Source of the DNA: Deltaproteobacteria bacterium | Lineage (GTDB): Bacteria > Desulfobacterota > Binatia > UBA9968 > JAJDTQ01 | DNA: 64,000 bases | Assembly (NCBI GenBank): GCA_026712905.1 | Contig: JAPOPM010000223.1 | Location: forward strand, 1-64,000 | Direction: 5' to 3' | Part shown: in pieces, positions 1-64,000 of the stretch | How positions within the stretch are numbered: position 1 is the stretch's first letter | Layout of the letters: the number at the start of each line of letters is the position of its first letter | Notes under the pieces: model-generated | The model's input: only the letters and a program-made list of their open reading frames with translations | What the model was told of the DNA's origin: nothing | The model's database searches: none | Translations under genes and position numbers: made by a program

Positions 1-235
1 CCGGAACCCCAAGAACTTCGATCAGGCCGAGGCCAAGTTCGCCAAGGTGACCGGCATCAAGAACAAGGCCGAAGCCGGCGTTTACCGGGATTGGCTGCAG
101 AAGAACAAGGTCTTCCTGGCCAAGTGGGACAAGGAAACCGTGGATCACCAGTGGAACTTCCTCGAAATGGCCAAACGGCGCGGCGTCCTGGACTTCGTTC
201 CGGACAAGAAGAAGCACGGGCTGATTCTCAACTAG
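1..235 (+). CDS. C-terminal end of a NitT/TauT-type ABC substrate-binding protein (partial)
   Basis: Only the last 77 codons are inside the window; the frame is open from base 2 and stops with TAG at 233-235. The visible tail is charged and helical and ends in a lysine-rich stretch after a GVLDFVPD segment, as in NMT1/SsuA-like periplasmic proteins. It lies about 90 bases before a permease, ATPase, permease set of the NitT/TauT class, where the binding protein is normally encoded. The assignment rests mainly on context, because the signal peptide and ligand-binding lobes are outside the window. Confidence 0.55.
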   Translation, partial: RNPKNFDQAEAKFAKVTGIKNKAEAGVYRDWLQKNKVFLAKWDKETVDHQWNFLEMAKRRGVLDFVPDKKKHGLILN

Positions 236-324
236 TCGCGGTCACGGCGTCCGGGTCCTCGCGGCGGTTTCGGCCGGCGCGAGGACCCGGACCCTTCATT
301 ACCCATCTCTGACAGGCTCTCCCC

Positions 325-1089
325 ATGATCAAGAGCAGGCCCGGTCTTGTGGCCGGGGTTCTCACCTTGCTGGCCTTCGTCCTGCTGTGGCAATTGGTAT
401 CGTTGCTGTTTCTGGCGGCTTTCCTGCCCGGACCGCAGGAGCTCGTTCAGCGGCTCGTCACTGTCTATTCCGATCCCAGCAGTTACACCGTGGTTTGGGA
501 TACCCTCCGCCGGATCATTCTGGGCTTGGGCTTCTCCATGGTCATCGGCGGCATTGCCGGTGTGATCATGGGGCTCCACCGGCACGTGGAGGCCTTCCTC
601 GACGGCTGGATCATGGTGCTGCTCACGTTCCCGGCCATCTGCTGGGCATTTCTGGGAGTGTTGTGGTTCGGCCTCTCGGACATCGGACCGGTCTTCACCA
701 CGGTGCTCATCGTCTTCCCGTTCGTGGCCCTCAACGTCTGGGAAGGAACCAAGGCCATCGACAAGGAAGTCATCGACATGGCCAAGGTCTACAAGGCGAA
801 CCGGCACCTGATCGTCCGCAAGGTCATCATCCCGCAGCTCATGCCGTACCTCTTCTCGTCCATGCGCATCGCGCTCTCCCTGTCCTGGAAGATCGTGCTG
901 GTGGGAGAGGCCTTCGCCGTAGGCAGCGGAGTCGGGCAGATGCTCGTGTTTCACTTCCAGGACACGCGGGTGGACATGATGCTCGCCTGGGGCGTGAGCT
1001 TCATGGTCTTCATGGTCCTGGTGGATGTGCTGATATTCCGGTCCTGGGAGAGACGGGTCTTCCGGTGGCGGCATCAGGTGGCCACGTAG
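325..1089 (+). CDS. ABC transporter permease, NitT/TauT (SsuC/TauC) family
   Basis: A 254-residue inner-membrane protein with about six hydrophobic helices. The cytoplasmic EAA-type coupling loop that docks on the ATPase is visible around residues 150-172 (DMAKVYKANR then IIPQLMPY). It would form half of the channel of an importer for a sulfonate-, taurine-, nitrate- or pyrimidine-like anion; the substrate cannot be read from the sequence. It follows the binding-protein tail and precedes the ATPase in the same direction. The second permease at 1917-2696 shares the same loop, so the pair probably forms a heterodimer. Confidence 0.9.
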   Translation: MIKSRPGLVAGVLTLLAFVLLWQLVSLLFLAAFLPGPQELVQRLVTVYSDPSSYTVVWDTLRRIILGLGFSMVIGGIAGVIMGLHRHVEAFLDGWIMVLLTFPAICWAFLGVLWFGLSDIGPVFTTVLIVFPFVALNVWEGTKAIDKEVIDMAKVYKANRHLIVRKVIIPQLMPYLFSSMRIALSLSWKIVLVGEAFAVGSGVGQMLVFHFQDTRVDMMLAWGVSFMVFMVLVDVLIFRSWERRVFRWRHQVAT

Positions 1090-1140
1090 GCGCGTCGCTC
1101 AACGTTCAAACTTATTTATCGTCCCACACAGGTATCGTTC

Positions 1141-1920
1141 ATGGCTTCGACCGTCGTTCATGTAGACAAGTTGACCAAAAAGTTCCCCGCCCCCGGCGGC
1201 GGCGAAGATTTCGTGGTGCTCGACGCCGTGAGCCTGGACGTCAAGGAGGGCGAGTTCGCCAGCCTCGTGGGTCCTTCCGGCTGCGGGAAATCCACGCTCC
1301 TGAATGTCATTGCGGGCATTGAGGTGGAATCCGGCGGCAGCGTGACGGTGCATCCAGCCACCGAGTCGCCCGACGGCGCCATTCACGTGGGGTACGTTTT
1401 CCAGAGCGCCCGCCTGCTCAACTGGCTCACGGTGGACGACAACATCCGCTTTGCGCTGGAGGCCCAGGCCGTGCCCCGCGAGTTGTGGCGCGACCGTGTG
1501 ACCAAGTACCTCGACATGGTGGGTCTTGCGGGCCAGGAGCCCAACTACCCCCTCAACCTGTCGGGCGGGATGCAGCAGCGGGTGGCCATCGCCCGCGCCC
1601 TGGCCATAGAGCCCGACGTCCTGCTCATGGACGAACCCTTCAGCCATCTGGACGAGATCACCGCGCGCAAGATGCGCATCGACCTGATGGAGATCCTCGA
1701 ACGCGCAAAAACCACGATCCTGTTCGTGACCCACGACCTTCGCGAGGCGGTCTACCTGTCCGATAACGTGTACATGATGAGCACCAAGCCGGCGCGGATC
1801 TTCCGGCACGTCCCCGTGGACCTGCCGCGGCCGCGGCAGCCCGAGGATCCGCGTCTGTTCGACATGGAGAAGGAGCTGGTGCAGGAGTTCTTCGCCGTTC
1901 TGGAGCATCAGTCCCAATGA
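1141..1920 (+). CDS. ABC transporter ATP-binding protein, NitT/TauT (SsuB/TauB) family
   Basis: A 259-residue ATPase that powers the flanking permeases. All nucleotide-binding motifs are present: Walker A GPSGCGKST at residues 44-52, signature LSGGMQQR at 140-147, Walker B LLMDEP at 161-166 followed by the D-loop SHLD, and the switch histidine at 198. Length and the short C-terminal extension are normal for SsuB/TauB proteins. Its TGA overlaps the ATG of the next permease (ATGA, 1917-1920), which indicates translational coupling within one operon. Confidence 0.95.
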   Translation: MASTVVHVDKLTKKFPAPGGGEDFVVLDAVSLDVKEGEFASLVGPSGCGKSTLLNVIAGIEVESGGSVTVHPATESPDGAIHVGYVFQSARLLNWLTVDDNIRFALEAQAVPRELWRDRVTKYLDMVGLAGQEPNYPLNLSGGMQQRVAIARALAIEPDVLLMDEPFSHLDEITARKMRIDLMEILERAKTTILFVTHDLREAVYLSDNVYMMSTKPARIFRHVPVDLPRPRQPEDPRLFDMEKELVQEFFAVLEHQSQ

Positions 1921-2696
1921 GCATGCGTTTCTACATGCGTGCGGCGTCCATGGTGGCGCTCGTAATGGTTTGGTGGATCGGCTCGCTGTTCACGCTGCCG
2001 GAGGTCCTGCCCAGCCCGTTCCGGATCCTCATGACCATGGGACGCATCCTGGTGGAGCTCGGTCCCGAGGGCCACTCGGCCTACTTCCACATCGGCATCA
2101 CGATGTTCCGTATCGTCATCGCGTTCGTGGTGGCGATGCTCGCAGGCATCGGCATCGGACTGGCCATGGGACTCCGCAAGACCGTGGAGTACGCCCTCAT
2201 GAGCCTGATCCCGCTGTTTCTCACCATCCCAACCATACTGATGGTGTTTCTGGCGGTGCTTTGGTTCGGTTTCAGCGAGACCGGGAGCCTCGTGGCGGTG
2301 ATGGCGGTGGTGACGCCTTTCGTGACCGTGAACATGGCGGAAGGCACCAAGGCCATGGATAAGAGCCTGATGGACATGGCCAAGTCCTTCAAGGCCAACA
2401 GGCGGATGATGATACGGAAGGTCTACATCCCCCAGCTCATGCCCTACCTCATGTCCGCGTTCCGCTACTCCTTCGGCATGACCTGGAAGATCGTCGCCCT
2501 GGCCGAAACCTTCGGCATCAAGTTCGGCATCGGCTACATGTTTTTCTTCTGGTTCGAGAATTTCGACATGGAGCAGGTGCTGGCGTGGGTGCTGCTGTTC
2601 GTGATCCTGATGCTGATCATCGAATACGGCGTCATCGCCCGCTTCGAGCGGCGCGCCTTCGCCTGGCGCCGCACGTTCTCGGCCGCCGCCCTGTAG
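1917..2696 (+). CDS. ABC transporter permease, NitT/TauT family, second subunit
   Basis: A 259-residue protein with about six transmembrane segments and the coupling loop DMAKSFKANRRMM followed by YIPQLMPY, closely similar to the permease at 325-1089. Two different permease genes around a single ATPase suggest a heterodimeric membrane domain rather than the homodimer usual for SsuC or TauC. The start overlaps the ATPase stop codon. The gene ends the operon; the next genes run on the opposite strand. Confidence 0.9.
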   Translation: MSMRFYMRAASMVALVMVWWIGSLFTLPEVLPSPFRILMTMGRILVELGPEGHSAYFHIGITMFRIVIAFVVAMLAGIGIGLAMGLRKTVEYALMSLIPLFLTIPTILMVFLAVLWFGFSETGSLVAVMAVVTPFVTVNMAEGTKAMDKSLMDMAKSFKANRRMMIRKVYIPQLMPYLMSAFRYSFGMTWKIVALAETFGIKFGIGYMFFFWFENFDMEQVLAWVLLFVILMLIIEYGVIARFERRAFAWRRTFSAAAL

Positions 2697-2722
2697 CCTG
2701 ACCGACCACGCCGGTGGGGGCG

Positions 2723-3034
2723 TTATTGGCTGTGCGCCTTGATCTCCGCCATGGAGAACGGCCCGGCCCCCATCACCTGGTGCAGCTCCCACTCGATCAA
2801 CTCGAACGTACAGAATCCGGCCGCGGTGTAGGGATCGCTGCCGGCGATCTCCTCCGCTTCCGGCCGTGAGTCCGCGCGTATGAGGTAGATGCCGAGCCTG
2901 CGGTCCGGTGTCGGTCCGGACATGACGATCTTCCCCGCCTCATGCTGGCGCTTCATCCAGGACAGATGATCGTCCAGCGTCACGGTCCACTCTTCCCTGG
3001 GCTTGGCGGTGCTCCTCAGTCCGATGAACCACAT
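2723..3034 (-). CDS. YCII-related small protein
   Basis: A 103-residue protein with the YCII/DGPF-like dimeric alpha-beta fold: an N-terminal strand MWFIGLRS, a helix carrying DDHLSWMKRQHEAG, then MSGPTPDRRLGIYL and a C-terminal half with the DPYTAAG motif that marks this family. The reading frame extends further upstream, but the start at 3034 is preferred because the family similarity begins there and a purine-rich AAGGAGAAG lies just before it. The gene sits 34 bases after the two-domain VOC protein and probably shares its transcript. The biochemical role of the family is unsettled. Confidence 0.8.
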   Translation of the reverse strand: MWFIGLRSTAKPREEWTVTLDDHLSWMKRQHEAGKIVMSGPTPDRRLGIYLIRADSRPEAEEIAGSDPYTAAGFCTFELIEWELHQVMGAGPFSMAEIKAHSQ

Positions 3035-3068
3035 GCTCGTCTTCTCCTTTGACGTCCGCGTTCGGCGC

Positions 3069-3905
3069 CTACCGGGCGGCGCAAATGTCCCACCAGTTCT
3101 GGTCGAGGTCACTGAACACGAACGAGACCTCTCCGTTGTCCTCTTGCAGGTCGCCCACCTCGCCGATGCCAACGTCCTTTCCAGACGTACCGAACGCCCG
3201 GTGCGCGTCCACCACCTCCTGCTCGGTCTCCACCTCCAGCGTGAACCGGTTCAACGACGACACGTAGTGGCGCTTCCGCCCAGGCAGCACCACCACGTAC
3301 CAGGGCGTGTCGAAGTGCTTGATGTACACCGACATCCTCCCACCGCCGAGAATCTCCAGACCCAGCACCTCGCTGTAGAACTTCGAGCTGACCGCCTTGT
3401 CGTCGCATTCACGGGTGCCGTGGCTCAGCGCCTGGGGCAAGTAGCCGCGGCCCGGAAACCGCTCCTCCGACATCTTCTCCCCCCACGGGTTGATGGCATT
3501 CCGCTGGCCGCGCACCACCGCCTCGTGGTCGTAGTACTCGATCTCCCAGTCGTTGCCGCCGGGCTCACGGAAATAGACGGAGTGGGCGAAGTGGTTCTCG
3601 TGGGGACGGCTGACGCGCATGAGCTTGTAGCGCTCCTTCTGCGACTGGATGTAGTCGTAGGCCGCGTTGACTTCGTCCAGGGTCTCCACCCGCACGCCGT
3701 AATGGTGCAGGTGCGGCTTGTCCACCGCCTCCGGCGAACCCTCGTGAACGACCAGCTCCCAGTCCGTATTGGGATGCTTCACCGTCGCCTGTCCGTCTCC
3801 CCGCCGCACGACGTCGAATGCCAGCAGATCCGTCAGCACCGGCAACGTGTCGTCCAGGGACTTGCATTCGTAGTGGCCGCGCTTGAGTGCGGTGGGCTTG
3901 ATCAT
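3069..3905 (-). CDS. Two-domain VOC (glyoxalase/extradiol dioxygenase-like) protein
   Basis: A 278-residue protein with two vicinal-oxygen-chelate modules. The first spans roughly residues 1-130 and contains a histidine after the DKPHLHHYG segment and an acidic residue in the FREPGGNDWEIEYY strand, the pattern of metal-binding VOC proteins. The second covers about 155-278 (FYSEVLGLEILGG and a closing strand ending in WWDIC). Proteins of this shape include catechol- and gentisate-type ring-cleavage dioxygenases and lyases; the substrate is unknown here. The start at 3905 has a GAGGAAG ribosome site upstream. The open frame continues far upstream, but that part has no protein-like similarity. 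Confidence 0.8.
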   Translation of the reverse strand: MIKPTALKRGHYECKSLDDTLPVLTDLLAFDVVRRGDGQATVKHPNTDWELVVHEGSPEAVDKPHLHHYGVRVETLDEVNAAYDYIQSQKERYKLMRVSRPHENHFAHSVYFREPGGNDWEIEYYDHEAVVRGQRNAINPWGEKMSEERFPGRGYLPQALSHGTRECDDKAVSSKFYSEVLGLEILGGGRMSVYIKHFDTPWYVVVLPGRKRHYVSSLNRFTLEVETEQEVVDAHRAFGTSGKDVGIGEVGDLQEDNGEVSFVFSDLDQNWWDICAAR

Positions 3906-4214
3906 GTCGACTTCCTCCGTGAAAGATTCTCGCCCGGAGTGTTCCGCGTAAGCAGCCCGCGGCGGATTGGACGGGCTACGGTGCCAACTTAACGCATTTT
4001 CCGGGGTTGATGAAGTGTTGCCTTGTCTGACTGCCATCATGCTTGCGTTTCGCTCCTCTCCCTGTTTCCATCGACATGTGCCCGGCGGCCGTATCGAGGC
4101 ACGCGGGAGACCCATGATGACGACCGAACCCAGCCATACGGCATGTTTCACCACACCCTTGTTCCCGGGCTTGGCCGTGGATTTGACGAAGGTTTTCCGA
4201 GGAAGGTTCCATTC
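3906..4214. other. Intergenic region between divergent genes
   Basis: This 309-base stretch separates the minus-strand VOC gene from the plus-strand alpha/beta hydrolase gene, so both promoters should lie here. I see no convincing -35/-10 pair, no RNA gene and no repeat. The only clear signal is the GAGGAAGG ribosome site at about 4199-4206 serving the hydrolase. Reading frames across it look like non-coding high-GC frames. Confidence 0.6.
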
Positions 4215-6224
4215 ATGCTGACCCATTTCCTCATCCGTCGCAGGCAGTCGTTTGCCGATAATCACGAATTCGGGGCTGCGTGCGCCTACGAGATCGTGGC
4301 GGGCGAGGTCCGCGGCGAGGTCACCCCGAACGACCCCCGTAACGCCTGTATCGTGAATCTCGCCAATGCGCCCCGGAACGAGCGTGGCGCCGTGGAGTAC
4401 CGTTGCGACATCCACATCCTGCGGCCGAAGGACTTGGACAAGGGCAACCGGCGGATTCTGTACGAGGCACCCAACCGGGGCAGCAAACGCGGGTTGATGT
4501 TCCTGAACGACGCCCCCGAGTGCAACGACCCGGTGTCCCTGGAACACGCCGGCAACGGCTTCCTGATGCGTCACGGTTATACCTGGGTCACCTCCGGCTG
4601 GCAGGGAGACCTCGTACCCTGGAAGGACGGCATGGCGCTGGCCGTCCCCGTCGCCACCGACCACGGACAGCCGATCCAGCGACGGGTGCGCACCGAGATC
4701 TGCGTGAACCGCCCGGGAGTGCGCAGTCAGCCCTTGAGCGGCGATCCGCGCGTCCGCAGCTACGCCGCCGCCACCCTGGATAACGCCCACGCCGAACTGA
4801 CCGTGAGGATGCAGTCCTACGGGGAGCGCCACGTCATACCCTCCTCCGACTGGGCGTTTGCAACGGAGGAGAACGCGGATCGCGGCGGAGCGCCGGCGGT
4901 TACGCCGAGCGCGTCACATTTACACCTGCCGGGAGGCTTCACCCCAGGGGCGATCTACGAACTCGTGTACACTGCCCGGGACCCGCTGGTGCTGGGCCTG
5001 GGGTTCGCCGCGGTGCGCGATCTGGTCTCGTTCCTGCGCTACCGGAAGGACGACGGCGCCGGGAATCCCAATCCGCTGGCCGAAGGAACCGGTGTCGAGA
5101 AGACGTATGCCTGGGGCCGTTCCCAGAGCGGCCGCTTCCTGCGCGACCTGGTCTACCAGGGTTTCAACGAGGACGAGGAGGGGCAGCCGGTGTTCGACGC
5201 CATCGCCCCCCACGCCGCGGGCGGCGGACGCATGTTCCTCAACTACGAATTCGCGCGGCCGGTCACCTCGTGCCAGCAGCACACCAACCAGCTCGAGCCC
5301 GAACTGTTCCCGTTCGCCTACAACGTCATGGAGGACCCGCAAACGGGCCGGAAGGACGGTATCCTGAAACGGCCGGCCACGGACCCGCTGGTGATCCATA
5401 CCCAGACATCCACCGAATACTGGCAGAAGCGCGGGTCACTGGCGCACACCGACGGACGGGGAAACGATGTCCCCCTGCCCGACCGCGTGCGCGTTTACCT
5501 GATGGCCAGCACGCAGCACAACGCCCCCTACGGCACTCAGGTTGCAAGGGGAAAGACCCGGCATCCGAACAACCCCCTGCCCATCGGCCCGGCCCTGCGC
5601 GCCCTCATCGCCGCCATGGACCGCTGGGCCACCGACGGCACCGCCCCGCCCCCGAGCCATATCCCGCGCAACGCCGACGGCACGCAGGTCGACCCCGAGA
5701 GCCTGCGCAACGGCTTCCCGGCCATTCCCGGAGGGGGCTGCACCGGGCTCCACAACCGTCAGCTCTTCCTGGACTACGGCGAAGGCCTCGCCCGCGGCGT
5801 TATCGACGCCCGCCCGAAGCCGCCGCCCGACGGCGCCGGCTACACCGTCCTCGTGCCCGCGGTGGACGCCGACGGCAACGACGTCCCCGGGATCCGCCTC
5901 CCCTGGATCACGGTCCCGCTCGCCACCTACACCGGATGGAATCTCCAGTCCGAGGAGCTGGCCGAAGGCGAACTGTCGGGCCTGCTGGGCTCTTCCATCC
6001 CCTTCCCCCGGACCCGCGCCGAACGCGAGGCGGGCGGCGACCCGCGGTTGTCCCTGGAGGAGCGCTACCGCGACGTGGACGACTATCTCCAGCAGATAAG
6101 AACGGAAATCGAGTCCCTGGTCCAGGCCAGTCTCATGCTTGCCGAGGACACGGACGCGCTGGTGACCGATTGTCGTCAAGCGTTTCTGAACGGCGTGACC
6201 GATGATCCAGACCAAGGGACTTGA
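4215..6224 (+). CDS. Alpha/beta hydrolase-domain protein (large, PF20091-like)
   Basis: A 669-residue protein of the large alpha/beta hydrolase-domain family. A nucleophile-elbow-like sequence GRSQSGR is at residues 301-307, so the catalytic serine is Ser303 or Ser305, and it is followed by a conserved DAIAPHAAGGGR stretch. No signal peptide is obvious. Family members are annotated as putative esterases or hydrolases without established substrates. The start at 4215 is chosen because AGGAAGG lies 8 bases upstream and family similarity begins right there; an earlier in-frame ATG at 4023 adds an implausible leader. The gene is alone on the plus strand before the accessory patch. Confidence 0.8.
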   Translation: MLTHFLIRRRQSFADNHEFGAACAYEIVAGEVRGEVTPNDPRNACIVNLANAPRNERGAVEYRCDIHILRPKDLDKGNRRILYEAPNRGSKRGLMFLNDAPECNDPVSLEHAGNGFLMRHGYTWVTSGWQGDLVPWKDGMALAVPVATDHGQPIQRRVRTEICVNRPGVRSQPLSGDPRVRSYAAATLDNAHAELTVRMQSYGERHVIPSSDWAFATEENADRGGAPAVTPSASHLHLPGGFTPGAIYELVYTARDPLVLGLGFAAVRDLVSFLRYRKDDGAGNPNPLAEGTGVEKTYAWGRSQSGRFLRDLVYQGFNEDEEGQPVFDAIAPHAAGGGRMFLNYEFARPVTSCQQHTNQLEPELFPFAYNVMEDPQTGRKDGILKRPATDPLVIHTQTSTEYWQKRGSLAHTDGRGNDVPLPDRVRVYLMASTQHNAPYGTQVARGKTRHPNNPLPIGPALRALIAAMDRWATDGTAPPPSHIPRNADGTQVDPESLRNGFPAIPGGGCTGLHNRQLFLDYGEGLARGVIDARPKPPPDGAGYTVLVPAVDADGNDVPGIRLPWITVPLATYTGWNLQSEELAEGELSGLLGSSIPFPRTRAEREAGGDPRLSLEERYRDVDDYLQQIRTEIESLVQASLMLAEDTDALVTDCRQAFLNGVTDDPDQGT

Positions 6225-6256
6225 CAACTTGTTCGTCAGGCATCGAAGGGAAGCAT

Positions 6257-6595
6257 ATGGCTAGAGCAGAAACCATCACTCTGAAACGCGCCGACTATGA
6301 TGCCCTGGTGATCAGGAATGAGGAACTCGAGGACCTGCTGGCCGCTCGTGATGCAGACGACGGCAGCCGGATCCCTCATGACGCGGCTCTTGCCGTCATG
6401 AACGGCACGAGCCCTTGCGCCGCTTTTCGGAAACATCATGGGATGACACTGCGTGACCTTTCCGAGAAGACAGGGGTCGCTGCGAGCTACCTTTCCGAGA
6501 TCGAGCGCGGTCTCAAACCCGGATCTGCCTCAGTGCTGTCCCGGCTCGCAGGGGTATTTGGCACGACCATCGATGCATTGGTCGAGGTTGATTGA
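6257..6595 (+). CDS. XRE-family antitoxin-like transcriptional regulator (orphan)
   Basis: A 112-residue protein. The N-terminal half (about 1-55) has the helical ITLKRADYDAL and EELEDLLAARD segments typical of antitoxins paired with RelE/ParE toxins. The C-terminal half (about 60-110) is a Cro/C1 helix-turn-helix: MTLRDLSEKTGVAASYLSEIE, with the recognition helix around SYLSEIE. Start at 6257 is supported by the GAAGGGA site just upstream. Partners of this type normally sit directly next to the gene, but upstream is the hydrolase and downstream is non-coding, so the toxin appears lost. It may still act as a DNA-binding repressor. Confidence 0.8.
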   Translation: MARAETITLKRADYDALVIRNEELEDLLAARDADDGSRIPHDAALAVMNGTSPCAAFRKHHGMTLRDLSEKTGVAASYLSEIERGLKPGSASVLSRLAGVFGTTIDALVEVD

Positions 6596-6813
6596 AATGC
6601 TTGGTTAGTCCTGCGAGGGCCTCCTGAGAATCAACAGATCGCACACGAATGGTTCGAAAGACATCGGAATGTATTGAGACGGTAATCCCAGTGGGACGTT
6701 GTGTACGCGCTACGCGAGGAGGATGTCTTGTCGGAGAATTTGTCTATGCGCGTCAAAAGCCAATGGTGGAGAAGGCGGACCGGGAATACTACGTGTAAAC
6801 AGGAGGATGGATC
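6596..6813. other. Non-coding gap, possibly with decayed coding scraps
   Basis: This 218-base gap separates the XRE gene from the membrane cassette. Short protein-like stretches appear in different frames, interrupted by stops (for example one ending ...EKADREYYV just before 6798), which could be remains of a decayed gene, but I cannot identify a family. The AGGAGG site at about 6801-6806 belongs to the next gene. Confidence 0.3.
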
Positions 6814-7290
6814 ATGCTGATTGAGGCTAACGACGCTGAAACCGGAAAACGCTTTTCGAAAGAGGCGAAAGAGCTTGACGGGAGCACCCTTGAGAAACTG
6901 TTGTCGATGCAATTGACGCGACAGGGCGTCACGGACATGATTGATAACCTAAACGTCAGCGCCGATGTAAAAGTGCTACTCGACCGCATCGCACAGGCTA
7001 CAATCACCATCGGCGGCGCAGTGGTCTGGATTGGGAGAATCATTCTCAAGGCGATCTTTTTCCTGCTCGGCGAGTTTCCACATGCGAGTTTCGGAGGCAT
7101 AGCAGGCGCCGTGCTGGGCTACCTGGTGTCCGCGATTCCGGTCATCGGTGCCGTGCTGGGCGGCCCGGTTACGACGCTCCTTGTAATTCTTGGCGCAACA
7201 TATGGCTTGATCAACGATGTCAAGTTCCGGGCGTTCAAGGCCAGGACCCTTGATGTCCTCAAACCCTTCGACGTTCTGAAAACGGCATGA
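6814..7290 (+). CDS. Uncharacterised small membrane protein, first gene of a two-gene cassette
   Basis: A 158-residue protein I do not recognise. A charged N-terminus (about 1-55, rich in Glu and Lys) is followed by three strongly hydrophobic segments near residues 62-86, 93-115 and 116-133 with many glycines, then a short basic tail. The start has a good AGGAGG site 8 bases upstream. The stop lies 4 bases before the next gene's ATG, so the two are co-translated. Base composition is lower in GC than the neighbours, suggesting acquisition. Possible roles include a membrane effector, an immunity protein or a stress protein; none can be shown. Confidence 0.75.
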   Translation: MLIEANDAETGKRFSKEAKELDGSTLEKLLSMQLTRQGVTDMIDNLNVSADVKVLLDRIAQATITIGGAVVWIGRIILKAIFFLLGEFPHASFGGIAGAVLGYLVSAIPVIGAVLGGPVTTLLVILGATYGLINDVKFRAFKARTLDVLKPFDVLKTA

Positions 7291-7294
7291 AGCC

Positions 7295-8077
7295 ATGATT
7301 ACGACAAATACACCAGAATCAGAATGGAATGCCTTGGTCCAGGAACTCGACATCGAGAGAGTGGTTGACCAGGCCATTCAGTTCAAGGCCCAGTTGGAGA
7401 TCGGAGAAGACGCCTACTGGTTCCTGAGAAAGGGAAAGGTCGCCGATCTTTTGTTGCACGGATCCCTTGCCGGTGTTGCTGGCGGTGCAACCGCAGCGAC
7501 GCCTGTTGTCGCAGGCACTCTCTTCCCTGCGGGCGGAATACTCGGCATGATCGGCTTGGGAACGGCGGTGACACCGATCGGGTGGGTCATCGGAGCCGGC
7601 GCTTTGTCCGCAGCTTTATGGATGACGGGCAAGACCGTCTACGACAAATTGAGTGATGAATCGACCGAACGCATACCGAAGTACCTGAACACCCCGTTGG
7701 ACGCGCTGGCATTCGGGGTTTTTGAGATGATGGCTCCACTTGCCTTGAGCATCGCCAACGCCGACGGAGAAATTGGCGCCGGGGAGAAAGACGAGATAGG
7801 CGGGTACTTCATCAGAAAATGGGGCTACAATCGAGAGTTCGTGCGCGCCGCGTTACGATTCTACACTTCTCGCATCGAGAACATCAGGGCCGAAGATATT
7901 GCTCGGTGTCTTGTGGAATTTCTGAAAGACCTTGAACAAAAACGCGACTGCAACGCTCGTAAAGTGTTGGAAAAGATTGGGCAGTTTCTGCAGAATCTGA
8001 ATTCGATGAACCATGGGAACGACGGCTGGAACGACGAGGCGTTCCGCAACGTCGAGAAGATACTGCTCAGGAGCTAA
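7295..8077 (+). CDS. Membrane protein with C-terminal TerB-like domain, second gene of the cassette
   Basis: A 260-residue protein. A soluble N-terminus (1-50) precedes two glycine- and alanine-rich hydrophobic segments at about 54-80 and 82-112. From about residue 135 a helical domain resembles the tellurite-resistance TerB/DjlA N-terminal fold, including the diagnostic metal-binding-like turn ANADGEIGAGEKDEI at 154-168. TerB domains are known from tellurium resistance and phage-defence gene neighbourhoods. The gene follows the small membrane protein by 4 bases. The TerB call is by eye and should be checked with profile searches. Confidence 0.7.
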   Translation: MITTNTPESEWNALVQELDIERVVDQAIQFKAQLEIGEDAYWFLRKGKVADLLLHGSLAGVAGGATAATPVVAGTLFPAGGILGMIGLGTAVTPIGWVIGAGALSAALWMTGKTVYDKLSDESTERIPKYLNTPLDALAFGVFEMMAPLALSIANADGEIGAGEKDEIGGYFIRKWGYNREFVRAALRFYTSRIENIRAEDIARCLVEFLKDLEQKRDCNARKVLEKIGQFLQNLNSMNHGNDGWNDEAFRNVEKILLRS

Positions 8078-8105
8078 GGGCTTCCAGGCCGGGCCGGAGG
8101 GGTCG

Positions 8106-8252
8106 TCACCGCGAAATCTTTCTCATCAAGGGCTCAGGCGGAAAGGCGATCCCAAGGGGTGCTGGAGCATCTCGGTCTCTGGGAACTGGCGAGTGGCATT
8201 TCGCATTGAAGAGGGTGACGCTTACGACGTCGACCGGCCCGACTACCACTAA
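8106..8252 (+). pseudogene. higB: Remnant of a HigB-type (RelE superfamily) toxin
   Basis: The frame reads as the C-terminal half of a HigB killer protein: SPRNL, then GLRRKGDPKG, WSISVSGNWRVAFR, GDAYDVD and the family-terminal DYH followed by TAA. In intact HigB proteins the segment before the core reads like PGLRxHPLKGD, so three to four residues (the HPL part) appear deleted, and the first 40 or so residues, including the start, are missing. The frame runs back into the end of the TerB gene with no start of its own. It should be non-functional. A HigA-like start follows beyond the inserted repeat, so this was once a higBA pair. Confidence 0.75.
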
Positions 8253-8412
8253 CAGATTGTTGAAAAACTCCCTACGACATGGGTCGGCGCCCTTCGACTT
8301 CGCTACGTTACGCTCAGGGCGAACGGTCAAGTCAAGGAGTTCTGATGAAAATTCCATTCGCCCTGAGCGTAGCGCAGTCGAAGGGTGCCGTTCGGAGTTT
8401 TTCAACATCCTG
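8253..8412. repeat. MITE-like palindromic element splitting a former higBA pair
   Basis: A roughly 160-base palindrome without coding capacity. Its ends are inverted copies of TGTTGAAAAACTCC (8258-8271 and, reversed, 8394-8407), extending imperfectly to CAG on both sides. Inside, a second inverted pair carries CCCTTCGACT...GCTCAGGGCGAA (8289-8323) and its complement (8358-8385). It begins right after the HigB remnant's stop codon and ends just before the HigA-like start, where an intact operon would have only a few bases. The shape fits a non-autonomous transposable element or a large REP/BIME-type repeat. Confidence 0.7.
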
Positions 8413-8425
8413 CTAAATGGGAGGC

Positions 8426-8800
8426 ATGAGTATGGCGATGATCGATCCTCCGCATCCCGGACGACGCGTGGCATGGGGCATACCCTGGCCATGCGTTCAC
8501 GAGTTCATGACCATTGCGACGCACCCCAGGATCTACGATCCGCCATCGAGCATCACCGAGGCCGTGGATCAAGTCGATGTTTGGCTTGAATCCCCCGTTG
8601 CCGTGTTCTTGCACGAGAGTGCTGAACACTGGGACTTACTGAAACGGCAGGTTCTGGCAGGTCAAGTGAAAGGCCCCATGGTTCATGATGCCAGGATAGC
8701 CACGATGTGCGTGAGCCACGGCGTCACCGAGCTTTGGACGGCCGACCGTGACTTCAGTCGCTTTCCGAGCGTTCCGACACGCAATCCGTTGCTTGGTTAG
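8426..8800 (+). pseudogene. In-frame chimera of a HigA N-terminus and a VapC PIN-domain C-terminus
   Basis: The first 15 residues contain DPPHPG, the hallmark start of HigA antitoxins, but no helix-turn-helix follows. From about base 8471 the frame switches to the C-terminal two thirds of a VapC ribonuclease: GIPWPCVHEF, THPRIY, then VHDARIATMC, LWTADRDFSRFP and NPLLG, with the acidic PIN residues of the C-terminal half. The N-terminal PIN strand with the first catalytic aspartate is absent. A GGGAGG site precedes the start, so the 125-codon frame could be translated. It is most likely a deletion fusion of two toxin-antitoxin loci and inactive. Confidence 0.7.
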
Positions 8801-8824
8801 GACCTCTCGGATCCTGAGGGAAAG

Positions 8825-8898
8825 TGCCCCCGGCGAGACTCGAACTCACGACACCAGGATTAGGAATCCTGTGCTCTATCCTACTGAGCTACGGGGGC
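8825..8898 (-). tRNA. tRNA-Arg (anticodon CCT)
   Basis: The complement folds into a full cloverleaf: acceptor stem GCCCCCG/CGGGGGC, D stem GCTC/GAGC, anticodon stem CAGGA/TCCTG with loop TTCCTAA giving anticodon CCT, T stem GTGAG/CTCGC around TTCGAGT, and discriminator A. The CCA end is not encoded. It reads the arginine codon AGG. tRNA genes are frequent integration sites, and the toxin-antitoxin debris lies immediately beside its 3' end. Confidence 0.95.
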
Positions 8899-9029
8899 GT
8901 ATGAGGAAGTCTAACACGGCGTTGGCCTCCCGGCACGCCGGGGGACCCGTTCCGAAGCCGTGAGGTGCGTTTCTGACACGCCCTCGCGCGGCTTGTCAAA
9001 CGACTCCCGGTTCGTTGGGGCGCCCCGCG

Positions 9030-9653
9030 CTACCCGTCCGGCGGCACCTCCATGCCGCGCTGGACCGCGGGGCGGGCACCGATCATGTCGAACCAGCGCT
9101 TGACGCTCGGAAAGTCGGCCAGGTCCACCTCATGTCTCTCATGCCGGCCGACCCACGGGTAGGTGGCGATGTCCGCCACCGAGTAATCGCCGGCCAGATA
9201 CTCGTGCTCTGAGAAACGCTTCTCCATTACACCGTACAGGCGGCGGGTCTCGTTCTTGTAGCGGTTGATGGCGTAGGGGACCTGCTCCTTGGCGCCGAGG
9301 AAGTGGTGCGCCTGGCCGAACATCGGCCCTACCCCGCCCATCTGGAACATGAGCCACTGCAAGACGTCATGGCGAGCGCGGGATTCCTCGGGCAGAAACC
9401 GGCCCCCGGACTTCTCGGAGAGGTAGAGGAGGATGGCACCCGACTCGAACAGGCTGTAGGGTTTCCCGCCCGGACCGTCCTGATCGACGATGGCCGGGAT
9501 CTTGTTGTTGGGACTGATGGCGAGAAAATCGGGCGCGAACTGCTCGTCCTTGCCGATGTTGACGGGATGCACGGCGTAGGGCATCTCCAGCTCTTCCAGC
9601 ATGACGGACACCTTGCGGCCGTTGGGTGTTCTCCAGGTATACAGATCGATCAT
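9030..9653 (-). CDS. Glutathione S-transferase (YfcG/Ure2-like)
   Basis: A 207-residue cytosolic protein. The thioredoxin-like N-terminal domain shows TWRTPNGRKVSVMLEEL, then KDEQFAPDFLAISPNNKIPAI with the cis-proline, and SLFESGAILLYL that binds the gamma-glutamyl group. The helical C-terminal domain contains GDYSVADIATYPW, the N-capping motif of the fold. The pattern with an N-terminal threonine or asparagine instead of a catalytic serine matches the YfcG/YghU disulfide-reductase group. ATG at 9653 has GGAGG 5 bases upstream. It stands alone between the tRNA and hicBA. Confidence 0.9.
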   Translation of the reverse strand: MIDLYTWRTPNGRKVSVMLEELEMPYAVHPVNIGKDEQFAPDFLAISPNNKIPAIVDQDGPGGKPYSLFESGAILLYLSEKSGGRFLPEESRARHDVLQWLMFQMGGVGPMFGQAHHFLGAKEQVPYAINRYKNETRRLYGVMEKRFSEHEYLAGDYSVADIATYPWVGRHERHEVDLADFPSVKRWFDMIGARPAVQRGMEVPPDG

Positions 9654-9949
9654 GATGCCTCCTTCGTATCCATCTTGGCTTGCCCGCCGGCCCAATGCAA
9701 CGGAAGCCCGGAATGCAGCATGTTACTCGACGCGCGCCTTTCTGGCCACCGAACCTGACCGGCATCTCACAGAGTCCGGCAACCGCATCCGAGGCGCTGC
9801 ACGCGGCCGTGGCCGCTCCACGTTTGACAGGAAATACCGAGATTGACAGTATGTCCACGGATGTTCATGCGCGCCATGAACCTTGGCGCTCCGCCTGAGG
9901 ATACCCGTCGAGTCCCGCGATACGAGGGCGGAAGGAATGGGAGCGACCG
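9654..9949. other. Intergenic region upstream of hicBA and of the GST gene
   Basis: About 300 bases between the divergent GST and hicB genes. Two TTGACA hexamers (9824-9829 and 9843-9848) face hicB and are described separately. The rest holds no RNA gene, no long repeat and no convincing reading frame. Confidence 0.5.
9824..9852 (+). promoter_or_regulatory. Possible promoter for hicBA
   Basis: A perfect -35 hexamer TTGACA at 9824-9829 is followed 17 bases later by CAGTAT at 9847-9852, a weak -10. A second TTGACA at 9843-9848 has no good -10. The location about 100 bases before hicB fits, but the -10 match is poor, so this is only a candidate. Confidence 0.25.
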
Positions 9950-10168
9950 ATGTCGGGAACAGAGATCATTTTCGAAGTGAGCGAGGACGAACTGGACGGA
10001 GGATACTCGGCCAGTGCGCTTGGTTTCGGCATCCACACGCAGGGCGACACCCTGGACGAACTCCGCCGTAATGTCAGGGAAGCGGTGGACTGCTACTTCG
10101 ATGACCAAACTACTCGGCCGCGCCTTATTCGGTTGCACTACGTGAGGGACGAGGTGTTGGTGGCGTGA
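9950..10168 (+). CDS. hicB: HicB-like antitoxin
   Basis: A 72-residue protein with the short HicB/DUF1902-type core: strand IIFEVSEDELDGGYSASAL, then GFGIHTQGDTLDELRRNVREAVDCYF, the degenerate RNase H-like fold that wraps the HicA toxin. It lacks the C-terminal DNA-binding extension of longer HicB proteins, so autoregulation may be weak or indirect. Its TGA overlaps the GTG start of hicA at 10165-10168. The antitoxin-first order is reversed relative to the classical hicAB order but common for this subtype. Confidence 0.88.
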   Translation: MSGTEIIFEVSEDELDGGYSASALGFGIHTQGDTLDELRRNVREAVDCYFDDQTTRPRLIRLHYVRDEVLVA

Positions 10169-10410
10169 AGTTGCCGCGCGACGTAAGCGGCGCCGTCCTC
10201 CTGGCCGCGCTTCGTCGGATGGGTTACGAGAAGGTGCGGCAGCGGGGCTCGCACGTGCGAGTCACGACACAGAGGGGCGGCGAACACCACGAGGTCATCC
10301 CGTTGCACGAACCCATCAAGGCGAAGACCCTGTTGAGCATTCTGAAGAGCATCGCCCGGCATCACGGCATCGGCGTCGAGGAACTATTGCGGGAGCTCGA
10401 CTTGCGATAG
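10165..10410 (+). CDS. hicA: HicA mRNA-interferase toxin
   Basis: An 81-residue protein with the double-stranded-RNA-binding-like HicA fold: basic N-terminus, LLAALRRMGYEKVRQRGSHVR with the conserved catalytic histidine at residue 30, then EVIPLHEPIKAKTLLSILKSI. HicA toxins cleave mRNA and are neutralised by HicB. The GTG start overlaps the hicB stop. The gene looks intact. It is the only complete toxin-antitoxin pair in a patch that also holds broken HigB, HigA and VapC pieces. Confidence 0.92.
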   Translation: MKLPRDVSGAVLLAALRRMGYEKVRQRGSHVRVTTQRGGEHHEVIPLHEPIKAKTLLSILKSIARHHGIGVEELLRELDLR

Positions 10411-10424
10411 CCGTGGCTGTCCGG

Positions 10425-11420
10425 TCAGGCTCTGATACATGCCACGTTGTGCCCCCTCCTCTTCTCCACCAAGGGAACGGCTTGCGCCGTGCATTCCGCG
10501 ATGCGTAGCGGGCAGCGGGATGCGAACCGACAGCCCGGGCCGGGGTTCAACGGCACGGCGGGCTCGCCTTCGAGGGGGCGCAGTTGGCCCGGGTGGCCGA
10601 TGCGCGGACGCGTTTCGAGGAGCGCCTTGGTATAGGGGTGCAGGGGACGCTGCATTACGTCGTCCGTGGCGCCCTCCTCCATAATCTTGCCGCCGTACAT
10701 GACCGCGATGCGGTCCGACACGTATTCGGCCACGTTGAGATCGTGGGTGATGAAGACCATGGTGAGCTGCAAGCGCCTGCGAAGCTCCTGCAGGAGGGCC
10801 AGTACCTGGGCCTGAATCGATACGTCCAGCGATGAGACGGGCTCGTCCGCCAGGATCAGCGAAGGCTCCGTGGCCAGAGCTCTGGCGAGGGAGATGCGCT
10901 GCCGCTGCCCGCCACTGAACTCGTGAGGGTAACGTTCGAGATGTTGGGCGGACAACCCCACCTGCTCGAGCAACTGCACCACACGCTCGCGCCGCGCGTT
11001 TCCGTGGAGGCCAAAATGGATTGACAGGGCCCGGCCGATGATCATCTCGGTGCGCATGCGTGGATTCAGCGAGGAGAACGGGTCCTGGAAGATAAATTGG
11101 ATGTCCTTGCGGAGCGTCTTCATCTCGCCGGGCGAGGCCTTCAGGATGTCGCGGCCGGCGAGGGTCACATCCCCGGACATCACCGGAAGCAGCCTCGCGA
11201 TGAGCTTGGCCGTGGTGGACTTGCCCGAACCGCTTTCCCCCACCAAGCCCAGGGTCTCGCCCCGGGCAACCTGGAACGAAACCCCGTCGACCGCCTGCAC
11301 GGTGCGCCGTCCGTACAGGAGACGGCGAAACGCCCCTCCGCTCACGTCGAAATACTTGACGAGGTCACGGACGTGAAGCAGAGGCGGCGTGCTGCCGGCC
11401 GTGCGGGCGACTTCCATCAT
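10425..11420 (-). CDS. Dipeptide/oligopeptide-type ABC transporter ATP-binding protein (DppF/OppF-like)
   Basis: A 331-residue ATPase with Walker A GESGSGKST at 61-69, signature FSGGQRQR at 168-175 and Walker B LILADEP at 188-194. The C-terminal region has the OppF-type P-GCRFASRCPL zinc/iron-sulfur-like segment and the final Cys before CIRA. It overlaps the preceding ATPase gene by 4 bases (11417-11420). It is the last gene of a long minus-strand operon and would drive import of a peptide-like or other organic solute. Confidence 0.93.
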   Translation of the reverse strand: MMEVARTAGSTPPLLHVRDLVKYFDVSGGAFRRLLYGRRTVQAVDGVSFQVARGETLGLVGESGSGKSTTAKLIARLLPVMSGDVTLAGRDILKASPGEMKTLRKDIQFIFQDPFSSLNPRMRTEMIIGRALSIHFGLHGNARRERVVQLLEQVGLSAQHLERYPHEFSGGQRQRISLARALATEPSLILADEPVSSLDVSIQAQVLALLQELRRRLQLTMVFITHDLNVAEYVSDRIAVMYGGKIMEEGATDDVMQRPLHPYTKALLETRPRIGHPGQLRPLEGEPAVPLNPGPGCRFASRCPLRIAECTAQAVPLVEKRRGHNVACIRA

Positions 11421-12424
11421 GCCGGTCCCGTCTTCACGTCGGTCGTGTTCCCGCGAGCCAGCGGATAGTGGCATGCGTAGACATGCCCGCGCTCCGCCGG
11501 CGTGCTCGCCGGCGAACGGGTCAGCTCCGGGATGTCCCGATTGCATCGCGGCTGGGCGTGGACGCAGCGCGGGTGGAAGCGGCAGCCCGGGGGCGGCGCG
11601 CGCAGGTCGAAGATCGTGCCGGGGACGCCCTGCAACGGCTGTCCCCGCTGGGGCACGGAGTTGATGAGCCCCGCCGTGTAAGGGTGTCTCGGGGCCGTGA
11701 ATATCGCGTCGGTGCTCCCTACTTCCATCAATTTCGCCCCGTAAAGAACGGCGGCGCGCGTGCACAGCTCCGATACCACGGCCAGGTCGTGTGAAATGAA
11801 CAGGAGCGCCAGGTTCATATCCCGTTGCAGCTCCCCGAGGAGCGACAGGATTTGCGCCTGAATCGTCACGTCCACGGCCGTCGTGGGCTCGTCGGCGATC
11901 AAGAGCGACGGTCCGCACGCCAGCGCGGCGGCGATGGTCACGCGCTGGCGCATGCCGCCGCTGAACTCGTGCGGATACTTGTTGAACATCTCCCGCGCCC
12001 CCGGCAGCTTGACGCGCTCGAACATCGCGACGGTGCGGCGCCGTGCCTCCGCGTGGCTCAAGTGAAGGTGATGGCGGTACACCTCGGCCACCTGCTCCCC
12101 CACGGTGTAGCCCGGGTTGAGGCTGGTCATGGGCTCCTGGAACACCATGCCGATCCTGCGCCCGCGAATGGACTCCATGGCGGACTCGTCCCGGGTTACG
12201 AGATCCTGGCCGCCGAACCAGATCTGCCCGCGCGTGATCCTGGCCGCCGGATCGAGCAGGCGCATGATGGACAGCGCGGTCACGGTCTTGCCCGATCCCG
12301 ATTCCCCTACGATGCCCAGGGCCTCGCCCGGCTCCAGGGTGAACGAAACGTCGTCCACCGCCCGCAGGCTCTCCACGCCGAGGTTGAAGTCGACGGTCAG
12401 GTTGTGCACCTCGAGCAAGGCCAT
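11417..12424 (-). CDS. Dipeptide/oligopeptide-type ABC transporter ATP-binding protein (DppD/OppD-like)
   Basis: A 335-residue ATPase. Walker A GESGSGKT is at about 40-47, the signature reads FSGGMRQR, and the C-terminal GCRFHPRCVHAQPRC segment carries the cysteines typical of OppD/DppD. It pairs with the DppF-like protein to form an ATPase heterodimer. Start at 12424 overlaps the stop of the permease gene before it (TGATG), and its own stop overlaps the next start, showing tight coupling. Confidence 0.93.
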   Translation of the reverse strand: MALLEVHNLTVDFNLGVESLRAVDDVSFTLEPGEALGIVGESGSGKTVTALSIMRLLDPAARITRGQIWFGGQDLVTRDESAMESIRGRRIGMVFQEPMTSLNPGYTVGEQVAEVYRHHLHLSHAEARRRTVAMFERVKLPGAREMFNKYPHEFSGGMRQRVTIAAALACGPSLLIADEPTTAVDVTIQAQILSLLGELQRDMNLALLFISHDLAVVSELCTRAAVLYGAKLMEVGSTDAIFTAPRHPYTAGLINSVPQRGQPLQGVPGTIFDLRAPPPGCRFHPRCVHAQPRCNRDIPELTRSPASTPAERGHVYACHYPLARGNTTDVKTGPA

Positions 12425-13344
12425 CAGCGCATCCCTCCCCGGCGCCGGGTGCGGGGATCCAGGTGGTCCCGGATCGCGTCTCCGATCAGCACGAAGCTCA
12501 GCACGGTCAGCGCCAGCGCCGCGCCGGGAAAGATCGCCAGCCAGGGGGCCTCCTCGAGCCATTGCTGCGCATCGTTCAACAGGCCGCCCCAACTGATGGT
12601 CGGCGGGACCAGGCCCAAGCCCAGGAAGCTCAGGGAAGCCTCCACCGACACGGCGCTGGCGAAGTCCAGCGTCACCTGCACCGCCAGGGGCGGAAGCACG
12701 TTGGGCAGGATGTAGAGGAACAGGATGGCCAGCCGTCCTTCACCGATGGCGTGGGCGGCCTCGACGTATTCCCTCTCCTTCTGGTCGAGCACGCTGCCGC
12801 GGATGATGCGCGCGTAGCGTGGTATCGAGCTGAAGGCGATGGCGAACCACAATGACACGACCGATGGTCCCATCAGAACCACCAGGACGATGGCCAGGAG
12901 CCGGGCAGGGAACGCGATGATAGCGTCCATGCATCTCTGGGTCACGTCATCCACGAGGCCGCCGATGTAGCTCGTGACCGCCCCGAGCGGCGCGCCGATC
13001 AACAGCGCCAGCAAGGCGGCGCCGATGGCGACCCTGAAACTGATGGAGGCGCCGGCGAGGACCCGCGACAACAGGTCCCTTCCGCTGCGGTCCGTGCCCA
13101 TCCAATGGGACCAGCTCGGCGCCGCGAACCGGTTCCGGACATTGGGCTGGTCGGGTTCGTAGGGGACGAGCCGCGGACCCACGAACGCGGCGAACAGCAT
13201 GACCACGAGCAGGATCATGCCCACCATGGCGCGCCGGTCACGCAGGAAGAACCCGCTGACGCGCTGAGTCAGCGTTTCCTGGTGCCATGCCGGGGCCGCC
13301 GTTGGTTCGGCGCCGGAAGCGGCATCCATCGGGTTCGTGTTCAT
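12424..13344 (-). CDS. Dipeptide-type ABC transporter permease (DppC/OppC-like)
   Basis: A 306-residue membrane protein. A short cytoplasmic N-terminus leads into the OppC-N segment FFLRDRRAMVGMILLVV, followed by the permease core with the loop EYVEAAHAIGEGRLAILFLYILPNV that contacts the ATPases. About six membrane spans are visible. It overlaps the DppD-like ATPase gene and follows the DppB-like permease by 45 bases. It forms half of the membrane channel. Confidence 0.92.
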   Translation of the reverse strand: MNTNPMDAASGAEPTAAPAWHQETLTQRVSGFFLRDRRAMVGMILLVVMLFAAFVGPRLVPYEPDQPNVRNRFAAPSWSHWMGTDRSGRDLLSRVLAGASISFRVAIGAALLALLIGAPLGAVTSYIGGLVDDVTQRCMDAIIAFPARLLAIVLVVLMGPSVVSLWFAIAFSSIPRYARIIRGSVLDQKEREYVEAAHAIGEGRLAILFLYILPNVLPPLAVQVTLDFASAVSVEASLSFLGLGLVPPTISWGGLLNDAQQWLEEAPWLAIFPGAALALTVLSFVLIGDAIRDHLDPRTRRRGGMR

Positions 13345-13389
13345 CGCCTTGCCATGACTGAGAGCAAAACAGCCGCTTCGTACTCCGTC

Positions 13390-14358
13390 CTACGCCGTCG
13401 CGTACCGTATCCGCGGGTTTAGGTACGCGTAGATGAGGTCCACGAAGAAATTGACGACGACCACGAGCACCACCATCCACAGGACCACCGCCTGGATGAC
13501 CGGGAAGTCGCGGGCGTAGATCGCTTCGATCAGCAGCCGGGAGAGGCCGGGGTAGCTGAAGAGCGTCTCGATGACGGTGGAGCCTCCCAAGAGCCGCGCG
13601 GTATTCAGGCCGACCACGGTCACGGTGGCTATCAGTGAGTTTTTCAGCACGTGCTTCCAGATCACCAGTTGGCCCGGCAATCCCTTGGCGCGGGCCGTGC
13701 GCACGTAGTCTTGATGCAGTTGGTCGAGAAAGTCCGTGCGCTGGAACCTGAGGATGTTGGCCGCCACGTCGAGTCCCAGCACGGTCGCGGGCATGATCAG
13801 GTGCCTGAGGAATCGCAGGAAGTCCTCCTGGGGGGCCACGTAACCGATGGAGGGCAGCCACCCCAGGTAGATGGCAAACACCAGGATCACGATCATGCCG
13901 AACCAGAAACCCGGCACGGCGACCCCGAACAGCACGAAGCCGGACGCCAGGTGGTCGACCCAGGTGTCGTTCTTCACCGCCGCCCATACGCCGAAGGGGA
14001 CGGCGACGGCGATGGCGATGAACAGGGAGGCGGTCCCGAGGTACAGGGTGGCGGGCACCCTGGACAGCACGACGTCGATCACCGGAACCCGAAAGACCAC
14101 GGACTTGCCGAAGTCTCCCTGCAAGGCATCGCCGAGCCAATAGAGGTATTGAATCGGAATCGGACGATCCAGGCGCAGCTCCCGGAACATGCGGTCGTAG
14201 ATCTCATGGGGCACCGCGGTGACGTCGTCGGCATAGTAGCCGAGCATGCTCAGGACAGGATCACCGGGTATGATGATGATCAGGACGAAGACCGCCACCG
14301 TCACCAGCAACACGGTGGGAATCATCTGGAGAGCGCGGAGCAGCGTGTAGCGGATCAT
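13390..14358 (-). CDS. Dipeptide-type ABC transporter permease (DppB/OppB-like)
   Basis: A 322-residue membrane protein beginning MIRYTLLRALQMIPTVLLVT, the usual first helix of DppB/OppB. The coupling loop QDYVRTARAKGLPGQLVIWKH and the closing RDFPVIQAVVL helix are also typical. A GTG 7 codons upstream (14379) is an alternative start; the ATG at 14358 is preferred because DppB proteins begin with this pattern, although no strong ribosome site is visible for either. It lies between the binding protein and the DppC-like permease. Confidence 0.9.
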   Translation of the reverse strand: MIRYTLLRALQMIPTVLLVTVAVFVLIIIIPGDPVLSMLGYYADDVTAVPHEIYDRMFRELRLDRPIPIQYLYWLGDALQGDFGKSVVFRVPVIDVVLSRVPATLYLGTASLFIAIAVAVPFGVWAAVKNDTWVDHLASGFVLFGVAVPGFWFGMIVILVFAIYLGWLPSIGYVAPQEDFLRFLRHLIMPATVLGLDVAANILRFQRTDFLDQLHQDYVRTARAKGLPGQLVIWKHVLKNSLIATVTVVGLNTARLLGGSTVIETLFSYPGLSRLLIEAIYARDFPVIQAVVLWMVVLVVVVNFFVDLIYAYLNPRIRYATA

Positions 14359-14450
14359 GCGCTTCGTGGGAGCCGCCACGCGCTTTCAGTCGCGACGGCT
14401 CCCACTTTCATGACGAAATGCCAACCGTTACGTTCTCGTGTTGAAGGTGA

Positions 14451-16067
14451 CTACTTCTCGATCCAGGTCCGGTGCAGGCCTCCCAGGGCGTTCCGGTACT
14501 CCTGGCCCGGCCCCCGCTGCCAGTCCTTGACCTTGTCCCGCCAGCCGAAGTTGCGGTTGTTGGACCACCCTATCCCGTACTGCATCATCTCGTCCGCGAA
14601 CACGGCCTTGACGATTTGGCCGTAGATTCGCACGCGCTCCGCCCGATCCGAGGCCGTGGGATACGAGGAGATCAAGGCGTCCATGTCCGGGTTGCAGTAT
14701 CCCGTGCGCGAACGGCGCACCTTCCCCTTCTCGCATACGTAATTGATGGTCTCTTCCAGCCCCGGCTCGCCCCGGAAACGGCCGCTCGACATGAGCAGGC
14801 TGAAATCGCCCTTGCCCAGGCGTTCATAGAAGATGGTCGACTCCACCGGAGCCATCTTGATATTGAGGCCCGCCTCCGCCGCTTGGCGCACGATGGCTTC
14901 GCCAAGGGCAACCTCCTGCCCCAGGGTCATGTTGAGCGACAACGGCTCGCCGTTGTAGCCGGCCTCCTTGAGCAACTGACGCGCGCGCTTGACGTCCCGT
15001 TCATAGGACGGAAGGTTGGCGGTACCCACCCGGAGCCAGTCCGAGTCCGGAGGCACGGCGAGCGGAAGGGGATCGCCCACACCGAGGAAGCCCTCCTCGA
15101 CAGTGGCTTCCCGGTCCAGCGACAGGATGAAGGCTTCCCGGACACGCTTGTCGCTGGTCCACTTCCCCTTGGTGTTGAAGTAGAGCTGCCGAAAGCCGGC
15201 GCCGCCGACGGCCCGTGTCTTGATGCCCGTGATCTTGCCCTTCTTCACCCGCTCGGCGAACGACGGCCTCAGGCGATCCGCCATGTCCACGTCGCCGGCG
15301 CGCAATGCGTTCTGTCGGGCGGCCTTGTTGGTGATGATCCGGAACCGGAGGCCTTCCAGGTAGGGCGTGCCGTCCCAGTATTCGTCGAACCGCTTGAACT
15401 CCACCTGTGTTCCCGGCGTCCAGTTCACGAACTGGTAGGGGCCGGTGCCCGGCGGAGGATTCCCCTCGATCTCCCCTACCTTGCCGCCCAGGGAGTTCTT
15501 CGGAACGATCGTGCCGTTTTGGATGGAGCTGAGCACGTGGGGAAAGAGCGCCCGCGGTCCCACCATCTTGAACTTGACCGTGTACGGGTCCACGGCCTCG
15601 ACCTTGGCGATGTTGTCGGACAGCACGGTGTTGGCGTAGGCGCCGTTGGCCGGATTCAGTATGTAGTTGTAGCACCAGACCCAGTCGGCGGAGGTCATCT
15701 CCGCTCCGTTGTGGAACTTGACGCCGCGCCTCAGCTTAAAGGTCCACTCGCTGGCGTCGGCGTTGGGTTCCCAGCTCTCCGCCAGGATGCCGTGCAGTTT
15801 GCCGGCGAGGTCGTACATGGTGATGGGTTCCCACATCATCATCTTGATGAACTCGTCCACCGAGGTCACCCGCGTGAAGGGATGCTTGGTGTTCATGTCC
15901 TTGGAGCTGCCGATGACGAGGGTTCCGCCCTGGCGCTTTTCCCATGCCTCCGGCTTCGAGGCGGCGTCGCCCGTAGCCGGGGTGGCAAGGGTTAACGCGG
16001 CAACGGCGGCGAGCCATACCGCGAGCACGAACATGGAAACGATGTTGCAACGTTTGCGAAGGTTCAT
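14451..16067 (-). CDS. Extracellular solute-binding protein, family 5 (DppA/OppA-like)
   Basis: A 538-residue periplasmic protein. Residues 1-36 form a signal peptide with a hydrophobic core and an AxA-type end near DAASK. Family motifs follow: a YDLAGKLHGILAESW-like segment, then WTFKLRRGVKFHNG at about 110 and the KFKRF/YWDG region before the second lobe. The ligand could be a peptide, opine, nickel complex or other organic compound. An excellent AAGGAGGTGAAAG site precedes the ATG, and the start overlaps the SDR stop (16064-16067), tying the transporter to the catabolic genes upstream. Confidence 0.93.
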   Translation of the reverse strand: MNLRKRCNIVSMFVLAVWLAAVAALTLATPATGDAASKPEAWEKRQGGTLVIGSSKDMNTKHPFTRVTSVDEFIKMMMWEPITMYDLAGKLHGILAESWEPNADASEWTFKLRRGVKFHNGAEMTSADWVWCYNYILNPANGAYANTVLSDNIAKVEAVDPYTVKFKMVGPRALFPHVLSSIQNGTIVPKNSLGGKVGEIEGNPPPGTGPYQFVNWTPGTQVEFKRFDEYWDGTPYLEGLRFRIITNKAARQNALRAGDVDMADRLRPSFAERVKKGKITGIKTRAVGGAGFRQLYFNTKGKWTSDKRVREAFILSLDREATVEEGFLGVGDPLPLAVPPDSDWLRVGTANLPSYERDVKRARQLLKEAGYNGEPLSLNMTLGQEVALGEAIVRQAAEAGLNIKMAPVESTIFYERLGKGDFSLLMSSGRFRGEPGLEETINYVCEKGKVRRSRTGYCNPDMDALISSYPTASDRAERVRIYGQIVKAVFADEMMQYGIGWSNNRNFGWRDKVKDWQRGPGQEYRNALGGLHRTWIEK

Positions 16068-16840
16068 CTTTCACCTCCTTGGTCCGGCAGCCTTTCGACT
16101 GCGGCTCCGGCCCGCTTGCGGCCGGCGGTAGCTCCTCCGTCAAGCACCAGAGTCGCCCCTGTCATGTACCTGGCTTCCGCGGATGCGAGATAGAGCACGA
16201 GTGAAGCCACGTCATCGATGGTACCGCCCCGGCCCACGGGGATATGGGACGTGTTTCCGCCGCCCGGGGTACGATGCTGGATCGAACCCGGAGCGATGCA
16301 GTTCACCGTGATTCCGGACGGTCCGGCCTCGAGCGCCAGCACCCGTGTCAGCATCGCCAGCGCGGCCTTGGTGACCGCGTAGGCGCCCCCGCCCACGTAC
16401 GGCGCAACCCCGCTCACCGATCCGATGTTCACGATGCTCCCGGCCCCTTGCTTCTTCATGTGCGGCAAAACCCGCCGGCTGCACAGGAGGGCGCCCGTCA
16501 CATTCACCCGGAAGGCCTCGTTCCAGGCCGTGACGTCCATCTCTTCGACGGTGGCGATGGGGTGGATGGCCGCGTTGTTGCACAGGAGATCAATGCGGCC
16601 GAAGCGTGTGACGGCGGTTTCCACGGCTTCGGCGGCGCCCGCTTCGGTCCCGACGTCCGCCTCCACCACCGCGGTGCGGTCCCGGTCACCGTCCAGGCTC
16701 GCCGCCGCGTCCGCGCACGCGGCGGCGTTCCAGTCGGCCGCCACCACCGCCATGCCCCGCTCGGACAACCGGCGCACGATACCGAGCCCGATACCGCTCG
16801 CCCCGCCCGTGACCACCGCGACTTGCCGGCTGTTCTCCAA
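16064..16840 (-). CDS. Short-chain dehydrogenase/reductase (SDR)
   Basis: A 258-residue NAD(P)-dependent oxidoreductase. The Rossmann glycine motif TGGASGIG is at residues 11-18, NNAA at 88-91, the catalytic serine near 141-143, and Tyr154/Lys158 in YAVTK. Asp36 after strand two suggests preference for NAD(H). The C-terminus ends with the usual YMTGATLVLDGG followed by an extra 23-residue basic tail. The start codon is TTG at 16840 with GGAGGACGGG upstream. The gene sits between the VOC gene and the transporter binding protein and probably oxidises an alcohol intermediate of the operon's substrate. Confidence 0.92.
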   Translation of the reverse strand: MENSRQVAVVTGGASGIGLGIVRRLSERGMAVVAADWNAAACADAAASLDGDRDRTAVVEADVGTEAGAAEAVETAVTRFGRIDLLCNNAAIHPIATVEEMDVTAWNEAFRVNVTGALLCSRRVLPHMKKQGAGSIVNIGSVSGVAPYVGGGAYAVTKAALAMLTRVLALEAGPSGITVNCIAPGSIQHRTPGGGNTSHIPVGRGGTIDDVASLVLYLASAEARYMTGATLVLDGGATAGRKRAGAAVERLPDQGGER

Positions 16841-16857
16841 ACCCGTCCTCCCGTCCG

Positions 16858-17268
16858 TTAGTCCGTCTCGTAGGACATGATCTCGATGAGATTGTCATCG
16901 GGATCCCGGATGTACACGCTGGTGGCGCGCCCTCGTCCGCCCGACCGCGCCGCCGGACCCGAACGCACCGGTATATCGTTCTCCTTCAGGAAGTCCAGGA
17001 TCTCCTGCACCGTCCCGTCCCATGTGAGACAGAAATCCATGGAGCCCGGGGCGTAGTTCGGCGCCCCTGAAGGACTCTCTATCTCGTAGCGGTCGGCCGC
17101 GTAGAACTTGATGAGCTGCGCATCATTGATGCGGAACACGGGCCGCGACGACTCCCCTCCCGCCTTGGATTGCCAGGACTCCTCGAGCCCCAGCTTGCGG
17201 TAGAAGGCCACCGACGCATCCATGTCCCTGACGATGATGACCCAATGGTCGATGCCGGAGATGCCCAT
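16858..17268 (-). CDS. VOC-family (glyoxalase/dioxygenase-like) protein
   Basis: A 136-residue single-module VOC protein: GIDHWVIIVRDMDASVAFYRKLG gives the first metal histidine, GSMDFCLTWDG holds a central strand, and the final DPDDNLIEIMSYE supplies the acidic ligand. Such proteins dimerise to form metal sites in lyases, dioxygenases or antibiotic-binding proteins. Its place between the amidohydrolase and SDR genes, with gaps of about 20 bases, makes an enzymatic step in the same pathway likely. Confidence 0.85.
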   Translation of the reverse strand: MGISGIDHWVIIVRDMDASVAFYRKLGLEESWQSKAGGESSRPVFRINDAQLIKFYAADRYEIESPSGAPNYAPGSMDFCLTWDGTVQEILDFLKENDIPVRSGPAARSGGRGRATSVYIRDPDDNLIEIMSYETD

Positions 17269-17289
17269 GATCGCCTCGTTTCCGAATCG

Positions 17290-18411
17290 CTATTCCCCGC
17301 CAAGGTAGAGCTTGATGCCGTTGTCCCGCGTGACCTTCCGTGCCACCGCCTCGTCCACCCCCGCGAACTCTTCGTCGACGGTTTCCTGGGAGCGCGGCCA
17401 CACGGAGTCGCCGTGAGGGTAGTCCGAGGCCCACAGGGCATTGTCCACACCCACCTCTTCCAGGAGCTTCACGCCGACGGGGTCCGACTGGAAGGTGGCA
17501 TACACCTGGCGCCGGTAGTAGTCCGACGGACGCATGTCCAGGACCGCGGCGTCACCCCCTCTCCCCTTGTTCATGCGAACGTCGTACTCCCAGTCCATCC
17601 GGTGAAGCACGAACGGAATCCATCCGATGGAACTTTCCCCGAGCACCACTCTGAGCCCGGGATGGCGGTGCAGGATCCCGGACATGACCACCGACACGAG
17701 CACCTCGTCGAGCTGTATCGGCGCCACGGTCGTGGAGGTCGTTTGGACGCCGCGTCCGGGCGGCTTCTCTCCCTGGGTGCTCCACTGACCGCCGCCGACA
17801 TGGAAGGAGACCGGGAGCCCGGTCTCCTCCCCCGCGTCCCACAAGGGCTCCCATACCTCGTCCCAGTGCGGCTTTTCCGCGAAAAACGCCTGGAACTGCA
17901 CTCCCTTCAACCCAAGCCTCGCGCAGTTGTGCATTTCTTCGATGGCGGCTTCCACGCTGTGGGTCGGTATCCATCCCAGGCCGACCAGGCGCTCGGGCGC
18001 GGCCGCGCAGAAGTCGGCGGTCCACTCGTTATAGGCTCGTGTGACCACGGTATTGAGATCGGGGTCTTCGACGCCGAAACCCCTGGTGAGCCCGCCGTAC
18101 AACACCTGTGTCTCCACCCCGTCCCGGTCCATGTCGGCCAGGCGCAGCTCGGGGGTCGTGGGCCGCCACCTGCCCCCTTCATGTTCCACCGGAGTGCTCC
18201 AATGGCCGAAGCTCGTGGTGATCACGGCGTCCTTCTTCTGCGGTGTGCCCAGCAAACGCCCGTCCAGCTCCCAGTGCCAGTCGGTGGCCCTCTCGACCAG
18301 CCGCGGAGCGCGGTCGCGATACGCCGCCGGAACCCGTTTCTCCCAGAGATCTCCCGGCAGGTACGGGAGGTCCACGTGATCATCCGCCGAGAACAGTTTC
18401 CAGTCAGGCAT
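17290..18411 (-). CDS. Amidohydrolase-2 family metal-dependent hydrolase/decarboxylase
   Basis: A 373-residue TIM-barrel protein of the ACMSD-like amidohydrolase family. The first barrel strand reads LFSADDHVDLP, a central histidine lies in LPVSFHVGGGQ, another conserved region is GESSIGWIPFVLHRMDWEY, and the final metal aspartate lies in ASDYPHGDS. Family members hydrolyse or non-oxidatively decarboxylate aromatic and heterocyclic acids. The operon context with VOC and SDR enzymes fits a ring-degradation pathway. Confidence 0.88.
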   Translation of the reverse strand: MPDWKLFSADDHVDLPYLPGDLWEKRVPAAYRDRAPRLVERATDWHWELDGRLLGTPQKKDAVITTSFGHWSTPVEHEGGRWRPTTPELRLADMDRDGVETQVLYGGLTRGFGVEDPDLNTVVTRAYNEWTADFCAAAPERLVGLGWIPTHSVEAAIEEMHNCARLGLKGVQFQAFFAEKPHWDEVWEPLWDAGEETGLPVSFHVGGGQWSTQGEKPPGRGVQTTSTTVAPIQLDEVLVSVVMSGILHRHPGLRVVLGESSIGWIPFVLHRMDWEYDVRMNKGRGGDAAVLDMRPSDYYRRQVYATFQSDPVGVKLLEEVGVDNALWASDYPHGDSVWPRSQETVDEEFAGVDEAVARKVTRDNGIKLYLGGE

Positions 18412-18435
18412 GCCCGATCTCTCCTTCCGCGGAGA

Positions 18436-19611
18436 TCAGATCCATCGTTCCGCGTCCCTGGCCGGACGGTCCGGATACTTCGCCGCCATGGCCGTCACGC
18501 CGGGGTGCTCCATGACTCCGAGCCGGTCTCCATCGTGCAGCACCTTCCCGTCCACTTTCAACGTGGAGCCCCGGAGCTCCGGTGCGGCGTGGAGGCAATA
18601 GGGGAAGTCATCGTTGTACCGGTGGTTGCCCAAATGCAGGTGGATGCTGGACGGATGAAAGGAATGCAGGAACTCGCGGTATTCCTCGTCAGGACACAGC
18701 ACCGGGCGAATCCGCGCCGCCGGGTGGATGCCGCCGTGCGGCGCGCGCATCTCGTAGCCGTGGTCCTCTCCGAGCACCTTCGCGAGCTCCACATAGAACG
18801 CTTCGAGTGTTCTCGCCTCCGCGCCGCCCTCGAACTTCACGATGTGGTTGTCCCGGATCGTCACGGTCACGGGACGGTCGAAGCTCGGCGGAACGCCGAT
18901 GTCACGGGCCCACACCGGCAGCATCCGGTCGAACACGAGCTCTCCCTGCATGCCCACCGGGTTGATGGCCGGGTAAATGCCCTCCGGGAAGGAACCCCTG
19001 CGGCCGCGCGGCGCCGTATAGGTTCCCCAGTTGGAGGTTGCCGGTCCCACCGTCCCTTCCAGGTGCGTTCCGTTGGGATTCCTAAGCTCCCAGCGATCGC
19101 CGGCATGGATCAACTCGGCGGTGCGCAGACGAAGCTCGGCGACGTATTCGTGAGGCGTTCGCGCCCAGGCCGTCGACAGCAGGCCGGCCGTCGTCGCCAT
19201 GTTGCGCACGAAGTGGACCTTGGTCTCCGCGAGGAGGTCCGGCCACTCCTTCAGTTCTTCCTCGGTGGAGAAATCGAGCACGTGGCTGATGAGCAGGTCC
19301 GCGCCGTGCATCACCGACTTCACCGGCCCTGGGACGCGCCACACGGTATCCCGTGTCGGAATGTCCGGCCATATGACGCTACGGCGGACCGGCAGGTCGA
19401 CCCACATCACCGTGGCGTGGGCGCCGCGGGACTCCACGCCCTGCTGGACCCAGGCGATGGCGGTCTCGTCCACGACGTTGACGCCGCCGTAGAGCCCGTC
19501 CACGGCCGCCAGGATGACCACGTGCTGGTCGCGTTGGACGGCCGCGCAACCGTCGAGAAGGTTGTCGATGGCCTGAGCTGCCGCGGTCGGTATGGGCCGG
19601 AAATCTCCCAA
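18436..19611 (-). CDS. M29 aminopeptidase/NicX-like metalloprotein
   Basis: A 391-residue protein whose C-terminal half resembles the M29 (thermophilic aminopeptidase) fold that also includes 2,5-dihydroxypyridine dioxygenase NicX: FPEGIYPAINPVGMQGEL, a strand pair VTVTIRDNHIVKFEGG, and late histidine/glutamate-rich segments GIHPAARIRPV and SIHLHLGNHRYNDD that could bind metal. The catalytic type cannot be decided by eye. It starts with TTG (GGGAGAGC upstream) and is the first gene of the long minus-strand operon ending at 10425. With the amidohydrolase it would initiate cleavage of the imported compound. Confidence 0.6.
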   Translation of the reverse strand: MGDFRPIPTAAAQAIDNLLDGCAAVQRDQHVVILAAVDGLYGGVNVVDETAIAWVQQGVESRGAHATVMWVDLPVRRSVIWPDIPTRDTVWRVPGPVKSVMHGADLLISHVLDFSTEEELKEWPDLLAETKVHFVRNMATTAGLLSTAWARTPHEYVAELRLRTAELIHAGDRWELRNPNGTHLEGTVGPATSNWGTYTAPRGRRGSFPEGIYPAINPVGMQGELVFDRMLPVWARDIGVPPSFDRPVTVTIRDNHIVKFEGGAEARTLEAFYVELAKVLGEDHGYEMRAPHGGIHPAARIRPVLCPDEEYREFLHSFHPSSIHLHLGNHRYNDDFPYCLHAAPELRGSTLKVDGKVLHDGDRLGVMEHPGVTAMAAKYPDRPARDAERWI

Positions 19612-19695
19612 AATGCTCTCCCTTCTTGCGGCTTTGGCCCGGACGATACATCAACGCCTGGTGCCGTACAAGCACGGTTTCAGCGATTGAGAGTA

Positions 19696-19728
19696 TTGAC
19701 TTGGCGCATGACTGGTTCATTATTGAAC
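19696..19728 (+). promoter_or_regulatory. Promoter with overlapping palindromic operator for the TAXI-TRAP/nitrile hydratase operon
   Basis: TTGACT (19696-19701) is separated by 16 bases from CATTAT (19718-19723). The inverted repeat GTTCA-TTAT-TGAAC (19715-19728) covers the -10 element, a place where a repressor dimer would block polymerase. The start codon of the TAXI gene is about 55 bases downstream with an AGGAAGGAG ribosome site. Confidence 0.5.
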
Positions 19729-19781
19729 GGTGAAGCACGTACGATTCGGGAAGAGTCAGGAACCCAGGAAGGAGATGATCC

Positions 19782-20753
19782 ATGAACCTGAGCCGTAGGA
19801 CCATTGTCGTTGCAGGGGCCGCGTTGGCGGCCTGTGCGTTCACCCTTACCTCGACCGTTTCAGCCGCCGACCGCATCGTGTTCGGAGGCGGACCGGCCGG
19901 GGGCACCTTCCAGGTCGTGGCCAACTCCATTCAGACCTACGGCCCGGTGAAGAAGTCCAAGGACTACCGGGTCAGGGCCCAGTCCTCGGCCGGCTCGGTG
20001 GAGAACCTGCGCAAGGTCAACGCGGGCCGGATGCAGTTCGGCGTGGTCTACTCGGGCCACGTGTATCTTGGACACAACGGCCGAATGAAGAACGACACGC
20101 GCAAGTACAGGGACGTGCTCGCGGTCTCGTACCTGTACGGCGCACCGGCGCAACTGGTGGTGCGCAAGGGGTCGGGCATCCGCAGCGTCAAGGACCTGGT
20201 GGGCAAGCGGGTCGGCGTGGGCAACGCGGGCTCGGGCGCCTTTGCCAACTGCGAGCTGTTCTTCACCCACATGGGCGTCTGGGACAAGATCAAGCGCAAC
20301 GCCATGGGCTACAACGACGCGGCCGCCGCCTTCGGCAACAACCAGCTCGATGCCTTCTGGCTGTTTACCGCGTTTCCCAGCGGCGCCGTGATCATGGCCG
20401 CGCAGACCAACGACATCGAACTGGTCGATCTCGCCAAGGACGCCGAGGAGAGCGGCTTCTTCGAGAAGTACCCCTACTTCGCCAAGCTGGCGGTGCCCGC
20501 CGGCACCTACCGCGGCGTCGACAAGACGGCCCCCTCGTTCCAGGACTCGACGCTCTGGGTCGCCAACTCCAAGGTGTCCGCGGACATCGTCTACGATCTG
20601 CTCTCCAAGATCTACACCGACGAAGGTCTGGCCTACATGCGCAACCAGAAGAAGACGTTCAAGGAAATGAACGTCAAGGACGGCACCAAGGGCATCGTCA
20701 CCCCGCTGCATCCCGGAGCAGAGCGCTTCTGGAAGGAAAAAGGCGTGATGTAA
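19782..20753 (+). CDS. TAXI-family TRAP transporter solute-binding protein
   Basis: A 323-residue periplasmic protein with a signal peptide (MNLSRRTIVV..., cleavage near VSAADR). The TAXI signature appears as FGGGPAGGTFQVVANSIQTY right after it, followed by SSAGSVENLRKVNAGRMQFG and VGKRVGVGNAGSGAF. It captures a carboxylate-type or other small solute for the fused TRAP permease 97 bases downstream. AGGAAGGAG lies before the ATG and a promoter with operator lies about 55 bases upstream. Confidence 0.93.
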   Translation: MNLSRRTIVVAGAALAACAFTLTSTVSAADRIVFGGGPAGGTFQVVANSIQTYGPVKKSKDYRVRAQSSAGSVENLRKVNAGRMQFGVVYSGHVYLGHNGRMKNDTRKYRDVLAVSYLYGAPAQLVVRKGSGIRSVKDLVGKRVGVGNAGSGAFANCELFFTHMGVWDKIKRNAMGYNDAAAAFGNNQLDAFWLFTAFPSGAVIMAAQTNDIELVDLAKDAEESGFFEKYPYFAKLAVPAGTYRGVDKTAPSFQDSTLWVANSKVSADIVYDLLSKIYTDEGLAYMRNQKKTFKEMNVKDGTKGIVTPLHPGAERFWKEKGVM

Positions 20754-20850
20754 GCGGGCGCCGGCCCTGGTTTCGCTATTCGAACGGAAACAAACACGCG
20801 GGCGGCGAAGTGAATGGCTCCGCCGCCCGCGATGAACGGACACGAGGCGC

Positions 20851-22575
20851 ATGTTCAAGCAACTGAACACCGCGGAGCGATGGCTGTTCGACATCCTCTC
20901 GCTCGTCCTGGTGATCTTCTACTCCTACTCCGCGGTGCTCGTTCCCGCGGCCACCCAGTACCACCGCGGCATCTACGTCATCATCACCTATGTGCTCGTG
21001 TTCCTCCTCTACCGCTCCCGGAGCTTGGCGGGGAGGATCGTCGACTACCTCCTGATGGCCGTGTCGGTGGTGTGCATCGGCTACTGGATGTGGAACTTCG
21101 AGGCCATCAATTACCGGGTCGGCGCCGAAACCGTCCTGGATCAGTGGATCGCGGTGGCGGGCGTACTGATCGGCGTCGAGCTGGCGCGCCGGGTGGTGGG
21201 CAACGTCTTCGTCGTCCTCGGCGCGGTCATGCTGCTCTACGGGGTCTACGGCAATCTCATGCCGGACCTCGTCTCCCACGCGGGAGACACCTTTCCGGCC
21301 CTCTGCACCAGCATCTTCTACAAGAGCGACGGGGTCTTCGGGATCATGGCCAACGTTCTGGCCACCTACGTGATCCTGTTCGTCATCTTCGGCGCGTTCC
21401 TTGAAGCAAGCGGAGCGCAGCGGTTTTTCGTCGACTTCCCGCTCGCGGCGGTGGGCCACCGGATCGGCGGCCCGGCCAAGGTCGCGGTCATCGCCAGCGG
21501 CCTGTTCGGCTCCATCTCCGGCAGCGCCATCGCCAATACCGTATCCACCGGCAACTTCACCATCCCCATGATGAAGAAGGCCGGCTTCAAGCCGCACGTG
21601 GCCGGCGCGATCGAGCCCGCCGCTTCCATCGGCGGCATGTTCATGCCCCCCATCATGGGCGCCGGCGGCTTCATCATGTCGGAGCTCACCGGCGTGCCCT
21701 ACTCCACCATCATGCTCGTGGCCATCTTCCCGGCCCTGATGTACTTCTTCAGCGTCTACGTCATGGTCCACTACGAGGCCAAGCAGCACGACATCCGCGG
21801 CGACAGAGCGGAGACCAGCGCCGGAGAGATCTTTCGGCGCGGCTGGTACTACGTGCTGCCGCTCGCGGTCATCACCATTCTGATGCTGATGGGGTACTCG
21901 CCCGCCTACTCGGCGATACTGGGGATGCTGACCTGCATCGCCGTGAGCTGGGTGCGCAAGGACACGAGGATCGGGGCGTGGCGCTTTCTGGAGGCGTCGC
22001 GCGCGGGGGCCGAGAACAGCCTCAAGATCGGCGCCACCCTGGGCGTCATCGGCATCATTATCGGCGTACTGACGTACAGCGGCCTGGTGCTCACCTTCGC
22101 CGACATCGTGATCGAGTTGGCGGACGGCAGGCTCTGGCTGACGATCCTGCTCATCGCCCTGGCGTCCCTGATCCTCGGCATGGGAGTGCCGGTCACCGCT
22201 GCCTACCTGATCACCGCCGTGGTGGCCGTGCCGCCTCTGACGGAGCTGGGCGTCAACCCCATCGCCGCACACATGATCGTCTACTGGCTGTCCCAGGACT
22301 CCAACATCACGCCGCCGGTCTGCATCGCCGCCTTCACCGGCGCCACCATCGCCCAGGCCGACATGTGGAAGACCGCCTTCAGCGCGTTCAAGTTCGCCAA
22401 GTTCCTCTATCTGGCGCCCTTCCTCTTCGGCTATGTGCCGGCTTTCTCGCTCAACGGAAGCACTTCCGACATCGCCGTCGCGTTCGTCCTGATCATTCTT
22501 GGAACGTGGGGCTATTCCTGGGTGTTGAGCGGGATCTGGCTCAATTGGTTCGCCAGGGGGACGGCCAAGAACTGA
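20851..22575 (+). CDS. TRAP transporter fused permease (4TM + 12TM)
   Basis: A 574-residue inner-membrane protein combining a DctQ-like N-terminal part (first four helices, to about residue 125) with the large DctM-like subunit, as usual for TAXI systems. DctM motifs include GLFGSISGSAIANTVSTGNF, EPAASIGGMFMPPIMGAGGF and a C-terminal LSQDSNITPPVCIAAFTGA. Transport is sodium-coupled and needs the TAXI protein upstream. The nitrile hydratase genes follow within 60 bases on the same strand. Confidence 0.94.
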   Translation: MFKQLNTAERWLFDILSLVLVIFYSYSAVLVPAATQYHRGIYVIITYVLVFLLYRSRSLAGRIVDYLLMAVSVVCIGYWMWNFEAINYRVGAETVLDQWIAVAGVLIGVELARRVVGNVFVVLGAVMLLYGVYGNLMPDLVSHAGDTFPALCTSIFYKSDGVFGIMANVLATYVILFVIFGAFLEASGAQRFFVDFPLAAVGHRIGGPAKVAVIASGLFGSISGSAIANTVSTGNFTIPMMKKAGFKPHVAGAIEPAASIGGMFMPPIMGAGGFIMSELTGVPYSTIMLVAIFPALMYFFSVYVMVHYEAKQHDIRGDRAETSAGEIFRRGWYYVLPLAVITILMLMGYSPAYSAILGMLTCIAVSWVRKDTRIGAWRFLEASRAGAENSLKIGATLGVIGIIIGVLTYSGLVLTFADIVIELADGRLWLTILLIALASLILGMGVPVTAAYLITAVVAVPPLTELGVNPIAAHMIVYWLSQDSNITPPVCIAAFTGATIAQADMWKTAFSAFKFAKFLYLAPFLFGYVPAFSLNGSTSDIAVAFVLIILGTWGYSWVLSGIWLNWFARGTAKN

Positions 22576-22633
22576 CCACCAAGTCTCGGGGCACAAGTTG
22601 ACAACGGCCGTGCAAACGTTGAGACTTGCGCCC

Positions 22634-22924
22634 ATGAGCTTTCGTTACAAGCAAGGTGATCGCGTCCGGGTGAAGGAAACGCTGACGCTGGGACATCACA
22701 TCCGCTCGCCCCAGTATCTCCGGGGCAAGGACGGCGTGGTGGCGGACATCCGAGGCAGCTTCAAGGACCCCGAGCTGCTCTCCTTCGGCAAGGACGGCCT
22801 GCCCATGGCCAACCTCTACTCCATCGAGTTCGAACTCGCCCACGTGTGGGACGACCGGCCCGCACCCAACGGTGTCAACAAGATCTACGCGGACATCTTC
22901 GAGCAGTGGCTGGAGCCGCGCTGA
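22634..22924 (+). CDS. Nitrile hydratase beta-subunit SH3-like domain protein (stand-alone C-terminal half)
   Basis: A 96-residue protein equal to only the C-terminal barrel of nitrile hydratase beta: FRYKQGDRVRVKETLTLGHH, then SPQYLRGKDGVVADIRGSF, and the closing LYSIEFELAHVW and KIYADIFEQWLEPR. The helical N-terminal half of a normal beta subunit (roughly 100 residues) is not encoded next to it. A split beta occurs in thiocyanate hydrolase. A TTG at 22598 would add 12 residues without family similarity, so ATG 22634 is used. It precedes the alpha subunit gene by 31 bases. Confidence 0.85.
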   Translation: MSFRYKQGDRVRVKETLTLGHHIRSPQYLRGKDGVVADIRGSFKDPELLSFGKDGLPMANLYSIEFELAHVWDDRPAPNGVNKIYADIFEQWLEPR

Positions 22925-22955
22925 ACGGTTCCGGAATAATTCACGGGAGGACCTC

Positions 22956-23768
22956 ATGGCCAAGGAAAGACAGGATGTGAACGTGGAGCCGGCCCCCAGC
23001 GGCGAGCCGAGCTATTTCGAGCGGCGCGCCCGCGCTACCGCGGACCTGTTGAAGGAGAAGGGCGTCCTGGACACCGACGAGGCGCGCCGGGTCAAGCACG
23101 GGCACGACCACAGCCACGACGACGTGTTCGAGCAGCTCCATTCCAACAACCCCATCGACACCACGGAGCACGAGCACACTCTCTTCGAGAAGCAGATGCT
23201 CGCCCTCGGCAACCTTCTGCGTGAGAAGGGCATCATCAGCACCGACGAGGTGCGACGCAAGATCGACGAGAACGAAGGCGTGTCTCCGCATCAGGGATCG
23301 AAAGTGGTGGCCCGGGCCTGGATGGACCCCGAGTACAAGAAGCGCCTGTTCGAGGACGGCATCGCCGCGGCCGAGGAATTGGGCGTCGACATGTCCACGG
23401 CCAACCAGCTTATCGCCGTGGAGAACACCGACGACGTGCATCATGTGGTCGTGTGCACGCTGTGCTCGTGCTACCCGCGGCAACTGCTGGGCCAGCCGCC
23501 CGACTGGTACAAGAGCACCAACTACCGTACCCGCGTGGTGGTGGACCCGCGCCGGGTCCTGAAAGAGATGGGGTTGGAGCTGCCGGAGTCCACGGAGGTG
23601 CGCGTCGTGGACAGCACCGCGGAGACCCGCTACCTGGTGGTGCCCCGGCGTCCGGAGGGGACCGAGGGCTGGAGCGAGGAGCAACTGGCCGGGCTGGCGA
23701 CGCGCAACAGCATGGTGGGCTGTTCCAACGCTCTCACCCCGATGCAGAAAGAGATGATGGCCGACTGA
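22956..23768 (+). CDS. Cobalt-type nitrile hydratase alpha subunit (or thiocyanate hydrolase gamma-like) with duplicated N-terminal segment
   Basis: A 270-residue metalloenzyme subunit. The claw motif CTLCSC at residues 167-172, with threonine in position two, is the cobalt type; flanking VENTDDVHHVVV, LLGQPPDWYKS and YRTRVVVDPRRVL are standard. The N-terminus is unusual: FERRARATADLLKEKGVLDTDEARR (21-45) and FEKQMLALGNLLREKGIISTDEVRR (78-102) are repeats of one helix pair, separated by a His/Asp-rich HGHDHSHDD. The first copy resembles the end of the helical part of a beta subunit. ATG 22956 follows GGGAGG. It should convert a nitrile to an amide. Confidence 0.9.
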   Translation: MAKERQDVNVEPAPSGEPSYFERRARATADLLKEKGVLDTDEARRVKHGHDHSHDDVFEQLHSNNPIDTTEHEHTLFEKQMLALGNLLREKGIISTDEVRRKIDENEGVSPHQGSKVVARAWMDPEYKKRLFEDGIAAAEELGVDMSTANQLIAVENTDDVHHVVVCTLCSCYPRQLLGQPPDWYKSTNYRTRVVVDPRRVLKEMGLELPESTEVRVVDSTAETRYLVVPRRPEGTEGWSEEQLAGLATRNSMVGCSNALTPMQKEMMAD

Positions 23769-23842
23769 GGCCACGGGTAGGGGCGACCCGCGGTCAGAAA
23801 TGATGGCCGATTGAAGCCACGTGTAGGGGCGACCCGCGGTCG
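23751..23842 (+). repeat. Tandem duplication of 46 bases including the nitrile hydratase stop codon
   Basis: Two consecutive 46-base units (23751-23796 and 23797-23842) differ at only a few positions. The first unit begins with the last codons of the alpha subunit and its TGA; the second repeats the same codons out of context. Both end with TAGGGGCGACCCGCGGTC. The second copy completes a perfect hairpin GGGCGACC-CGC-GGTCGCCC at 23827-23845, the core of a repeat of the REP type. Confidence 0.85.
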
Positions 23843-23862
23843 CCCAGCGGAAGGAGACCGGC

Positions 23863-24516
23863 ATGAGCATATTACGGAGTCTCACGGAGCGTTGCGATCC
23901 GTCCCTGGCGGGGCTCATCGTGGTGGACGTCCAGAACGATTTTTGCAGCCCCGAGGGCGCCTGCGCCAAGCGCGGCGTGGACATCGCGTCCGGTCTCGAG
24001 ATGATGCCCAACCTCTACAAGCTCATCGAGGAGGCGCGGGAGGTGAACCTGCCCATCATCTACATCCAGACCCTCCACAGCGAGTGGACCGACACCGACC
24101 CCTGGATCTACCGCAAGCCCGAGGGCGCGGACAAGGAGACCTGCCGCGAGGGCTCCTGGGGCGCCGATTTCTTCGACGGCATCGAGCCCCGGGCGGACGA
24201 GCGCGTGGTGATCAAGCACCGCTACAGCGCCTTCATCAACACCGACCTCGACACCATCCTCAAGGCCAAGGGCATCGAGAGCGTGCTGCTGACCGGCGTG
24301 GCCACCAACGTGTGCGTGGAAAGCACCATGCGCGACGCCTTCATGCTGGACTACTACGTCACCATGGTGCACGACTGCATGGCCACATCCAACCCGGTGC
24401 TCCACGAGGGCACGCTCGAGAACACCCGCCGCCAGTTCGGCCTGGTGGCGTCCCACGAGGAGGTCATCGATACGTGGGAGGGGTTGGAGCGAAAGAAGGC
24501 CGCTCCAGGGTTCTAA
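23863..24516 (+). CDS. Isochorismatase-family cysteine hydrolase (probable amidase)
   Basis: A 217-residue protein with the complete cysteine-hydrolase triad: Asp in VVDVQNDF (about 25), Lys in VIKHRYSAF (about 123) and Cys in GVATNVCVEST (about 157). Nicotinamidase, biuret hydrolase and N-carbamoyl-amide hydrolases share this fold. Directly after a nitrile hydratase it most simply hydrolyses the amide product to an acid and ammonia. A GGAAGGAG site precedes the start. It is the last gene of the plus-strand unit that begins with the TAXI transporter. Confidence 0.9.
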   Translation: MSILRSLTERCDPSLAGLIVVDVQNDFCSPEGACAKRGVDIASGLEMMPNLYKLIEEAREVNLPIIYIQTLHSEWTDTDPWIYRKPEGADKETCREGSWGADFFDGIEPRADERVVIKHRYSAFINTDLDTILKAKGIESVLLTGVATNVCVESTMRDAFMLDYYVTMVHDCMATSNPVLHEGTLENTRRQFGLVASHEEVIDTWEGLERKKAAPGF

Positions 24517-24552
24517 TGTGCGAATTGGCGTGGAGACGAGTCAGACTGCACG

Positions 24553-25164
24553 CTAGTCCAGCTTGATGTCGAGTTCTTCCAGCAACGCCGCCGCGTCCGA
24601 CTTGAAGCCCTCGTCGATGTCCTGATACAGGCTCCTGCCCTTGGTGTCCGCGTCGACGATGAGGGGCCCCAGACCGTCCACCTCCATGATCCACATGGCC
24701 TCGGGCCGGCCCAGCTCGGGCCAGGCGCAATCGATGACACGTGTGACCCGCGCGGCGTACTCGTTGTAGTTGCCAGCGCACACCAGGTGCACGCAGCCGG
24801 CCTGCTTGCAGAACGCTTCCAGGCCTTCGAGCATGCCCTTGCCGATGATCAGCTTGAGGTCCAGCAGACCGACGGCCTTCTCGATCTTCTCCCGTCCCGC
24901 GAGCCAGCTCGGCATGGGCACCAGGGCGACCATCTCGGCGCGGTCCGGTCCTTCCTTCACCAAGGGGCCGCTGTGGAACACGGTCTCGGCGCCGAGTTCC
25001 TTCAGGCGCTTGCGGACCGTCTCCCCTCCCTCGGGATCGATCAGGCGGTCGTAGGTCAGCGACCTGCAGGTGAACACCCGTCCGCTGATGGTGACCGAGT
25101 CGCCCGCGTCCAGGTCGCGCAGGGCTTCTTCGCTCACAGGACTCGTCAGGTGGACAGTCTTCAT
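24553..25164 (-). CDS. Class I fumarase/tartrate dehydratase beta-type subunit, divergent
   Basis: A 203-residue protein with the swivelling beta-domain layout: LTSPVSEEALRDLDAGDSVTI-type start, a FHSGPLVKEG strand, LDLKLIIGKGM and a final GLGPLIVDADTKGRSLYQ. Two active-site motifs of the family are not recognisable: the RDxAHxR helix reads CRSLTYDRL, and GPTTSxRM reads VPMPSWLAGREK. The partner alpha subunit is upstream at 25364-26287. It may act on a non-canonical hydroxy acid, or the chemistry may differ. The start at 25164 follows AGGAGACACC. Confidence 0.8.
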   Translation of the reverse strand: MKTVHLTSPVSEEALRDLDAGDSVTISGRVFTCRSLTYDRLIDPEGGETVRKRLKELGAETVFHSGPLVKEGPDRAEMVALVPMPSWLAGREKIEKAVGLLDLKLIIGKGMLEGLEAFCKQAGCVHLVCAGNYNEYAARVTRVIDCAWPELGRPEAMWIMEVDGLGPLIVDADTKGRSLYQDIDEGFKSDAAALLEELDIKLD

Positions 25165-25197
25165 GGTGTCTCCTGTAGTACCAACCACGTCACAGAA

Positions 25198-25296
25198 CGT
25201 CATTCCCGCGGAAGCGGGAATCCAGGCGGGGTGACGCGGGGACCACGCCCATTTGCCCCTCCCCACCCCTGGATTTCCGCTTCCGCGGGAATGACG
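25198..25296. repeat. Inverted pair of REP-like CATTCCCGCGGAAGCGGGAAT repeats
   Basis: One copy of the family (GTCATTCCCGCGGAAGCGGGAATCCAGG type) at 25198-25226 faces an inverted copy at 25268-25296, so the transcript between the two hydro-lyase genes could form a long hairpin. The same repeat occurs elsewhere in this window near 34120, 36980, 46820 and 49000-49300. Confidence 0.85.
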
Positions 25297-25363
25297 ATTC
25301 GAAGGGTTCCTGCGTCACGGAATTGTCATTCGGCCTGTCGCACGGGCATGACGATTCCGCGCA

Positions 25364-26287
25364 TCACTGCCGCTCCATCCAGCTCGACAGGGGCCGGCTC
25401 TCGACCCGGCCGTCGGCGTACATGCGGACGGTGGTGCGGCGCATGGCGGCGCACTGGAGGTAGACCGCCACGGGCAGCGTCGCCATGTGGCAGTAGGCCA
25501 TCTCCAGGTGCACGTCGAAGGCCGAGGTGGCGCCGCCCATGCCCATGGGGCCCAGCTTGAGCCTCAGGACGTCGTCCATGAGCTGGTTTTCCAGTCGCGC
25601 CAGCTCGGGGTCGGGGTTGCGGTCCCCCACGGGGCGCAGGATCGCGGCCTCCTTGGCCATGCGCGTGCAGGTCTCGAAGGTGCCGCCGAGTCCCACGCCC
25701 ACGAGGTTGGGCGAGCAGGTTGCGCCCAGGCGCACGAGGTTGATGGTGGACTCCACCACGAACTTGCGCACGCCCTTTTCGCCCGCCGTGGGCGGCAGCA
25801 CCGTGAACTTGCTGCCCACCAGCTCGGGGCCGCCGCCCACGGCCACGTTGGTGATCTCCAGGTAGTCGGCGTCGGGCACCACGCGCACCTTGATGTCCGG
25901 GCAGCCGGGACCCTGGTTGGTATTGGGGTTGTGGCGCGTGATGGGGTGGACCGCGTTGGGCCGCAGCGGAATTTCCGATGTCACCCCGGCGCTCACCTCG
26001 CGAAGCGTCCGCTCCAGAGCCTGGTAGCCGCCTTCGATCTCGCCGATCATGTCCGTACCCAGGCCGACGTAGTAGGTCAGCAGGCCCGTGTCCGCGCAAA
26101 ACGGCATGTTTCGTGCCGAGGCGGTGGCCACCGCGTCCAGGTTCGCCTTGAGGTGCGCCTTTCCGAACTCGCTGGTCTCCTTGTCGTGCTGCTCCTGCAG
26201 AAAAGACTTGAAATCCTCGGGCAGGTCGTACTGATTGCTCTTCCACAACGCGGTGACGGTGCGCGCGATGGCTTCCTGGCTCAGCAT
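25364..26287 (-). CDS. Class I fumarase/tartrate dehydratase alpha-type subunit
   Basis: A 307-residue iron-sulfur hydro-lyase subunit. Cluster cysteines are visible in MPFCADTGLL (Cys64) and LGATCSPNLVGVGLGG (Cys191); a third is probably Cys266 or Cys279 near ATLPVAVYLQC. The HPITRHNPNTNQGPG segment and the ENQLMDDV helix are typical. It pairs with the beta-type subunit 199 bases downstream; the gap is filled by an inverted repeat. The substrate may be fumarate, tartrate or another hydroxy acid. Start 26287 is chosen because the family begins with this MLSQEAIARTV helix; the upstream frame has no similarity. Confidence 0.88.
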   Translation of the reverse strand: MLSQEAIARTVTALWKSNQYDLPEDFKSFLQEQHDKETSEFGKAHLKANLDAVATASARNMPFCADTGLLTYYVGLGTDMIGEIEGGYQALERTLREVSAGVTSEIPLRPNAVHPITRHNPNTNQGPGCPDIKVRVVPDADYLEITNVAVGGGPELVGSKFTVLPPTAGEKGVRKFVVESTINLVRLGATCSPNLVGVGLGGTFETCTRMAKEAAILRPVGDRNPDPELARLENQLMDDVLRLKLGPMGMGGATSAFDVHLEMAYCHMATLPVAVYLQCAAMRRTTVRMYADGRVESRPLSSWMERQ

Positions 26288-26384
26288 CGTTCGTCCCTTT
26301 CCGCCTGCATGCGACAGGCCACTTGCACCTACAACATGAGCTTTGAATAGGCAACAGCCCTGTCCCCCCAGTCCGCGGTCGTTC

Positions 26385-26413
26385 TTGACAATCCTCATGC
26401 CGTCTTGCATTGT
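26385..26413 (+). promoter_or_regulatory. Probable promoter of the tandem TctC genes
   Basis: A perfect TTGACA at 26385-26390 is followed after 17 bases by CATTGT (26408-26413). It lies in the divergent gap between the hydro-lyase and the first TctC gene, about 50 bases before its GGAGG site (26450-26454). The -35 is strong, the -10 only partial. Confidence 0.4.
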
Positions 26414-26461
26414 GTGTGGCTTCAAGCATCAGTCAAGTCCATCAACACTGGAGGACCTACC

Positions 26462-27490
26462 ATGGTACGGAGACTCGCTGCCGTATTGACTACAGGTATC
26501 GCGTTGGCGTTTACGTCGGGACCGGCGTGGAGCGTAGCGGATTTCTACAAGGGCAAGACCATCCGGTTCATCGTGGGGCACGCCCCCGGCGGCGGCTACG
26601 ATACCTACACCCGGACCACCGCCCGCCACATCACCAAGCACTTTCCGGGAAAGCCCAACCCGGTGGTCCAGAACCTCACCGGTGCCGGGGGCCTCATCGC
26701 CGGCAACTACATCTACAACAAGAGCAAGCCCGACGGCCTGACCGTGGGCGTGTGGAACAACCAGTTCGTGGTGCATGAGGCGCTCGGCAGCAGACGCGTG
26801 CACTTCAAGGCGCGGAAGTTCGGTTGGATCGGCGCCCCCGTCACCGGCTGGCCGAGCTGCGCGGTGATGGCATTCACCGGCCTCAAGAGCTGGGACGACT
26901 TGGTGAAGTACGGCAAGCCCCTCAAGGTGGGATCGGCCGGCGGCACCGGCACCACTCTGCCGACGATCCTGAACATCGCCACCGGCAAGGAGCTGTTCGA
27001 AATCATTCCCGGGTACCGAGGCACCGCACCGGTGCGGCTGGCCATGCAGGCGAGAGAGCTGGGCGGGGTTTGCATGTCGTTCGAGTCCATGCGGGTGACC
27101 GCCCGGTCGATGCTCGACGCCAAGGGCGGCGACAAGCTGATTCCGATTCTGGTCCATGGAAATCCGCCGGATCCCGAAGTCCAGAACATCCCGCGCGTGC
27201 AGGATCTCGTCAAGGGCAAGAACAACGTGGCGATGCTGAACGCCTGGGCGTTGCAGTACAACTTCCAGCGGCCGCTAACGCTCCCTCCGGGTACCCCCAA
27301 GGAGCGCGTCGCGGCCTGGCGCAAGGCCTATGCCGCGACTCTCAAGGATCCGGCTTTCCTGGCGGACGCGAAGAAGTCGCGCCTGAACGTCGAGTACGTG
27401 TCCGGAGAACAGATCGACAAATACGTGGAGATCATGCTGAACATGTCGGCAGAGACCAAGGAACGGCTCAAGTGGATGCTGCCCAAGTAA
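26462..27490 (+). CDS. Tripartite tricarboxylate transporter substrate-binding protein (TctC), copy 1
   Basis: A 342-residue periplasmic protein with signal peptide (cleavage near AWSVAD) and TctC/Bug motifs: RFIVGHAPGGGYDTYTRTTA, VVQNLTGAGGLIAGNYIYN and the DGLTVGVWNN loop. It binds a carboxylate and delivers it to TctA/TctB permeases. The only such permease in the window is the fused gene at 31974-34049, on the opposite strand. It is roughly four-fifths identical by eye to the next gene, indicating a tandem duplication. Confidence 0.92.
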   Translation: MVRRLAAVLTTGIALAFTSGPAWSVADFYKGKTIRFIVGHAPGGGYDTYTRTTARHITKHFPGKPNPVVQNLTGAGGLIAGNYIYNKSKPDGLTVGVWNNQFVVHEALGSRRVHFKARKFGWIGAPVTGWPSCAVMAFTGLKSWDDLVKYGKPLKVGSAGGTGTTLPTILNIATGKELFEIIPGYRGTAPVRLAMQARELGGVCMSFESMRVTARSMLDAKGGDKLIPILVHGNPPDPEVQNIPRVQDLVKGKNNVAMLNAWALQYNFQRPLTLPPGTPKERVAAWRKAYAATLKDPAFLADAKKSRLNVEYVSGEQIDKYVEIMLNMSAETKERLKWMLPK

Positions 27491-27521
27491 GGGATTTGAC
27501 GAAACCGAAGGGAGTCTGGAA

Positions 27522-28559
27522 ATGAAGCGAGCCGTTGTCGGAATAGTCGGCCTGAGCTTTGCCTTGGCGTTCGTCGCGGGCTTCTCGGGCACCGCCTGGA
27601 GCGTCGAGGACTTCTTCAAGGGCAAGACCCTCCGCTTCATCGTCGGAGCCTCGCCGGGTGGCGGATACGACACCTACACACGCACCGCCGCGCGCCACAT
27701 CAGCAAGCATTTTCCCGGAAACCCGACGCCGGTGGTGCAGAACCTGACCGGCGCCGGCGGCCTCATCGTCGCCAACTACCTCTACAACAAGGTCAAGCCC
27801 GACGGGCTGACAGTGGGCGTCTGGAACAACGTGTTCCTGCTGCACGAGGCGCTGGGCTCCCGGCGTGTCAACTTCAAGGCACGGAAGTTCGGCTGGGTGG
27901 GCGCGCCCGTGACCGGCTGGCCGAGCTGCGCGGTGATGGGATTCACCGGCCTCAAGAGCTGGGACGATCTGGTCAAGTCGGGGAAGCCCCTCAAGGTGGG
28001 GTCGTCCGGCGGCACCGGCACCACCCTTCCCACGATCCTCAACATCGCCTCCGGCAAGAAGCTCTTCGACATCGTTCCCGGTTACAAGGGTACGGCGATC
28101 GTGAGGCTGGCCTTGCAGGCGAGGGAGCTGGGCGGGGTCTGCATGGCGTTCGAGTCCATGCGGGTGACGGCGCGTTCCATGCTCGACGCCAAGGGCGACG
28201 ACAAGCTGGTCCCCATCCTGGTCCATGGGAATCCGCCGGACAAGGAAGTGAAGGACCTGCCGCGGGTGACGGACCTAGTCCAGGGCAAGGACAACGTGGC
28301 CATGCTCAATGCCTGGGCGGTGCAATACAACTTCCAGCGGCCGGTAACGCTGCCGCCGGGCACCCCCAAGGCCCGGGTGGCGGCCTGGCGCAAGGCCTAT
28401 GCCGCGACCCTCGAGGATCCGGCCTTCCTGGCCGACGCCAAGAAGTCCAAGCTGAACGTGGTGTACGTGTCCGGCGAAGATGCCGAGAAGCACACGGAGA
28501 CGATCCTGTCCATGTCTCCGGAGACCAAGGAGCGCCTCAAGTGGATGTTGCCCAAGTGA
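27522..28559 (+). CDS. Tripartite tricarboxylate transporter substrate-binding protein (TctC), copy 2
   Basis: A 345-residue paralogue of the preceding gene, beginning with a separate signal peptide (MKRAVVGIVGLSFALAFVAG, end near AWSVED). Differences concentrate in the signal peptide, in the loop after GLIVANYLYNKVK, and near the C-terminus (EDAEKHTETILSMS), so the ligand-contact loops may have diverged slightly. It lies 31 bases after copy 1 and is followed by a strong hairpin terminator. Confidence 0.92.
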   Translation: MKRAVVGIVGLSFALAFVAGFSGTAWSVEDFFKGKTLRFIVGASPGGGYDTYTRTAARHISKHFPGNPTPVVQNLTGAGGLIVANYLYNKVKPDGLTVGVWNNVFLLHEALGSRRVNFKARKFGWVGAPVTGWPSCAVMGFTGLKSWDDLVKSGKPLKVGSSGGTGTTLPTILNIASGKKLFDIVPGYKGTAIVRLALQARELGGVCMAFESMRVTARSMLDAKGDDKLVPILVHGNPPDKEVKDLPRVTDLVQGKDNVAMLNAWAVQYNFQRPVTLPPGTPKARVAAWRKAYAATLEDPAFLADAKKSKLNVVYVSGEDAEKHTETILSMSPETKERLKWMLPK

Positions 28560-28590
28560 AGGTCTTCGCATCCGCTTGCGGCTGACGCCG

Positions 28591-28630
28591 CAAAACGCCC
28601 CTTTTCGCTGAAGCGGAAAGGGGCGTTTTG
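28591..28630. terminator. Bidirectional rho-independent terminator
   Basis: CAAAACGCCCCTTTTCGCT (28591-28609) pairs with AGCGGAAAGGGGCGTTTTG (28612-28630) with a single mismatch and a 2-base nominal loop; the stem closes on an A-run on the left and a T-run on the right, so it can end transcripts from both sides. It separates the convergent TctC and cyclase genes. Confidence 0.9.
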
Positions 28631-28640
28631 CGTTCGGGTT

Positions 28641-29312
28641 CTAAACCACGGCGACGGCGCGGCACGGCGCGCCGTCGCCGCCCTCGATCTTGATCGGGAA
28701 CGCGATCAGCGTAAAGGTGCGCTTCGGGACCTTGTGCAGGTTGGCCAAGTGCTCGATGAACGGGATACCCTTGCCGAGGAAGGTCCGGTGCACCGGGAAA
28801 TCGCCCGGCCGGGGCTCCCCTTTTCCCTGCACCTGGTCCTGGGGCGAGTCCAGGGCCAGCGCCTTGATGCGCTTCGATACCAGCCAGCGTGCCAGCTCCG
28901 GGGTGATGAAGGGATTGTCGAAGTAGTAGTTGGGGTTGCCGAACATCTTGCGGTTCCAGCCGGTGTGGAACACCACGATCCTCCCCTTGAGATCCCTCTC
29001 TCGGAAGCCCGGCGAGGTGCGGACGTCGTCGATGGTGAGGCCGGTCCTGGGTCTGGCCCTTCGGCGCAGATCGATCTTGACCGCGGGCCCCATGAAGCGC
29101 TCCAGCGGCATCTGGTCGATGGTCTTGCCGCCGGGCACGAAGTGATACGGCGGGTCGCAGTGGGTGCCTGTGTGGATGCTCGCGTGCATCTCGGTGTTGG
29201 AGCGCCCGTGGGTCTCGTGCGTGTGGATCGGGTGAAACGACAAGGTCGGATGGCCCGGGACCACGGTCACGTTGGTGGTCAGCGGCAGGCTCAGGTCGAT
29301 CAGCTTCGGCAT
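28641..29312 (-). CDS. Cyclase-family (kynurenine formamidase-like) metal hydrolase
   Basis: A 223-residue protein. The metal-binding signature HTGTHCDPPYHF is at about 46-57, preceded by the family start LIDLSLPLT and followed by KGRIVVFHTGWNRKMF. Members hydrolyse N-formylkynurenine, isatin or cyclic amides and lactones. GGAGGGAGAG precedes the ATG. It is the last gene of the minus-strand operon that begins at 38205, 17 bases after the epimerase gene, and may open a ring or amide formed in that pathway. Confidence 0.9.
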   Translation of the reverse strand: MPKLIDLSLPLTTNVTVVPGHPTLSFHPIHTHETHGRSNTEMHASIHTGTHCDPPYHFVPGGKTIDQMPLERFMGPAVKIDLRRRARPRTGLTIDDVRTSPGFRERDLKGRIVVFHTGWNRKMFGNPNYYFDNPFITPELARWLVSKRIKALALDSPQDQVQGKGEPRPGDFPVHRTFLGKGIPFIEHLANLHKVPKRTFTLIAFPIKIEGGDGAPCRAVAVV

Positions 29313-29328
29313 ACTCTCCCTCCAGCGG

Positions 29329-30297
29329 CTAGAGCCGGTGGTGCTCCAGCCATTCCAGGTACCGGCCGAGCCCTCGCTCGATGTCGTATCGCGGCTCGAA
29401 ACCGAGTTCCTCCCGTGCCCGTTTCATGGACAAGGGGCCGCGCAGGCTGGCGCGAAAGAACGGCGACAGCGATCCGCCTTCCTTCCGGTGGAAGCGGAAT
29501 CCAGGCCGCACTCGCGCCAAGGCCGCCAGAACGTCGGAGAAGCGAATATTTTCACCACAACTGGCGTTGTACACCGGATAACTCAAGTGTTGTTTGCGCA
29601 ATGCCAACACGACGCAGCGCGCGGCATCCGCGACATAGGTGAGATCCCGCTCCAGATCGTCCGCGAGTTCCACCTCCTCCCCGTCGAGCGCGGCCCGGCA
29701 CCAGTCGAACACCGGCGACATGACGGTGCGCAAGGGGTTGGGACGTTCCAGCGGGCCATAGGGAGCCGAGAGGCGCAGTATGACACCATTGATGCTGAAC
29801 AAAACGAAGCAGCGGCGCACGATCTCTTCGGCGGCCCTTTTGGTGATGCCGTAAATTCCGGTTGGCGCCAACGGGGCGTCCTCTTCCAGTGGTGCGGACG
29901 GCTCCGTGGCGCCGTACACGCTCGCCGAGCTCAGGTGGACGAAACGCCTCACCCCATTGAGTCGAGCGGCTTCGAGCACGGTGGCGGTGCCGCCGACGTT
30001 CACCAGTGCGGCCGACCGGGCCGCCTCGGGCTCGAGATCGCCAATGGCGGTCACAGCGGCACCGTGGATGACCCGGTCCACGGCATGATTCTTCAAGGCC
30101 TCACACATGGCGGCCAAGTCCAGGACATCGGCCTTCACGCAGGTCACTTTCGCCGCCGCTTGGCCAAGCAAGGCTCGCGCCGCTTCGTCCAATTCGCCTT
30201 CGGCCGACAGCGCCACCACACTCTCGCCCAGCGACGCCAACTGGGCGACGATATGAATCCCTACGAAGCCCGTTCCGCCGGTCACCAGAACGCTCAT
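29329..30297 (-). CDS. NAD-dependent epimerase/dehydratase-like protein
   Basis: A 322-residue extended-SDR protein. The nucleotide motif TGGTGFVG is at residues 6-13, the serine region SSASVYG at about 122-128, and the catalytic YGITK at about 147-151. The C-terminal part (YDIERGLGRYLEWLE) is as in nucleotide-sugar epimerases. Its position inside a CoA-transferase/flavoprotein operon suggests a catabolic dehydrogenase or reductase rather than cell-wall sugar metabolism, but that is inference. A second, distantly related copy is at 42687-43655. Confidence 0.87.
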   Translation of the reverse strand: MSVLVTGGTGFVGIHIVAQLASLGESVVALSAEGELDEAARALLGQAAAKVTCVKADVLDLAAMCEALKNHAVDRVIHGAAVTAIGDLEPEAARSAALVNVGGTATVLEAARLNGVRRFVHLSSASVYGATEPSAPLEEDAPLAPTGIYGITKRAAEEIVRRCFVLFSINGVILRLSAPYGPLERPNPLRTVMSPVFDWCRAALDGEEVELADDLERDLTYVADAARCVVLALRKQHLSYPVYNASCGENIRFSDVLAALARVRPGFRFHRKEGGSLSPFFRASLRGPLSMKRAREELGFEPRYDIERGLGRYLEWLEHHRL

Positions 30298-30406
30298 GTC
30301 ATCTTCGGGCAGGCTTCAACGCATTCCTGCCCCTCCGTCGGGAATGACGGCATGGGGCGACCGTGCCGTTTCCTTTGGGAGTAGAACCTTGACACGGCGT
30401 GTGACG

Positions 30407-31948
30407 TCACCGCTCCCCCGCGACGTTCCGCCCCGCCACCATGCCGGTGATAAACGCCTCCGAGTTGTTGCCCGAGTTGAGGTACAGGTGCCCGAACACG
30501 CCGCCCATCTCGCCGGCGCAGTAGAGGCCCCGGATGGGGTTGTCGTGGGCATCCAGCACGCGCTGGTCCTTGTCGTGGGCCAGCGCGCCCTGGGTGTTGG
30601 TGATGATGGGCCACACCTCCACCGCATAGAAGGGCGGCTTGAAGATGGGGAAGAGACTGCCGGCGAAGCGCCGGAAATCCGTGTCTTCCTCGCGGTCGCA
30701 GATTTCGTTCCAGCGTGCCACCGTGGCCGGCAGATTGTCCTCGGGAACACCGATGGTCCGCGCCAGCTCCTCGACGGTGGGCGCCTGCTTGATCCAGCCC
30801 TTGGCCAACTCCACGGAGTTGTCCTCGCTCCATTCGTAGCGCCGCGACCGGTGGTCGCTGATGGGCGTGAACATGGGTCCGGTAATGCGCCCGTTCTCGT
30901 CGAAGATCATGTACGACGGGATGCGCGGGAAGTCCTTGACGTGCACGTCGTACAGGCTCATGTCGCGCCAGGGGCTGTCCTGGGGCGCCGGCGGGTACTC
31001 GTCCATGTAGCGCTTGCCGAACTTGTCGACGACGATCCAGGGCATCATCTTGGGCCCCTCGTCGCCGCTCTTGAGCGAGAACTCCTCGCCGGGCTTGGGC
31101 AGGTGGTTGGCGCCGTGACGCCCCTGGATACGGTGGCGGAAAGCGATGGGGTACTCCGGCGTCTTGAAGCCGTAGCCGCCGTGGACGTGCCACATGTGCC
31201 AAAGCCCGGCGCCGGCCTTCTGCCCCATGAGGAGGCCGTCGCCGGTGTTACCCAGGGCGCAGATGGGATAGAAGGGCTGCGCCTGGAGATACTGGAGCCG
31301 GAGTTGCTCGTTGTGTTCGAATCCGCCCGCGGCCAGCACGACGCCGTTGCGCGCCCGGATGCGCACGCGCTCGCCTTCGCGCTCCGCGACGACTCCGGTC
31401 ACCCTGCCCTGCTCGTCCGAGACAAGCTCCCGCACCGGCGTGGACAGGGAAACGGCGATGTCCCGCTTGTTCACGTTGTCGTCCACTACCTTGAAAGCGA
31501 TCCACCCGGTGCCGTGGACCTGGAGCCAGGGATAGCACTGGGCCTCCTCGCTCTTGACCGCCAGTAGCCCGATGGCGTCGCCCGGCGGTCCACCGTCGAA
31601 GCGGTACGTGCCGCCGGTGCCGTGCCGCTCCTGCACCTCGATGGCGGTGTCGTCGGTGAGCTCCTTCATGAAGCCGGAGAGCGTGCGCAGCTCCCTGGCG
31701 AACGCGTAGATCACCGGATCCGGCACGGTGTTGAGGCACATGCGCTTCAGGTAGGCGAACGCCTTGTCGACGTCGTCCGTGATCCTGAAGAAGCCTCCGG
31801 ACAGGATGGAATTGCCGCCCGGATGCTCCATCTTCTCCAGAAGCTGCACGCGGGCACCGCGATCATGCGCCACGATGGCCGCCACGCCGCCGGAATAACC
31901 GTAGCCCACCACGACAACGTCCGTCTCCTGATCCCACGTTGCACTCAT
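30407..31948 (-). CDS. FAD-binding dehydrogenase/fumarate-reductase-like flavoprotein, copy A
   Basis: A 513-residue flavoprotein of the FAD_binding_2 group (fumarate reductase, urocanate reductase, 3-ketosteroid dehydrogenase). The dinucleotide motif is GYGYSGGVAAIVA (about 14-26), the FAD-binding EKMEHPGGNS follows, and the C-terminal GLYCAGEMGGVFGHLYLNSG closes the FAD site. No signal peptide and no flavocytochrome part are seen, so a soluble enzyme is likely. It is a paralogue of the protein at 34185-35693; both flank the fused permease. Confidence 0.88.
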   Translation of the reverse strand: MSATWDQETDVVVVGYGYSGGVAAIVAHDRGARVQLLEKMEHPGGNSILSGGFFRITDDVDKAFAYLKRMCLNTVPDPVIYAFARELRTLSGFMKELTDDTAIEVQERHGTGGTYRFDGGPPGDAIGLLAVKSEEAQCYPWLQVHGTGWIAFKVVDDNVNKRDIAVSLSTPVRELVSDEQGRVTGVVAEREGERVRIRARNGVVLAAGGFEHNEQLRLQYLQAQPFYPICALGNTGDGLLMGQKAGAGLWHMWHVHGGYGFKTPEYPIAFRHRIQGRHGANHLPKPGEEFSLKSGDEGPKMMPWIVVDKFGKRYMDEYPPAPQDSPWRDMSLYDVHVKDFPRIPSYMIFDENGRITGPMFTPISDHRSRRYEWSEDNSVELAKGWIKQAPTVEELARTIGVPEDNLPATVARWNEICDREEDTDFRRFAGSLFPIFKPPFYAVEVWPIITNTQGALAHDKDQRVLDAHDNPIRGLYCAGEMGGVFGHLYLNSGNNSEAFITGMVAGRNVAGER

Positions 31949-31973
31949 GTTCCAATCCTGTTGAGCGAGACGC

Positions 31974-34049
31974 TCAGGCGATTCCGAGCCAGACGAACAG
32001 TTCTCCCGGCGGGAACGGCAGGTGAAGCCCGTAGTCGAACAGGCCGAAGAAGAAGACCCACGCCACCGCGGCCAGCGCGACACTGATGCCCCACTTCTCG
32101 CCCGTCCCCAGCTTGAGGTAGGCGAGGGTCGCCACCGCCGATGCGGTGATGAACCCGAGAAACCAGATCATGAGGAAGAAGCCCACCGTCCAGCCCGCAA
32201 TGGCCAGGGTCCGACGGCGCAGTGTGGCGCGCTCGGCCGCCGCCGCGGCGGTCTCCGCTGCCACCGCGCGCGCCGGCACGCGAAACTCCTGTATCAGCGC
32301 CACGGTCGCCAGTGCCAGGCTTGGGATGCCCACGGCCAGGGGGAACAGCGCGGCCTGCGTTTCGATGGCGCCGAAGCCGTAGAGGGCCTCATACACCACG
32401 TAGACGAACAGGGCGACGAAGAAACCGGCGAAGAGAGTCCGCTCCGACTTGGACGCCTCTCCCGCTTCCTCCGGACCGGCGCCCTCGTAACCCTCGACGA
32501 GCGTTCCTCCCCTTTCCGCTTCCACCCGCCGGCGCTGCCTGTACCCCTGCCACAGCGGGTAGAGCAGCGCTCCGGCGATCAAGAGCCCGATGACGATCAC
32601 CCCGGGCCGTGTCACCCAGCTCATGCCGTAGATCTTGGAGGTGAGGAACAGGTTGTTGTCGGCGATGCCCCCCAGCACGAGCCCCAGCAGCAACGGAGGA
32701 CGTTGCCAGTCATTGCGCATCATCAGCCAGCCCAACGCGCCGAACAGAAGCACCACGATCATGTCGCCGAAGCTGTTCTTGACCGCGAAGCCGCCCAGGA
32801 AGATGAGCAACAGCAGGAACGGGATGAGGAGGGTGCCCTTGACGAAGGTGATCCTGGCCAGCTGCTTGAGGAAGAGAAAGCAGACCGCCACCGTAACGAT
32901 GTTGGAAAGCACGATGATCCAGACAAAGGAGAAGGTCAGGGTGAGGTGTTTCTGCGGATTCAGCAAATCCGGTCCGGGCACGATGCCCTGGATGATGAAC
33001 GCCCCCAGCAGGATGGCCATGCCCACGCTTCCCGGTACGCCGAAGGCGATGGTGGGAACCAGCGACCCGCCTTCCTTCGAGTTGTTGGCGGCGCCGGGCC
33101 CCAACACTCCTTCCACCGCTCCCTGACCGAAAGGGGTCTGCTCCGAGGAGCCGCTCTGGACCGCGTGGGCGTAGGCCACCCACTGGGCGGGGCCGCCGCC
33201 CAGACCCGGTATCAGCCCGATGTAGGTGCCGATGGCGCTGCAGCGGAGCACCAGCTTCCACTGCCGGAAGGTGTCGCGAACGCCCTGCATCACTCCGCCC
33301 AGCGCGCCCGGCGTGTCCCGGGCGATGCTGCTTCCCTGAGTCCCCAGCTCGATGATCTCCGGGATGGCGAAGAGCCCCACGGTCACGGCCACCAGGGAGA
33401 GGCCGTCCCATAGGAACAGGACGTTTTCACTTCCGAGGATGGGTTCCAGGGTGTAGCGCGACACACTCGTGATGGCGTCGAGCCCCACCATGGCCAGCAC
33501 CAGGCCGAAACCGCCGGCGGTAAGGCCCTTGGCAATATTGCCGCCGCTCAGGGAGGCGAGGAAGGTGATGCCGAGGAGGCTAAGCATCAGAAACTCGGGC
33601 GCGCCGATTGACAACACCAGGGGCTGGACGATGGGAATGGCCAGCGCGAGCGCGAACGCACCGAAAATAGCGCCTACCAAGGAGCTCATGAGGGCCGCGC
33701 CCAGGGCGCGGCCCGCCTCCCCGTTCTTGGCCATGGCGTGGCCGTCGACGATGGTGGCCGCGGTGATGCCCTCGCCCGGCACTCCGAAAAGAACCGACGT
33801 GATATCGCCGGTGGTGGCGGTCACCGCGTGGCTCCCTAGAAGGAACGCGAATGCCGTGGTGGGGTCCATCTTGTAGATGAACGGCAGCATCAGGGCCAGC
33901 GTCGTGGCCCCGCCCAGCCCCGGCAGGATCCCCACCGCGAAGCCGATGGCGATCCCGATCATCATGAAGATGAAGGGGTCCTGCCCCGCCGCCGTGAAGG
34001 GCAGCACGGCCCCGAGGCCGGCGAACAGGGAGCCGAAGTAGTCAAACAT
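31974..34049 (-). CDS. Tripartite tricarboxylate transporter, fused TctA-TctB permease
   Basis: A 691-residue membrane protein. Residues 1 to about 505 are TctA with the signature GILPGLGGATTLALMLPF and a later repeat LIPGLGGGPAQWVAYAHA, plus PGEGITAATIVDGHAMAK. After a charged linker (about 508-535) four further helices form the TctB part. TctA and TctB are usually separate genes. It needs a TctC binding protein; the tandem genes at 26462-28559 are the nearest. The gene lies inside the catabolic operon between two flavoprotein genes. Confidence 0.93.
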   Translation of the reverse strand: MFDYFGSLFAGLGAVLPFTAAGQDPFIFMMIGIAIGFAVGILPGLGGATTLALMLPFIYKMDPTTAFAFLLGSHAVTATTGDITSVLFGVPGEGITAATIVDGHAMAKNGEAGRALGAALMSSLVGAIFGAFALALAIPIVQPLVLSIGAPEFLMLSLLGITFLASLSGGNIAKGLTAGGFGLVLAMVGLDAITSVSRYTLEPILGSENVLFLWDGLSLVAVTVGLFAIPEIIELGTQGSSIARDTPGALGGVMQGVRDTFRQWKLVLRCSAIGTYIGLIPGLGGGPAQWVAYAHAVQSGSSEQTPFGQGAVEGVLGPGAANNSKEGGSLVPTIAFGVPGSVGMAILLGAFIIQGIVPGPDLLNPQKHLTLTFSFVWIIVLSNIVTVAVCFLFLKQLARITFVKGTLLIPFLLLLIFLGGFAVKNSFGDMIVVLLFGALGWLMMRNDWQRPPLLLGLVLGGIADNNLFLTSKIYGMSWVTRPGVIVIGLLIAGALLYPLWQGYRQRRRVEAERGGTLVEGYEGAGPEEAGEASKSERTLFAGFFVALFVYVVYEALYGFGAIETQAALFPLAVGIPSLALATVALIQEFRVPARAVAAETAAAAAERATLRRRTLAIAGWTVGFFLMIWFLGFITASAVATLAYLKLGTGEKWGISVALAAVAWVFFFGLFDYGLHLPFPPGELFVWLGIA

Positions 34050-34115
34050 GGGTCAACGGCCTTTTTTCTTCAGTTGCAAACCACCCCGAACCATTCCCGT
34101 GTGCCCGGCCCTACC

Positions 34116-34144
34116 CCTGGATTCCCGCTTCCACGGGAATGGCG
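34116..34144. repeat. REP-like palindromic repeat, inverted orientation
   Basis: One copy of the CCTGGATTCCCGCTTCCNCGGGAATG repeat between the fused permease and the second flavoprotein gene. The stem is slightly degenerate (ACGGGAATGGCG end). Confidence 0.7.
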
Positions 34145-34184
34145 TTTCGGGGCGGTGCCGCAAATCCTCCGTACGAAGACAGGC

Positions 34185-35693
34185 TCACCAGTCTTCCAGT
34201 GCCGCCGCGTTGCGGCCGGCGATGCGGCCGGTGACGAAGCACTCCGTGATGTTGCCCGCTTCCAGGTAGAGGTGGCCGAAGGACGAGCCGCACTCGCCCG
34301 CCGAGAAGAGCCGGGAAATGGGCTCGTCGCGCGTGTCCATCACGTGTTGCTCGGCGTCGTGCACCGGGCCGCCCTGGGTGTTGGAGACGATGGGCCACAC
34401 CTCCATGAGGTAGAACGGCGCTGTGTCGATGGTCAGGCGCGTTCCGGGGACGCGGTGATAACGGTCCTCGCCGCCGCTCGTGCACACCTCGTTCCATTGC
34501 GCCACCGTGGCCTTGAGCGTGGCCGCGTCGGTGGCGGGAATCATCGCGGCGATGGAATCGAGGTCATCCGCCTTCTTGATCCAGCCGCGCTCCACTTCGG
34601 CGAGGTTGTCTTCGCTCCAGTCGTAGGAGACGTGCTCGTCGTGCACCGTGGGCTGTCCCACCGGGCCGAGCTTGCGACCCTTTTCATCGAACACAAGGTA
34701 GGCGGGAATGCGCGGGAACTCCTGCTTGTCGGCGTCGTAGAACTCCAGCGCCCTATGGCCGGTGTCCTGCACCGCCGGCGGATACTCGTTCATGAAGCGG
34801 CGGCCGTACTTGTCCACCGCGATCCAGGGCATGACCCAGTCGTCCTTGCGCGGACCGCGGAAGCAGTGGCGGAAGGCCAGCGGGAACTCGGGGTACTTGA
34901 AGCCGTAGCTGCCGTGGAAGTGCCACATGTGCCACATCGACGCGCCCACGTCCTGGGCCATCTTGATGCCGTCGCCCGTGTTGCCGGTGAAGAGCGTGTA
35001 CACGGGCATGGCCTCGAAGTAGTTGCGCTTCATCTCCTCGTTGTTCTCGAAGCCGCCGCACGCCAGGATCACGCCCTTGCGCGCCTTGATGGCGATCTCC
35101 TCGCCCTCGTGCTCCGCCAGCAGCCCGACGATGCCCTGCTCCGGATGGCGGATCAGGCGCTGGGCCGGGGTCGCGAGCCGCACGGAGATGTTCCGGCGCG
35201 CCTCGACGTTGTCCAGCAGCACCTTGAACAGGCGCGCGCCGCCGCGCAGGCCCTTGGCGTACTGGAAACCCTCGTAGCCTTCCATGGGCGCGATCTTGAA
35301 GCCGTCCAGCCCGGCGCCGCCCGGGAACGGGTAGGTGCCGCCGTTGCGCTGCTCTTCCAGCTCGAAGGGCGTCTCCTTCACCAGGTCCTTGACGAACTCC
35401 TTCATCTCGGTCATGCCCTTGGCGAGCGCGCGCAGCACGTCGTCCGGGGTGCGCCCGGCGTTGGTATGCTGGAGATACTCGAACGCCTGGTTCTCGTCCA
35501 AGGCGGTGGCGATGCCGCCGCCCGCGAGGATCGAGATGCCGCCGGGGTTGGGCATCTTCTCCACGATGGTCACCTCGGCGCCGGTATCGGCCGCGGCCAC
35601 GGCGGCCACGCCTCCGGCGAAGCCGAAGCCCACCACGATCACATCCGTTTCGACGTCCCAGCGGGCGGGAAGCCCATTCTCATAACTGTCCAA
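34185..35693 (-). CDS. FAD-binding dehydrogenase/fumarate-reductase-like flavoprotein, copy B
   Basis: A 502-residue paralogue of the flavoprotein at 30407-31948. GFGFAGGVAAVAAADTGAEV (about 22-41), EKMPNPGGIS and the C-terminal RLFSAGECGSSFGHLYLEAG form the FAD site; GRRFMNEYPPA matches copy A's GKRYMDEYPPA in the substrate domain. The start codon is TTG with GGAGAG upstream. Two different flavoproteins in one operon suggest two desaturation or reduction steps, or enzymes for related substrates. Confidence 0.88.
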   Translation of the reverse strand: MDSYENGLPARWDVETDVIVVGFGFAGGVAAVAAADTGAEVTIVEKMPNPGGISILAGGGIATALDENQAFEYLQHTNAGRTPDDVLRALAKGMTEMKEFVKDLVKETPFELEEQRNGGTYPFPGGAGLDGFKIAPMEGYEGFQYAKGLRGGARLFKVLLDNVEARRNISVRLATPAQRLIRHPEQGIVGLLAEHEGEEIAIKARKGVILACGGFENNEEMKRNYFEAMPVYTLFTGNTGDGIKMAQDVGASMWHMWHFHGSYGFKYPEFPLAFRHCFRGPRKDDWVMPWIAVDKYGRRFMNEYPPAVQDTGHRALEFYDADKQEFPRIPAYLVFDEKGRKLGPVGQPTVHDEHVSYDWSEDNLAEVERGWIKKADDLDSIAAMIPATDAATLKATVAQWNEVCTSGGEDRYHRVPGTRLTIDTAPFYLMEVWPIVSNTQGGPVHDAEQHVMDTRDEPISRLFSAGECGSSFGHLYLEAGNITECFVTGRIAGRNAAALEDW

Positions 35694-35773
35694 GGCAGCT
35701 CTCCTTTCGAATGCGGTATTGCAATTTCAGATCGGCGCTTTCGACTTCACCCGGCTTCCAGGCAACGAGCGCG

Positions 35774-36892
35774 CTAGGCACGGCCGGTCAGCACCACCTC
35801 GGCTTCGCCGCGCGTGTTCACCATGCCGTCCTGCCGGGTCCCGGTGATCTCCAGGGTCACCGTCTTGGTGGCGTCGTCCTTCGCGGTCACACGGGCCGAA
35901 TACGTGGTCAGGTCGCCGTAGAGGCCGGGGCGGGCCACCTGGACCTTCAGCCGTTTCAGGAAACCGTCGTCGCCCATCCAGTTGGTCACCAGGGGCGCCA
36001 CCCAGGCGAAGCGCATCACGCCGTTGTCGAACGGCGCGGGCATGCCGCGGCCGGCGGCCATGTTGCCGTCCTCGTGCTGCTGCGAGTACTTCACCGGGAA
36101 GCCCGTCACCGGATTGAACATGGCGGTGTGCATGGCCTTGCTGAGGTCCAGGTAGCCCCAGCGCCCGGCCTTGTACGACGGGCCGATGGCCGCGTTCCAC
36201 GCCACCATGTCGCCGATGGTGAGGGGGCCGCGCACGATGGAAGGGATCTTGCCGCCGGCCGCCACGTCTTCGTAATGGAGCGTGTCCGCGCCGCGGCGGT
36301 ATTCGCGCCGCCAGGTGGTCTCAAGCCGCTCCAGCGCGCCCTCGTCGTAGTGCGGCACCTCGTGCTCCATCATGGTCTGGAGGCCTATCTGGGTGGCCAT
36401 GATCATGGTGCCGGTAGCCTGCGCCACCAAGGCGTTTTCCTGATTGCGGTAGTCGATCCCGGAGATGACGAAGTTCAGCCGCCGCCCGTCCTTGTTGCGC
36501 TTCTCGTAGAACTCCTTCTGGCGCGGTTCGGAACTCAGCGTGTCGCCGGCGAGCACGCGGCCGAACCACTCCACCTCCACGCCGCCGATGAGGGACGCCA
36601 GCGGCGCCTTCATGGGCGCGCCGTGCAGGATCGGGTAGCGGTTCACGATCACGAACGCCGGGGGCGCCTGTGTCCTCCCTTGCCCCACCTTGGCGGCGTA
36701 GTCGGGGTCGGTCCACAGGGGATTGTCGTCGTCCGTGCCGTAGGCGAAGTGCTTGATGGCGTCCTCGGTGACGGAGCTGACCCAAGGTTGCCGTTCCTCG
36801 ACGATCTTTCCGGTCATCTCCTCCGTCACGGCCTTCCACGCGTCGATGGCCGCATCCACCTGTGCCAAATCCACCTGCTGGTCCGAATTCAT
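35774..36892 (-). CDS. MaoC/FAS1-like double-hotdog acyl dehydratase
   Basis: A 372-residue protein. The N-terminal hotdog (about 25-180) begins VSSVTEDAIKHFAYGTDDDNPLW, the sequence typical of FAS1-like enoyl hydratases; the C-terminal hotdog (about 215-372) contains GPLTIGDMVAWNAAIGPSY and a final strand with TRGEAEVVL. Such proteins hydrate enoyl-CoA or dehydrate hydroxyacyl-CoA esters. Next to a family III CoA transferase this implies CoA-activated intermediates. Start 36892 follows GGGGAGAA. Confidence 0.87.
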   Translation of the reverse strand: MNSDQQVDLAQVDAAIDAWKAVTEEMTGKIVEERQPWVSSVTEDAIKHFAYGTDDDNPLWTDPDYAAKVGQGRTQAPPAFVIVNRYPILHGAPMKAPLASLIGGVEVEWFGRVLAGDTLSSEPRQKEFYEKRNKDGRRLNFVISGIDYRNQENALVAQATGTMIMATQIGLQTMMEHEVPHYDEGALERLETTWRREYRRGADTLHYEDVAAGGKIPSIVRGPLTIGDMVAWNAAIGPSYKAGRWGYLDLSKAMHTAMFNPVTGFPVKYSQQHEDGNMAAGRGMPAPFDNGVMRFAWVAPLVTNWMGDDGFLKRLKVQVARPGLYGDLTTYSARVTAKDDATKTVTLEITGTRQDGMVNTRGEAEVVLTGRA

Positions 36893-36971
36893 CCGTTCTC
36901 CCCGAATTCAAGGCTCTACGTCCCCGGTGGGGGCGCTACCGTTACATTTACATGTTTCCCGCCCTGCCCCT

Positions 36972-36999
36972 CCTGGATTCCCGCTTCCGCGGGTATGCC
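36972..36999. repeat. REP-like palindromic repeat, inverted orientation
   Basis: A CCTGGATTCCCGCTTCCGCGGGTATG copy in the 140-base gap between the dehydratase and CoA-transferase genes; one arm has a single change (GGGTATG instead of GGGAATG). Confidence 0.75.
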
Positions 37000-37032
37000 A
37001 ATTCGGGGCGTGCGTGCGCTTCTCGTACCGAT

Positions 37033-38205
37033 TCATCCACCATCGGCACGCGTGATGTCGGAAATCTCCTGATCCGAATAACCCAATTCCCGCAACAAGG
37101 AAACCGTATGCTCCCCCAACAGGGGCGGATCCGTGCGGCGCGGCAGTTCCGCTTCCCGGAAGTCCACCGGTAGCGCGGGCAAGGGGGACGAGGTCCCGTC
37201 GGGCGCGGTCACGGCGGTCCAATGCTCGCGTTCCTTGAGGTGTGGATGATCGAACAGGTCCATGGGCGTGTTGATGGGAGCGTGGGGAATGTTGGCCGAT
37301 TCCAGCCGGGCGACGATGTCGCTGAACTCGAGCGTGCACACCATCTCCTCGGTGCGGCGCGTCAGCCTCCTGAACTCCGCCCGCCGGCCGGCGTTGTCGC
37401 GCAACGCCTCCTCCGCCCAGAGGTCGTCGAGAGCGAACTCACGGCAGTATGCTTCCCATTGCACGTCGCTGGTGACGCCGATGAACACGTGGCGCCGGTC
37501 CCGCGTCTCGAAGACCCGGTAGATGCCCCAACCCAGGTCCTGGCCCACGCCGCGCTCGGTCATGGGCGCCGGCACCTCGCCGGAAATGCCCGCCTTGGCA
37601 ATGTGTTGGGACACCAGGAAGACCGCGGTCTCGAACAGCCCCACGCGCAGGTCGTTCCCCTGGCCGTCGCGTCCGCGCTTGAGCAGCGCCGCCAGGATGC
37701 CGATGACGCTGAACAGCGCGCCGGTCAGGTCCACCACCGACGCCCCCGCCCGGAGCGGCATCCCCGGCGGTCCGGTCATGTACGCCAGCCCGCCCATCAT
37801 CTGCGCGGGTTCGTCCAGCAGGTTGCGGTTCTCGTAGGGTCCGGACAGGAAACCCTTGATGCCGCAGTGCAGCAGGCCGGGCTTGATGCGCTGCAGCGTC
37901 TCGTGGTCCAGCCCCATGCGCTCCAGCACGCCGGGGCCGTAGTTGTCGATGAGAACGTCGGCGGTGCGCAGCAGGCGCTCGAACGCCTCGCGCCCGCGCG
38001 GTTCCTTGAGATCGAGGGTGATGCTGCGCTTGCCGCCGTTGAAGGCCAGGAAGTAGCCCTGATTGCCGCGGCTGAAACGCGCCTGGTCGCCGCTGCCCGG
38101 GCGCTCCACCTTGATGACGTCGGCCCCCAACGCCGCCAGGATGAGGCCCGCCGTGGGGCCGGCCACGATGTGGCCGAGTTCAAGGACTCTGATTCCGTCA
38201 ATCAT
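37033..38205 (-). CDS. CoA transferase, family III (CaiB/BaiF)
   Basis: A 390-residue enzyme. The family opening GIRVLELGHIVAGPTAGLIL with ADVIKVERPGSGD is present, DLKEPRGREAFERLL follows, and the nucleophilic aspartate is most likely the one in SVVDLTGALFSVIG (about 165). Such enzymes move CoA between carboxylic acids. It is the first gene of the minus-strand operon running to 28641 and would activate the acid imported by the TctABC system. ATG 38205 is preferred to an in-frame GTG at 38220. Confidence 0.93.
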   Translation of the reverse strand: MIDGIRVLELGHIVAGPTAGLILAALGADVIKVERPGSGDQARFSRGNQGYFLAFNGGKRSITLDLKEPRGREAFERLLRTADVLIDNYGPGVLERMGLDHETLQRIKPGLLHCGIKGFLSGPYENRNLLDEPAQMMGGLAYMTGPPGMPLRAGASVVDLTGALFSVIGILAALLKRGRDGQGNDLRVGLFETAVFLVSQHIAKAGISGEVPAPMTERGVGQDLGWGIYRVFETRDRRHVFIGVTSDVQWEAYCREFALDDLWAEEALRDNAGRRAEFRRLTRRTEEMVCTLEFSDIVARLESANIPHAPINTPMDLFDHPHLKEREHWTAVTAPDGTSSPLPALPVDFREAELPRRTDPPLLGEHTVSLLRELGYSDQEISDITRADGG

Positions 38206-38283
38206 GGTGTCCGAGCGCACTCCGGCTACTCGGACAGGTTCCTAACGAAGCCCCCTTCCCCGTGTCAACCGGTGGCCTGCCTG

Positions 38284-39393
38284 CTATTCCTCCTCCCGGT
38301 AGGCGCCAAAGGCCCCGATGAGGCGATCACCGTCATGCACGCGTGCACCGAACGTCCCGCCGACGGACCTCGGAGCCTCGGCGTATGAGACCGGAATGTC
38401 CGTGGTGGCCAAACCGTTGCCGTAGAACTGACCACCCCACCGGCCCACCGCGGCTTGGCCGTCGAGCATGGCGGACACGCGTCCCCTGAAGAACGCGGCG
38501 TCGGCCCGCAACGCGGCCGCTTCCAACGTCAGGTTGTCGAACAGCGCCGCGCCCGTGGAGGGGTCCGTGGCGGCGGTAATCGCTCCGGATATCCGGCTTG
38601 CGTCGAAGTCGGCCGTCAACCGGACGGTCGCATCGAAGGCGTGAAACACCGGAGGCACGCCGCGGCTCGCGTACAGTCCGGTGGCCGCACCTTGGTACGT
38701 TGCCCGCCCTCCGACGCCGGTGAGGTGACTGGCAAGGAACGGATCGTTGCCGCTGGCGGCGGCGCCGACGAAAGGCATGCGGTCAATGCCGGGGCCGGGC
38801 ATCCACGCCCAGTACCCGAGAGCCAGGTAGTCCGGATCGGAGTCGTCGCCGTCCTCGATATCCGCGTAGAAAACGGAGTAGTGTCTCCCTCCGTCGCGGG
38901 TAACGAAGAAGTGTTCTACTCCGCGCCACTGAGACGCCCCGGACGGTGGGGCTACCGAGGCAAGGTAACCTGGAGGTGCGGGTTCCGCGCTCGTGTGTTG
39001 CCTGAATCCCTGCTCGAGCTCCATCCTCTCGAAGAGCACACCGCCGTCGACATACCATGCGTTAATGACCAGGTTGTCGCGCGGAGCATCGGGGTCCGAG
39101 TTGAGCGGGGCCTGTGTCACGCCGGTGTTCCAGTCCCCTCCGGCGAGGGGCCGCAGAGCGGTCGTGGAGGCGGTACTGGAGGCGACGCCGGTGATGGCGG
39201 TCCCTGCCAACCTTACCGACACGTGGCGGCGTGCGGTCGCCGAAGCGGCGTTCAAGGCTTCGGCCATCCGCTCTGCCGGAGGATGGACCACCATGGGCAT
39301 CGCACCGCCACCGCCGCCGCCACACGCAGACAGTGCTGCCACGCACAGAGCAATGACCGCCGGCCGTACAAACAGATCCACTGGAGCGCGCAT
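38284..39393 (-). CDS. Lipoprotein with C-terminal TbpB-like barrel domain
   Basis: A 369-residue secreted protein. The signal peptide ends in the lipobox LSAC (Cys24) followed by six glycines, so it is lipid-anchored. The C-terminal half, about 225-369, has the repeated GxWGGxFYGN and GGTFGARVHDGDRLIGAFGA pattern of the transferrin-binding-protein-like beta-barrel found in many surface lipoproteins. The N-terminal part is Ser/Ala/Thr-rich. AGGAGG lies 7 bases before the start. No TonB receptor or Slam gene is nearby. Function is unknown; ligand binding at the surface is the family theme. Confidence 0.75.
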   Translation of the reverse strand: MRAPVDLFVRPAVIALCVAALSACGGGGGGAMPMVVHPPAERMAEALNAASATARRHVSVRLAGTAITGVASSTASTTALRPLAGGDWNTGVTQAPLNSDPDAPRDNLVINAWYVDGGVLFERMELEQGFRQHTSAEPAPPGYLASVAPPSGASQWRGVEHFFVTRDGGRHYSVFYADIEDGDDSDPDYLALGYWAWMPGPGIDRMPFVGAAASGNDPFLASHLTGVGGRATYQGAATGLYASRGVPPVFHAFDATVRLTADFDASRISGAITAATDPSTGAALFDNLTLEAAALRADAAFFRGRVSAMLDGQAAVGRWGGQFYGNGLATTDIPVSYAEAPRSVGGTFGARVHDGDRLIGAFGAYREEE

Positions 39394-39556
39394 TGATTTT
39401 CCTCCTGATGAAAAACCCCGTCAGGGAACCTCACGGCCTGACTGGAGCAAACCCACGGAATACGAAGCGGAAATACAGACTCTCCGTCATCGGAAGGGCT
39501 ATTTTCTATACTATATAGTCAAATTTTGCGCGTCTGACCAGAGGGGACCGACGAGG
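39394..39556. other. AT-rich intergenic region upstream of the lipoprotein gene
   Basis: A 163-base gap. Around 39500-39525 the sequence turns AT-rich and contains the palindrome ACTATATAGT (39510-39519); TATAGT read on the minus strand could be a -10 for the lipoprotein gene, but I see no matching -35. No coding or RNA feature is visible. Confidence 0.3.
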
Positions 39557-41332
39557 TCAACGGAGCCGGTCCGGCAGCCTCATCTCTAGAATCCCCCGCC
39601 GTCCGGCCGGATTCCCCCAAGGCCGGGCAGGCAACAGCGCAAGACGCTCCGCCACCCCGCGAAACAAGCCGGTCGCCGACGTCCGGATATGCGCATCTTC
39701 ATCCGCCATCAACTCGTCGGCCAGCAATCGGAGAGTGGATTTGCGGCGCGGGAACGGCCGCAGACGGATGGCGGCGTCCGGCGCGATACCCGCCGCTTCG
39801 CGCACCGCCCGTATCGTGGCCTCGTAACCGCCAAGCTCGTCCACCAGGCCGCGCTCCTTGGCATCGGCGCCGGTCCAGACGCGGCCCTTGGCGGCCGCCA
39901 GCACCTCTTCCCTGGACAGTTTCCGCCCCTCCGCCACCTTGGAGACGAAATCGTCGTAAACGACGTCCAGGAGATGCTCCAGGCGTTGCCTCTGGGCGGG
40001 GTCATAGTCCCGTACGGCGCTCCAGAAGGTCGCGTTGGTGTTGCCCGCCGCATGGTCCCAGGACACCCCGAGCTTCTCCCACAGCCCCTCGATCACCACC
40101 TTCCCCGCGGCCACACCGATGGAACCGGTGAGGGTCGCGGGCTGGGCCACGATGCGGTTCGCGGGAGCCGCCGCGAGATAGCCGCCGGAGCCGGCGACGT
40201 TGCCCATGGAGACGACCACCGGCTTGCCGCGGCGCCGGGCGCGCACCACCGCGCGCCAGATCGCGTCCGACGCCACGTAGGAGCCGCCCGGGCTGTCGAT
40301 GCGGAAAATGATGGCGCGCACGTCCTTGTCGTCCGCGGCCCGGCGGAAGGCGCGCGCCACGCTGTCCGAGCCCATGGAATGCGCCCCGGCGAAGGCCGGG
40401 TGGCGGCTGCGTCCGCGGTGGATCTGACCCAAACCGTGGATCAGCGCCACCGTGGCCGTGTCGTCTTCGCTGTCCTGGGCACGGCGGCCATACTCCGTCA
40501 CGGGCAGAAACTCGATGTCATCCCCCAACGCTTCACGCACCAGTGCATCCACCTCGTCGCGGTACCGCAGGCCGTCCACCAGGTTCGCTTCCAGAGCTTC
40601 CGGGCCGGGAATCGGCGCCTGCTGCATCAGGTCCCTGACCGCGGCGCGGGAGAGGCCACGACCCACGGAAATTCCAGCGATCAACTGCTCCGTCAAGGAC
40701 TCCAGGATGCGGCCGACGGCTTCCCTCTGAGGACCCGTGTAGCCGCTCTCGGTGAAGAGATCCGTGATCCCCTTGTACTCCTCGCGCTGATTCAGCCGAG
40801 GCTTCACATCGAGCTTCTCCAGCGTTCCCTTCAGGAAATAGCTCTCCGCCAGCAGGCCGGTGAGCCCGACGTCGCCGGACGGTTGCAGATAGATCTTCTC
40901 GAACGCCGCGGCCAGATAGAAGGCGCCGTTGCCGGGTCCGAAGTCACCAAAGGACTCGGCAACGGCGTAGGCTGCCTTGCCCGATCGCCGGAAACCCCGC
41001 ACCGCGTCGCGCAGTTCCTGTATCCGCGCCAGACCCATGCCGGAGGCGCCGACCCGCGCCACCAGGCCCACCACGCGCTCATCCCGCGCGGCCCTCTCGA
41101 TGGCGGCGACGGTCTCCCAGAGAGTCGGCGGTGTCTTCCCGATCCGCGTCCAGGGCGTGAGTCCGCCGCTCCCCAGCTCGCTGACGTTGCGGTCCAGATC
41201 CAGGGTAAGGACCGTCTTCTCCGGCACCGCCGCGGTCCGCGTGGACAAGAAGAACACAACCGCGACCACGCCAACGGCGGCCAGCATGGTCAAGGCTCCG
41301 ACGAACATGAGAAGGATTCGAATGATTCGCAT
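39557..41332 (-). CDS. sppA: Signal peptide peptidase SppA (67 kDa type)
   Basis: A 591-residue membrane-anchored serine protease. One N-terminal helix (about 5-30) is followed by the two tandem S49 domains. The catalytic lysine is in REEYKGITDLF (Lys187) in the first half and the serine in NVAGSGGYLAAAP (Ser382) in the second, the layout of the E. coli 67 kDa form. It degrades leftover signal peptides in the inner membrane. ATG 41332 has GAGG 7 bases upstream; an in-frame GTG at 41338 is an alternative. Confidence 0.95.
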   Translation of the reverse strand: MRIIRILLMFVGALTMLAAVGVVAVVFFLSTRTAAVPEKTVLTLDLDRNVSELGSGGLTPWTRIGKTPPTLWETVAAIERAARDERVVGLVARVGASGMGLARIQELRDAVRGFRRSGKAAYAVAESFGDFGPGNGAFYLAAAFEKIYLQPSGDVGLTGLLAESYFLKGTLEKLDVKPRLNQREEYKGITDLFTESGYTGPQREAVGRILESLTEQLIAGISVGRGLSRAAVRDLMQQAPIPGPEALEANLVDGLRYRDEVDALVREALGDDIEFLPVTEYGRRAQDSEDDTATVALIHGLGQIHRGRSRHPAFAGAHSMGSDSVARAFRRAADDKDVRAIIFRIDSPGGSYVASDAIWRAVVRARRRGKPVVVSMGNVAGSGGYLAAAPANRIVAQPATLTGSIGVAAGKVVIEGLWEKLGVSWDHAAGNTNATFWSAVRDYDPAQRQRLEHLLDVVYDDFVSKVAEGRKLSREEVLAAAKGRVWTGADAKERGLVDELGGYEATIRAVREAAGIAPDAAIRLRPFPRRKSTLRLLADELMADEDAHIRTSATGLFRGVAERLALLPARPWGNPAGRRGILEMRLPDRLR

Positions 41333-41427
41333 GGGCACACCTCGAATGTTCTATCCGGGATCTGTTACACAAGGACATGGCGCCTGAAGCGGCGCCGGGA
41401 TTTCCGAAAGCGGAGGCAAGACCACCG

Positions 41428-41847
41428 ATGCTGCGCATTACGAGCCGCATCAGTCTGGACGAAGACGAGATCGAGGAGCGGTTCATCCGCGCCTCGGGGC
41501 CCGGCGGTCAGAACGTCAACAAGGTGGCCAGCGCGGTCCAGCTCCGGTTCAGCATCGTCGATTCGCCGTCGCTGCCGGAAGCCGTGCGGGAACGCCTGCG
41601 GCGGATCGCCGGCACGCGGGTGGACAAGCGCGGGGTGTTGACCATCGAGGCCAAGCGCTACCGCGACCAGTCGCGCAACCGCGAGGATGCGCTGGAACGT
41701 CTGGCCGCGCTGATCCGCAAGGCCGCGGAGCCGCCGCCTCCACGCCGCCCCACCAAGCCCACCGCCGCATCGCGCCGGCGCCGCCTCGACGACAAGCGCA
41801 AGCGGGGCGAGACCAAGAAGTCGCGCCGTCCCGACATCGCGGAGTGA
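41428..41847 (+). CDS. arfB: Alternative ribosome-rescue factor ArfB (peptidyl-tRNA hydrolase)
   Basis: A 139-residue protein with the release-factor GGQ motif in ASGPGGQNVNK (residues 26-28) and no codon-recognition domain. The C-terminal tail (about 105-139) is rich in Arg and Lys, the part that enters the empty mRNA channel of stalled ribosomes. ATG 41428 has CGGAGG upstream; an earlier in-frame ATG at 41377 is less likely. It is divergent from sppA. Confidence 0.94.
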   Translation: MLRITSRISLDEDEIEERFIRASGPGGQNVNKVASAVQLRFSIVDSPSLPEAVRERLRRIAGTRVDKRGVLTIEAKRYRDQSRNREDALERLAALIRKAAEPPPPRRPTKPTAASRRRRLDDKRKRGETKKSRRPDIAE

Positions 41848-41893
41848 CGCCCTCCTCGCGGGAACGCTCCGCCGCCGGTCCGGGCGCCCCGAT

Positions 41894-42634
41894 TCAATGC
41901 AGCGTTGGCGGTTCGTCGTTTCTTTTCTTTCCCTCGACGACGCGGAAACGCCGCTTCAGGCGCGCGAGCCTGAAGCGATAGTACTCGTGCCGCGCCCGAG
42001 CCCATGAACGCCTCGGGTTCAGCATGTGGCCCCATTTCAGGTAGACGTAGCCGAACGCCATGCCTCCCAGGTGGCCGAGGTGGGAAATACCCGAGTTGCC
42101 CGGGCTGATGGACGAGAAGAAAGCGATGGCGCCGATGATGAGCACGAAGTACTTCATGCGGATGGGGAACAGCAGATAGAGGTAGATGACGTTGTTCGGG
42201 TAGAGCCGCCCGTACGCCAGCAGCACGCCGTAGATGGCCGCGGAAGCCCCGATGGTGGGAATGCCCTGGTTCGGCTCCAGGAACAGCACGCACAGACCGC
42301 CTCCGACCGCGCTGACCCAGTAGTACCTGAGGAAGAACCGCGTGCCCCAGGCCCGTTCCAGGTCGCACCCGAACATCCACAGAGCGAGCATGTTGAACAG
42401 GATGTGGAACAGGCCGAAGTGCAGGAACTGGTAGGTGAAGAGTTGCCAGATGTGCAACTGGTTCCACACGAGCTGCGGGACCAGACCGAAGATCCACAGG
42501 AGCGGGGGCCCGCCGAGGAAGGGAAGCTGAAAGACGAAGACGGTGATGTTGACGATCAGCAGCCACTTGACCGCCGGCGTTACCGGACCTCCGAAGCTGA
42601 ACGAGCCGTAGGAGGGCTGGTTCCGGTACATCAT
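41894..42634 (-). CDS. Rhomboid-family intramembrane serine protease
   Basis: A 246-residue protein with about six membrane helices. The catalytic serine is in TIGASAAIYG (Ser131) and the histidine in HLGHLGGMAFGY (His188). Additional family marks are YQFLHFGLFHILFNMLALW, with the conserved His and Asn of the oxyanion region. The basic C-terminal tail (about 205-246) is cytoplasmic. It is a single gene convergent with arfB; its substrate is unknown. Confidence 0.93.
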   Translation of the reverse strand: MMYRNQPSYGSFSFGGPVTPAVKWLLIVNITVFVFQLPFLGGPPLLWIFGLVPQLVWNQLHIWQLFTYQFLHFGLFHILFNMLALWMFGCDLERAWGTRFFLRYYWVSAVGGGLCVLFLEPNQGIPTIGASAAIYGVLLAYGRLYPNNVIYLYLLFPIRMKYFVLIIGAIAFFSSISPGNSGISHLGHLGGMAFGYVYLKWGHMLNPRRSWARARHEYYRFRLARLKRRFRVVEGKKRNDEPPTLH

Positions 42635-42686
42635 GCCTTCAATATACCGTATTGCATGGGGCGCCGTAAGCCGCTAAGCGTGGGGC

Positions 42687-43655
42687 ATGAAGATTCTCAT
42701 TACCGGCGGAACCGGCGTGAACGGCGCGGCCACCGCTCGCCTTCTCGTGTCCCAGGGGCAGCGGCCCGTGCTGCTGGACAGCCGCGTGGACCCGTCACTG
42801 ATCGCGGACATCGCGGACGACGTGGACGTGGTCACCGGCGACATTCTCGATGGTGCCGCGCTGCGCGAGACGGTGTCGGCCCACGGAATCACCCACATCG
42901 TGCACATGGCGGCGCTGATGCCCGGCCCGGCCGAGGCCAACCCTTCCCTGGGCATCGCCATCGGCGTGGACGGGACCCTGAACGTGCTGGAGGCGGCCCG
43001 CGCGTGCGACGTTCGGCGCGTGGTCTATACCAGCTCCAACGCCTTCGTCGGCGAGATCCGCGGCAAGCACGGCGACCCCGATTTCGTCCCCCTGGACGAA
43101 ACCCATCCGCCCAACCCCGCCGACATCTACGGCGTCACCAAGGTCTGCTCCGAGACGTTGGGCAACTACTACCGCAAGCGCTACGGCGTCGAGTTCGTGG
43201 CCCTGCGCTACCCCTCCATTTACGGCCCGGGCAAGCTCGCGCGCCACGGTGTCCTGGCTCTCTACGGCAAGATCATCGAGGACGCCATCGCCGGACGCGG
43301 GTTTACGATCCCGCGCGGCGGCGACCAGCGCAACGATGTCGTTTACGTCGGCGACGTGGCGCACTCCATCGTGCTGGCGCTGAACGCCGAGAACCTGACC
43401 CAATGGATCTTCAACATCGGCACCGCCCAGGGCGTCACCCTCAAGGACTTCGCCGCCGAGTTGAAACGCCACTTCCCGGACGCCAGGCTCGACATCGGTC
43501 CCGGCCTCGACTTCCGCGAGGGCTACAAACAGAGCTACTGCAAGTTCGATATTACCAAGGCCAAAGAGCAACTGGGGTACGCGCCGCGGTACGACCTGGA
43601 GCGGGGCGTCGCGGACTATATCGAGAGCGTCCGGAGGCTTGGGTTGGAAGTTTGA
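42687..43655 (+). CDS. NAD-dependent epimerase/dehydratase-like protein
   Basis: A 322-residue extended SDR with TGGTGVNG at 7-14, Asp after the second strand (VLLDSRVD), SSNAFVG near 113 and YGVTK near 148, followed by LRYPSIYGPG. Similar in length to the protein at 29329-30297 but clearly divergent. It may be a nucleotide-sugar epimerase or a reductase in catabolism; the isolated position between the divergent rhomboid gene and a GST gene gives no further clue. Confidence 0.87.
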   Translation: MKILITGGTGVNGAATARLLVSQGQRPVLLDSRVDPSLIADIADDVDVVTGDILDGAALRETVSAHGITHIVHMAALMPGPAEANPSLGIAIGVDGTLNVLEAARACDVRRVVYTSSNAFVGEIRGKHGDPDFVPLDETHPPNPADIYGVTKVCSETLGNYYRKRYGVEFVALRYPSIYGPGKLARHGVLALYGKIIEDAIAGRGFTIPRGGDQRNDVVYVGDVAHSIVLALNAENLTQWIFNIGTAQGVTLKDFAAELKRHFPDARLDIGPGLDFREGYKQSYCKFDITKAKEQLGYAPRYDLERGVADYIESVRRLGLEV

Positions 43656-43743
43656 GGACGGGCGGGCATCGGTAGTCCTGCCCCCCGGTTTGTGCTATCG
43701 TCGCGACAAGGGACTGGGGTGATGACGATCAGGAGGTTGCGGC

Positions 43744-44346
43744 ATGAAACTCTACCATTTTCCACCTTCGACGAACTCCTTGAAGGTGCGGATCGCCTTG
43801 CTGGAGAAGGGGTTGGAATTCGAAAGCGTCGTGATCGACCTGACGAAACGGGAACAGAAAGACCCGGAGTATCTCAAGATCCATCCCTTCGGGCAAGTGC
43901 CCGCCCTCGATGACGACGGCTTCGTGGTTTACGACTCCACCGTCATCAACGAATACCTGGAGGACGAGTATCCGCACCCGCCTCTCCTGCCCGCGGACTC
44001 CGAAGACCGCGCCGCCGCACGCCTGTTGGAAGACTACCGCGACAACCACGTCAATCCCCACTTCGTGACCCTGATTCACGAATACCGAAAGCCCGAGGAG
44101 GAGCGTGACGGCGGGCTCATCCGCCAGACGCAGGCGAATATCGTGGGGGCGTTCGCCGCGCTCGACACACAACTCCAGGGGCGGGAGTATCTTGCGGGCT
44201 CCTTCAGCCTCGCCGACATCGCCTACATGCCCAATGTCGCCCTGCTGGAACGCTTCCAGGTGTCCTTGGATCCGGACTTCAAGAACGTAACCGGCTGGAT
44301 CGGACGGTTGCGCACCCGCGCAAGCTATTCCGCCACACAGAACTAG
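43744..44346 (+). CDS. Glutathione S-transferase-like protein
   Basis: A 200-residue GST. The N-terminal domain starts KLYHFPPSTNSLKVRIALLEKG with the likely catalytic serine near residue 9-11, then HPFGQVPALDDDGFVVYDSTVINEYLE. The helical domain has GSFSLADIAYMP, the N-cap motif. Such proteins detoxify electrophiles or act as isomerases or dehalogenases in degradation routes. It precedes the phosphatidylcholine synthase gene by 33 bases. Confidence 0.9.
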   Translation: MKLYHFPPSTNSLKVRIALLEKGLEFESVVIDLTKREQKDPEYLKIHPFGQVPALDDDGFVVYDSTVINEYLEDEYPHPPLLPADSEDRAAARLLEDYRDNHVNPHFVTLIHEYRKPEEERDGGLIRQTQANIVGAFAALDTQLQGREYLAGSFSLADIAYMPNVALLERFQVSLDPDFKNVTGWIGRLRTRASYSATQN

Positions 44347-44379
44347 TGCCGTCCCTGGAGCCGCGCTCTCCCTGCCCAC

Positions 44380-45087
44380 TTGCCCTTGCGATTGTTGCTA
44401 GCCTGGCTGGTGCACCTCTACACGGCCCTCGGGGCGGCGGTGGCGGTGTTCACGGTTGCGCTGGTGGCCGGCGGCCGCTATCGCGAGGCACTGGCGCTCA
44501 TGGGGCTGGCGCTGGTTCTCGACGCGACCGACGGCACTCTCGCTCGCGCGGCGCGGGTCAAGGAACTGGTTCCACGGGTCGATGGCGCCCGTCTGGACGA
44601 CATCGTCGACTACCTCAACTACGTCTTCGTCCCCTGCTTCCTATTCCTCTGGGCCGGGCTGTTGCCCGCCGGCCACGGGTGGTGGATCGTGTGTCTGCCC
44701 CTCCTGGCGAGCGCGTACGGCTTCTCGCAGGCCGACGCCAAGACCCCGGACCATTTCTTCCTGGGGTTTCCCTCGTACTGGAACGTGGTAGCGTTCTACT
44801 GCTTCGTGCTGGAGTTGAGCCCCTGGTTCAACGCGTTCCTGGTCATCTCCTTGTCGGTGATGGTATTCGTACCCATCCGATACATCTATCCGAGCCGGAA
44901 CGCCTTCCTCCAGGGTCTGACCATCACGTTGGGGGCTGTTTGGGGAGTGCTCTGTTTCGTGGTCGTATTCTACCTGCCCACCCCACCGCCGGGCGTGGCC
45001 TGGGCCTCGCTGTTCTTCCCGGCCTATTACCTCGGATTGTCGTTCTGGTCGCACTGGCGGCACGGCCCTTCGATTTCGCGCCACTGA
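44380..45087 (+). CDS. pcs: Phosphatidylcholine synthase-like CDP-alcohol phosphatidyltransferase
   Basis: A 235-residue inner-membrane enzyme with about seven or eight helices. The CDP-alcohol signature is DATDGTLARAARVKELVPRV then DGARLDDIVDY at about residues 48-78; the Pcs-specific segments AWLVHLYTALGA, TPDHFFLGFPSYWNVVAFY and FVPIRYIYPSR are also present. It joins CDP-diacylglycerol and choline. The start is TTG; the first helix begins immediately, and no ATG is available nearby. No choline uptake gene is adjacent. Confidence 0.82.
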   Translation: MPLRLLLAWLVHLYTALGAAVAVFTVALVAGGRYREALALMGLALVLDATDGTLARAARVKELVPRVDGARLDDIVDYLNYVFVPCFLFLWAGLLPAGHGWWIVCLPLLASAYGFSQADAKTPDHFFLGFPSYWNVVAFYCFVLELSPWFNAFLVISLSVMVFVPIRYIYPSRNAFLQGLTITLGAVWGVLCFVVVFYLPTPPPGVAWASLFFPAYYLGLSFWSHWRHGPSISRH

Positions 45088-45123
45088 CCCGGCGCTGGTT
45101 GATTCGCATATTGAATATGCGAA

Positions 45124-45312
45124 CTAGTGTCGTGTCCCGTAAATACCTGGCATAATTTGCTGGTCTTTTTCGCCGTCGGCTGCGTTACGTCACCCCGGGC
45201 CTTGACCCGGGGTCTTCCTCGCGTGGTGCCCGCCACTGCTCGTCATCGCGCCTTGCCGACGACGAAAAATCCTGCGCAACTTATGCCAGGTATTTACGGG
45301 ACACGACACTAG
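45124..45312. repeat. MITE-like element with perfect 32-base terminal inverted repeats
   Basis: CTAGTGTCGTGTCCCGTAAA... at 45124-45155 is matched base for base by its complement at 45281-45312. The 189-base element carries no reading frame of note; its interior holds another short palindrome around CCCCGGG. It occupies most of the 273-base gap after pcs. TA at each end within CTAG could be a target duplication of the kind made by IS630/mariner-type transposases. Confidence 0.8.
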
Positions 45313-45360
45313 CCAGACATCACACCAGGCTCAGGGCGAAGCGGATGGATCGGGGTTGCG

Positions 45361-45840
45361 CTAACGCGTGGGCTCCACCGACTCGTCGCGGTGGATGCGG
45401 ATGGCAAGCACATCCGCTTCGGCGCACAACTGCTGTTCGCAGCTCAACGTACAACGCACGACGGTCTTGCGCCCCTCGACCTTGCCGAGGGTGGCGCGCA
45501 ACTCCAGGGGTTTCCCGAGAGGGGTCGGGCGGCGGTAGTTGATATTCATGCTGGCGGTGACGAAGAACACCCGCGGCGCGCTGCCGATGGGACGCTGCTC
45601 GTCCCGGTAGGCACGGGCGATGGCGAGGTTGAGGCTGTGGCAGTCAAGGAGGGTCGCGATGACACCGCCGTTCACCACCTCGCGCGTGCCGCCGGAGTGG
45701 TGCGGCTGCGCGGTCCACGTGCACACGGCGTCATCGCCGTCCCAGTGGCTCTTGACCTGGAGCCCCTGCTCGTTGGCCGGTCCGCAGCCGTAACACAGGG
45801 TCGTCGCGCCCTGATCCTGGAAGGGCAAGTCCTCGGTCAT
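45361..45840 (-). CDS. PaaI-type hotdog thioesterase
   Basis: A 159-residue protein. The N-terminus carries CYGCGPANEQGL, then HHSGGTREVVNGGVIATLLDCHSLN, which gives the asparagine/aspartate pair of PaaI-like acyl-CoA thioesterases, and NINYRRPTPLGKPLELRATLG. The cysteine pair in the first 20 residues is common in this subgroup. It probably hydrolyses a short or aromatic acyl-CoA. It follows the FAH-family gene by 46 bases and is likely cotranscribed. Confidence 0.85.
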   Translation of the reverse strand: MTEDLPFQDQGATTLCYGCGPANEQGLQVKSHWDGDDAVCTWTAQPHHSGGTREVVNGGVIATLLDCHSLNLAIARAYRDEQRPIGSAPRVFFVTASMNINYRRPTPLGKPLELRATLGKVEGRKTVVRCTLSCEQQLCAEADVLAIRIHRDESVEPTR

Positions 45841-45886
45841 CCATCCTCCCCCTTGGTGGGCCGGGTCGCCGCCGGCGCCGCACCGA

Positions 45887-46753
45887 CTATCCGGCGCGCG
45901 CCACTCCCAGCCGGAGCTGCCCGACTCCTGCGATCTCCGCCACCAGCTCGTCGCCCGCCGCCAGTTGCTGCTGGAAGTCCGGGGAGTCCGGGTTGCCGCT
46001 GGCGATGAGGTCGCCGGGCTTGAGGGTTCCCACTTGCGACAGGTAGCTCACCAGCCGCGCCACGCCGTTGATCATGCCGCCGGTGCCGGCGGACTGCCGC
46101 AGGTCGTCGTTGACCCACAGGCGCATCTCCAGGGCTTGCGGATCGGGTATCTCGTCGCGGGTCACGATCCACGGTCCCACCGGCGCGAAGGTGTCGAAAC
46201 CCTTGCGCACGCAGCGGGTGCCCATGAGATTCTTGCCTGACCCGTATCCCCGTGCGGTAACGTCCAGGATGACGCTGTAACCGAATACGGCGTCCAGTGC
46301 CTCGTCCTCGGAAAGATCCCGGCACTCCCGGCCGATGACGACGCACAACTCCAGCTCCGGGAAGATGGTTTCGGCGTTGGCCGGGATGACGATGTCGTCG
46401 CCCGGACCGACGACCGCGGACGGCGGCTTGAGGAAGATGTGTTCCAGCAACTCGTCCGGGGATCTCTGGCCCGCCTGACCGCGTCCGCCGGCGTTTGCGA
46501 GGTTCGCGCTGCCGCGGTGGTAGTTGCCGGCCGCGGCCCAGATCTTGGAAGGCGCCGGCACCGGGGCGGCGAGCTGCGTGGCGTCGAGGGTGACCGGAGT
46601 CCCTTCCGCGACGGCGCGCTCGATGGCCTCACGGCTCTCTTCATAGGAGGCCGCCAGCTCGAGCATCGAGCCACAGACGCCGTCCAATGACACCAACCCA
46701 TCGTCTGATTTGACCGCGGCCACGGTACCGTCCTTGAGAGTCGCAAACCGCAT
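45887..46753 (-). CDS. Fumarylacetoacetate hydrolase-family protein
   Basis: A 288-residue protein. Metal-binding carboxylates lie in FPELELCVVIGRECRD (about 120-135) and in the strand ILDVTARGYG (about 155-163). The N-terminal region RFATLKDGTVAAVKSDDGLVSL is the usual small domain. Family members cleave C-C bonds or hydrate/decarboxylate aromatic-degradation intermediates. It is upstream of the thioesterase gene. Confidence 0.92.
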   Translation of the reverse strand: MRFATLKDGTVAAVKSDDGLVSLDGVCGSMLELAASYEESREAIERAVAEGTPVTLDATQLAAPVPAPSKIWAAAGNYHRGSANLANAGGRGQAGQRSPDELLEHIFLKPPSAVVGPGDDIVIPANAETIFPELELCVVIGRECRDLSEDEALDAVFGYSVILDVTARGYGSGKNLMGTRCVRKGFDTFAPVGPWIVTRDEIPDPQALEMRLWVNDDLRQSAGTGGMINGVARLVSYLSQVGTLKPGDLIASGNPDSPDFQQQLAAGDELVAEIAGVGQLRLGVARAG

Positions 46754-46814
46754 CCAATACCTCCCTGGGTTCGGGGCGTCGCTTGAGCCCGAAATCTACC
46801 CCCTCCCCCCGATT

Positions 46815-46843
46815 CGTCATTCCCGCGGAAGCGGGAATCCAGG
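46815..46843. repeat. REP-like palindromic repeat
   Basis: A complete CGTCATTCCCGCGGAAGCGGGAATCCAGG copy in the 114-base gap between the FAH-family and gloB genes, direct orientation. Confidence 0.8.
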
Positions 46844-46867
46844 CGGGGCGAGGGGGGAACTCGGATC

Positions 46868-47638
46868 CTAGTAGGCGTCCTTGAGTTCCCGTACCTTGGC
46901 GAACACGGAAACCGGGTCCGTCCCGACTCCCGGGAAGCGGTCGGCCAACCCCTTCTTGATCTCGTCGCTTTCGCAGCGGAGGAAGGGATTGGTCGCGAGT
47001 TCGTCGTCCAGGCGGGAGGGAACCGTGAACTGATCCTTGGACCGGAGTGCCTGCACCGCCTCCAGCCGCCGGCGGACATCCTCGTTGCCGGGTTCCACCG
47101 TCAGCGCGAACTGGAGGTTCTTTTCGGTGTACTCGTGGCCGCAGTAGACGAAGGTGTCACCGGAAAGGTCGCGAAGCTTCCCCAGGGAGGAGGTCATCTG
47201 CTCGGCGGTTCCCTCGAAGACCCGGCCGCAGCCGCCGGCGAACAAGGCATCTCCGCTGAAGAGCCTTCCCGGGAACACGAAGCCCAGGTGCCCGATGGTA
47301 TGGCCCGGAATGAACAGAACGTTCCCGCCCTCTTCCCCAACCTCGATATCGTCCCCCTCCATGAGCCGATGCGTGATGCCCGGGATGCGGTGCTCGTCCA
47401 CCTTGGCGCCGAACACCTTCAGATCGGGCTTCTGCCGGAGGAGATACTCGTTTCCGCCGGTGTGGTCCCGGTGGTGGTGGGTGTTGAGGATCGCCACGAG
47501 ATCGACCCCTTCCTCCTGCACCGTACGCCAGACAGGCTCGCCCTCGGAGGGGTCCACGATGCTCGCCTTGTTGGTCTTCTCGCACACCAGGAGGTAACCG
47601 TAGTTGTCCCTTAGCAGCGGTATCTGAACGATTCTCAT
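46868..47638 (-). CDS. gloB: Hydroxyacylglutathione hydrolase (glyoxalase II)
   Basis: A 256-residue metallo-beta-lactamase-fold enzyme. The dinuclear site THHHRDH is at 53-59, further ligands are in FIPGHTIGHLGF, FSGDALFAGGCGR and YCGHEYTEKNL. The C-terminal helical domain with the glutathione-binding region (KDQFTVPSRLDDELATNPFL) is present, so this is true GloB rather than a generic hydrolase. Start 47638 is chosen because the family begins here; the frame continues upstream without similarity. Confidence 0.95.
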   Translation of the reverse strand: MRIVQIPLLRDNYGYLLVCEKTNKASIVDPSEGEPVWRTVQEEGVDLVAILNTHHHRDHTGGNEYLLRQKPDLKVFGAKVDEHRIPGITHRLMEGDDIEVGEEGGNVLFIPGHTIGHLGFVFPGRLFSGDALFAGGCGRVFEGTAEQMTSSLGKLRDLSGDTFVYCGHEYTEKNLQFALTVEPGNEDVRRRLEAVQALRSKDQFTVPSRLDDELATNPFLRCESDEIKKGLADRFPGVGTDPVSVFAKVRELKDAY

Positions 47639-47794
47639 GCGCGCCTTTATAGCAAAACGGGGAGGCCCGGACCATAGGCGGGACCTTGCCGCCTTTCGGG
47701 CGAAAGCCCGGCCGAGACTTCGCCGACCAACCGCCCGCGGGTCGACCGTGGCGCCACGATTGACCTGCGGCACGGGTTTGCCTACCCTGAACTC

Positions 47795-48967
47795 ATGCTC
47801 AAAGCCGGAGTCGGACAGTCGTCGCAATCCGAGACCCATGCAGCCATCGAGGAGGCCGCCAGAGGCGCCATGGCCGGCCTTCCGGACCGTAACGCCGACC
47901 TGGCGGTGCTCTACGCCACGGTCGACCACGCCGGAGGGCTGGAGCAGGAGCTGGCCGCGCTCCAGCGCATCACCGGCACCCGCAACGTCGTGGGTTGCAG
48001 CGGCCTGGGCATCCTGACGGACAGCGGCGAGATCGAGGGGGACTCCGGCGTGGCCGTGATGGCGCTGGCTTCCGACACCCTGCGGGCGCGCCCCTTCATC
48101 CGGGATGCCCTCAAGGGCAATGACGCGGCGGCGGGCCAGGACATCGCCAACGCCGTGGGAGCCGATTCCCCTTCCCTGACCGTGCTGCTGGCCGACGGTT
48201 ACCGAAGCCGCCCCGACACCCTGCTGGAGGGCATGGCCAGCGCCGGCCATGCGAGTCCCGTGGTGGGCGCGGGCGCGTCGGAGAACGGCAGCCACGGCCG
48301 CACCTACCAGTTCTACGAGGACCGGGTGACCAGCAACAGCGTGGTAGGCTTCGCGCTGTCGGGTGCCGGTACCACCGCGGTCGAGCTGACCCAAGGCTGC
48401 CAACCCGTGGGCGAGCCCATGGTCATCACGAAGGCCCACGAGAACCTCATCTTCGAGATCAACGACCGCCCCGCCTTCGAGGTGTTCGTGGACCTCATCG
48501 GGAAACCTTTTCAGCAGGACCTCCGCCGCGCGCTGGCGTTCGTGTTCGTGGGACTCTCGCCGGACCCGCTGCAGACCGAGATCGAACCCGGACAGTATCT
48601 CGTGCGCAACATTATCGGCCTGGACGCGCAGAGGGGCATCCTGGCGGTAGCCCAACCCGTGGAAGCCGGGCAGGCGCTGATCTTTACGCTGCGGGACGGG
48701 CAGCGCGCGCGGGAGGACCTCCGGCAGATGCTGGAACGGCAGACGGCGCGGCTGGAAGGAAGGACGCCGCGGCTCGGGCTCTACTTCAACTGCTGCGCGC
48801 GCGGCAGCGGCCTGTACGGCGTGCCCGGCATCGACACGGCCTACATCAAGCACGCGCTGGCCGATGTGCCGGTCATCGGCTTCTTCGGCAACTACGAGAT
48901 CGGCCCCATGGCCGGCGGCAACCACCTGCTCACCTACACCGGCGTGCTCGCGCTGGTGACCGACTGA
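47795..48967 (+). CDS. FIST-domain sensory protein
   Basis: A 390-residue soluble protein with FIST_N (about 30-215) and FIST_C (about 220-365). Recognisable parts are NVVGCSGLGILTDSGEIEG, HASPVVGAGASENGS, and the C-terminal GLYFNCCARGSGLYGVPGIDT and VIGFFGNYEIGPMAGGNHL, where the double cysteine is conserved in FIST_C. FIST domains are predicted small-ligand (possibly amino acid) sensors, but no signalling domain is attached here. It is a monocistronic gene divergent from gloB. Confidence 0.88.
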   Translation: MLKAGVGQSSQSETHAAIEEAARGAMAGLPDRNADLAVLYATVDHAGGLEQELAALQRITGTRNVVGCSGLGILTDSGEIEGDSGVAVMALASDTLRARPFIRDALKGNDAAAGQDIANAVGADSPSLTVLLADGYRSRPDTLLEGMASAGHASPVVGAGASENGSHGRTYQFYEDRVTSNSVVGFALSGAGTTAVELTQGCQPVGEPMVITKAHENLIFEINDRPAFEVFVDLIGKPFQQDLRRALAFVFVGLSPDPLQTEIEPGQYLVRNIIGLDAQRGILAVAQPVEAGQALIFTLRDGQRAREDLRQMLERQTARLEGRTPRLGLYFNCCARGSGLYGVPGIDTAYIKHALADVPVIGFFGNYEIGPMAGGNHLLTYTGVLALVTD

Positions 48968-48998
48968 CCTCCTGTCTGCCCGTCACCCCCCGATACGG

Positions 48999-49305
48999 TC
49001 ATTCCCGCGAAGCAGGCTGTGTCAAAACGTCGTCCGGGCAAGAATTGGCGCCACCCCCCCGAGTCGTCATTCCCGCGAAAGCGGGAATCCAGGGGTGGTG
49101 GTGGGGCGCACAGCGGCGTTTCCCCGCCTCCCCACCCCTGGATTCCCGCTTTCGCGGGAATGACGATTCAGGGGGTTGTTGCCTCTCTCAGATGGAGTTT
49201 TGACACAGCCTGCTTCGCGGGAATGACGACTTGGGGGAGTGGCGCCAATTCTTGTCCGGACGACGTTTTGACACAGCCTGGGAAGCGGGAATCCAGGGGT
49301 GGAGC
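48999..49305. repeat. Nested inverted repeats: MITE-like element inserted in a REP-like hairpin
   Basis: REP half CATTCCCGCGAAGC (near 48999-49013) is interrupted by an element with terminal repeats AGGCTGTGTCAAAACGTCGT (49013-49032) and its complement (49260-49279); the REP other half GGAAGCGGGAATCCAGG resumes at 49281. Inside, a second REP pair (49066-49094 and 49136-49165) faces itself, and a further GTTTTGACACAGCCT copy lies at 49197-49211. The 342-base gap holds no gene. Confidence 0.75.
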
Positions 49306-49309
49306 GGGG

Positions 49310-51133
49310 TCAGCTTCGCAGGCGCTTGCGCTTGTTGGCGAGGTAGTCGACGACGATGTAGTTGCCGATCTCGTCCGGCGAGGTGTAGAAGACGCGGCCC
49401 GTGTTCATCCGGGTGAGGCGGTCCACGAAGCCCATGCGGTAGTAGTCCATGCCGAGCATGAAGGTGTTGATGCGGATGCCGCTCTGGGTGCAGCGCCGCA
49501 CCTCCTTGAGAGTCTCGCGCACGATGCGCTCGTGCAGCAGTGCCGAGCCCCAGCCGCTGTGCAGGCGGCCGCCCCGATCGACGTTGCAGGCGGTCGGCTC
49601 CCCGTCGGTGATGAGGATGATCTGACGGTTGGTGGCGCGATTGTTTCCAAGCAGTTGCCGCGAGAACCTCAAGGCCTCCTTGATATCGGTACCGTGCTCC
49701 ATGAAGTACGTGATGGCGACGATGGAGGGCAGGTCCTCGGTGCGGATGATCTTGGCGTTGGAACGGAACGCCACCAGGTGAAGCACATCCTGCGGGAACT
49801 TGGTCTCGATGAGCCGGTTCAGCGCCAGCGCCACCTTCTTGCCCGCGTGCAGCGCATCGTTCATCAGCATGGAGTAGCTGACGTCGATGAGCAGCACGGT
49901 CTCGGTGTCGGTGGAGAACTCGTGCTGGTACACCTGAAAGTCCCTGGGCTCGATCCGTACCGGAACTCCGGTGCGGCCTTCCTCCAGCGACTGCATGAGG
50001 GTCTTGCGGATGTCGATGTTGAGCGGGTTGCCGTACTCGTAGCGCTGCGTGTCCTCCAGCCGCATGCCCTGGTTGCCGATCTTGGCGCTGGCGTGCTGCC
50101 CCCAGCGGTTCTTGTTCATGAGCTGGAAGATCTCTTTCAGGGCCTTGTCGCCGAGCTGGCGCATGCCCTTCGGGCTCAGGCGCACGCCGCTTCCCGTGCG
50201 CACGAGGTAGCCCGCCTCCACCATCATCTGCTCGACGCCCTGGAGGTACTTGAGTTGTTCGTAGGCTTCCTCGCCCAGCAGCTCGCGCATGGCTTCCAGG
50301 TCGAGGTCCGAGACGTCGCCGAGCCCGCGGCGGCCCCAGCGCAGAAACTGCTCCAGGCCGCGGAGCTGCCCCAGGACCTGCCCGGCCTCCCCCATACCCA
50401 TGCGCTGGCTTCCCTGGAAGGGGTACTGGTTCATCAGTTGCTCGAGCTGCTCCATCTGGGACATGGCGTCGCTTAGCTGCTGCAACTCCTGCTGGCTCAG
50501 GGAATCGAGGTTCTCCAGAAGGTTGTCGAGGTCCTCCACCGCGGCGTCGAGCATGTTGGGCAGGTTCTTGAGGAAGTTCTCGTCCTCCAGCAGCCGGCTG
50601 AGCCGGTCCAGCATCTGTGACAGGTCCGGCGCGCCCGGCCCCGTGAGATTCTGCGGCTGCTGCATGGAGCGCTGCTCGATCTGTTCGCCCAGGCGCTCCT
50701 TGAGCTGCTGGTAGCGTTCCTGGGCCTGGCGCATCCTCTCGGCCAGCTCGTCCATGTTGTCGGCGTAGCGCCCGGACAGCCGCTCCATGAAGTTGCGCAT
50801 CTGCTCTTGATACGCTTCCAGCTTCTCCGCCAGCTCGTTTAGTTTTCGGCTCAGGGCCTCGCTTTCCTCGGGCGAGAGTTTGAAGGAATCGGGAGAGTAC
50901 TTGTTGAGGAGTTCCTGCTTCTGTTCCTCCGCCTGCTGCAGCAGGTCGCGCAGCCCCTGCACCGAACGCTCGCCGTCCTCGGACTCGAAGCCCCGGCGCA
51001 TCAGGCTCCGGAGCGCACGGCGCACGCCCTCTTCTTCCAGAAACGTATCCGAGAGCTGCTTGAGCAGGTCGTTGGCGGTGGGGAAACGAACCACCTGGGA
51101 GCCGTCCCAGGGCGTGTAGCGATGGATCCGCAT
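49310..51133 (-). CDS. VWA-domain protein with long coiled-coil region
   Basis: A 607-residue cytosolic protein. Residues 60-300 are strongly helical and Gln/Glu/Leu-rich, probably coiled coil. A C-terminal von Willebrand factor A domain (about 410-595) has the metal-ion site DVSYS at 417-421 and the later LITDGEPT. Such proteins normally work with a MoxR-type AAA ATPase as chaperones for metalloenzymes or surface complexes; no AAA gene is in this window. ATG 51133 begins the conserved MRIHRYTPWDG start; the frame extends 14 codons further without support. Confidence 0.85.
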   Translation of the reverse strand: MRIHRYTPWDGSQVVRFPTANDLLKQLSDTFLEEEGVRRALRSLMRRGFESEDGERSVQGLRDLLQQAEEQKQELLNKYSPDSFKLSPEESEALSRKLNELAEKLEAYQEQMRNFMERLSGRYADNMDELAERMRQAQERYQQLKERLGEQIEQRSMQQPQNLTGPGAPDLSQMLDRLSRLLEDENFLKNLPNMLDAAVEDLDNLLENLDSLSQQELQQLSDAMSQMEQLEQLMNQYPFQGSQRMGMGEAGQVLGQLRGLEQFLRWGRRGLGDVSDLDLEAMRELLGEEAYEQLKYLQGVEQMMVEAGYLVRTGSGVRLSPKGMRQLGDKALKEIFQLMNKNRWGQHASAKIGNQGMRLEDTQRYEYGNPLNIDIRKTLMQSLEEGRTGVPVRIEPRDFQVYQHEFSTDTETVLLIDVSYSMLMNDALHAGKKVALALNRLIETKFPQDVLHLVAFRSNAKIIRTEDLPSIVAITYFMEHGTDIKEALRFSRQLLGNNRATNRQIILITDGEPTACNVDRGGRLHSGWGSALLHERIVRETLKEVRRCTQSGIRINTFMLGMDYYRMGFVDRLTRMNTGRVFYTSPDEIGNYIVVDYLANKRKRLRS

Positions 51134-51260
51134 GCCACGTTCACTATATCGCAGGCGCTTCCGGCACTGCAACAACGAAAACGCACCGGGGGCAGGGCCG
51201 GTGGAACGGCGCCGCCGAGTTCGTTATAGAAGGGACATCCAGACTCATCCCGGAGGGAAC

Positions 51261-51476
51261 ATGAAGGTTACGGTGGACAACACGAAGTGCGACGGTCACG
51301 AGAAATGCGTCCAGGCAGCGCCCAAGGTCTTCAAGATGAACGAGCGCTTTATCGCGGAGGTGGCGGACCCCGACGGCGACACCCAGGACAAGATCGTCTT
51401 CGCGGCCCGGATCTGCCCCACCAAGGCCATCACGGTGGAGGACGACGACGGCAACACGCTCTTTCCCGAGTCGTAG
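51261..51476 (+). CDS. Small [3Fe-4S]-type ferredoxin
   Basis: A 71-residue electron carrier. Cysteines at 10, 16 and 52 occur as CDGHEKC and ICPTKAI; the position of the fourth cluster ligand is occupied by histidine, as in three-cysteine ferredoxins that serve bacterial cytochromes P450. APKVF after the second cysteine is also typical. CGGAGGG precedes the ATG. A P450 gene lies 9 kb away at 60540-61925, so the two may be partners, although unlinked. Confidence 0.88.
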   Translation: MKVTVDNTKCDGHEKCVQAAPKVFKMNERFIAEVADPDGDTQDKIVFAARICPTKAITVEDDDGNTLFPES

Positions 51477-51560
51477 CGTCACTGTGCAGCGTCCCGCCCG
51501 GAGCCGGATCCGCTGGCTGCCGCGCCGGAACCGTCTGCCCGGCGAAGCACGCGCGCCCGC

Positions 51561-52793
51561 TCACTCGAACACGACGCTGGCAAAGCTGCAGATCGATCCT
51601 ACCGGGTCCATCTCGCCGTGGTCGTGGGCCACGAGGCGGCCGCGTTCGGCCTCCATCGCCATGAGCATCGTGTAGATGGGCGAGAAACCGCAGATCCGGC
51701 GCCGGTCGTCTTCCTGCGCCAGATAGTCGCGGAACCCTTCCGGATCCACCTTCTCCACGTGGCGCAGCATTTCCACGTCCCTGCGCTTGACCTCCTCCAA
51801 CTCATCGGCCCTGAAACCGTCGGGGTCGCCGTAACGCGGCCCTACGTGGGCCAGGTCCGCGCTGGCGACAAGGCAGATGCGGCGGCCGTCGTCCGCCATG
51901 ATTTCCCGCAGCCCCTCGGTGAAGCGCTCGATGGACTCGCCCGCCGGCCCGTTCCCCGGCTCGGCGTACGAAAACGAGCACAGCACCGGCACGATGGGGA
52001 CCGCGTTGCCGAAGAGTTGCTGAATGAACAGCACCTGGAACTCGATGGTGTGCTCGGACCGGTGCGCCAACTCGTCCGCGAAGAGATCGCCGTCGTGAAG
52101 CTCACTCAGGCGGGCGACGAAGTCGGCGTCCACCGGGGCCTCTCCCAGCGGCGTGGCGAACCTCTTGCAGGTCAACGCGTAGGGGTTCCGCAACGCGTTG
52201 TGACCCGTTCCCAGGATGACGAACAGCTCCGGCGGCTCCGCCTCGGCCAGTTCCTTGTACGCCCAGGCGTAGGCGTGGCCCCCCAGCCGCAGATCGATGT
52301 GCGGCACGACGATTCCAGGCACGTTCCGCGCCGCGCTCCGCTCGCCCGGCAACCCCGGCCCTTCCGGCGGCTCGAACAACCGGTCCAGTCCCTCTTTCAG
52401 CGACACCGGGCTCTCGTCGTAGCTGATGCCCGCGTGAAACGCCTCCCGGACCGGGGACCCGTCGAATGCGTCAACCAATCGCTGGTAGTGGCGCCTGAAG
52501 TTGTCGCTGGCCAGGAAGTAGCCTTCGTCCAGGGTCTCGCAAAGCTGCTCCAGCAGCTCCAGCGGAAACTCCACGTTGTAAGCCTCGCGGTACGCCGCCT
52601 GGATCTCCGGCAGCGTATGCTCGCCGTCGAAGAACCGCAGCGCGTACGCCGCCTCGGGGCGCAGACGCAGGATCATGTCGCTGAAGTGCTGAGGGTCACG
52701 GATGCCGAAGTCCTGCCTTCCCTGCTCCGCGGGAACAGGGAAAACGTCGACATAACGAAGACACGGACGCAGAGTGGGGTTGTCGTCGCTCAT
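51561..52793 (-). CDS. MEMO1-like (AmmeMemoRadiSam system protein B) protein with N-terminal extension
   Basis: A 410-residue protein. From about residue 155 it is a MEMO domain: VVPHIDLRLGGHAYAWAY, ILGTGHN, HRSEHTIEFQVLFIQ, and ASADLAHVGPRYG with the histidine and cysteine ligands of its iron site. The first 150 residues form a helical PqqD-like domain (PEAAYALRFFDGEHTLPEIQAAYREAYN). Neither the AMMECR1 nor the radical-SAM partner is adjacent. MEMO proteins with these partners carry out radical-SAM chemistry of unclear role. Confidence 0.85.
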   Translation of the reverse strand: MSDDNPTLRPCLRYVDVFPVPAEQGRQDFGIRDPQHFSDMILRLRPEAAYALRFFDGEHTLPEIQAAYREAYNVEFPLELLEQLCETLDEGYFLASDNFRRHYQRLVDAFDGSPVREAFHAGISYDESPVSLKEGLDRLFEPPEGPGLPGERSAARNVPGIVVPHIDLRLGGHAYAWAYKELAEAEPPELFVILGTGHNALRNPYALTCKRFATPLGEAPVDADFVARLSELHDGDLFADELAHRSEHTIEFQVLFIQQLFGNAVPIVPVLCSFSYAEPGNGPAGESIERFTEGLREIMADDGRRICLVASADLAHVGPRYGDPDGFRADELEEVKRRDVEMLRHVEKVDPEGFRDYLAQEDDRRRICGFSPIYTMLMAMEAERGRLVAHDHGEMDPVGSICSFASVVFE

Positions 52794-52918
52794 GGGAACA
52801 GGTTACAGGCTAGCGAGGCTCCGCCTCGGACCGACGAGAGCCTACCACAAACCGTAGCGGAAGTGTTGCGCGAACAAGTCACGCTAAGGACAGCCTTCGC
52901 TCAGAGTGAGTCAGGGCA

Positions 52919-53335
52919 CTACGTCACTTCAGTGCCGTAGGTGTCGAACGTCTCGATAGTGGCTTGGTGACCGGGAGCTGCGGCCAACCGGGCATCACAG
53001 GTAATCAAGGGTGCGGGGAGGGACTCTGCGAGAGCCAGGTAAACAGCATCATAGGCAGTGACGTTGTGACGAAGTGCCCAAATGCGTGGCAAAAAGGGGT
53101 AGTGCGGATAACGGGTAATCCGGAAATCACTGACCTCCGTCAACGCTTCATCTCCTTGTTGCGCTGTCAACTCGCCGATGGACACGTACCGCCGAAGGAC
53201 GTGGGTTACCTCAAGATCGATGAGGTGCGGCGCATGCAGGGACTCGGAAGCCTCCACGAGCCGTTTCTCGATGTCCGACGCCCCGGGCGTGTTCAGGAGT
53301 AGGGCCAAGAGGGCCGAGGCGTCAACGACGATCAA
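52919..53335 (-). CDS. vapC: VapC/FitB-family PIN-domain toxin
   Basis: A 138-residue ribonuclease. PIN acidic residues are in VVDASALLALL (Asp5), DLEVTHVLRR (Glu near 42), TAYDAVYLALAE (Asp near 97) and ITCDARLAAA (Asp near 115). The start is TTG at 53335, and it overlaps the antitoxin's TGA (53332-53335), the usual coupling. The gene looks intact, unlike the VapC remnant at 8471-8800. Confidence 0.92.
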   Translation of the reverse strand: MIVVDASALLALLLNTPGASDIEKRLVEASESLHAPHLIDLEVTHVLRRYVSIGELTAQQGDEALTEVSDFRITRYPHYPFLPRIWALRHNVTAYDAVYLALAESLPAPLITCDARLAAAPGHQATIETFDTYGTEVT

Positions 53336-53562
53336 GGCTTGTCCCGTTCTTCTCGGATAATTTGCGCTGGGGTGAGGGTTGGACGAAAAGGCGCTCGACT
53401 CCGGAGCCTTCGGAACAACTCTTCCAGGGTCGGATGCTCGGCATGACGTCCGAGTTCCGCGATCAAATAGTCCGAAAGCGACGTCCCGGCCAACGCAGCC
53501 CTCGACTTGAGAATCCGGTGTAGCTCATCGGGAACATTTCGTAGCTGGATCATCTTGGACAT
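53332..53562 (-). CDS. FitA/VapB-type ribbon-helix-helix antitoxin
   Basis: A 76-residue antitoxin. The ribbon-helix-helix core is MIQLRNVPDELHRILKSRAALAGTSLSDYLIAELGRHA (read in parts: strand IQLRNVP, helix DELHRILKSRAALAG, helix SLSDYLIAELG). The C-terminal tail TLEELFRRLRSRAP neutralises the PIN toxin. ATG 53562 lacks a Shine-Dalgarno site; a palindrome at 53568-53585 lies where it would be. A second ATG three codons in (53553) is possible. Confidence 0.88.
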   Translation of the reverse strand: MSKMIQLRNVPDELHRILKSRAALAGTSLSDYLIAELGRHAEHPTLEELFRRLRSRAPFRPTLTPAQIIREERDKP

Positions 53563-53567
53563 GAAAC

Positions 53568-53585
53568 AAACATGCTTGCATGTTT
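53568..53585. promoter_or_regulatory. Palindromic operator in front of the FitAB/VapBC pair
   Basis: AAACATGC-TT-GCATGTTT is a perfect inverted repeat with 8-base arms, ending 6 bases from the antitoxin start codon. RHH antitoxin-toxin complexes bind such sites to repress their own operon. Its closeness to the ATG means it would also block ribosome loading or that the transcript begins at or next to the start codon. Confidence 0.65.
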
Positions 53586-53753
53586 TGCACATGTCAAATC
53601 ATTTCCCAGCGAAGCTCCGCCTCAGACCGACGAGCGTCCCACCTCTATTTCGGTCACGCCCCAGTCAGGTGCGACCCACCGTCAACTCTGGTAGAGTCGG
53701 AGCCGCGCAAGCGTGAGGTGAACAAGCCGTTGGGCGGACGCGACGCAGCAACC

Positions 53754-54668
53754 ATGGAGAACAACACCATTACCGCGGTGCGGGGTATTCAGGTGGGTCA
53801 TGCCACCAACCGGCGCGCACGCACCGGCTGCACGGTGGTGCTCTGCCCGGCAGGCGCCGCCAGCGGCGTCGACGTGCGCGGATTCGCCCCCGGCACGCGC
53901 GAGACCGACGCCATCCGCCCGGGACGGTTGGTGGGACAGGCCCACGCCATTCTCTTGACCGGCGGCAGCGCCTTCGGGCTCGATGCCGCCGCGGGAATCA
54001 TGCGTTTTCTCGAAGAGCACGGCGCCGGCTTCCCCACGGCTCACGGTGTCGTCCCCATCGTCCCCGCCGCCGTGATCTACGACCTCCGCGTCGGCGACCC
54101 GCGCGTACGCCCGGACAAGGCCATGGGCTACCGCGCCTGCAAGGCCGCCAGCGACAAGGCCGTGCCCACCGGCCGCGTCGGTGCCGGCACCGGTGCCACC
54201 GTCGGCAAAGCCCCCGGCCTGCGCCGCACCGACGGCGGCATCGGCTCGGCCCGCGCCAAACTTCCCAACGGTGTCACGGTAGGCGCCCTGGTGGTCGTAA
54301 ACGCCGTGGGCGGCATCGTCGATCCCGCCACCGGCGAGATGGTCGCCGGCGCTGCGGACGAGGACACCCGCCGCACGGCCGACGCAGCGCCGGACGCGCC
54401 TCGCGCGCGCCGCCCCGCTACGCCCGGCACCAACACCACCATCGGCGTGGTCGCCACCGACGCCGCCCTCTCGTCGGTCGAAGCCAACATCGTCGCATCC
54501 ATGGCCCACGACGGCATCGCCCGCGCCATCCACCCCGCCCACACCCTTCACGACGGCGACACCCTCTTCGCCCTATCCACCGGCAAACGTAAAGCCGACG
54601 TCAATGAAGTCGGCATCCTGGCCGCGGAAGTCGTGGCGCGGGCCATCCTCGACTCTGTAGGGAAATAA
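53754..54668 (+). CDS. P1-family (DmpA/S58-like) peptidase
   Basis: A 304-residue Ntn-hydrolase-type peptidase. Family motifs: ITAVRGIQVGHATN, GFAPGTRETDAIRP, LTGGSAFGLDAAAG, GATVGKAPGLRRTDGGIGSA, VGALVVVNAVGG and the self-cleavage/nucleophile region PGTNTTIGVVATDAAL, where threonine takes the place of the usual serine. Precursor cleavage before this residue gives two chains. Substrates are small peptides or beta-aminoacyl amides. ATG 53754 starts the conserved region; the frame extends upstream without similarity. Confidence 0.87.
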   Translation: MENNTITAVRGIQVGHATNRRARTGCTVVLCPAGAASGVDVRGFAPGTRETDAIRPGRLVGQAHAILLTGGSAFGLDAAAGIMRFLEEHGAGFPTAHGVVPIVPAAVIYDLRVGDPRVRPDKAMGYRACKAASDKAVPTGRVGAGTGATVGKAPGLRRTDGGIGSARAKLPNGVTVGALVVVNAVGGIVDPATGEMVAGAADEDTRRTADAAPDAPRARRPATPGTNTTIGVVATDAALSSVEANIVASMAHDGIARAIHPAHTLHDGDTLFALSTGKRKADVNEVGILAAEVVARAILDSVGK

Positions 54669-54674
54669 AGGAAA

Positions 54675-54715
54675 TACCTTGCAAATCATCCAATAAGTGG
54701 AAGATTTACAAGGTA
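54675..54715. other. Stem-loop downstream of the peptidase gene
   Basis: TACCTTGCAAATC (54675-54687) pairs with GATTTACAAGGTA (54703-54715) with one mismatch. There is no downstream T-run, so it is not a classical terminator; it may stabilise the 3' end of the peptidase mRNA or be an accident of the sequence. Confidence 0.35.
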
Positions 54716-54788
54716 AACGGCCCGGAAACCGGATACGGCACCCCAGAGACTTGAGAGGCAGCCGCCCTGTCTGGTAAACAGAAGACAC

Positions 54789-54863
54789 GCGCCCGTAGTG
54801 AAAAGGACATCACGAGGGTCTCCGGAACCCTAAGTCCAGGTTCGATTCCTGGCGGGCGCACCA
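54789..54863 (+). tRNA. tRNA-Arg (anticodon CCG), CCA encoded
   Basis: Cloverleaf: acceptor GCGCCCG/CGGGCGC, D arm GTGA/TCAC, anticodon stem AGGGT/ACCCT with loop CTCCGGA giving anticodon CCG, T arm CCAGG/CCTGG around TTCGATT, discriminator A at 54860, followed by an encoded CCA. It decodes CGG. It stands between the peptidase gene and the convergent BMP gene. Confidence 0.93.
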
Positions 54864-54944
54864 CCCCACCCTTTCAGCCGCCACGTTGTCCTTGGGCGGG
54901 CACGAAAACCACCTCGCGACCGGCCGGTGCGTATCCGATCTCCT

Positions 54945-56012
54945 CTACTTCGGCAGCTTGTCGTCGATCCCCTTGACGTACCAGTTCATGCCCAGCAGCG
55001 TGCCGTCGTCGAGGTTCTTGCCCTTGGCGACGGCCAGGGAGCCGTCCTGCTTGTGGATGGGGCCGGCGAAGACGTGCATCTTGCCGGAGCGGATCTTCTC
55101 CTCGGTGGCCTTGGCCATGGCGGCGACGTCGGCGGGCATGTTGGTGTAGGGAGCCATGCCGACCATGCCGGTGTCCATGCCGCCCCAGGTGTCGGTGGAC
55201 TTCCAGGTCCCTTCGAGCACGGCCTTGGTACGCCGGACGTAGTAGGGGTTCCAGTCGTCGATGATCGATGTGAGCTGGGTCTTGGGGCCGAACTTGATCA
55301 TGTCGGACGCCTGGCCGAACGCCTTGATGCCCTTTTCGCCGGCGATCTGCATGGGGGCCGTGGAGTCGGTGTGCTGGGAAAGGATGTCCGCGCCCTGGCC
55401 GATGAGCACCTTGGCGGCGTCGGCCTCCTTGCCGGGATCGAACCAGGAGTTCACCCACACCGTCTTGACCTTGAAGTCGGGGTTGATGGACTGGGCGCCG
55501 AGCATGAAGGCGTTGATGCCGCGCACCACCTCCGGGATCGGGAACGACGCGATGTAACCGGCGACGCCGTTCTTTGAAAGCCTGGCGGCGATCTGCCCGA
55601 TAACGTAGCGGCCCTCGTAGAAGCGCGACGAGTAGGTCGCGACGTTCTTGGCGCGCTTGAAACCGGTGGCGTGCTCGAACATGACCTTCGGGAAGCGCTT
55701 GGCCACCTTGATGGTGGGGTCCATGAACCCGAAGGAGGTGGTGAAGATCAGGCCGGCGCCCTCGCGGGCCAATCGAGTGATGGCGCGCTCGGTGTCCGGA
55801 CCCTCGGCGACCTTCTCGATGTAGAGGGTCTTCACCTGCTTGCCCAGGGCCTTCTCGACCGCGAGGCGGCCCTGGTCGTGCTGGTAGCTCCAGCCGTGAT
55901 GGCCGATGGGGCCGACGTAGATGAAGCCGACCTTCAAGGGGTCCGCCCCGAACGCGGATGCGGTAACGAGGGACAGGGCAAGAACGGCGGCCAGCACGAT
56001 GAGCTTTCTCAT
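54945..56012 (-). CDS. BMP/PnrA-family ABC transporter substrate-binding protein
   Basis: A 355-residue periplasmic protein. Signal peptide 1-22 (MRKLIVLAAVLALSLVTASA), then KVGFIYVGPIGHHGWSYQHDQGRLAVEKA and YSSRFYEGRYVIGQIAARLS, IASFPIPEVVRGINAFMLGA, typical of BMP proteins that bind purine nucleosides or related compounds. The family's nucleoside-stacking aromatics cannot be assigned by eye. It is the last gene of the minus-strand transport operon. Confidence 0.92.
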   Translation of the reverse strand: MRKLIVLAAVLALSLVTASAFGADPLKVGFIYVGPIGHHGWSYQHDQGRLAVEKALGKQVKTLYIEKVAEGPDTERAITRLAREGAGLIFTTSFGFMDPTIKVAKRFPKVMFEHATGFKRAKNVATYSSRFYEGRYVIGQIAARLSKNGVAGYIASFPIPEVVRGINAFMLGAQSINPDFKVKTVWVNSWFDPGKEADAAKVLIGQGADILSQHTDSTAPMQIAGEKGIKAFGQASDMIKFGPKTQLTSIIDDWNPYYVRRTKAVLEGTWKSTDTWGGMDTGMVGMAPYTNMPADVAAMAKATEEKIRSGKMHVFAGPIHKQDGSLAVAKGKNLDDGTLLGMNWYVKGIDDKLPK

Positions 56013-56054
56013 TTCTCCTCCTCCGGATGGGTGAAAGGTACGGTTCAGTTGAGT

Positions 56055-56975
56055 CTAACGGTCGGGCACGAATGTTTGACCGATACAAGCAGGTGTATTC
56101 ACTTTCGTCAAGATACGGTTGCCGGAAATGGCCAGCAGTGCGGCGATGGTCACCAGATACGGCAACGATGCCAGGAACTGAGGCGGGATGGCGACACCGA
56201 CCCCCTGGGCGTAGAGGCCCATGATCCAAACGGCGCCGAACAGATAGGCGCCCACGGCCACGCGGGCCGGTGTCCAGGTGGCGAACACCACCAGGGCCAA
56301 CGCGATCCACCCGCGTCCGGCGGTCATGTTCTCGATCCACTGCGGGGTGTAGACCAGCGACAGGTAGGCCCCGGCCAATCCGGCGCAGGCGCCGCCGAAG
56401 GCGATGCAGCGGTAGCGCACCCCGGCCACGTCAAAGCCCAACGCGTGGGCGGAATGGTGGTTGCTGCCGACGGCGCGGATCACCAGCCCCGGGCGCGTCC
56501 ACTTGAACATCCAGGCCACCGCCGCGGTGATGGCCAGGGAGGCGTACACGAGCACGTCCTGGGCGAAGAGCACCGGACCGATGAGCGGCAGGTCGCTCAG
56601 CCCCGGGATGTGGACCGCTCCGAGCTTCACGCCCGGCAGTCCGGTGAAGGGCTGCCCGATGAGCCCCGAGAGGCCGATGCCGAAGAGCGTGAGGGCGAGG
56701 CCCGTGGCCATCTGGTTGGCCGCCAGCGTCTGGGTGAGAAAGGCGAAGAGCAGCGCCATGGCGACGCCGGTTCCGATGGCCGCGGCCACGCCGACCGCGG
56801 CCGAGCCGGTGGTGTACGCGGCCGCGAAGCCGGTGACCGCGCCCATGATCATCATGCCCTCGACGCCGAGGTTGAGCACCCCGGAACGTTCCGTCACCAA
56901 CTCCCCCACCGCCGCCAGCAACAGCGGGGTCGACGCCGTGACGATGGTGAGCAGGATCGCTTCCAGGGCGTTCAC
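56055..56975 (-). CDS. BMP-system ABC transporter permease, second subunit (YufQ-like)
   Basis: A 306-residue membrane protein with about nine helices. The BPD_transp_2 signature ERSGVLNLGVEGMMIMGAVTGFAAAY is near residue 30 and the ATPase-contact loop IRAVGSNHHSAHALGFDVAGVRY near 180-200. The GTG start overlaps the stop of the other permease (GTGA, 56972-56975). Together they form the nucleoside-type channel of a PnrABCDE-like importer. Confidence 0.9.
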   Translation of the reverse strand: MNALEAILLTIVTASTPLLLAAVGELVTERSGVLNLGVEGMMIMGAVTGFAAAYTTGSAAVGVAAAIGTGVAMALLFAFLTQTLAANQMATGLALTLFGIGLSGLIGQPFTGLPGVKLGAVHIPGLSDLPLIGPVLFAQDVLVYASLAITAAVAWMFKWTRPGLVIRAVGSNHHSAHALGFDVAGVRYRCIAFGGACAGLAGAYLSLVYTPQWIENMTAGRGWIALALVVFATWTPARVAVGAYLFGAVWIMGLYAQGVGVAIPPQFLASLPYLVTIAALLAISGNRILTKVNTPACIGQTFVPDR

Positions 56976-58113
56976 CGCGTGGCCCCTTCGTTCGCCGTGC
57001 GCGACCCGGCGTCGCCAAGCCCCAGCGGCGCCGCCCCCTCCGCCGACGAGGATGCCTTCGGTCCCCGCTCCAGCCGCACGCGGCAACGGATCAGCGTGTC
57101 GCAGGCGAGGATGAGGAACAGCAGCGTACCCTGGAACACCTGGGCGGTCTTCTCCGAGATGGAGAGCTCCACCTGGGCGGCCTCGCCGCCGAGGTAGCAG
57201 ATGGCCAGCACCAGCCCGCCGAACAGCGCTCCCAGCGGGTTGAGCCGTCCGAGGAACGCCACGATGATGGCGGTAAACCCGTAGCCCGGCGAGATGGTGG
57301 GCTGGAGCTGTCCGACGGGACCGGCCACCTCGCAGATGCCCGCCAGCCCGGCAAGGGCGCCCGAGATGCCGAAGCACAGCCACGTGGTCCCGGGCACGGA
57401 AAAGCCGCCGAAGGCGCTCGCGCGCGGGGCTTCTCCCCGCACCCGGATCTCGAAGCCCATGAGCGTGCGCGCCATGAACACGGCCAGCAGCGCCGTCGCG
57501 ACGAGGGCGAAGACCGCGCCGAGATGCACCCGTCCGTCGCCGAAGGTGGCCAGCAGATGCCAGTCGTTGAAGCTGATGGACTTGGGAAAGTTGAATCCCT
57601 GCGGGTCGCGCCACGGTCCGCGCACGAGCCAGTCCAGGAGGTATTGCGCCACGTACACCAGCATCAGGCTGGTGAGGATCTCGTTGGCGCCGAAGCGGTT
57701 GCGCAGAAGCGCCGGCACCGCCGCCCACGCCATGCCGCCGAGCATGCCCAGGAGCAGCATGGCGGGGATGGCCAGGGCCGAGTCCCATTGAGGCGCCAGG
57801 ATGGGGATGGTGGACCCGGCCAAGGCGCCGGCGATGAACTGGCCTTCGGCGCCGATGTTCCACAGGTCGGCACGGAAGCAGATGGCCAGGCCCGCGCCGA
57901 TCAGCACCAGCGGCGTGGCCTTGACGATGAGTTCCTCGATGGACCACAGCGTGGTCAGGGGTCCGACGAAGTAGACGTAGATGGCGTGCAGCGGATCGAT
58001 GCCGCGGGCGGCGAAGAGGATGCAGCCGAAGAGGACGGTGAGAGCCACGGCGAGGAGCGGAGAGGCGATCTGCATCGCCCGGCTGCGCTCCGGGCGCTTC
58101 TCCAGCACCAGTC

Positions 58114-58117
<4 letters not shown>
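56972..58117 (-). CDS. BMP-system ABC transporter permease, first subunit (YufP-like)
   Basis: A 381-residue membrane protein starting VRLVLEKRPERSRAM, as in YufP-type permeases, with about eight to nine helices, ADLWNIGAEGQFIAGALAG and IRVRGEAPRASAFGGFSV. The GTG start at 58117 overlaps the ATPase TGA (58114-58117). The C-terminal tail (about 355-381) is Gly/Ala/Arg-rich and longer than usual. Confidence 0.9.
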
Positions 58118-59679
<1,562 letters not shown>

Positions 59680-59778
59680 GATCGCGGTTCCGTCTGGTCC
59701 TACAATATGAAGCGTTGGTGAAGACGGGCACGCACTATATATGGTGTTGTCCGGGGATGCAACCCCGAAATGCGCGCG

Positions 59779-60381
59779 TCACAGCCGCGGCATGAAGGGC
59801 GTGACACCGAGCTTGTGCTTGATGATCTCGTCCCGTGTCAATCCGTGGAGCTCGTGCGGGAACACCAGCCAGTGATCGGTCTTGTGCACGTAGTAGTCGG
59901 GTTCGCGCTCGGTGCGGTTGTTGCCGGGCTTGTAGTACACCGTGGCCACGCGGCTGTCCACGGGGGCGTTTCGGCGGGATTTGCGCTTGAGATGCGAGAG
60001 CACCGCCTCGATGCTGAGGCCGGTATCGAATACATCGTCGACGATGAGCAGACCCTGGTCCGCCTCGACGTTGTCGATGATGTACTGCATGCCGTGCACG
60101 CGGATGCGGGAATCCGTCCGTCCGATGCCCTTGTAGAAGGAGGTGCGGATGGCGATGTGATCGGTCTCGACGCCGAAGTAGTCGAGCAACTCCTGCACGG
60201 CGATGCCCACGGGCGTGCCGCCGCGCCAGATGCCGACGATGAAGCTCGGACGGAAGCCGCTCTCCAGGATCTGCATCCCGAGCCGGAAGGAATCCTCGAG
60301 CAGCGACTGGGCGCTGATATAGGCCTTCCGGGTGGTCGCGGGCTCGGTATGGGATACGGGCTCGACGGGATACTCGGCCAT
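59779..60381 (-). CDS. Purine-type phosphoribosyltransferase
   Basis: A 200-residue type I phosphoribosyltransferase. The PRPP motif is LLIVDDVFDTGLSIEAV (about 110-126), the N-terminal FIVGIWRGGTPVGIAVQELL forms the flexible region, and FPHELHGLTRDEIIKHK is near the end. Hypoxanthine/guanine- or xanthine-type salvage enzymes share this pattern; the base is undetermined. ATG 60381 has GAGGAA upstream. The gene heads a BMP-type nucleoside import operon, so imported nucleobases could be trapped as nucleotides. Confidence 0.87.
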   Translation of the reverse strand: MAEYPVEPVSHTEPATTRKAYISAQSLLEDSFRLGMQILESGFRPSFIVGIWRGGTPVGIAVQELLDYFGVETDHIAIRTSFYKGIGRTDSRIRVHGMQYIIDNVEADQGLLIVDDVFDTGLSIEAVLSHLKRKSRRNAPVDSRVATVYYKPGNNRTEREPDYYVHKTDHWLVFPHELHGLTRDEIIKHKLGVTPFMPRL

Positions 60382-60539
60382 CGACGGTTCCTCTCCACAG
60401 ATGTGCTTGAGTGCGCCGAAATCAGCGCGAGTTACAGAACGTTTACCCCCTTTTATCGGAAAACCGAAATGGTGCAAACAGGGACGGAGAGACCCCGCTT
60501 GATGCACCGATGACCTGCCGCTAAACTGTCCGTGTGTCC

Positions 60540-61925
60540 ATGAACGGCAAGACAGCCGCCCCGCTCAGGCCTCCGCCCTCAACGGCCCGGTTCCACCAGA
60601 TGCTCCATCTGGGCGCGGAAATGCACGTCCTGTTGCACGAGTTGCTCCGGACGCACGGGGATTTCATGCGCTGGCGTGGATTCCGGGATGTCTACCTGCT
60701 CAACCATCCGGACTTCATTCGCCCGGTCCTGACACGGGACTACCGGCATTTCTCCAAGCGCATCCTCGATTACCGCGTGCTGGCGCAGGTCATGGGCAAC
60801 GGCCTCGTCACCAACGACGGCCCCCACTGGGCGCAGCAGCGCAACCTCATCCAGCCCATGTTCGGCAACCGCCGGGTCAACGGCTTCGACGCGAGCATCA
60901 ACGCGCTGACGTCATCCTTGATGGATGAGTGGGAGACCCGGACCGGAGGAGAAACTCTCCGGATCGACCAGGAAATGAGCCGGTTGACGTTCCGGATCGT
61001 CGGCGCAACGCTGTTCGGCATCGACCTCGACCGTCACGGCCAGGAGATCGCGGAGATCCTCGAGGTGGCCAACTTGAACACCCTTGAGATCCGCGCCCTG
61101 ATGACCCTGTGCTCGTGGGTCCCCACCCCCTACAACCTCAAGTGGCGACGCGCGATGAAGCGGCTCGACCAAATCGTGTACGGGTTGATACGGGCGCGCC
61201 GGCGCCGCGGCGCGGGCGACGACGACCTCCTCGACCGCATGATCCACGCGCTCGACGAGGGGACCGGCAAGGGAATGGACGAGAAGCAGTTGCGCGACGA
61301 GGTGGTGACGCTGATGCTGGCCGGCCATGAGACCTCGGCCAACGCCCTGGCCTGGACTCTGTATCTGCTGTCCACGCGTCCCGATGTAGAGGAGCGGCTG
61401 GTCGAAAGCCTGGCCGCGACCCTGAACGGCGCCCCCGCCACGGCCGACGACCTCCCGCGGATCCCGTATCTGAAACAGGTGGTGCAGGAATCCATGCGCC
61501 TGTATCCGCCGGTGTGGAGCTATTCACGGCGGGCGGAGCAACAGGAGGAGTTCAACGGCCGTCTGCTCCCCGCCGGCGCTTATGTTGCCGTGGTGCCCTA
61601 CTCCCTCCACCGGCATCCGGAGTTCTGGCCCGACCCCGAACGCTTCGATCCCGAACGCTTCGACCGCAACGCCACCGAAGGCCACCACCCCTTCTCCTAC
61701 CTGCCCTTCGCCGCCGGACCGCGCACCTGCATCGGGGCCGCCATGGCCATGCTCGAGACCCAACTGGTGCTGGCCCAGATCCTCCAGCGGTTCAACGTCC
61801 ACATGGTCCCCGGCCACCCCATCGAAACCACCGCCAAGGTCACGCTGAGGCCGCGGTACGGCATGGTGGCGACCCTGAACCGGCGGACGTCGATGCATCT
61901 CAGGAAACCGTCCGCGCCAGGGTGA
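60540..61925 (+). CDS. Cytochrome P450
   Basis: A 461-residue soluble P450. The oxygen-activation motif AGHET is at 261-265, the K-helix ESMR at 317-320, the aromatic/PERF region FWPDPERFDPERF at about 362-374, and the heme loop FAAGPRTCIG with Cys397. No N-terminal membrane anchor is present. Closest in style to bacterial CYP102/CYP110-type fatty-acid or terpene hydroxylases without a fused reductase, so a separate ferredoxin is needed. A GTG at 60534 is an alternative start. The 3' end overlaps the convergent comF gene by 26 bases. Confidence 0.93.
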   Translation: MNGKTAAPLRPPPSTARFHQMLHLGAEMHVLLHELLRTHGDFMRWRGFRDVYLLNHPDFIRPVLTRDYRHFSKRILDYRVLAQVMGNGLVTNDGPHWAQQRNLIQPMFGNRRVNGFDASINALTSSLMDEWETRTGGETLRIDQEMSRLTFRIVGATLFGIDLDRHGQEIAEILEVANLNTLEIRALMTLCSWVPTPYNLKWRRAMKRLDQIVYGLIRARRRRGAGDDDLLDRMIHALDEGTGKGMDEKQLRDEVVTLMLAGHETSANALAWTLYLLSTRPDVEERLVESLAATLNGAPATADDLPRIPYLKQVVQESMRLYPPVWSYSRRAEQQEEFNGRLLPAGAYVAVVPYSLHRHPEFWPDPERFDPERFDRNATEGHHPFSYLPFAAGPRTCIGAAMAMLETQLVLAQILQRFNVHMVPGHPIETTAKVTLRPRYGMVATLNRRTSMHLRKPSAPG

Positions 61926-62688
61926 GTGCCCGCACTTCGCGCGCGCCCGCGTGCAACAGCACACGGGTGCACTCGTCGAGGGTGGCCCCGGAGGTGTAGA
62001 TATCGTCCACGAGCAGGACGCGCGTCCGCGCGACGGCACGGCCCGGGGCGATGGCGAAGGCGCCTCTGACGTTCGGCCCGCGTTCCCGCAAACTCAACGT
62101 GCTTTGCGGGGCCGTCTCGGTCTTTCGCGTCAGGACGAAGGGATCGATGGTGACGCCCCAGCCACGCCCTACCTCCCGTCCCAGCAGGACGGACTGGTTG
62201 AAGCCGCGCCAGCGCAGCCGCCGTGGATGCAACGGCACCGGAATGATGAGATCGAAGCCGGAATCCCCCTCCCAGGGCTGGCACGCTCGCGCCATGAGCC
62301 GCCCCAAGGGCTTGCCGAGAGAAGCCTGCCGGCCGTACTTGAAACGGTGGATCACCTGTCGCAGCGGGTGCGTCGCGTCCGATTCCCGCGGATAGCACCC
62401 CCAGCTCCGAGCCATGGAAAAGGCCGGTGGCCGCAGCAGGCAACCGCCGCACAGATGATCGCCCCGCCAATCGTGCGGATAGGGTCGCCCGCAGCGCGGA
62501 CAGAACGGCGGCCGGGCAAGTTGGATCCGGTCAAGACACGGGAAGCAGAAGGCGCCGGGTGTCGTCGCTGGGAGCCACGCCTCGCAACCGATGCAGGATG
62601 GTGGAAACACGATGTCCAGCACCGCCTCGAACACCGGACGGACCCATCTTCCCGGCCATCGGGAATCGCGCGAATCTGCCTTGTCCAC
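61900..62688 (-). CDS. comF: ComF-family protein
   Basis: A 262-residue protein. The N-terminal zinc-ribbon-like region holds CIGC, CFPC, CPRC and CGGC pairs; the C-terminal part is a phosphoribosyltransferase fold with DLIIPVPLHPRRLRWRGFNQS and the PRPP loop VLLVDDIYTSGAT. ComF proteins take part in DNA uptake; in non-competent bacteria related proteins may act in DNA metabolism. The start is GTG. It shares 26 bases with the end of the P450 gene on the other strand. Confidence 0.92.
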   Translation of the reverse strand: MDKADSRDSRWPGRWVRPVFEAVLDIVFPPSCIGCEAWLPATTPGAFCFPCLDRIQLARPPFCPRCGRPYPHDWRGDHLCGGCLLRPPAFSMARSWGCYPRESDATHPLRQVIHRFKYGRQASLGKPLGRLMARACQPWEGDSGFDLIIPVPLHPRRLRWRGFNQSVLLGREVGRGWGVTIDPFVLTRKTETAPQSTLSLRERGPNVRGAFAIAPGRAVARTRVLLVDDIYTSGATLDECTRVLLHAGAREVRALTLARTVS

Positions 62689-62799
62689 ATAGGATAGGAT
62701 CGGCGTCCAGGCGGAGTTCTTTAGCGCCGTCAGGATAAACCATCTGTGTTGGCCAAGAGTTACATCCGAAAATGGAACGGAGGCGCGGCCCCGCGGGCG

Positions 62800-64000
62800 C
62801 TACAGGTAGTCCTCCAGCTTGACCTCGTCCATGAACGGATATTCCAGCAGCTCGTACTCCGCGGGGTCGACGTCGTCCGGGATGGTGGCGTCGATGCCCA
62901 TCTTGGAGGTGGTGGGGAGGGCGCCCTTGGGAAGGCGGGAAGCCTTGAGGGTGGGGTCGAGGTGCTTGCCGCGGGCGCCGGAGACGATGATGACGTCCTC
63001 GTCGGGCTGGACCCGGAAGGCCATGGCGCGCTCCACCGCCATGGGGTCGGTGAGGTCCACGTCGCCGTCGGTGACCAGCACGAGCTTGATGGCGTGGAGC
63101 GACATCAGCGCCAGCAGCGCGTTCTTCCCTTCCCCAGGGCGCTTGTCGATGGCGGCGTAGAGGTGCCAGTAGCAGGCGCTCCCCGGGGTGGCGTAGACCG
63201 CGACGGTCCTGATGCTGGCTTCGCGCAGCGCGCGCCATCCCGCGGCCTCCAGCGGCGGCGCCTCCAGCCAGTCGTTCTCCCACGGCATCAGGATGGTCTG
63301 AAGGATCGGGTCTTTCCGGTGCGTGACCGCCTTGACCTTGAAGACAGGGTTCCAGCGGATCGAGCACTGGTGGCCGGTGAAGTCGCCGTAGCGCCCCTCG
63401 TCGATGGTCCAGCCGTCGGTGGAAATCTCCCCTTCCAGGACCATCTCCGCGTGGGCGGGCACCTCCAGGTCCACGGTCTTGCACTTCACCAGCGGCACCG
63501 GCCGGCCGTAGAGGGCGCCCGCCACGGCGAACTCGTCGTAGCCCGGCGGCGCCTTGTAGGCGGCCGCGATGATCTCGGGCGTGCCGGTGCCGAATGCGAC
63601 GGCGATGGGCAAAGGCTCGCCGCGCCTGAGCGACGCCTCGTAGCTGAAGCGCATGTCCGACGGCGATACCAAGTCGATGCTGGTCTCCCGCGAGGTGCGG
63701 TACATGAGCCGGTAGCAGCCGGCGTTGCGCCGTCCGGCGGCGTCCTTGGACACGGAGATGCCGGCGGAAAGATACGGGCCGCCGTCCTTCCGGTGCTGAA
63801 AGGGAATGGGCAGCTCGGTGAGGTCCACCTCGTCGCCGATCTTCACCACCTCCTGGGCCGGACCGGCCTCCACCACCTTGGCCTCGACCGGGTTGTCCAG
63901 GGCCTCCATGAACTTGCGTCCCAGCTCCCGCTGGTCACAGCCGAGTCCCAGCGCCACCCGCCGGCGTGAGCCTACGAGCCCACCCACCACCGGCATGCCG
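62800..64000 (-). CDS. UbiD-family (de)carboxylase, N-terminus beyond the window
   Basis: At least 399 residues, open to the right edge and ending with TAG at 62800-62802. UbiD marks: the prFMN site RYGDFTGH after EGEISTDGWTIDEG (the E-x-x-x-E-type acidic pair), RRNAGCYRLMYR, DPILQTILMPWENDW, and the C-terminal DATIPDDVDP. The enzyme needs prenylated FMN made by a UbiX partner, not in view. UbiD members decarboxylate aromatic, heterocyclic or unsaturated acids, in keeping with the catabolic character of this region. Confidence 0.92.
   Translation of the reverse strand, partial: GMPVVGGLVGSRRRVALGLGCDQRELGRKFMEALDNPVEAKVVEAGPAQEVVKIGDEVDLTELPIPFQHRKDGGPYLSAGISVSKDAAGRRNAGCYRLMYRTSRETSIDLVSPSDMRFSYEASLRRGEPLPIAVAFGTGTPEIIAAAYKAPPGYDEFAVAGALYGRPVPLVKCKTVDLEVPAHAEMVLEGEISTDGWTIDEGRYGDFTGHQCSIRWNPVFKVKAVTHRKDPILQTILMPWENDWLEAPPLEAAGWRALREASIRTVAVYATPGSACYWHLYAAIDKRPGEGKNALLALMSLHAIKLVLVTDGDVDLTDPMAVERAMAFRVQPDEDVIIVSGARGKHLDPTLKASRLPKGALPTTSKMGIDATIPDDVDPAEYELLEYPFMDEVKLEDYL

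Follow-up and report, generated by a model that had tools for sequence, protein, structure and literature searches.

A nitrile hydratase (NHase) locus of two genes is found in the stretch of DNA analysed here, which comprises 64,000 nucleotides and is referred to below as the window. The alpha gene begins 31 bases downstream of a short beta gene (Table 1). The 96-residue beta protein has a single domain match, PF02211 (NHase_beta_C; 63.7 bits against a cut-off of 27.7 in a profile search), which bears out the statement of the initial annotation that the gene encodes only the C-terminal barrel (beta-C). Arg24 in its GHHIR motif (nucleotides 22703-22705) aligns with beta-Arg157 of the Pseudonocardia NHase and is kept in every window-type beta-C sequence tested, and by profile and alignment the barrel is that of a cobalt-type (Co-type) NHase, a beta-C with the beta-Arg157 equivalent. 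The helical N-terminal domain of beta (beta-N) is missing. A beta-N profile run against the whole 64-kb window matched nothing except the alpha N-terminus, no beta-N remnant was found upstream of beta-C or in the rest of the window, and the beta-N with beta-Arg52 that a Co-type NHase has at the same locus is absent from the window.

Table 1. Features of the window and related NHase loci in other contigs and genomes
Feature	Position	Strand	Basis or remark
TAXI-type TRAP receptor and fused TRAP permease	19782..22575	+	PF16868, PF06808
beta-C gene, SH3-like C-terminal domain of NHase beta alone, 96 aa	22634..22924	+	PF02211
Likely ribosome-binding site GGGAGG of alpha gene	22945..22950	+	Direct sequence reading
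NHase alpha gene, extended N-terminus, 270 aa	22956..23768	+	PF02979, TIGR01323
Hairpin copy 1 (extra), residues 19-45, SYFERRARATADLLKEKGVLDTDEARR	23010..23090	+	AlphaFold2 helices; alpha-type by profile
Disordered linker with HGHDHSHDD and EHEH	23097..23177	+	pLDDT below 50
Hairpin copy 2, residues 75-108, alpha's own canonical N-terminal hairpin	23178..23279	+	Collinear with PF02979
Metal-binding CTLCSC motif, cobalt type, residues 167-172	23454..23471	+	Invariant in 44-sequence alignment
Isochorismatase-family cysteine hydrolase, RutB/biuret-hydrolase-like	23863..24516	+	PF00857, 173.8 bits
Complete split NHase operon (beta-N, beta-C, alpha), own genome, contig C47	L009:6417-7703	-	Without activator
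Long-alpha NHase loci with stand-alone beta-C	L118, L119, L121-L132 (e.g. L128:2727-4087)		Extension MSGKHGHKPFEGHMHD...

The alpha protein matches PF02979 over residues 78-256 (264.9 bits). It passes the NCBIfam equivalog for NHase alpha (TIGR01323; 256.6 bits, cut-off 249.85) and fails that for the gamma subunit of thiocyanate hydrolase (TIGR03887; 209.2 bits, cut-off 291.45). All residues invariant in the 44-sequence alignment are retained, and Foldseek placed the alpha model on a 1IRE-type alpha with a TM score of 0.86 of target and an rmsd of 1.1; profiles and Foldseek together give the CTLCSC motif on an NHase alpha fold, as in Co-type enzymes. The N-terminus was initially described as two similar helix pairs around HGHDHSH, and a shuffling test and AlphaFold2 have confirmed this. 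Residues 20-45 compared with residues 76-101 gave a raw duplication score of 72, whereas 5000 shuffled comparisons averaged 23.7 (SD 4.4) and reached at most 52. The AlphaFold2 model, based on 44 sequences, has helices at residues 20-34 and 40-47 in copy 1 and at 76-90 and 96-107 in copy 2, with residues 48-71, including HGHDHSH, disordered (pLDDT below 50); the confidence of copy 1 is moderate (pLDDT about 73). Copy 1 includes the DExR arginine, R44, which sits at the hairpin position equivalent to the DExR arginine of beta-N. The His-rich linker would occupy the place that is taken in other alphas by their ordinary His-rich N-terminus. Such N-termini are usual among the standard NHases of the set compared, and because they are so common the suggestion that the histidine cluster aids cobalt loading was not supported and has been set aside.

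Conservation of the locus was followed by a profile scan of contigs, which recovered full-length orthologs with the whole N-terminus from five further genomes (89-93% identical) and a sixth ortholog truncated by its contig end. These are metagenome-assembled genomes whose titles name Candidatus Binatia or Deltaproteobacteria. Each of the five full-length ortholog loci has beta-C, the extended alpha and the isochorismatase-family hydrolase side by side, the truncated locus retains alpha and hydrolase, and the hydrolase lies directly 3' of alpha in 6/6. This hydrolase is likely an amide hydrolase acting after the NHase. The TRAP genes upstream, which may possibly take up the NHase substrate, are intact in three ortholog loci (L033, L034, and L036), partly lost in L035 and absent from the flank retrieved for L037. 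Among six genomes, dN/dS was lowest for copy 2 (0.05) and the alpha core (0.06), slightly higher for beta-C (0.09) and highest for copy 1 (0.19), so that copy 1 evolves faster than copy 2, and neither beta-C nor alpha has a broken frame. All six full-length sequences retain the R44 arginine within a DE[A/T]R motif. Given the orthologs and the low dN/dS, both genes therefore look functional, and copy 1 appears to be constrained, less strictly than copy 2. Two further features of the surroundings were recorded. A 391-residue protein with no match in Pfam or NCBIfam is encoded at window positions 18436-19611 (-); in L033-L036 it is conserved beside the NHase locus at 88-95% identity. At window positions 26459-28559 (+), two TctC-type receptor genes in tandem, probably the product of a duplication, are adjoined by an oppositely oriented fumarate/tartrate hydratase-like gene pair.

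Loci without beta-N were also found outside this group. In a genome of a different class of the same phylum (G035), beta-C stands with a single-hairpin alpha that is 58-60% identical to the window alpha; no beta-N lies beside the locus and none over the cut-off was detected in the genome. Fourteen genomes of the window's own order carry a "long-alpha" locus, in which the alpha next to beta-C is lengthened at its N-terminus by a helical stretch of about 145 residues. These loci share with the window the solitary beta-C, a helical extension of the alpha N-terminus and the absence of beta-N at the locus in all 14 genomes, but differ in that, by hhalign, the extension is detectably related in sequence neither to beta-N nor to the ordinary alpha hairpin; as a beta-N homologue the extension was rejected, with an hhalign probability below 3%. 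AlphaFold2 predicted long helices at residues 17-45, 51-60, and 78-100 of the extension, and a fold search assigned both models, long-alpha and window alpha, to NHase alpha folds. An asparaginase-like gene lies beside long-alpha in three of the four loci inspected. One long-alpha genome (G520) has no beta-N match anywhere. The absence of beta-N from G520 and G035 is not proof, since most of the genomes are metagenome-assembled and these two are each 90% complete. In a tree of the alpha core, the full-beta, long-alpha, and window-type groups each form one clade, and loss of beta-N has for that reason probably happened more than once. The backbone of the tree is poorly resolved, and the window clade sits on a long branch (0.5), with its placement unresolved and no firm joining with G035.

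The preferred reading, held at a probability of about 45%, is that the window encodes a two-protein Co-type NHase without beta-N, in which the duplicated hairpin meets the role of beta-N in cis. The N-terminal hairpin of alpha would have been duplicated in tandem, with the extra copy tethered by the flexible His-rich linker, and copy 1 would most likely pack against alpha's own hairpin at the usual site of the beta-N helices. At the CTLCSC cobalt site, where the beta-C arginine is in place, nitrile would be converted to amide, and the neighbouring hydrolase would cut the amide to acid and ammonia. In characterized enzymes, the oxidised cysteines are hydrogen-bonded by two arginines, beta-Arg52 of beta-N and beta-Arg157 of beta-C, and activity is abolished when either one is mutated (PMC7587978). 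The duplicated hairpin perhaps compensates for the missing beta-Arg52. Some compensation is plausible because alpha and beta-C of Streptomyces canus without beta-N, which contained 0.58 mol cobalt per mol, kept only about 4% of full activity (PMC7329996). Several observations count against compensation in cis: beta-Arg52 has no demonstrated replacement, copy 1 is modelled at a pLDDT of only about 73 and evolves faster than copy 2, and G035 manages with one hairpin. The stronger version, in which copy 1 docks at the beta-N site and R44 replaces beta-Arg52 at the cobalt so that the beta-N domain is dispensed with, is rather unlikely, and that R44 reaches the metal is speculation. Were it true, the window-type and long-alpha families together would mean that cis replacement of the beta-N domain took place in Binatia on two or more occasions.

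The most serious alternative is that beta-N is supplied in trans, giving an ordinary three-subunit holoenzyme in which the extra hairpin is dispensable or regulatory. A full-length beta or beta-N gene elsewhere in the same genome, acting with this alpha, had been named in the initial annotation as the finding that would refute a rearranged enzyme. A beta-N gene does exist elsewhere, on contig C47, but it belongs to a complete operon of its own, in which beta-N (7371-7703, minus strand) overlaps its own beta-C (7069-7374) and an alpha is also present. The split-beta set of three subunits is thus complete at C47, whereas the window locus has beta-C and no beta-N. The C47 beta-N is the only one over the cut-off in a PF21006 search of the genome, and beyond it no PF21006 gene that could be an activator was detected there; the earlier remark that no activator gene is adjacent to the window locus holds, and extends to activator-like PF21006 genes across the genome. 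A three-gene operon accompanies the window-type locus in all seven genomes of the genus that carry the latter, which makes supply in trans possible and compensation in cis unnecessary; 12 of the 14 long-alpha genomes likewise hold a three-gene locus. In the finished chromosome of G397 the two loci are about 444 kb apart. The other two members of the genus both lack a window-type alpha; in one (G502) a fragment of beta-N lies at the end of a contig, and in the other (G503), a genome 76% complete, none was found. Against supply in trans stands the overlap of the C47 beta-N with its own beta-C inside a complete operon, and with only 43-50% identity between the two systems it is not evident that they would share a subunit. 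In addition, the loci of G520 and G035 lack beta-N and neither genome has one over the cut-off, and in G511 beta-N was found only inside a full-length beta. Overall, supply in trans is possible, but less probable than compensation in cis.

It is also conceivable, although improbable, that alpha and beta-C form a minimal enzyme with no substitute for beta-N, perhaps with a changed substrate or reaction, and that the extra hairpin is neutral or plays a part in assembly or metal loading. The single-hairpin alpha of G035, with beta-C and no beta-N over the cut-off, is an arrangement of this kind, and the S. canus pair of alpha and beta-C does show residual activity (PMC7329996). That activity is, however, only about 4%, and copy 1 is under purifying selection.

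The origin of copy 1 bears on a further alternative, raised in the initial annotation, that part of the beta helical domain moved onto alpha and that copy 1 descends from the second beta-N hairpin (beta-B). Alpha residues 10-51 match positions 58-100 of PF21006 (NHase_beta_N) with 25.4 bits against a cut-off of 21.5, and the copy-1 motif SYFERR...LLKEKGVL resembles SYYERW...LLVEKGVL of beta-N. The resemblance to beta-N noted at the outset is thus real. It arises because alpha and beta-N hairpins look alike (hhalign relates the second hairpin of beta-N to alpha's own with a probability of 96%), and the PF21006 match therefore cannot settle the ancestry of copy 1. Cross-validated profiles were accordingly built from the collected NHase loci for the alpha hairpin, beta-N hairpins A and B, and the accessory-protein hairpin. 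Copy 1 scored 28.2 bits with alpha, 20.1 with accessory, 13.8 with beta-B, and 6.0 with beta-A; it favours alpha over beta-B by 14.4 bits and its ortholog copies by 5.3 to 11.8, the segment being short and the ortholog margins modest. Every known beta-B hairpin scores at least 12.4 bits better with beta-B than with alpha, and every known alpha hairpin at least 15.9 bits better with alpha than with beta-B. Pairwise searches also returned alpha hairpins as the nearest sequences to copy 1, and copy 1 has Arg where beta-N typically has the Trp of ERW. The extra hairpin thus does not group with beta-N hairpins as a beta-N-derived fusion would, and beta-N ancestry was rejected on the calibrated profiles; what remains of that alternative is improbable. 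Because the calibrated profiles and the pairwise searches both place copy 1 with alpha, it is more likely that alpha's own hairpin was duplicated in tandem than that a piece of beta-N was moved. Finally, the absence of beta-N from the locus might suggest a decaying remnant of a three-gene operon after beta-N loss, but the low dN/dS of beta-C and the alpha core, the intact frames in six genomes and the lack of any beta-N remnant nearby have already largely refuted this, and almost no weight is left to it.

In thiocyanate hydrolase (SCNase), too, beta is split, and the gamma subunit is alpha-like and rich in His; the enzyme possesses a beta-N subunit. The fold of the window alpha matches the gamma chain of the Thiobacillus thioparus enzyme (2DD4) by Foldseek, but its score lies under the gamma equivalog cut-off (209 vs. 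291 bits). With classical Co-type NHases (Pseudonocardia thermophila, 1IRE; Pseudomonas putida, 3QXE) the window shares the alpha fold, CTLCSC, and a beta-C barrel with its Arg, whereas those enzymes have a full-length beta with beta-N and beta-Arg52 and a single alpha hairpin. The three-subunit NHase of S. canus (AnhD/AnhE/AnhA) has a small separate beta-C, a Co-type alpha and no activator gene, as at the window, and takes up cobalt without one; it differs in a separate beta-N gene, AnhD, that is needed for full activity, while the window locus lacks beta-N and its alpha has a second hairpin (PMC7329996). By this example, lack of an activator is normal for three-subunit NHases. The eukaryotic beta-alpha fusions of Monosiga and relatives (PMC3323583) share a His-rich stretch before the alpha core with helices ahead of it, but there a whole beta precedes alpha, and the window alpha has merely a hairpin, of alpha type. 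His-rich alpha N-termini, split beta, and absence of an activator are thus ordinary. The combination of a missing beta-N with a doubled alpha hairpin is new, as is the parallel long-alpha family, and no description of either the G035-type or the long-alpha arrangement was found in the literature searched.

Other NHase-related loci were observed in the course of the survey. In a member of the Chloroflexota (Dehalococcoidia), separate beta-N, beta-C, and alpha genes are spaced 2.4-2.5 kb apart (L040:500-6531), and the N-terminal part of this beta-N (PIDRSEHE...) closely resembles the stretch of the window alpha before and including copy 2. The window's own genome also encodes, on contig C225, an 89-residue NHLP-type RiPP precursor ending in GRCCC (L010:6357-6626, minus strand; TIGR03793, 70.9 bits) that adjoins an NHLM-type ABC transporter, and in a congener (G505) roughly 17 NHase-alpha-like peptides of this type are encoded in an array (C1:2510638-2523649).

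The window organism, a Candidatus Binatia bacterium, is probably a sponge symbiont, as its relatives and the reported sponge association of order Bin18 of the Binatota (PMC8262859) suggest. The producer of the sponge nitrile hydratase that acts on aeroplysinin-1 is not known (PMC3766881), and comparison of the de-novo peptides of that enzyme with the collected loci gave only short 6-of-8 chance matches. Natural NHases without beta-N would reveal which parts are truly needed for catalysis and cobalt loading. They are informative because beta-N carries an arginine regarded as indispensable and because NHase activator proteins resemble beta-N, and they would also offer compact scaffolds for amide production.
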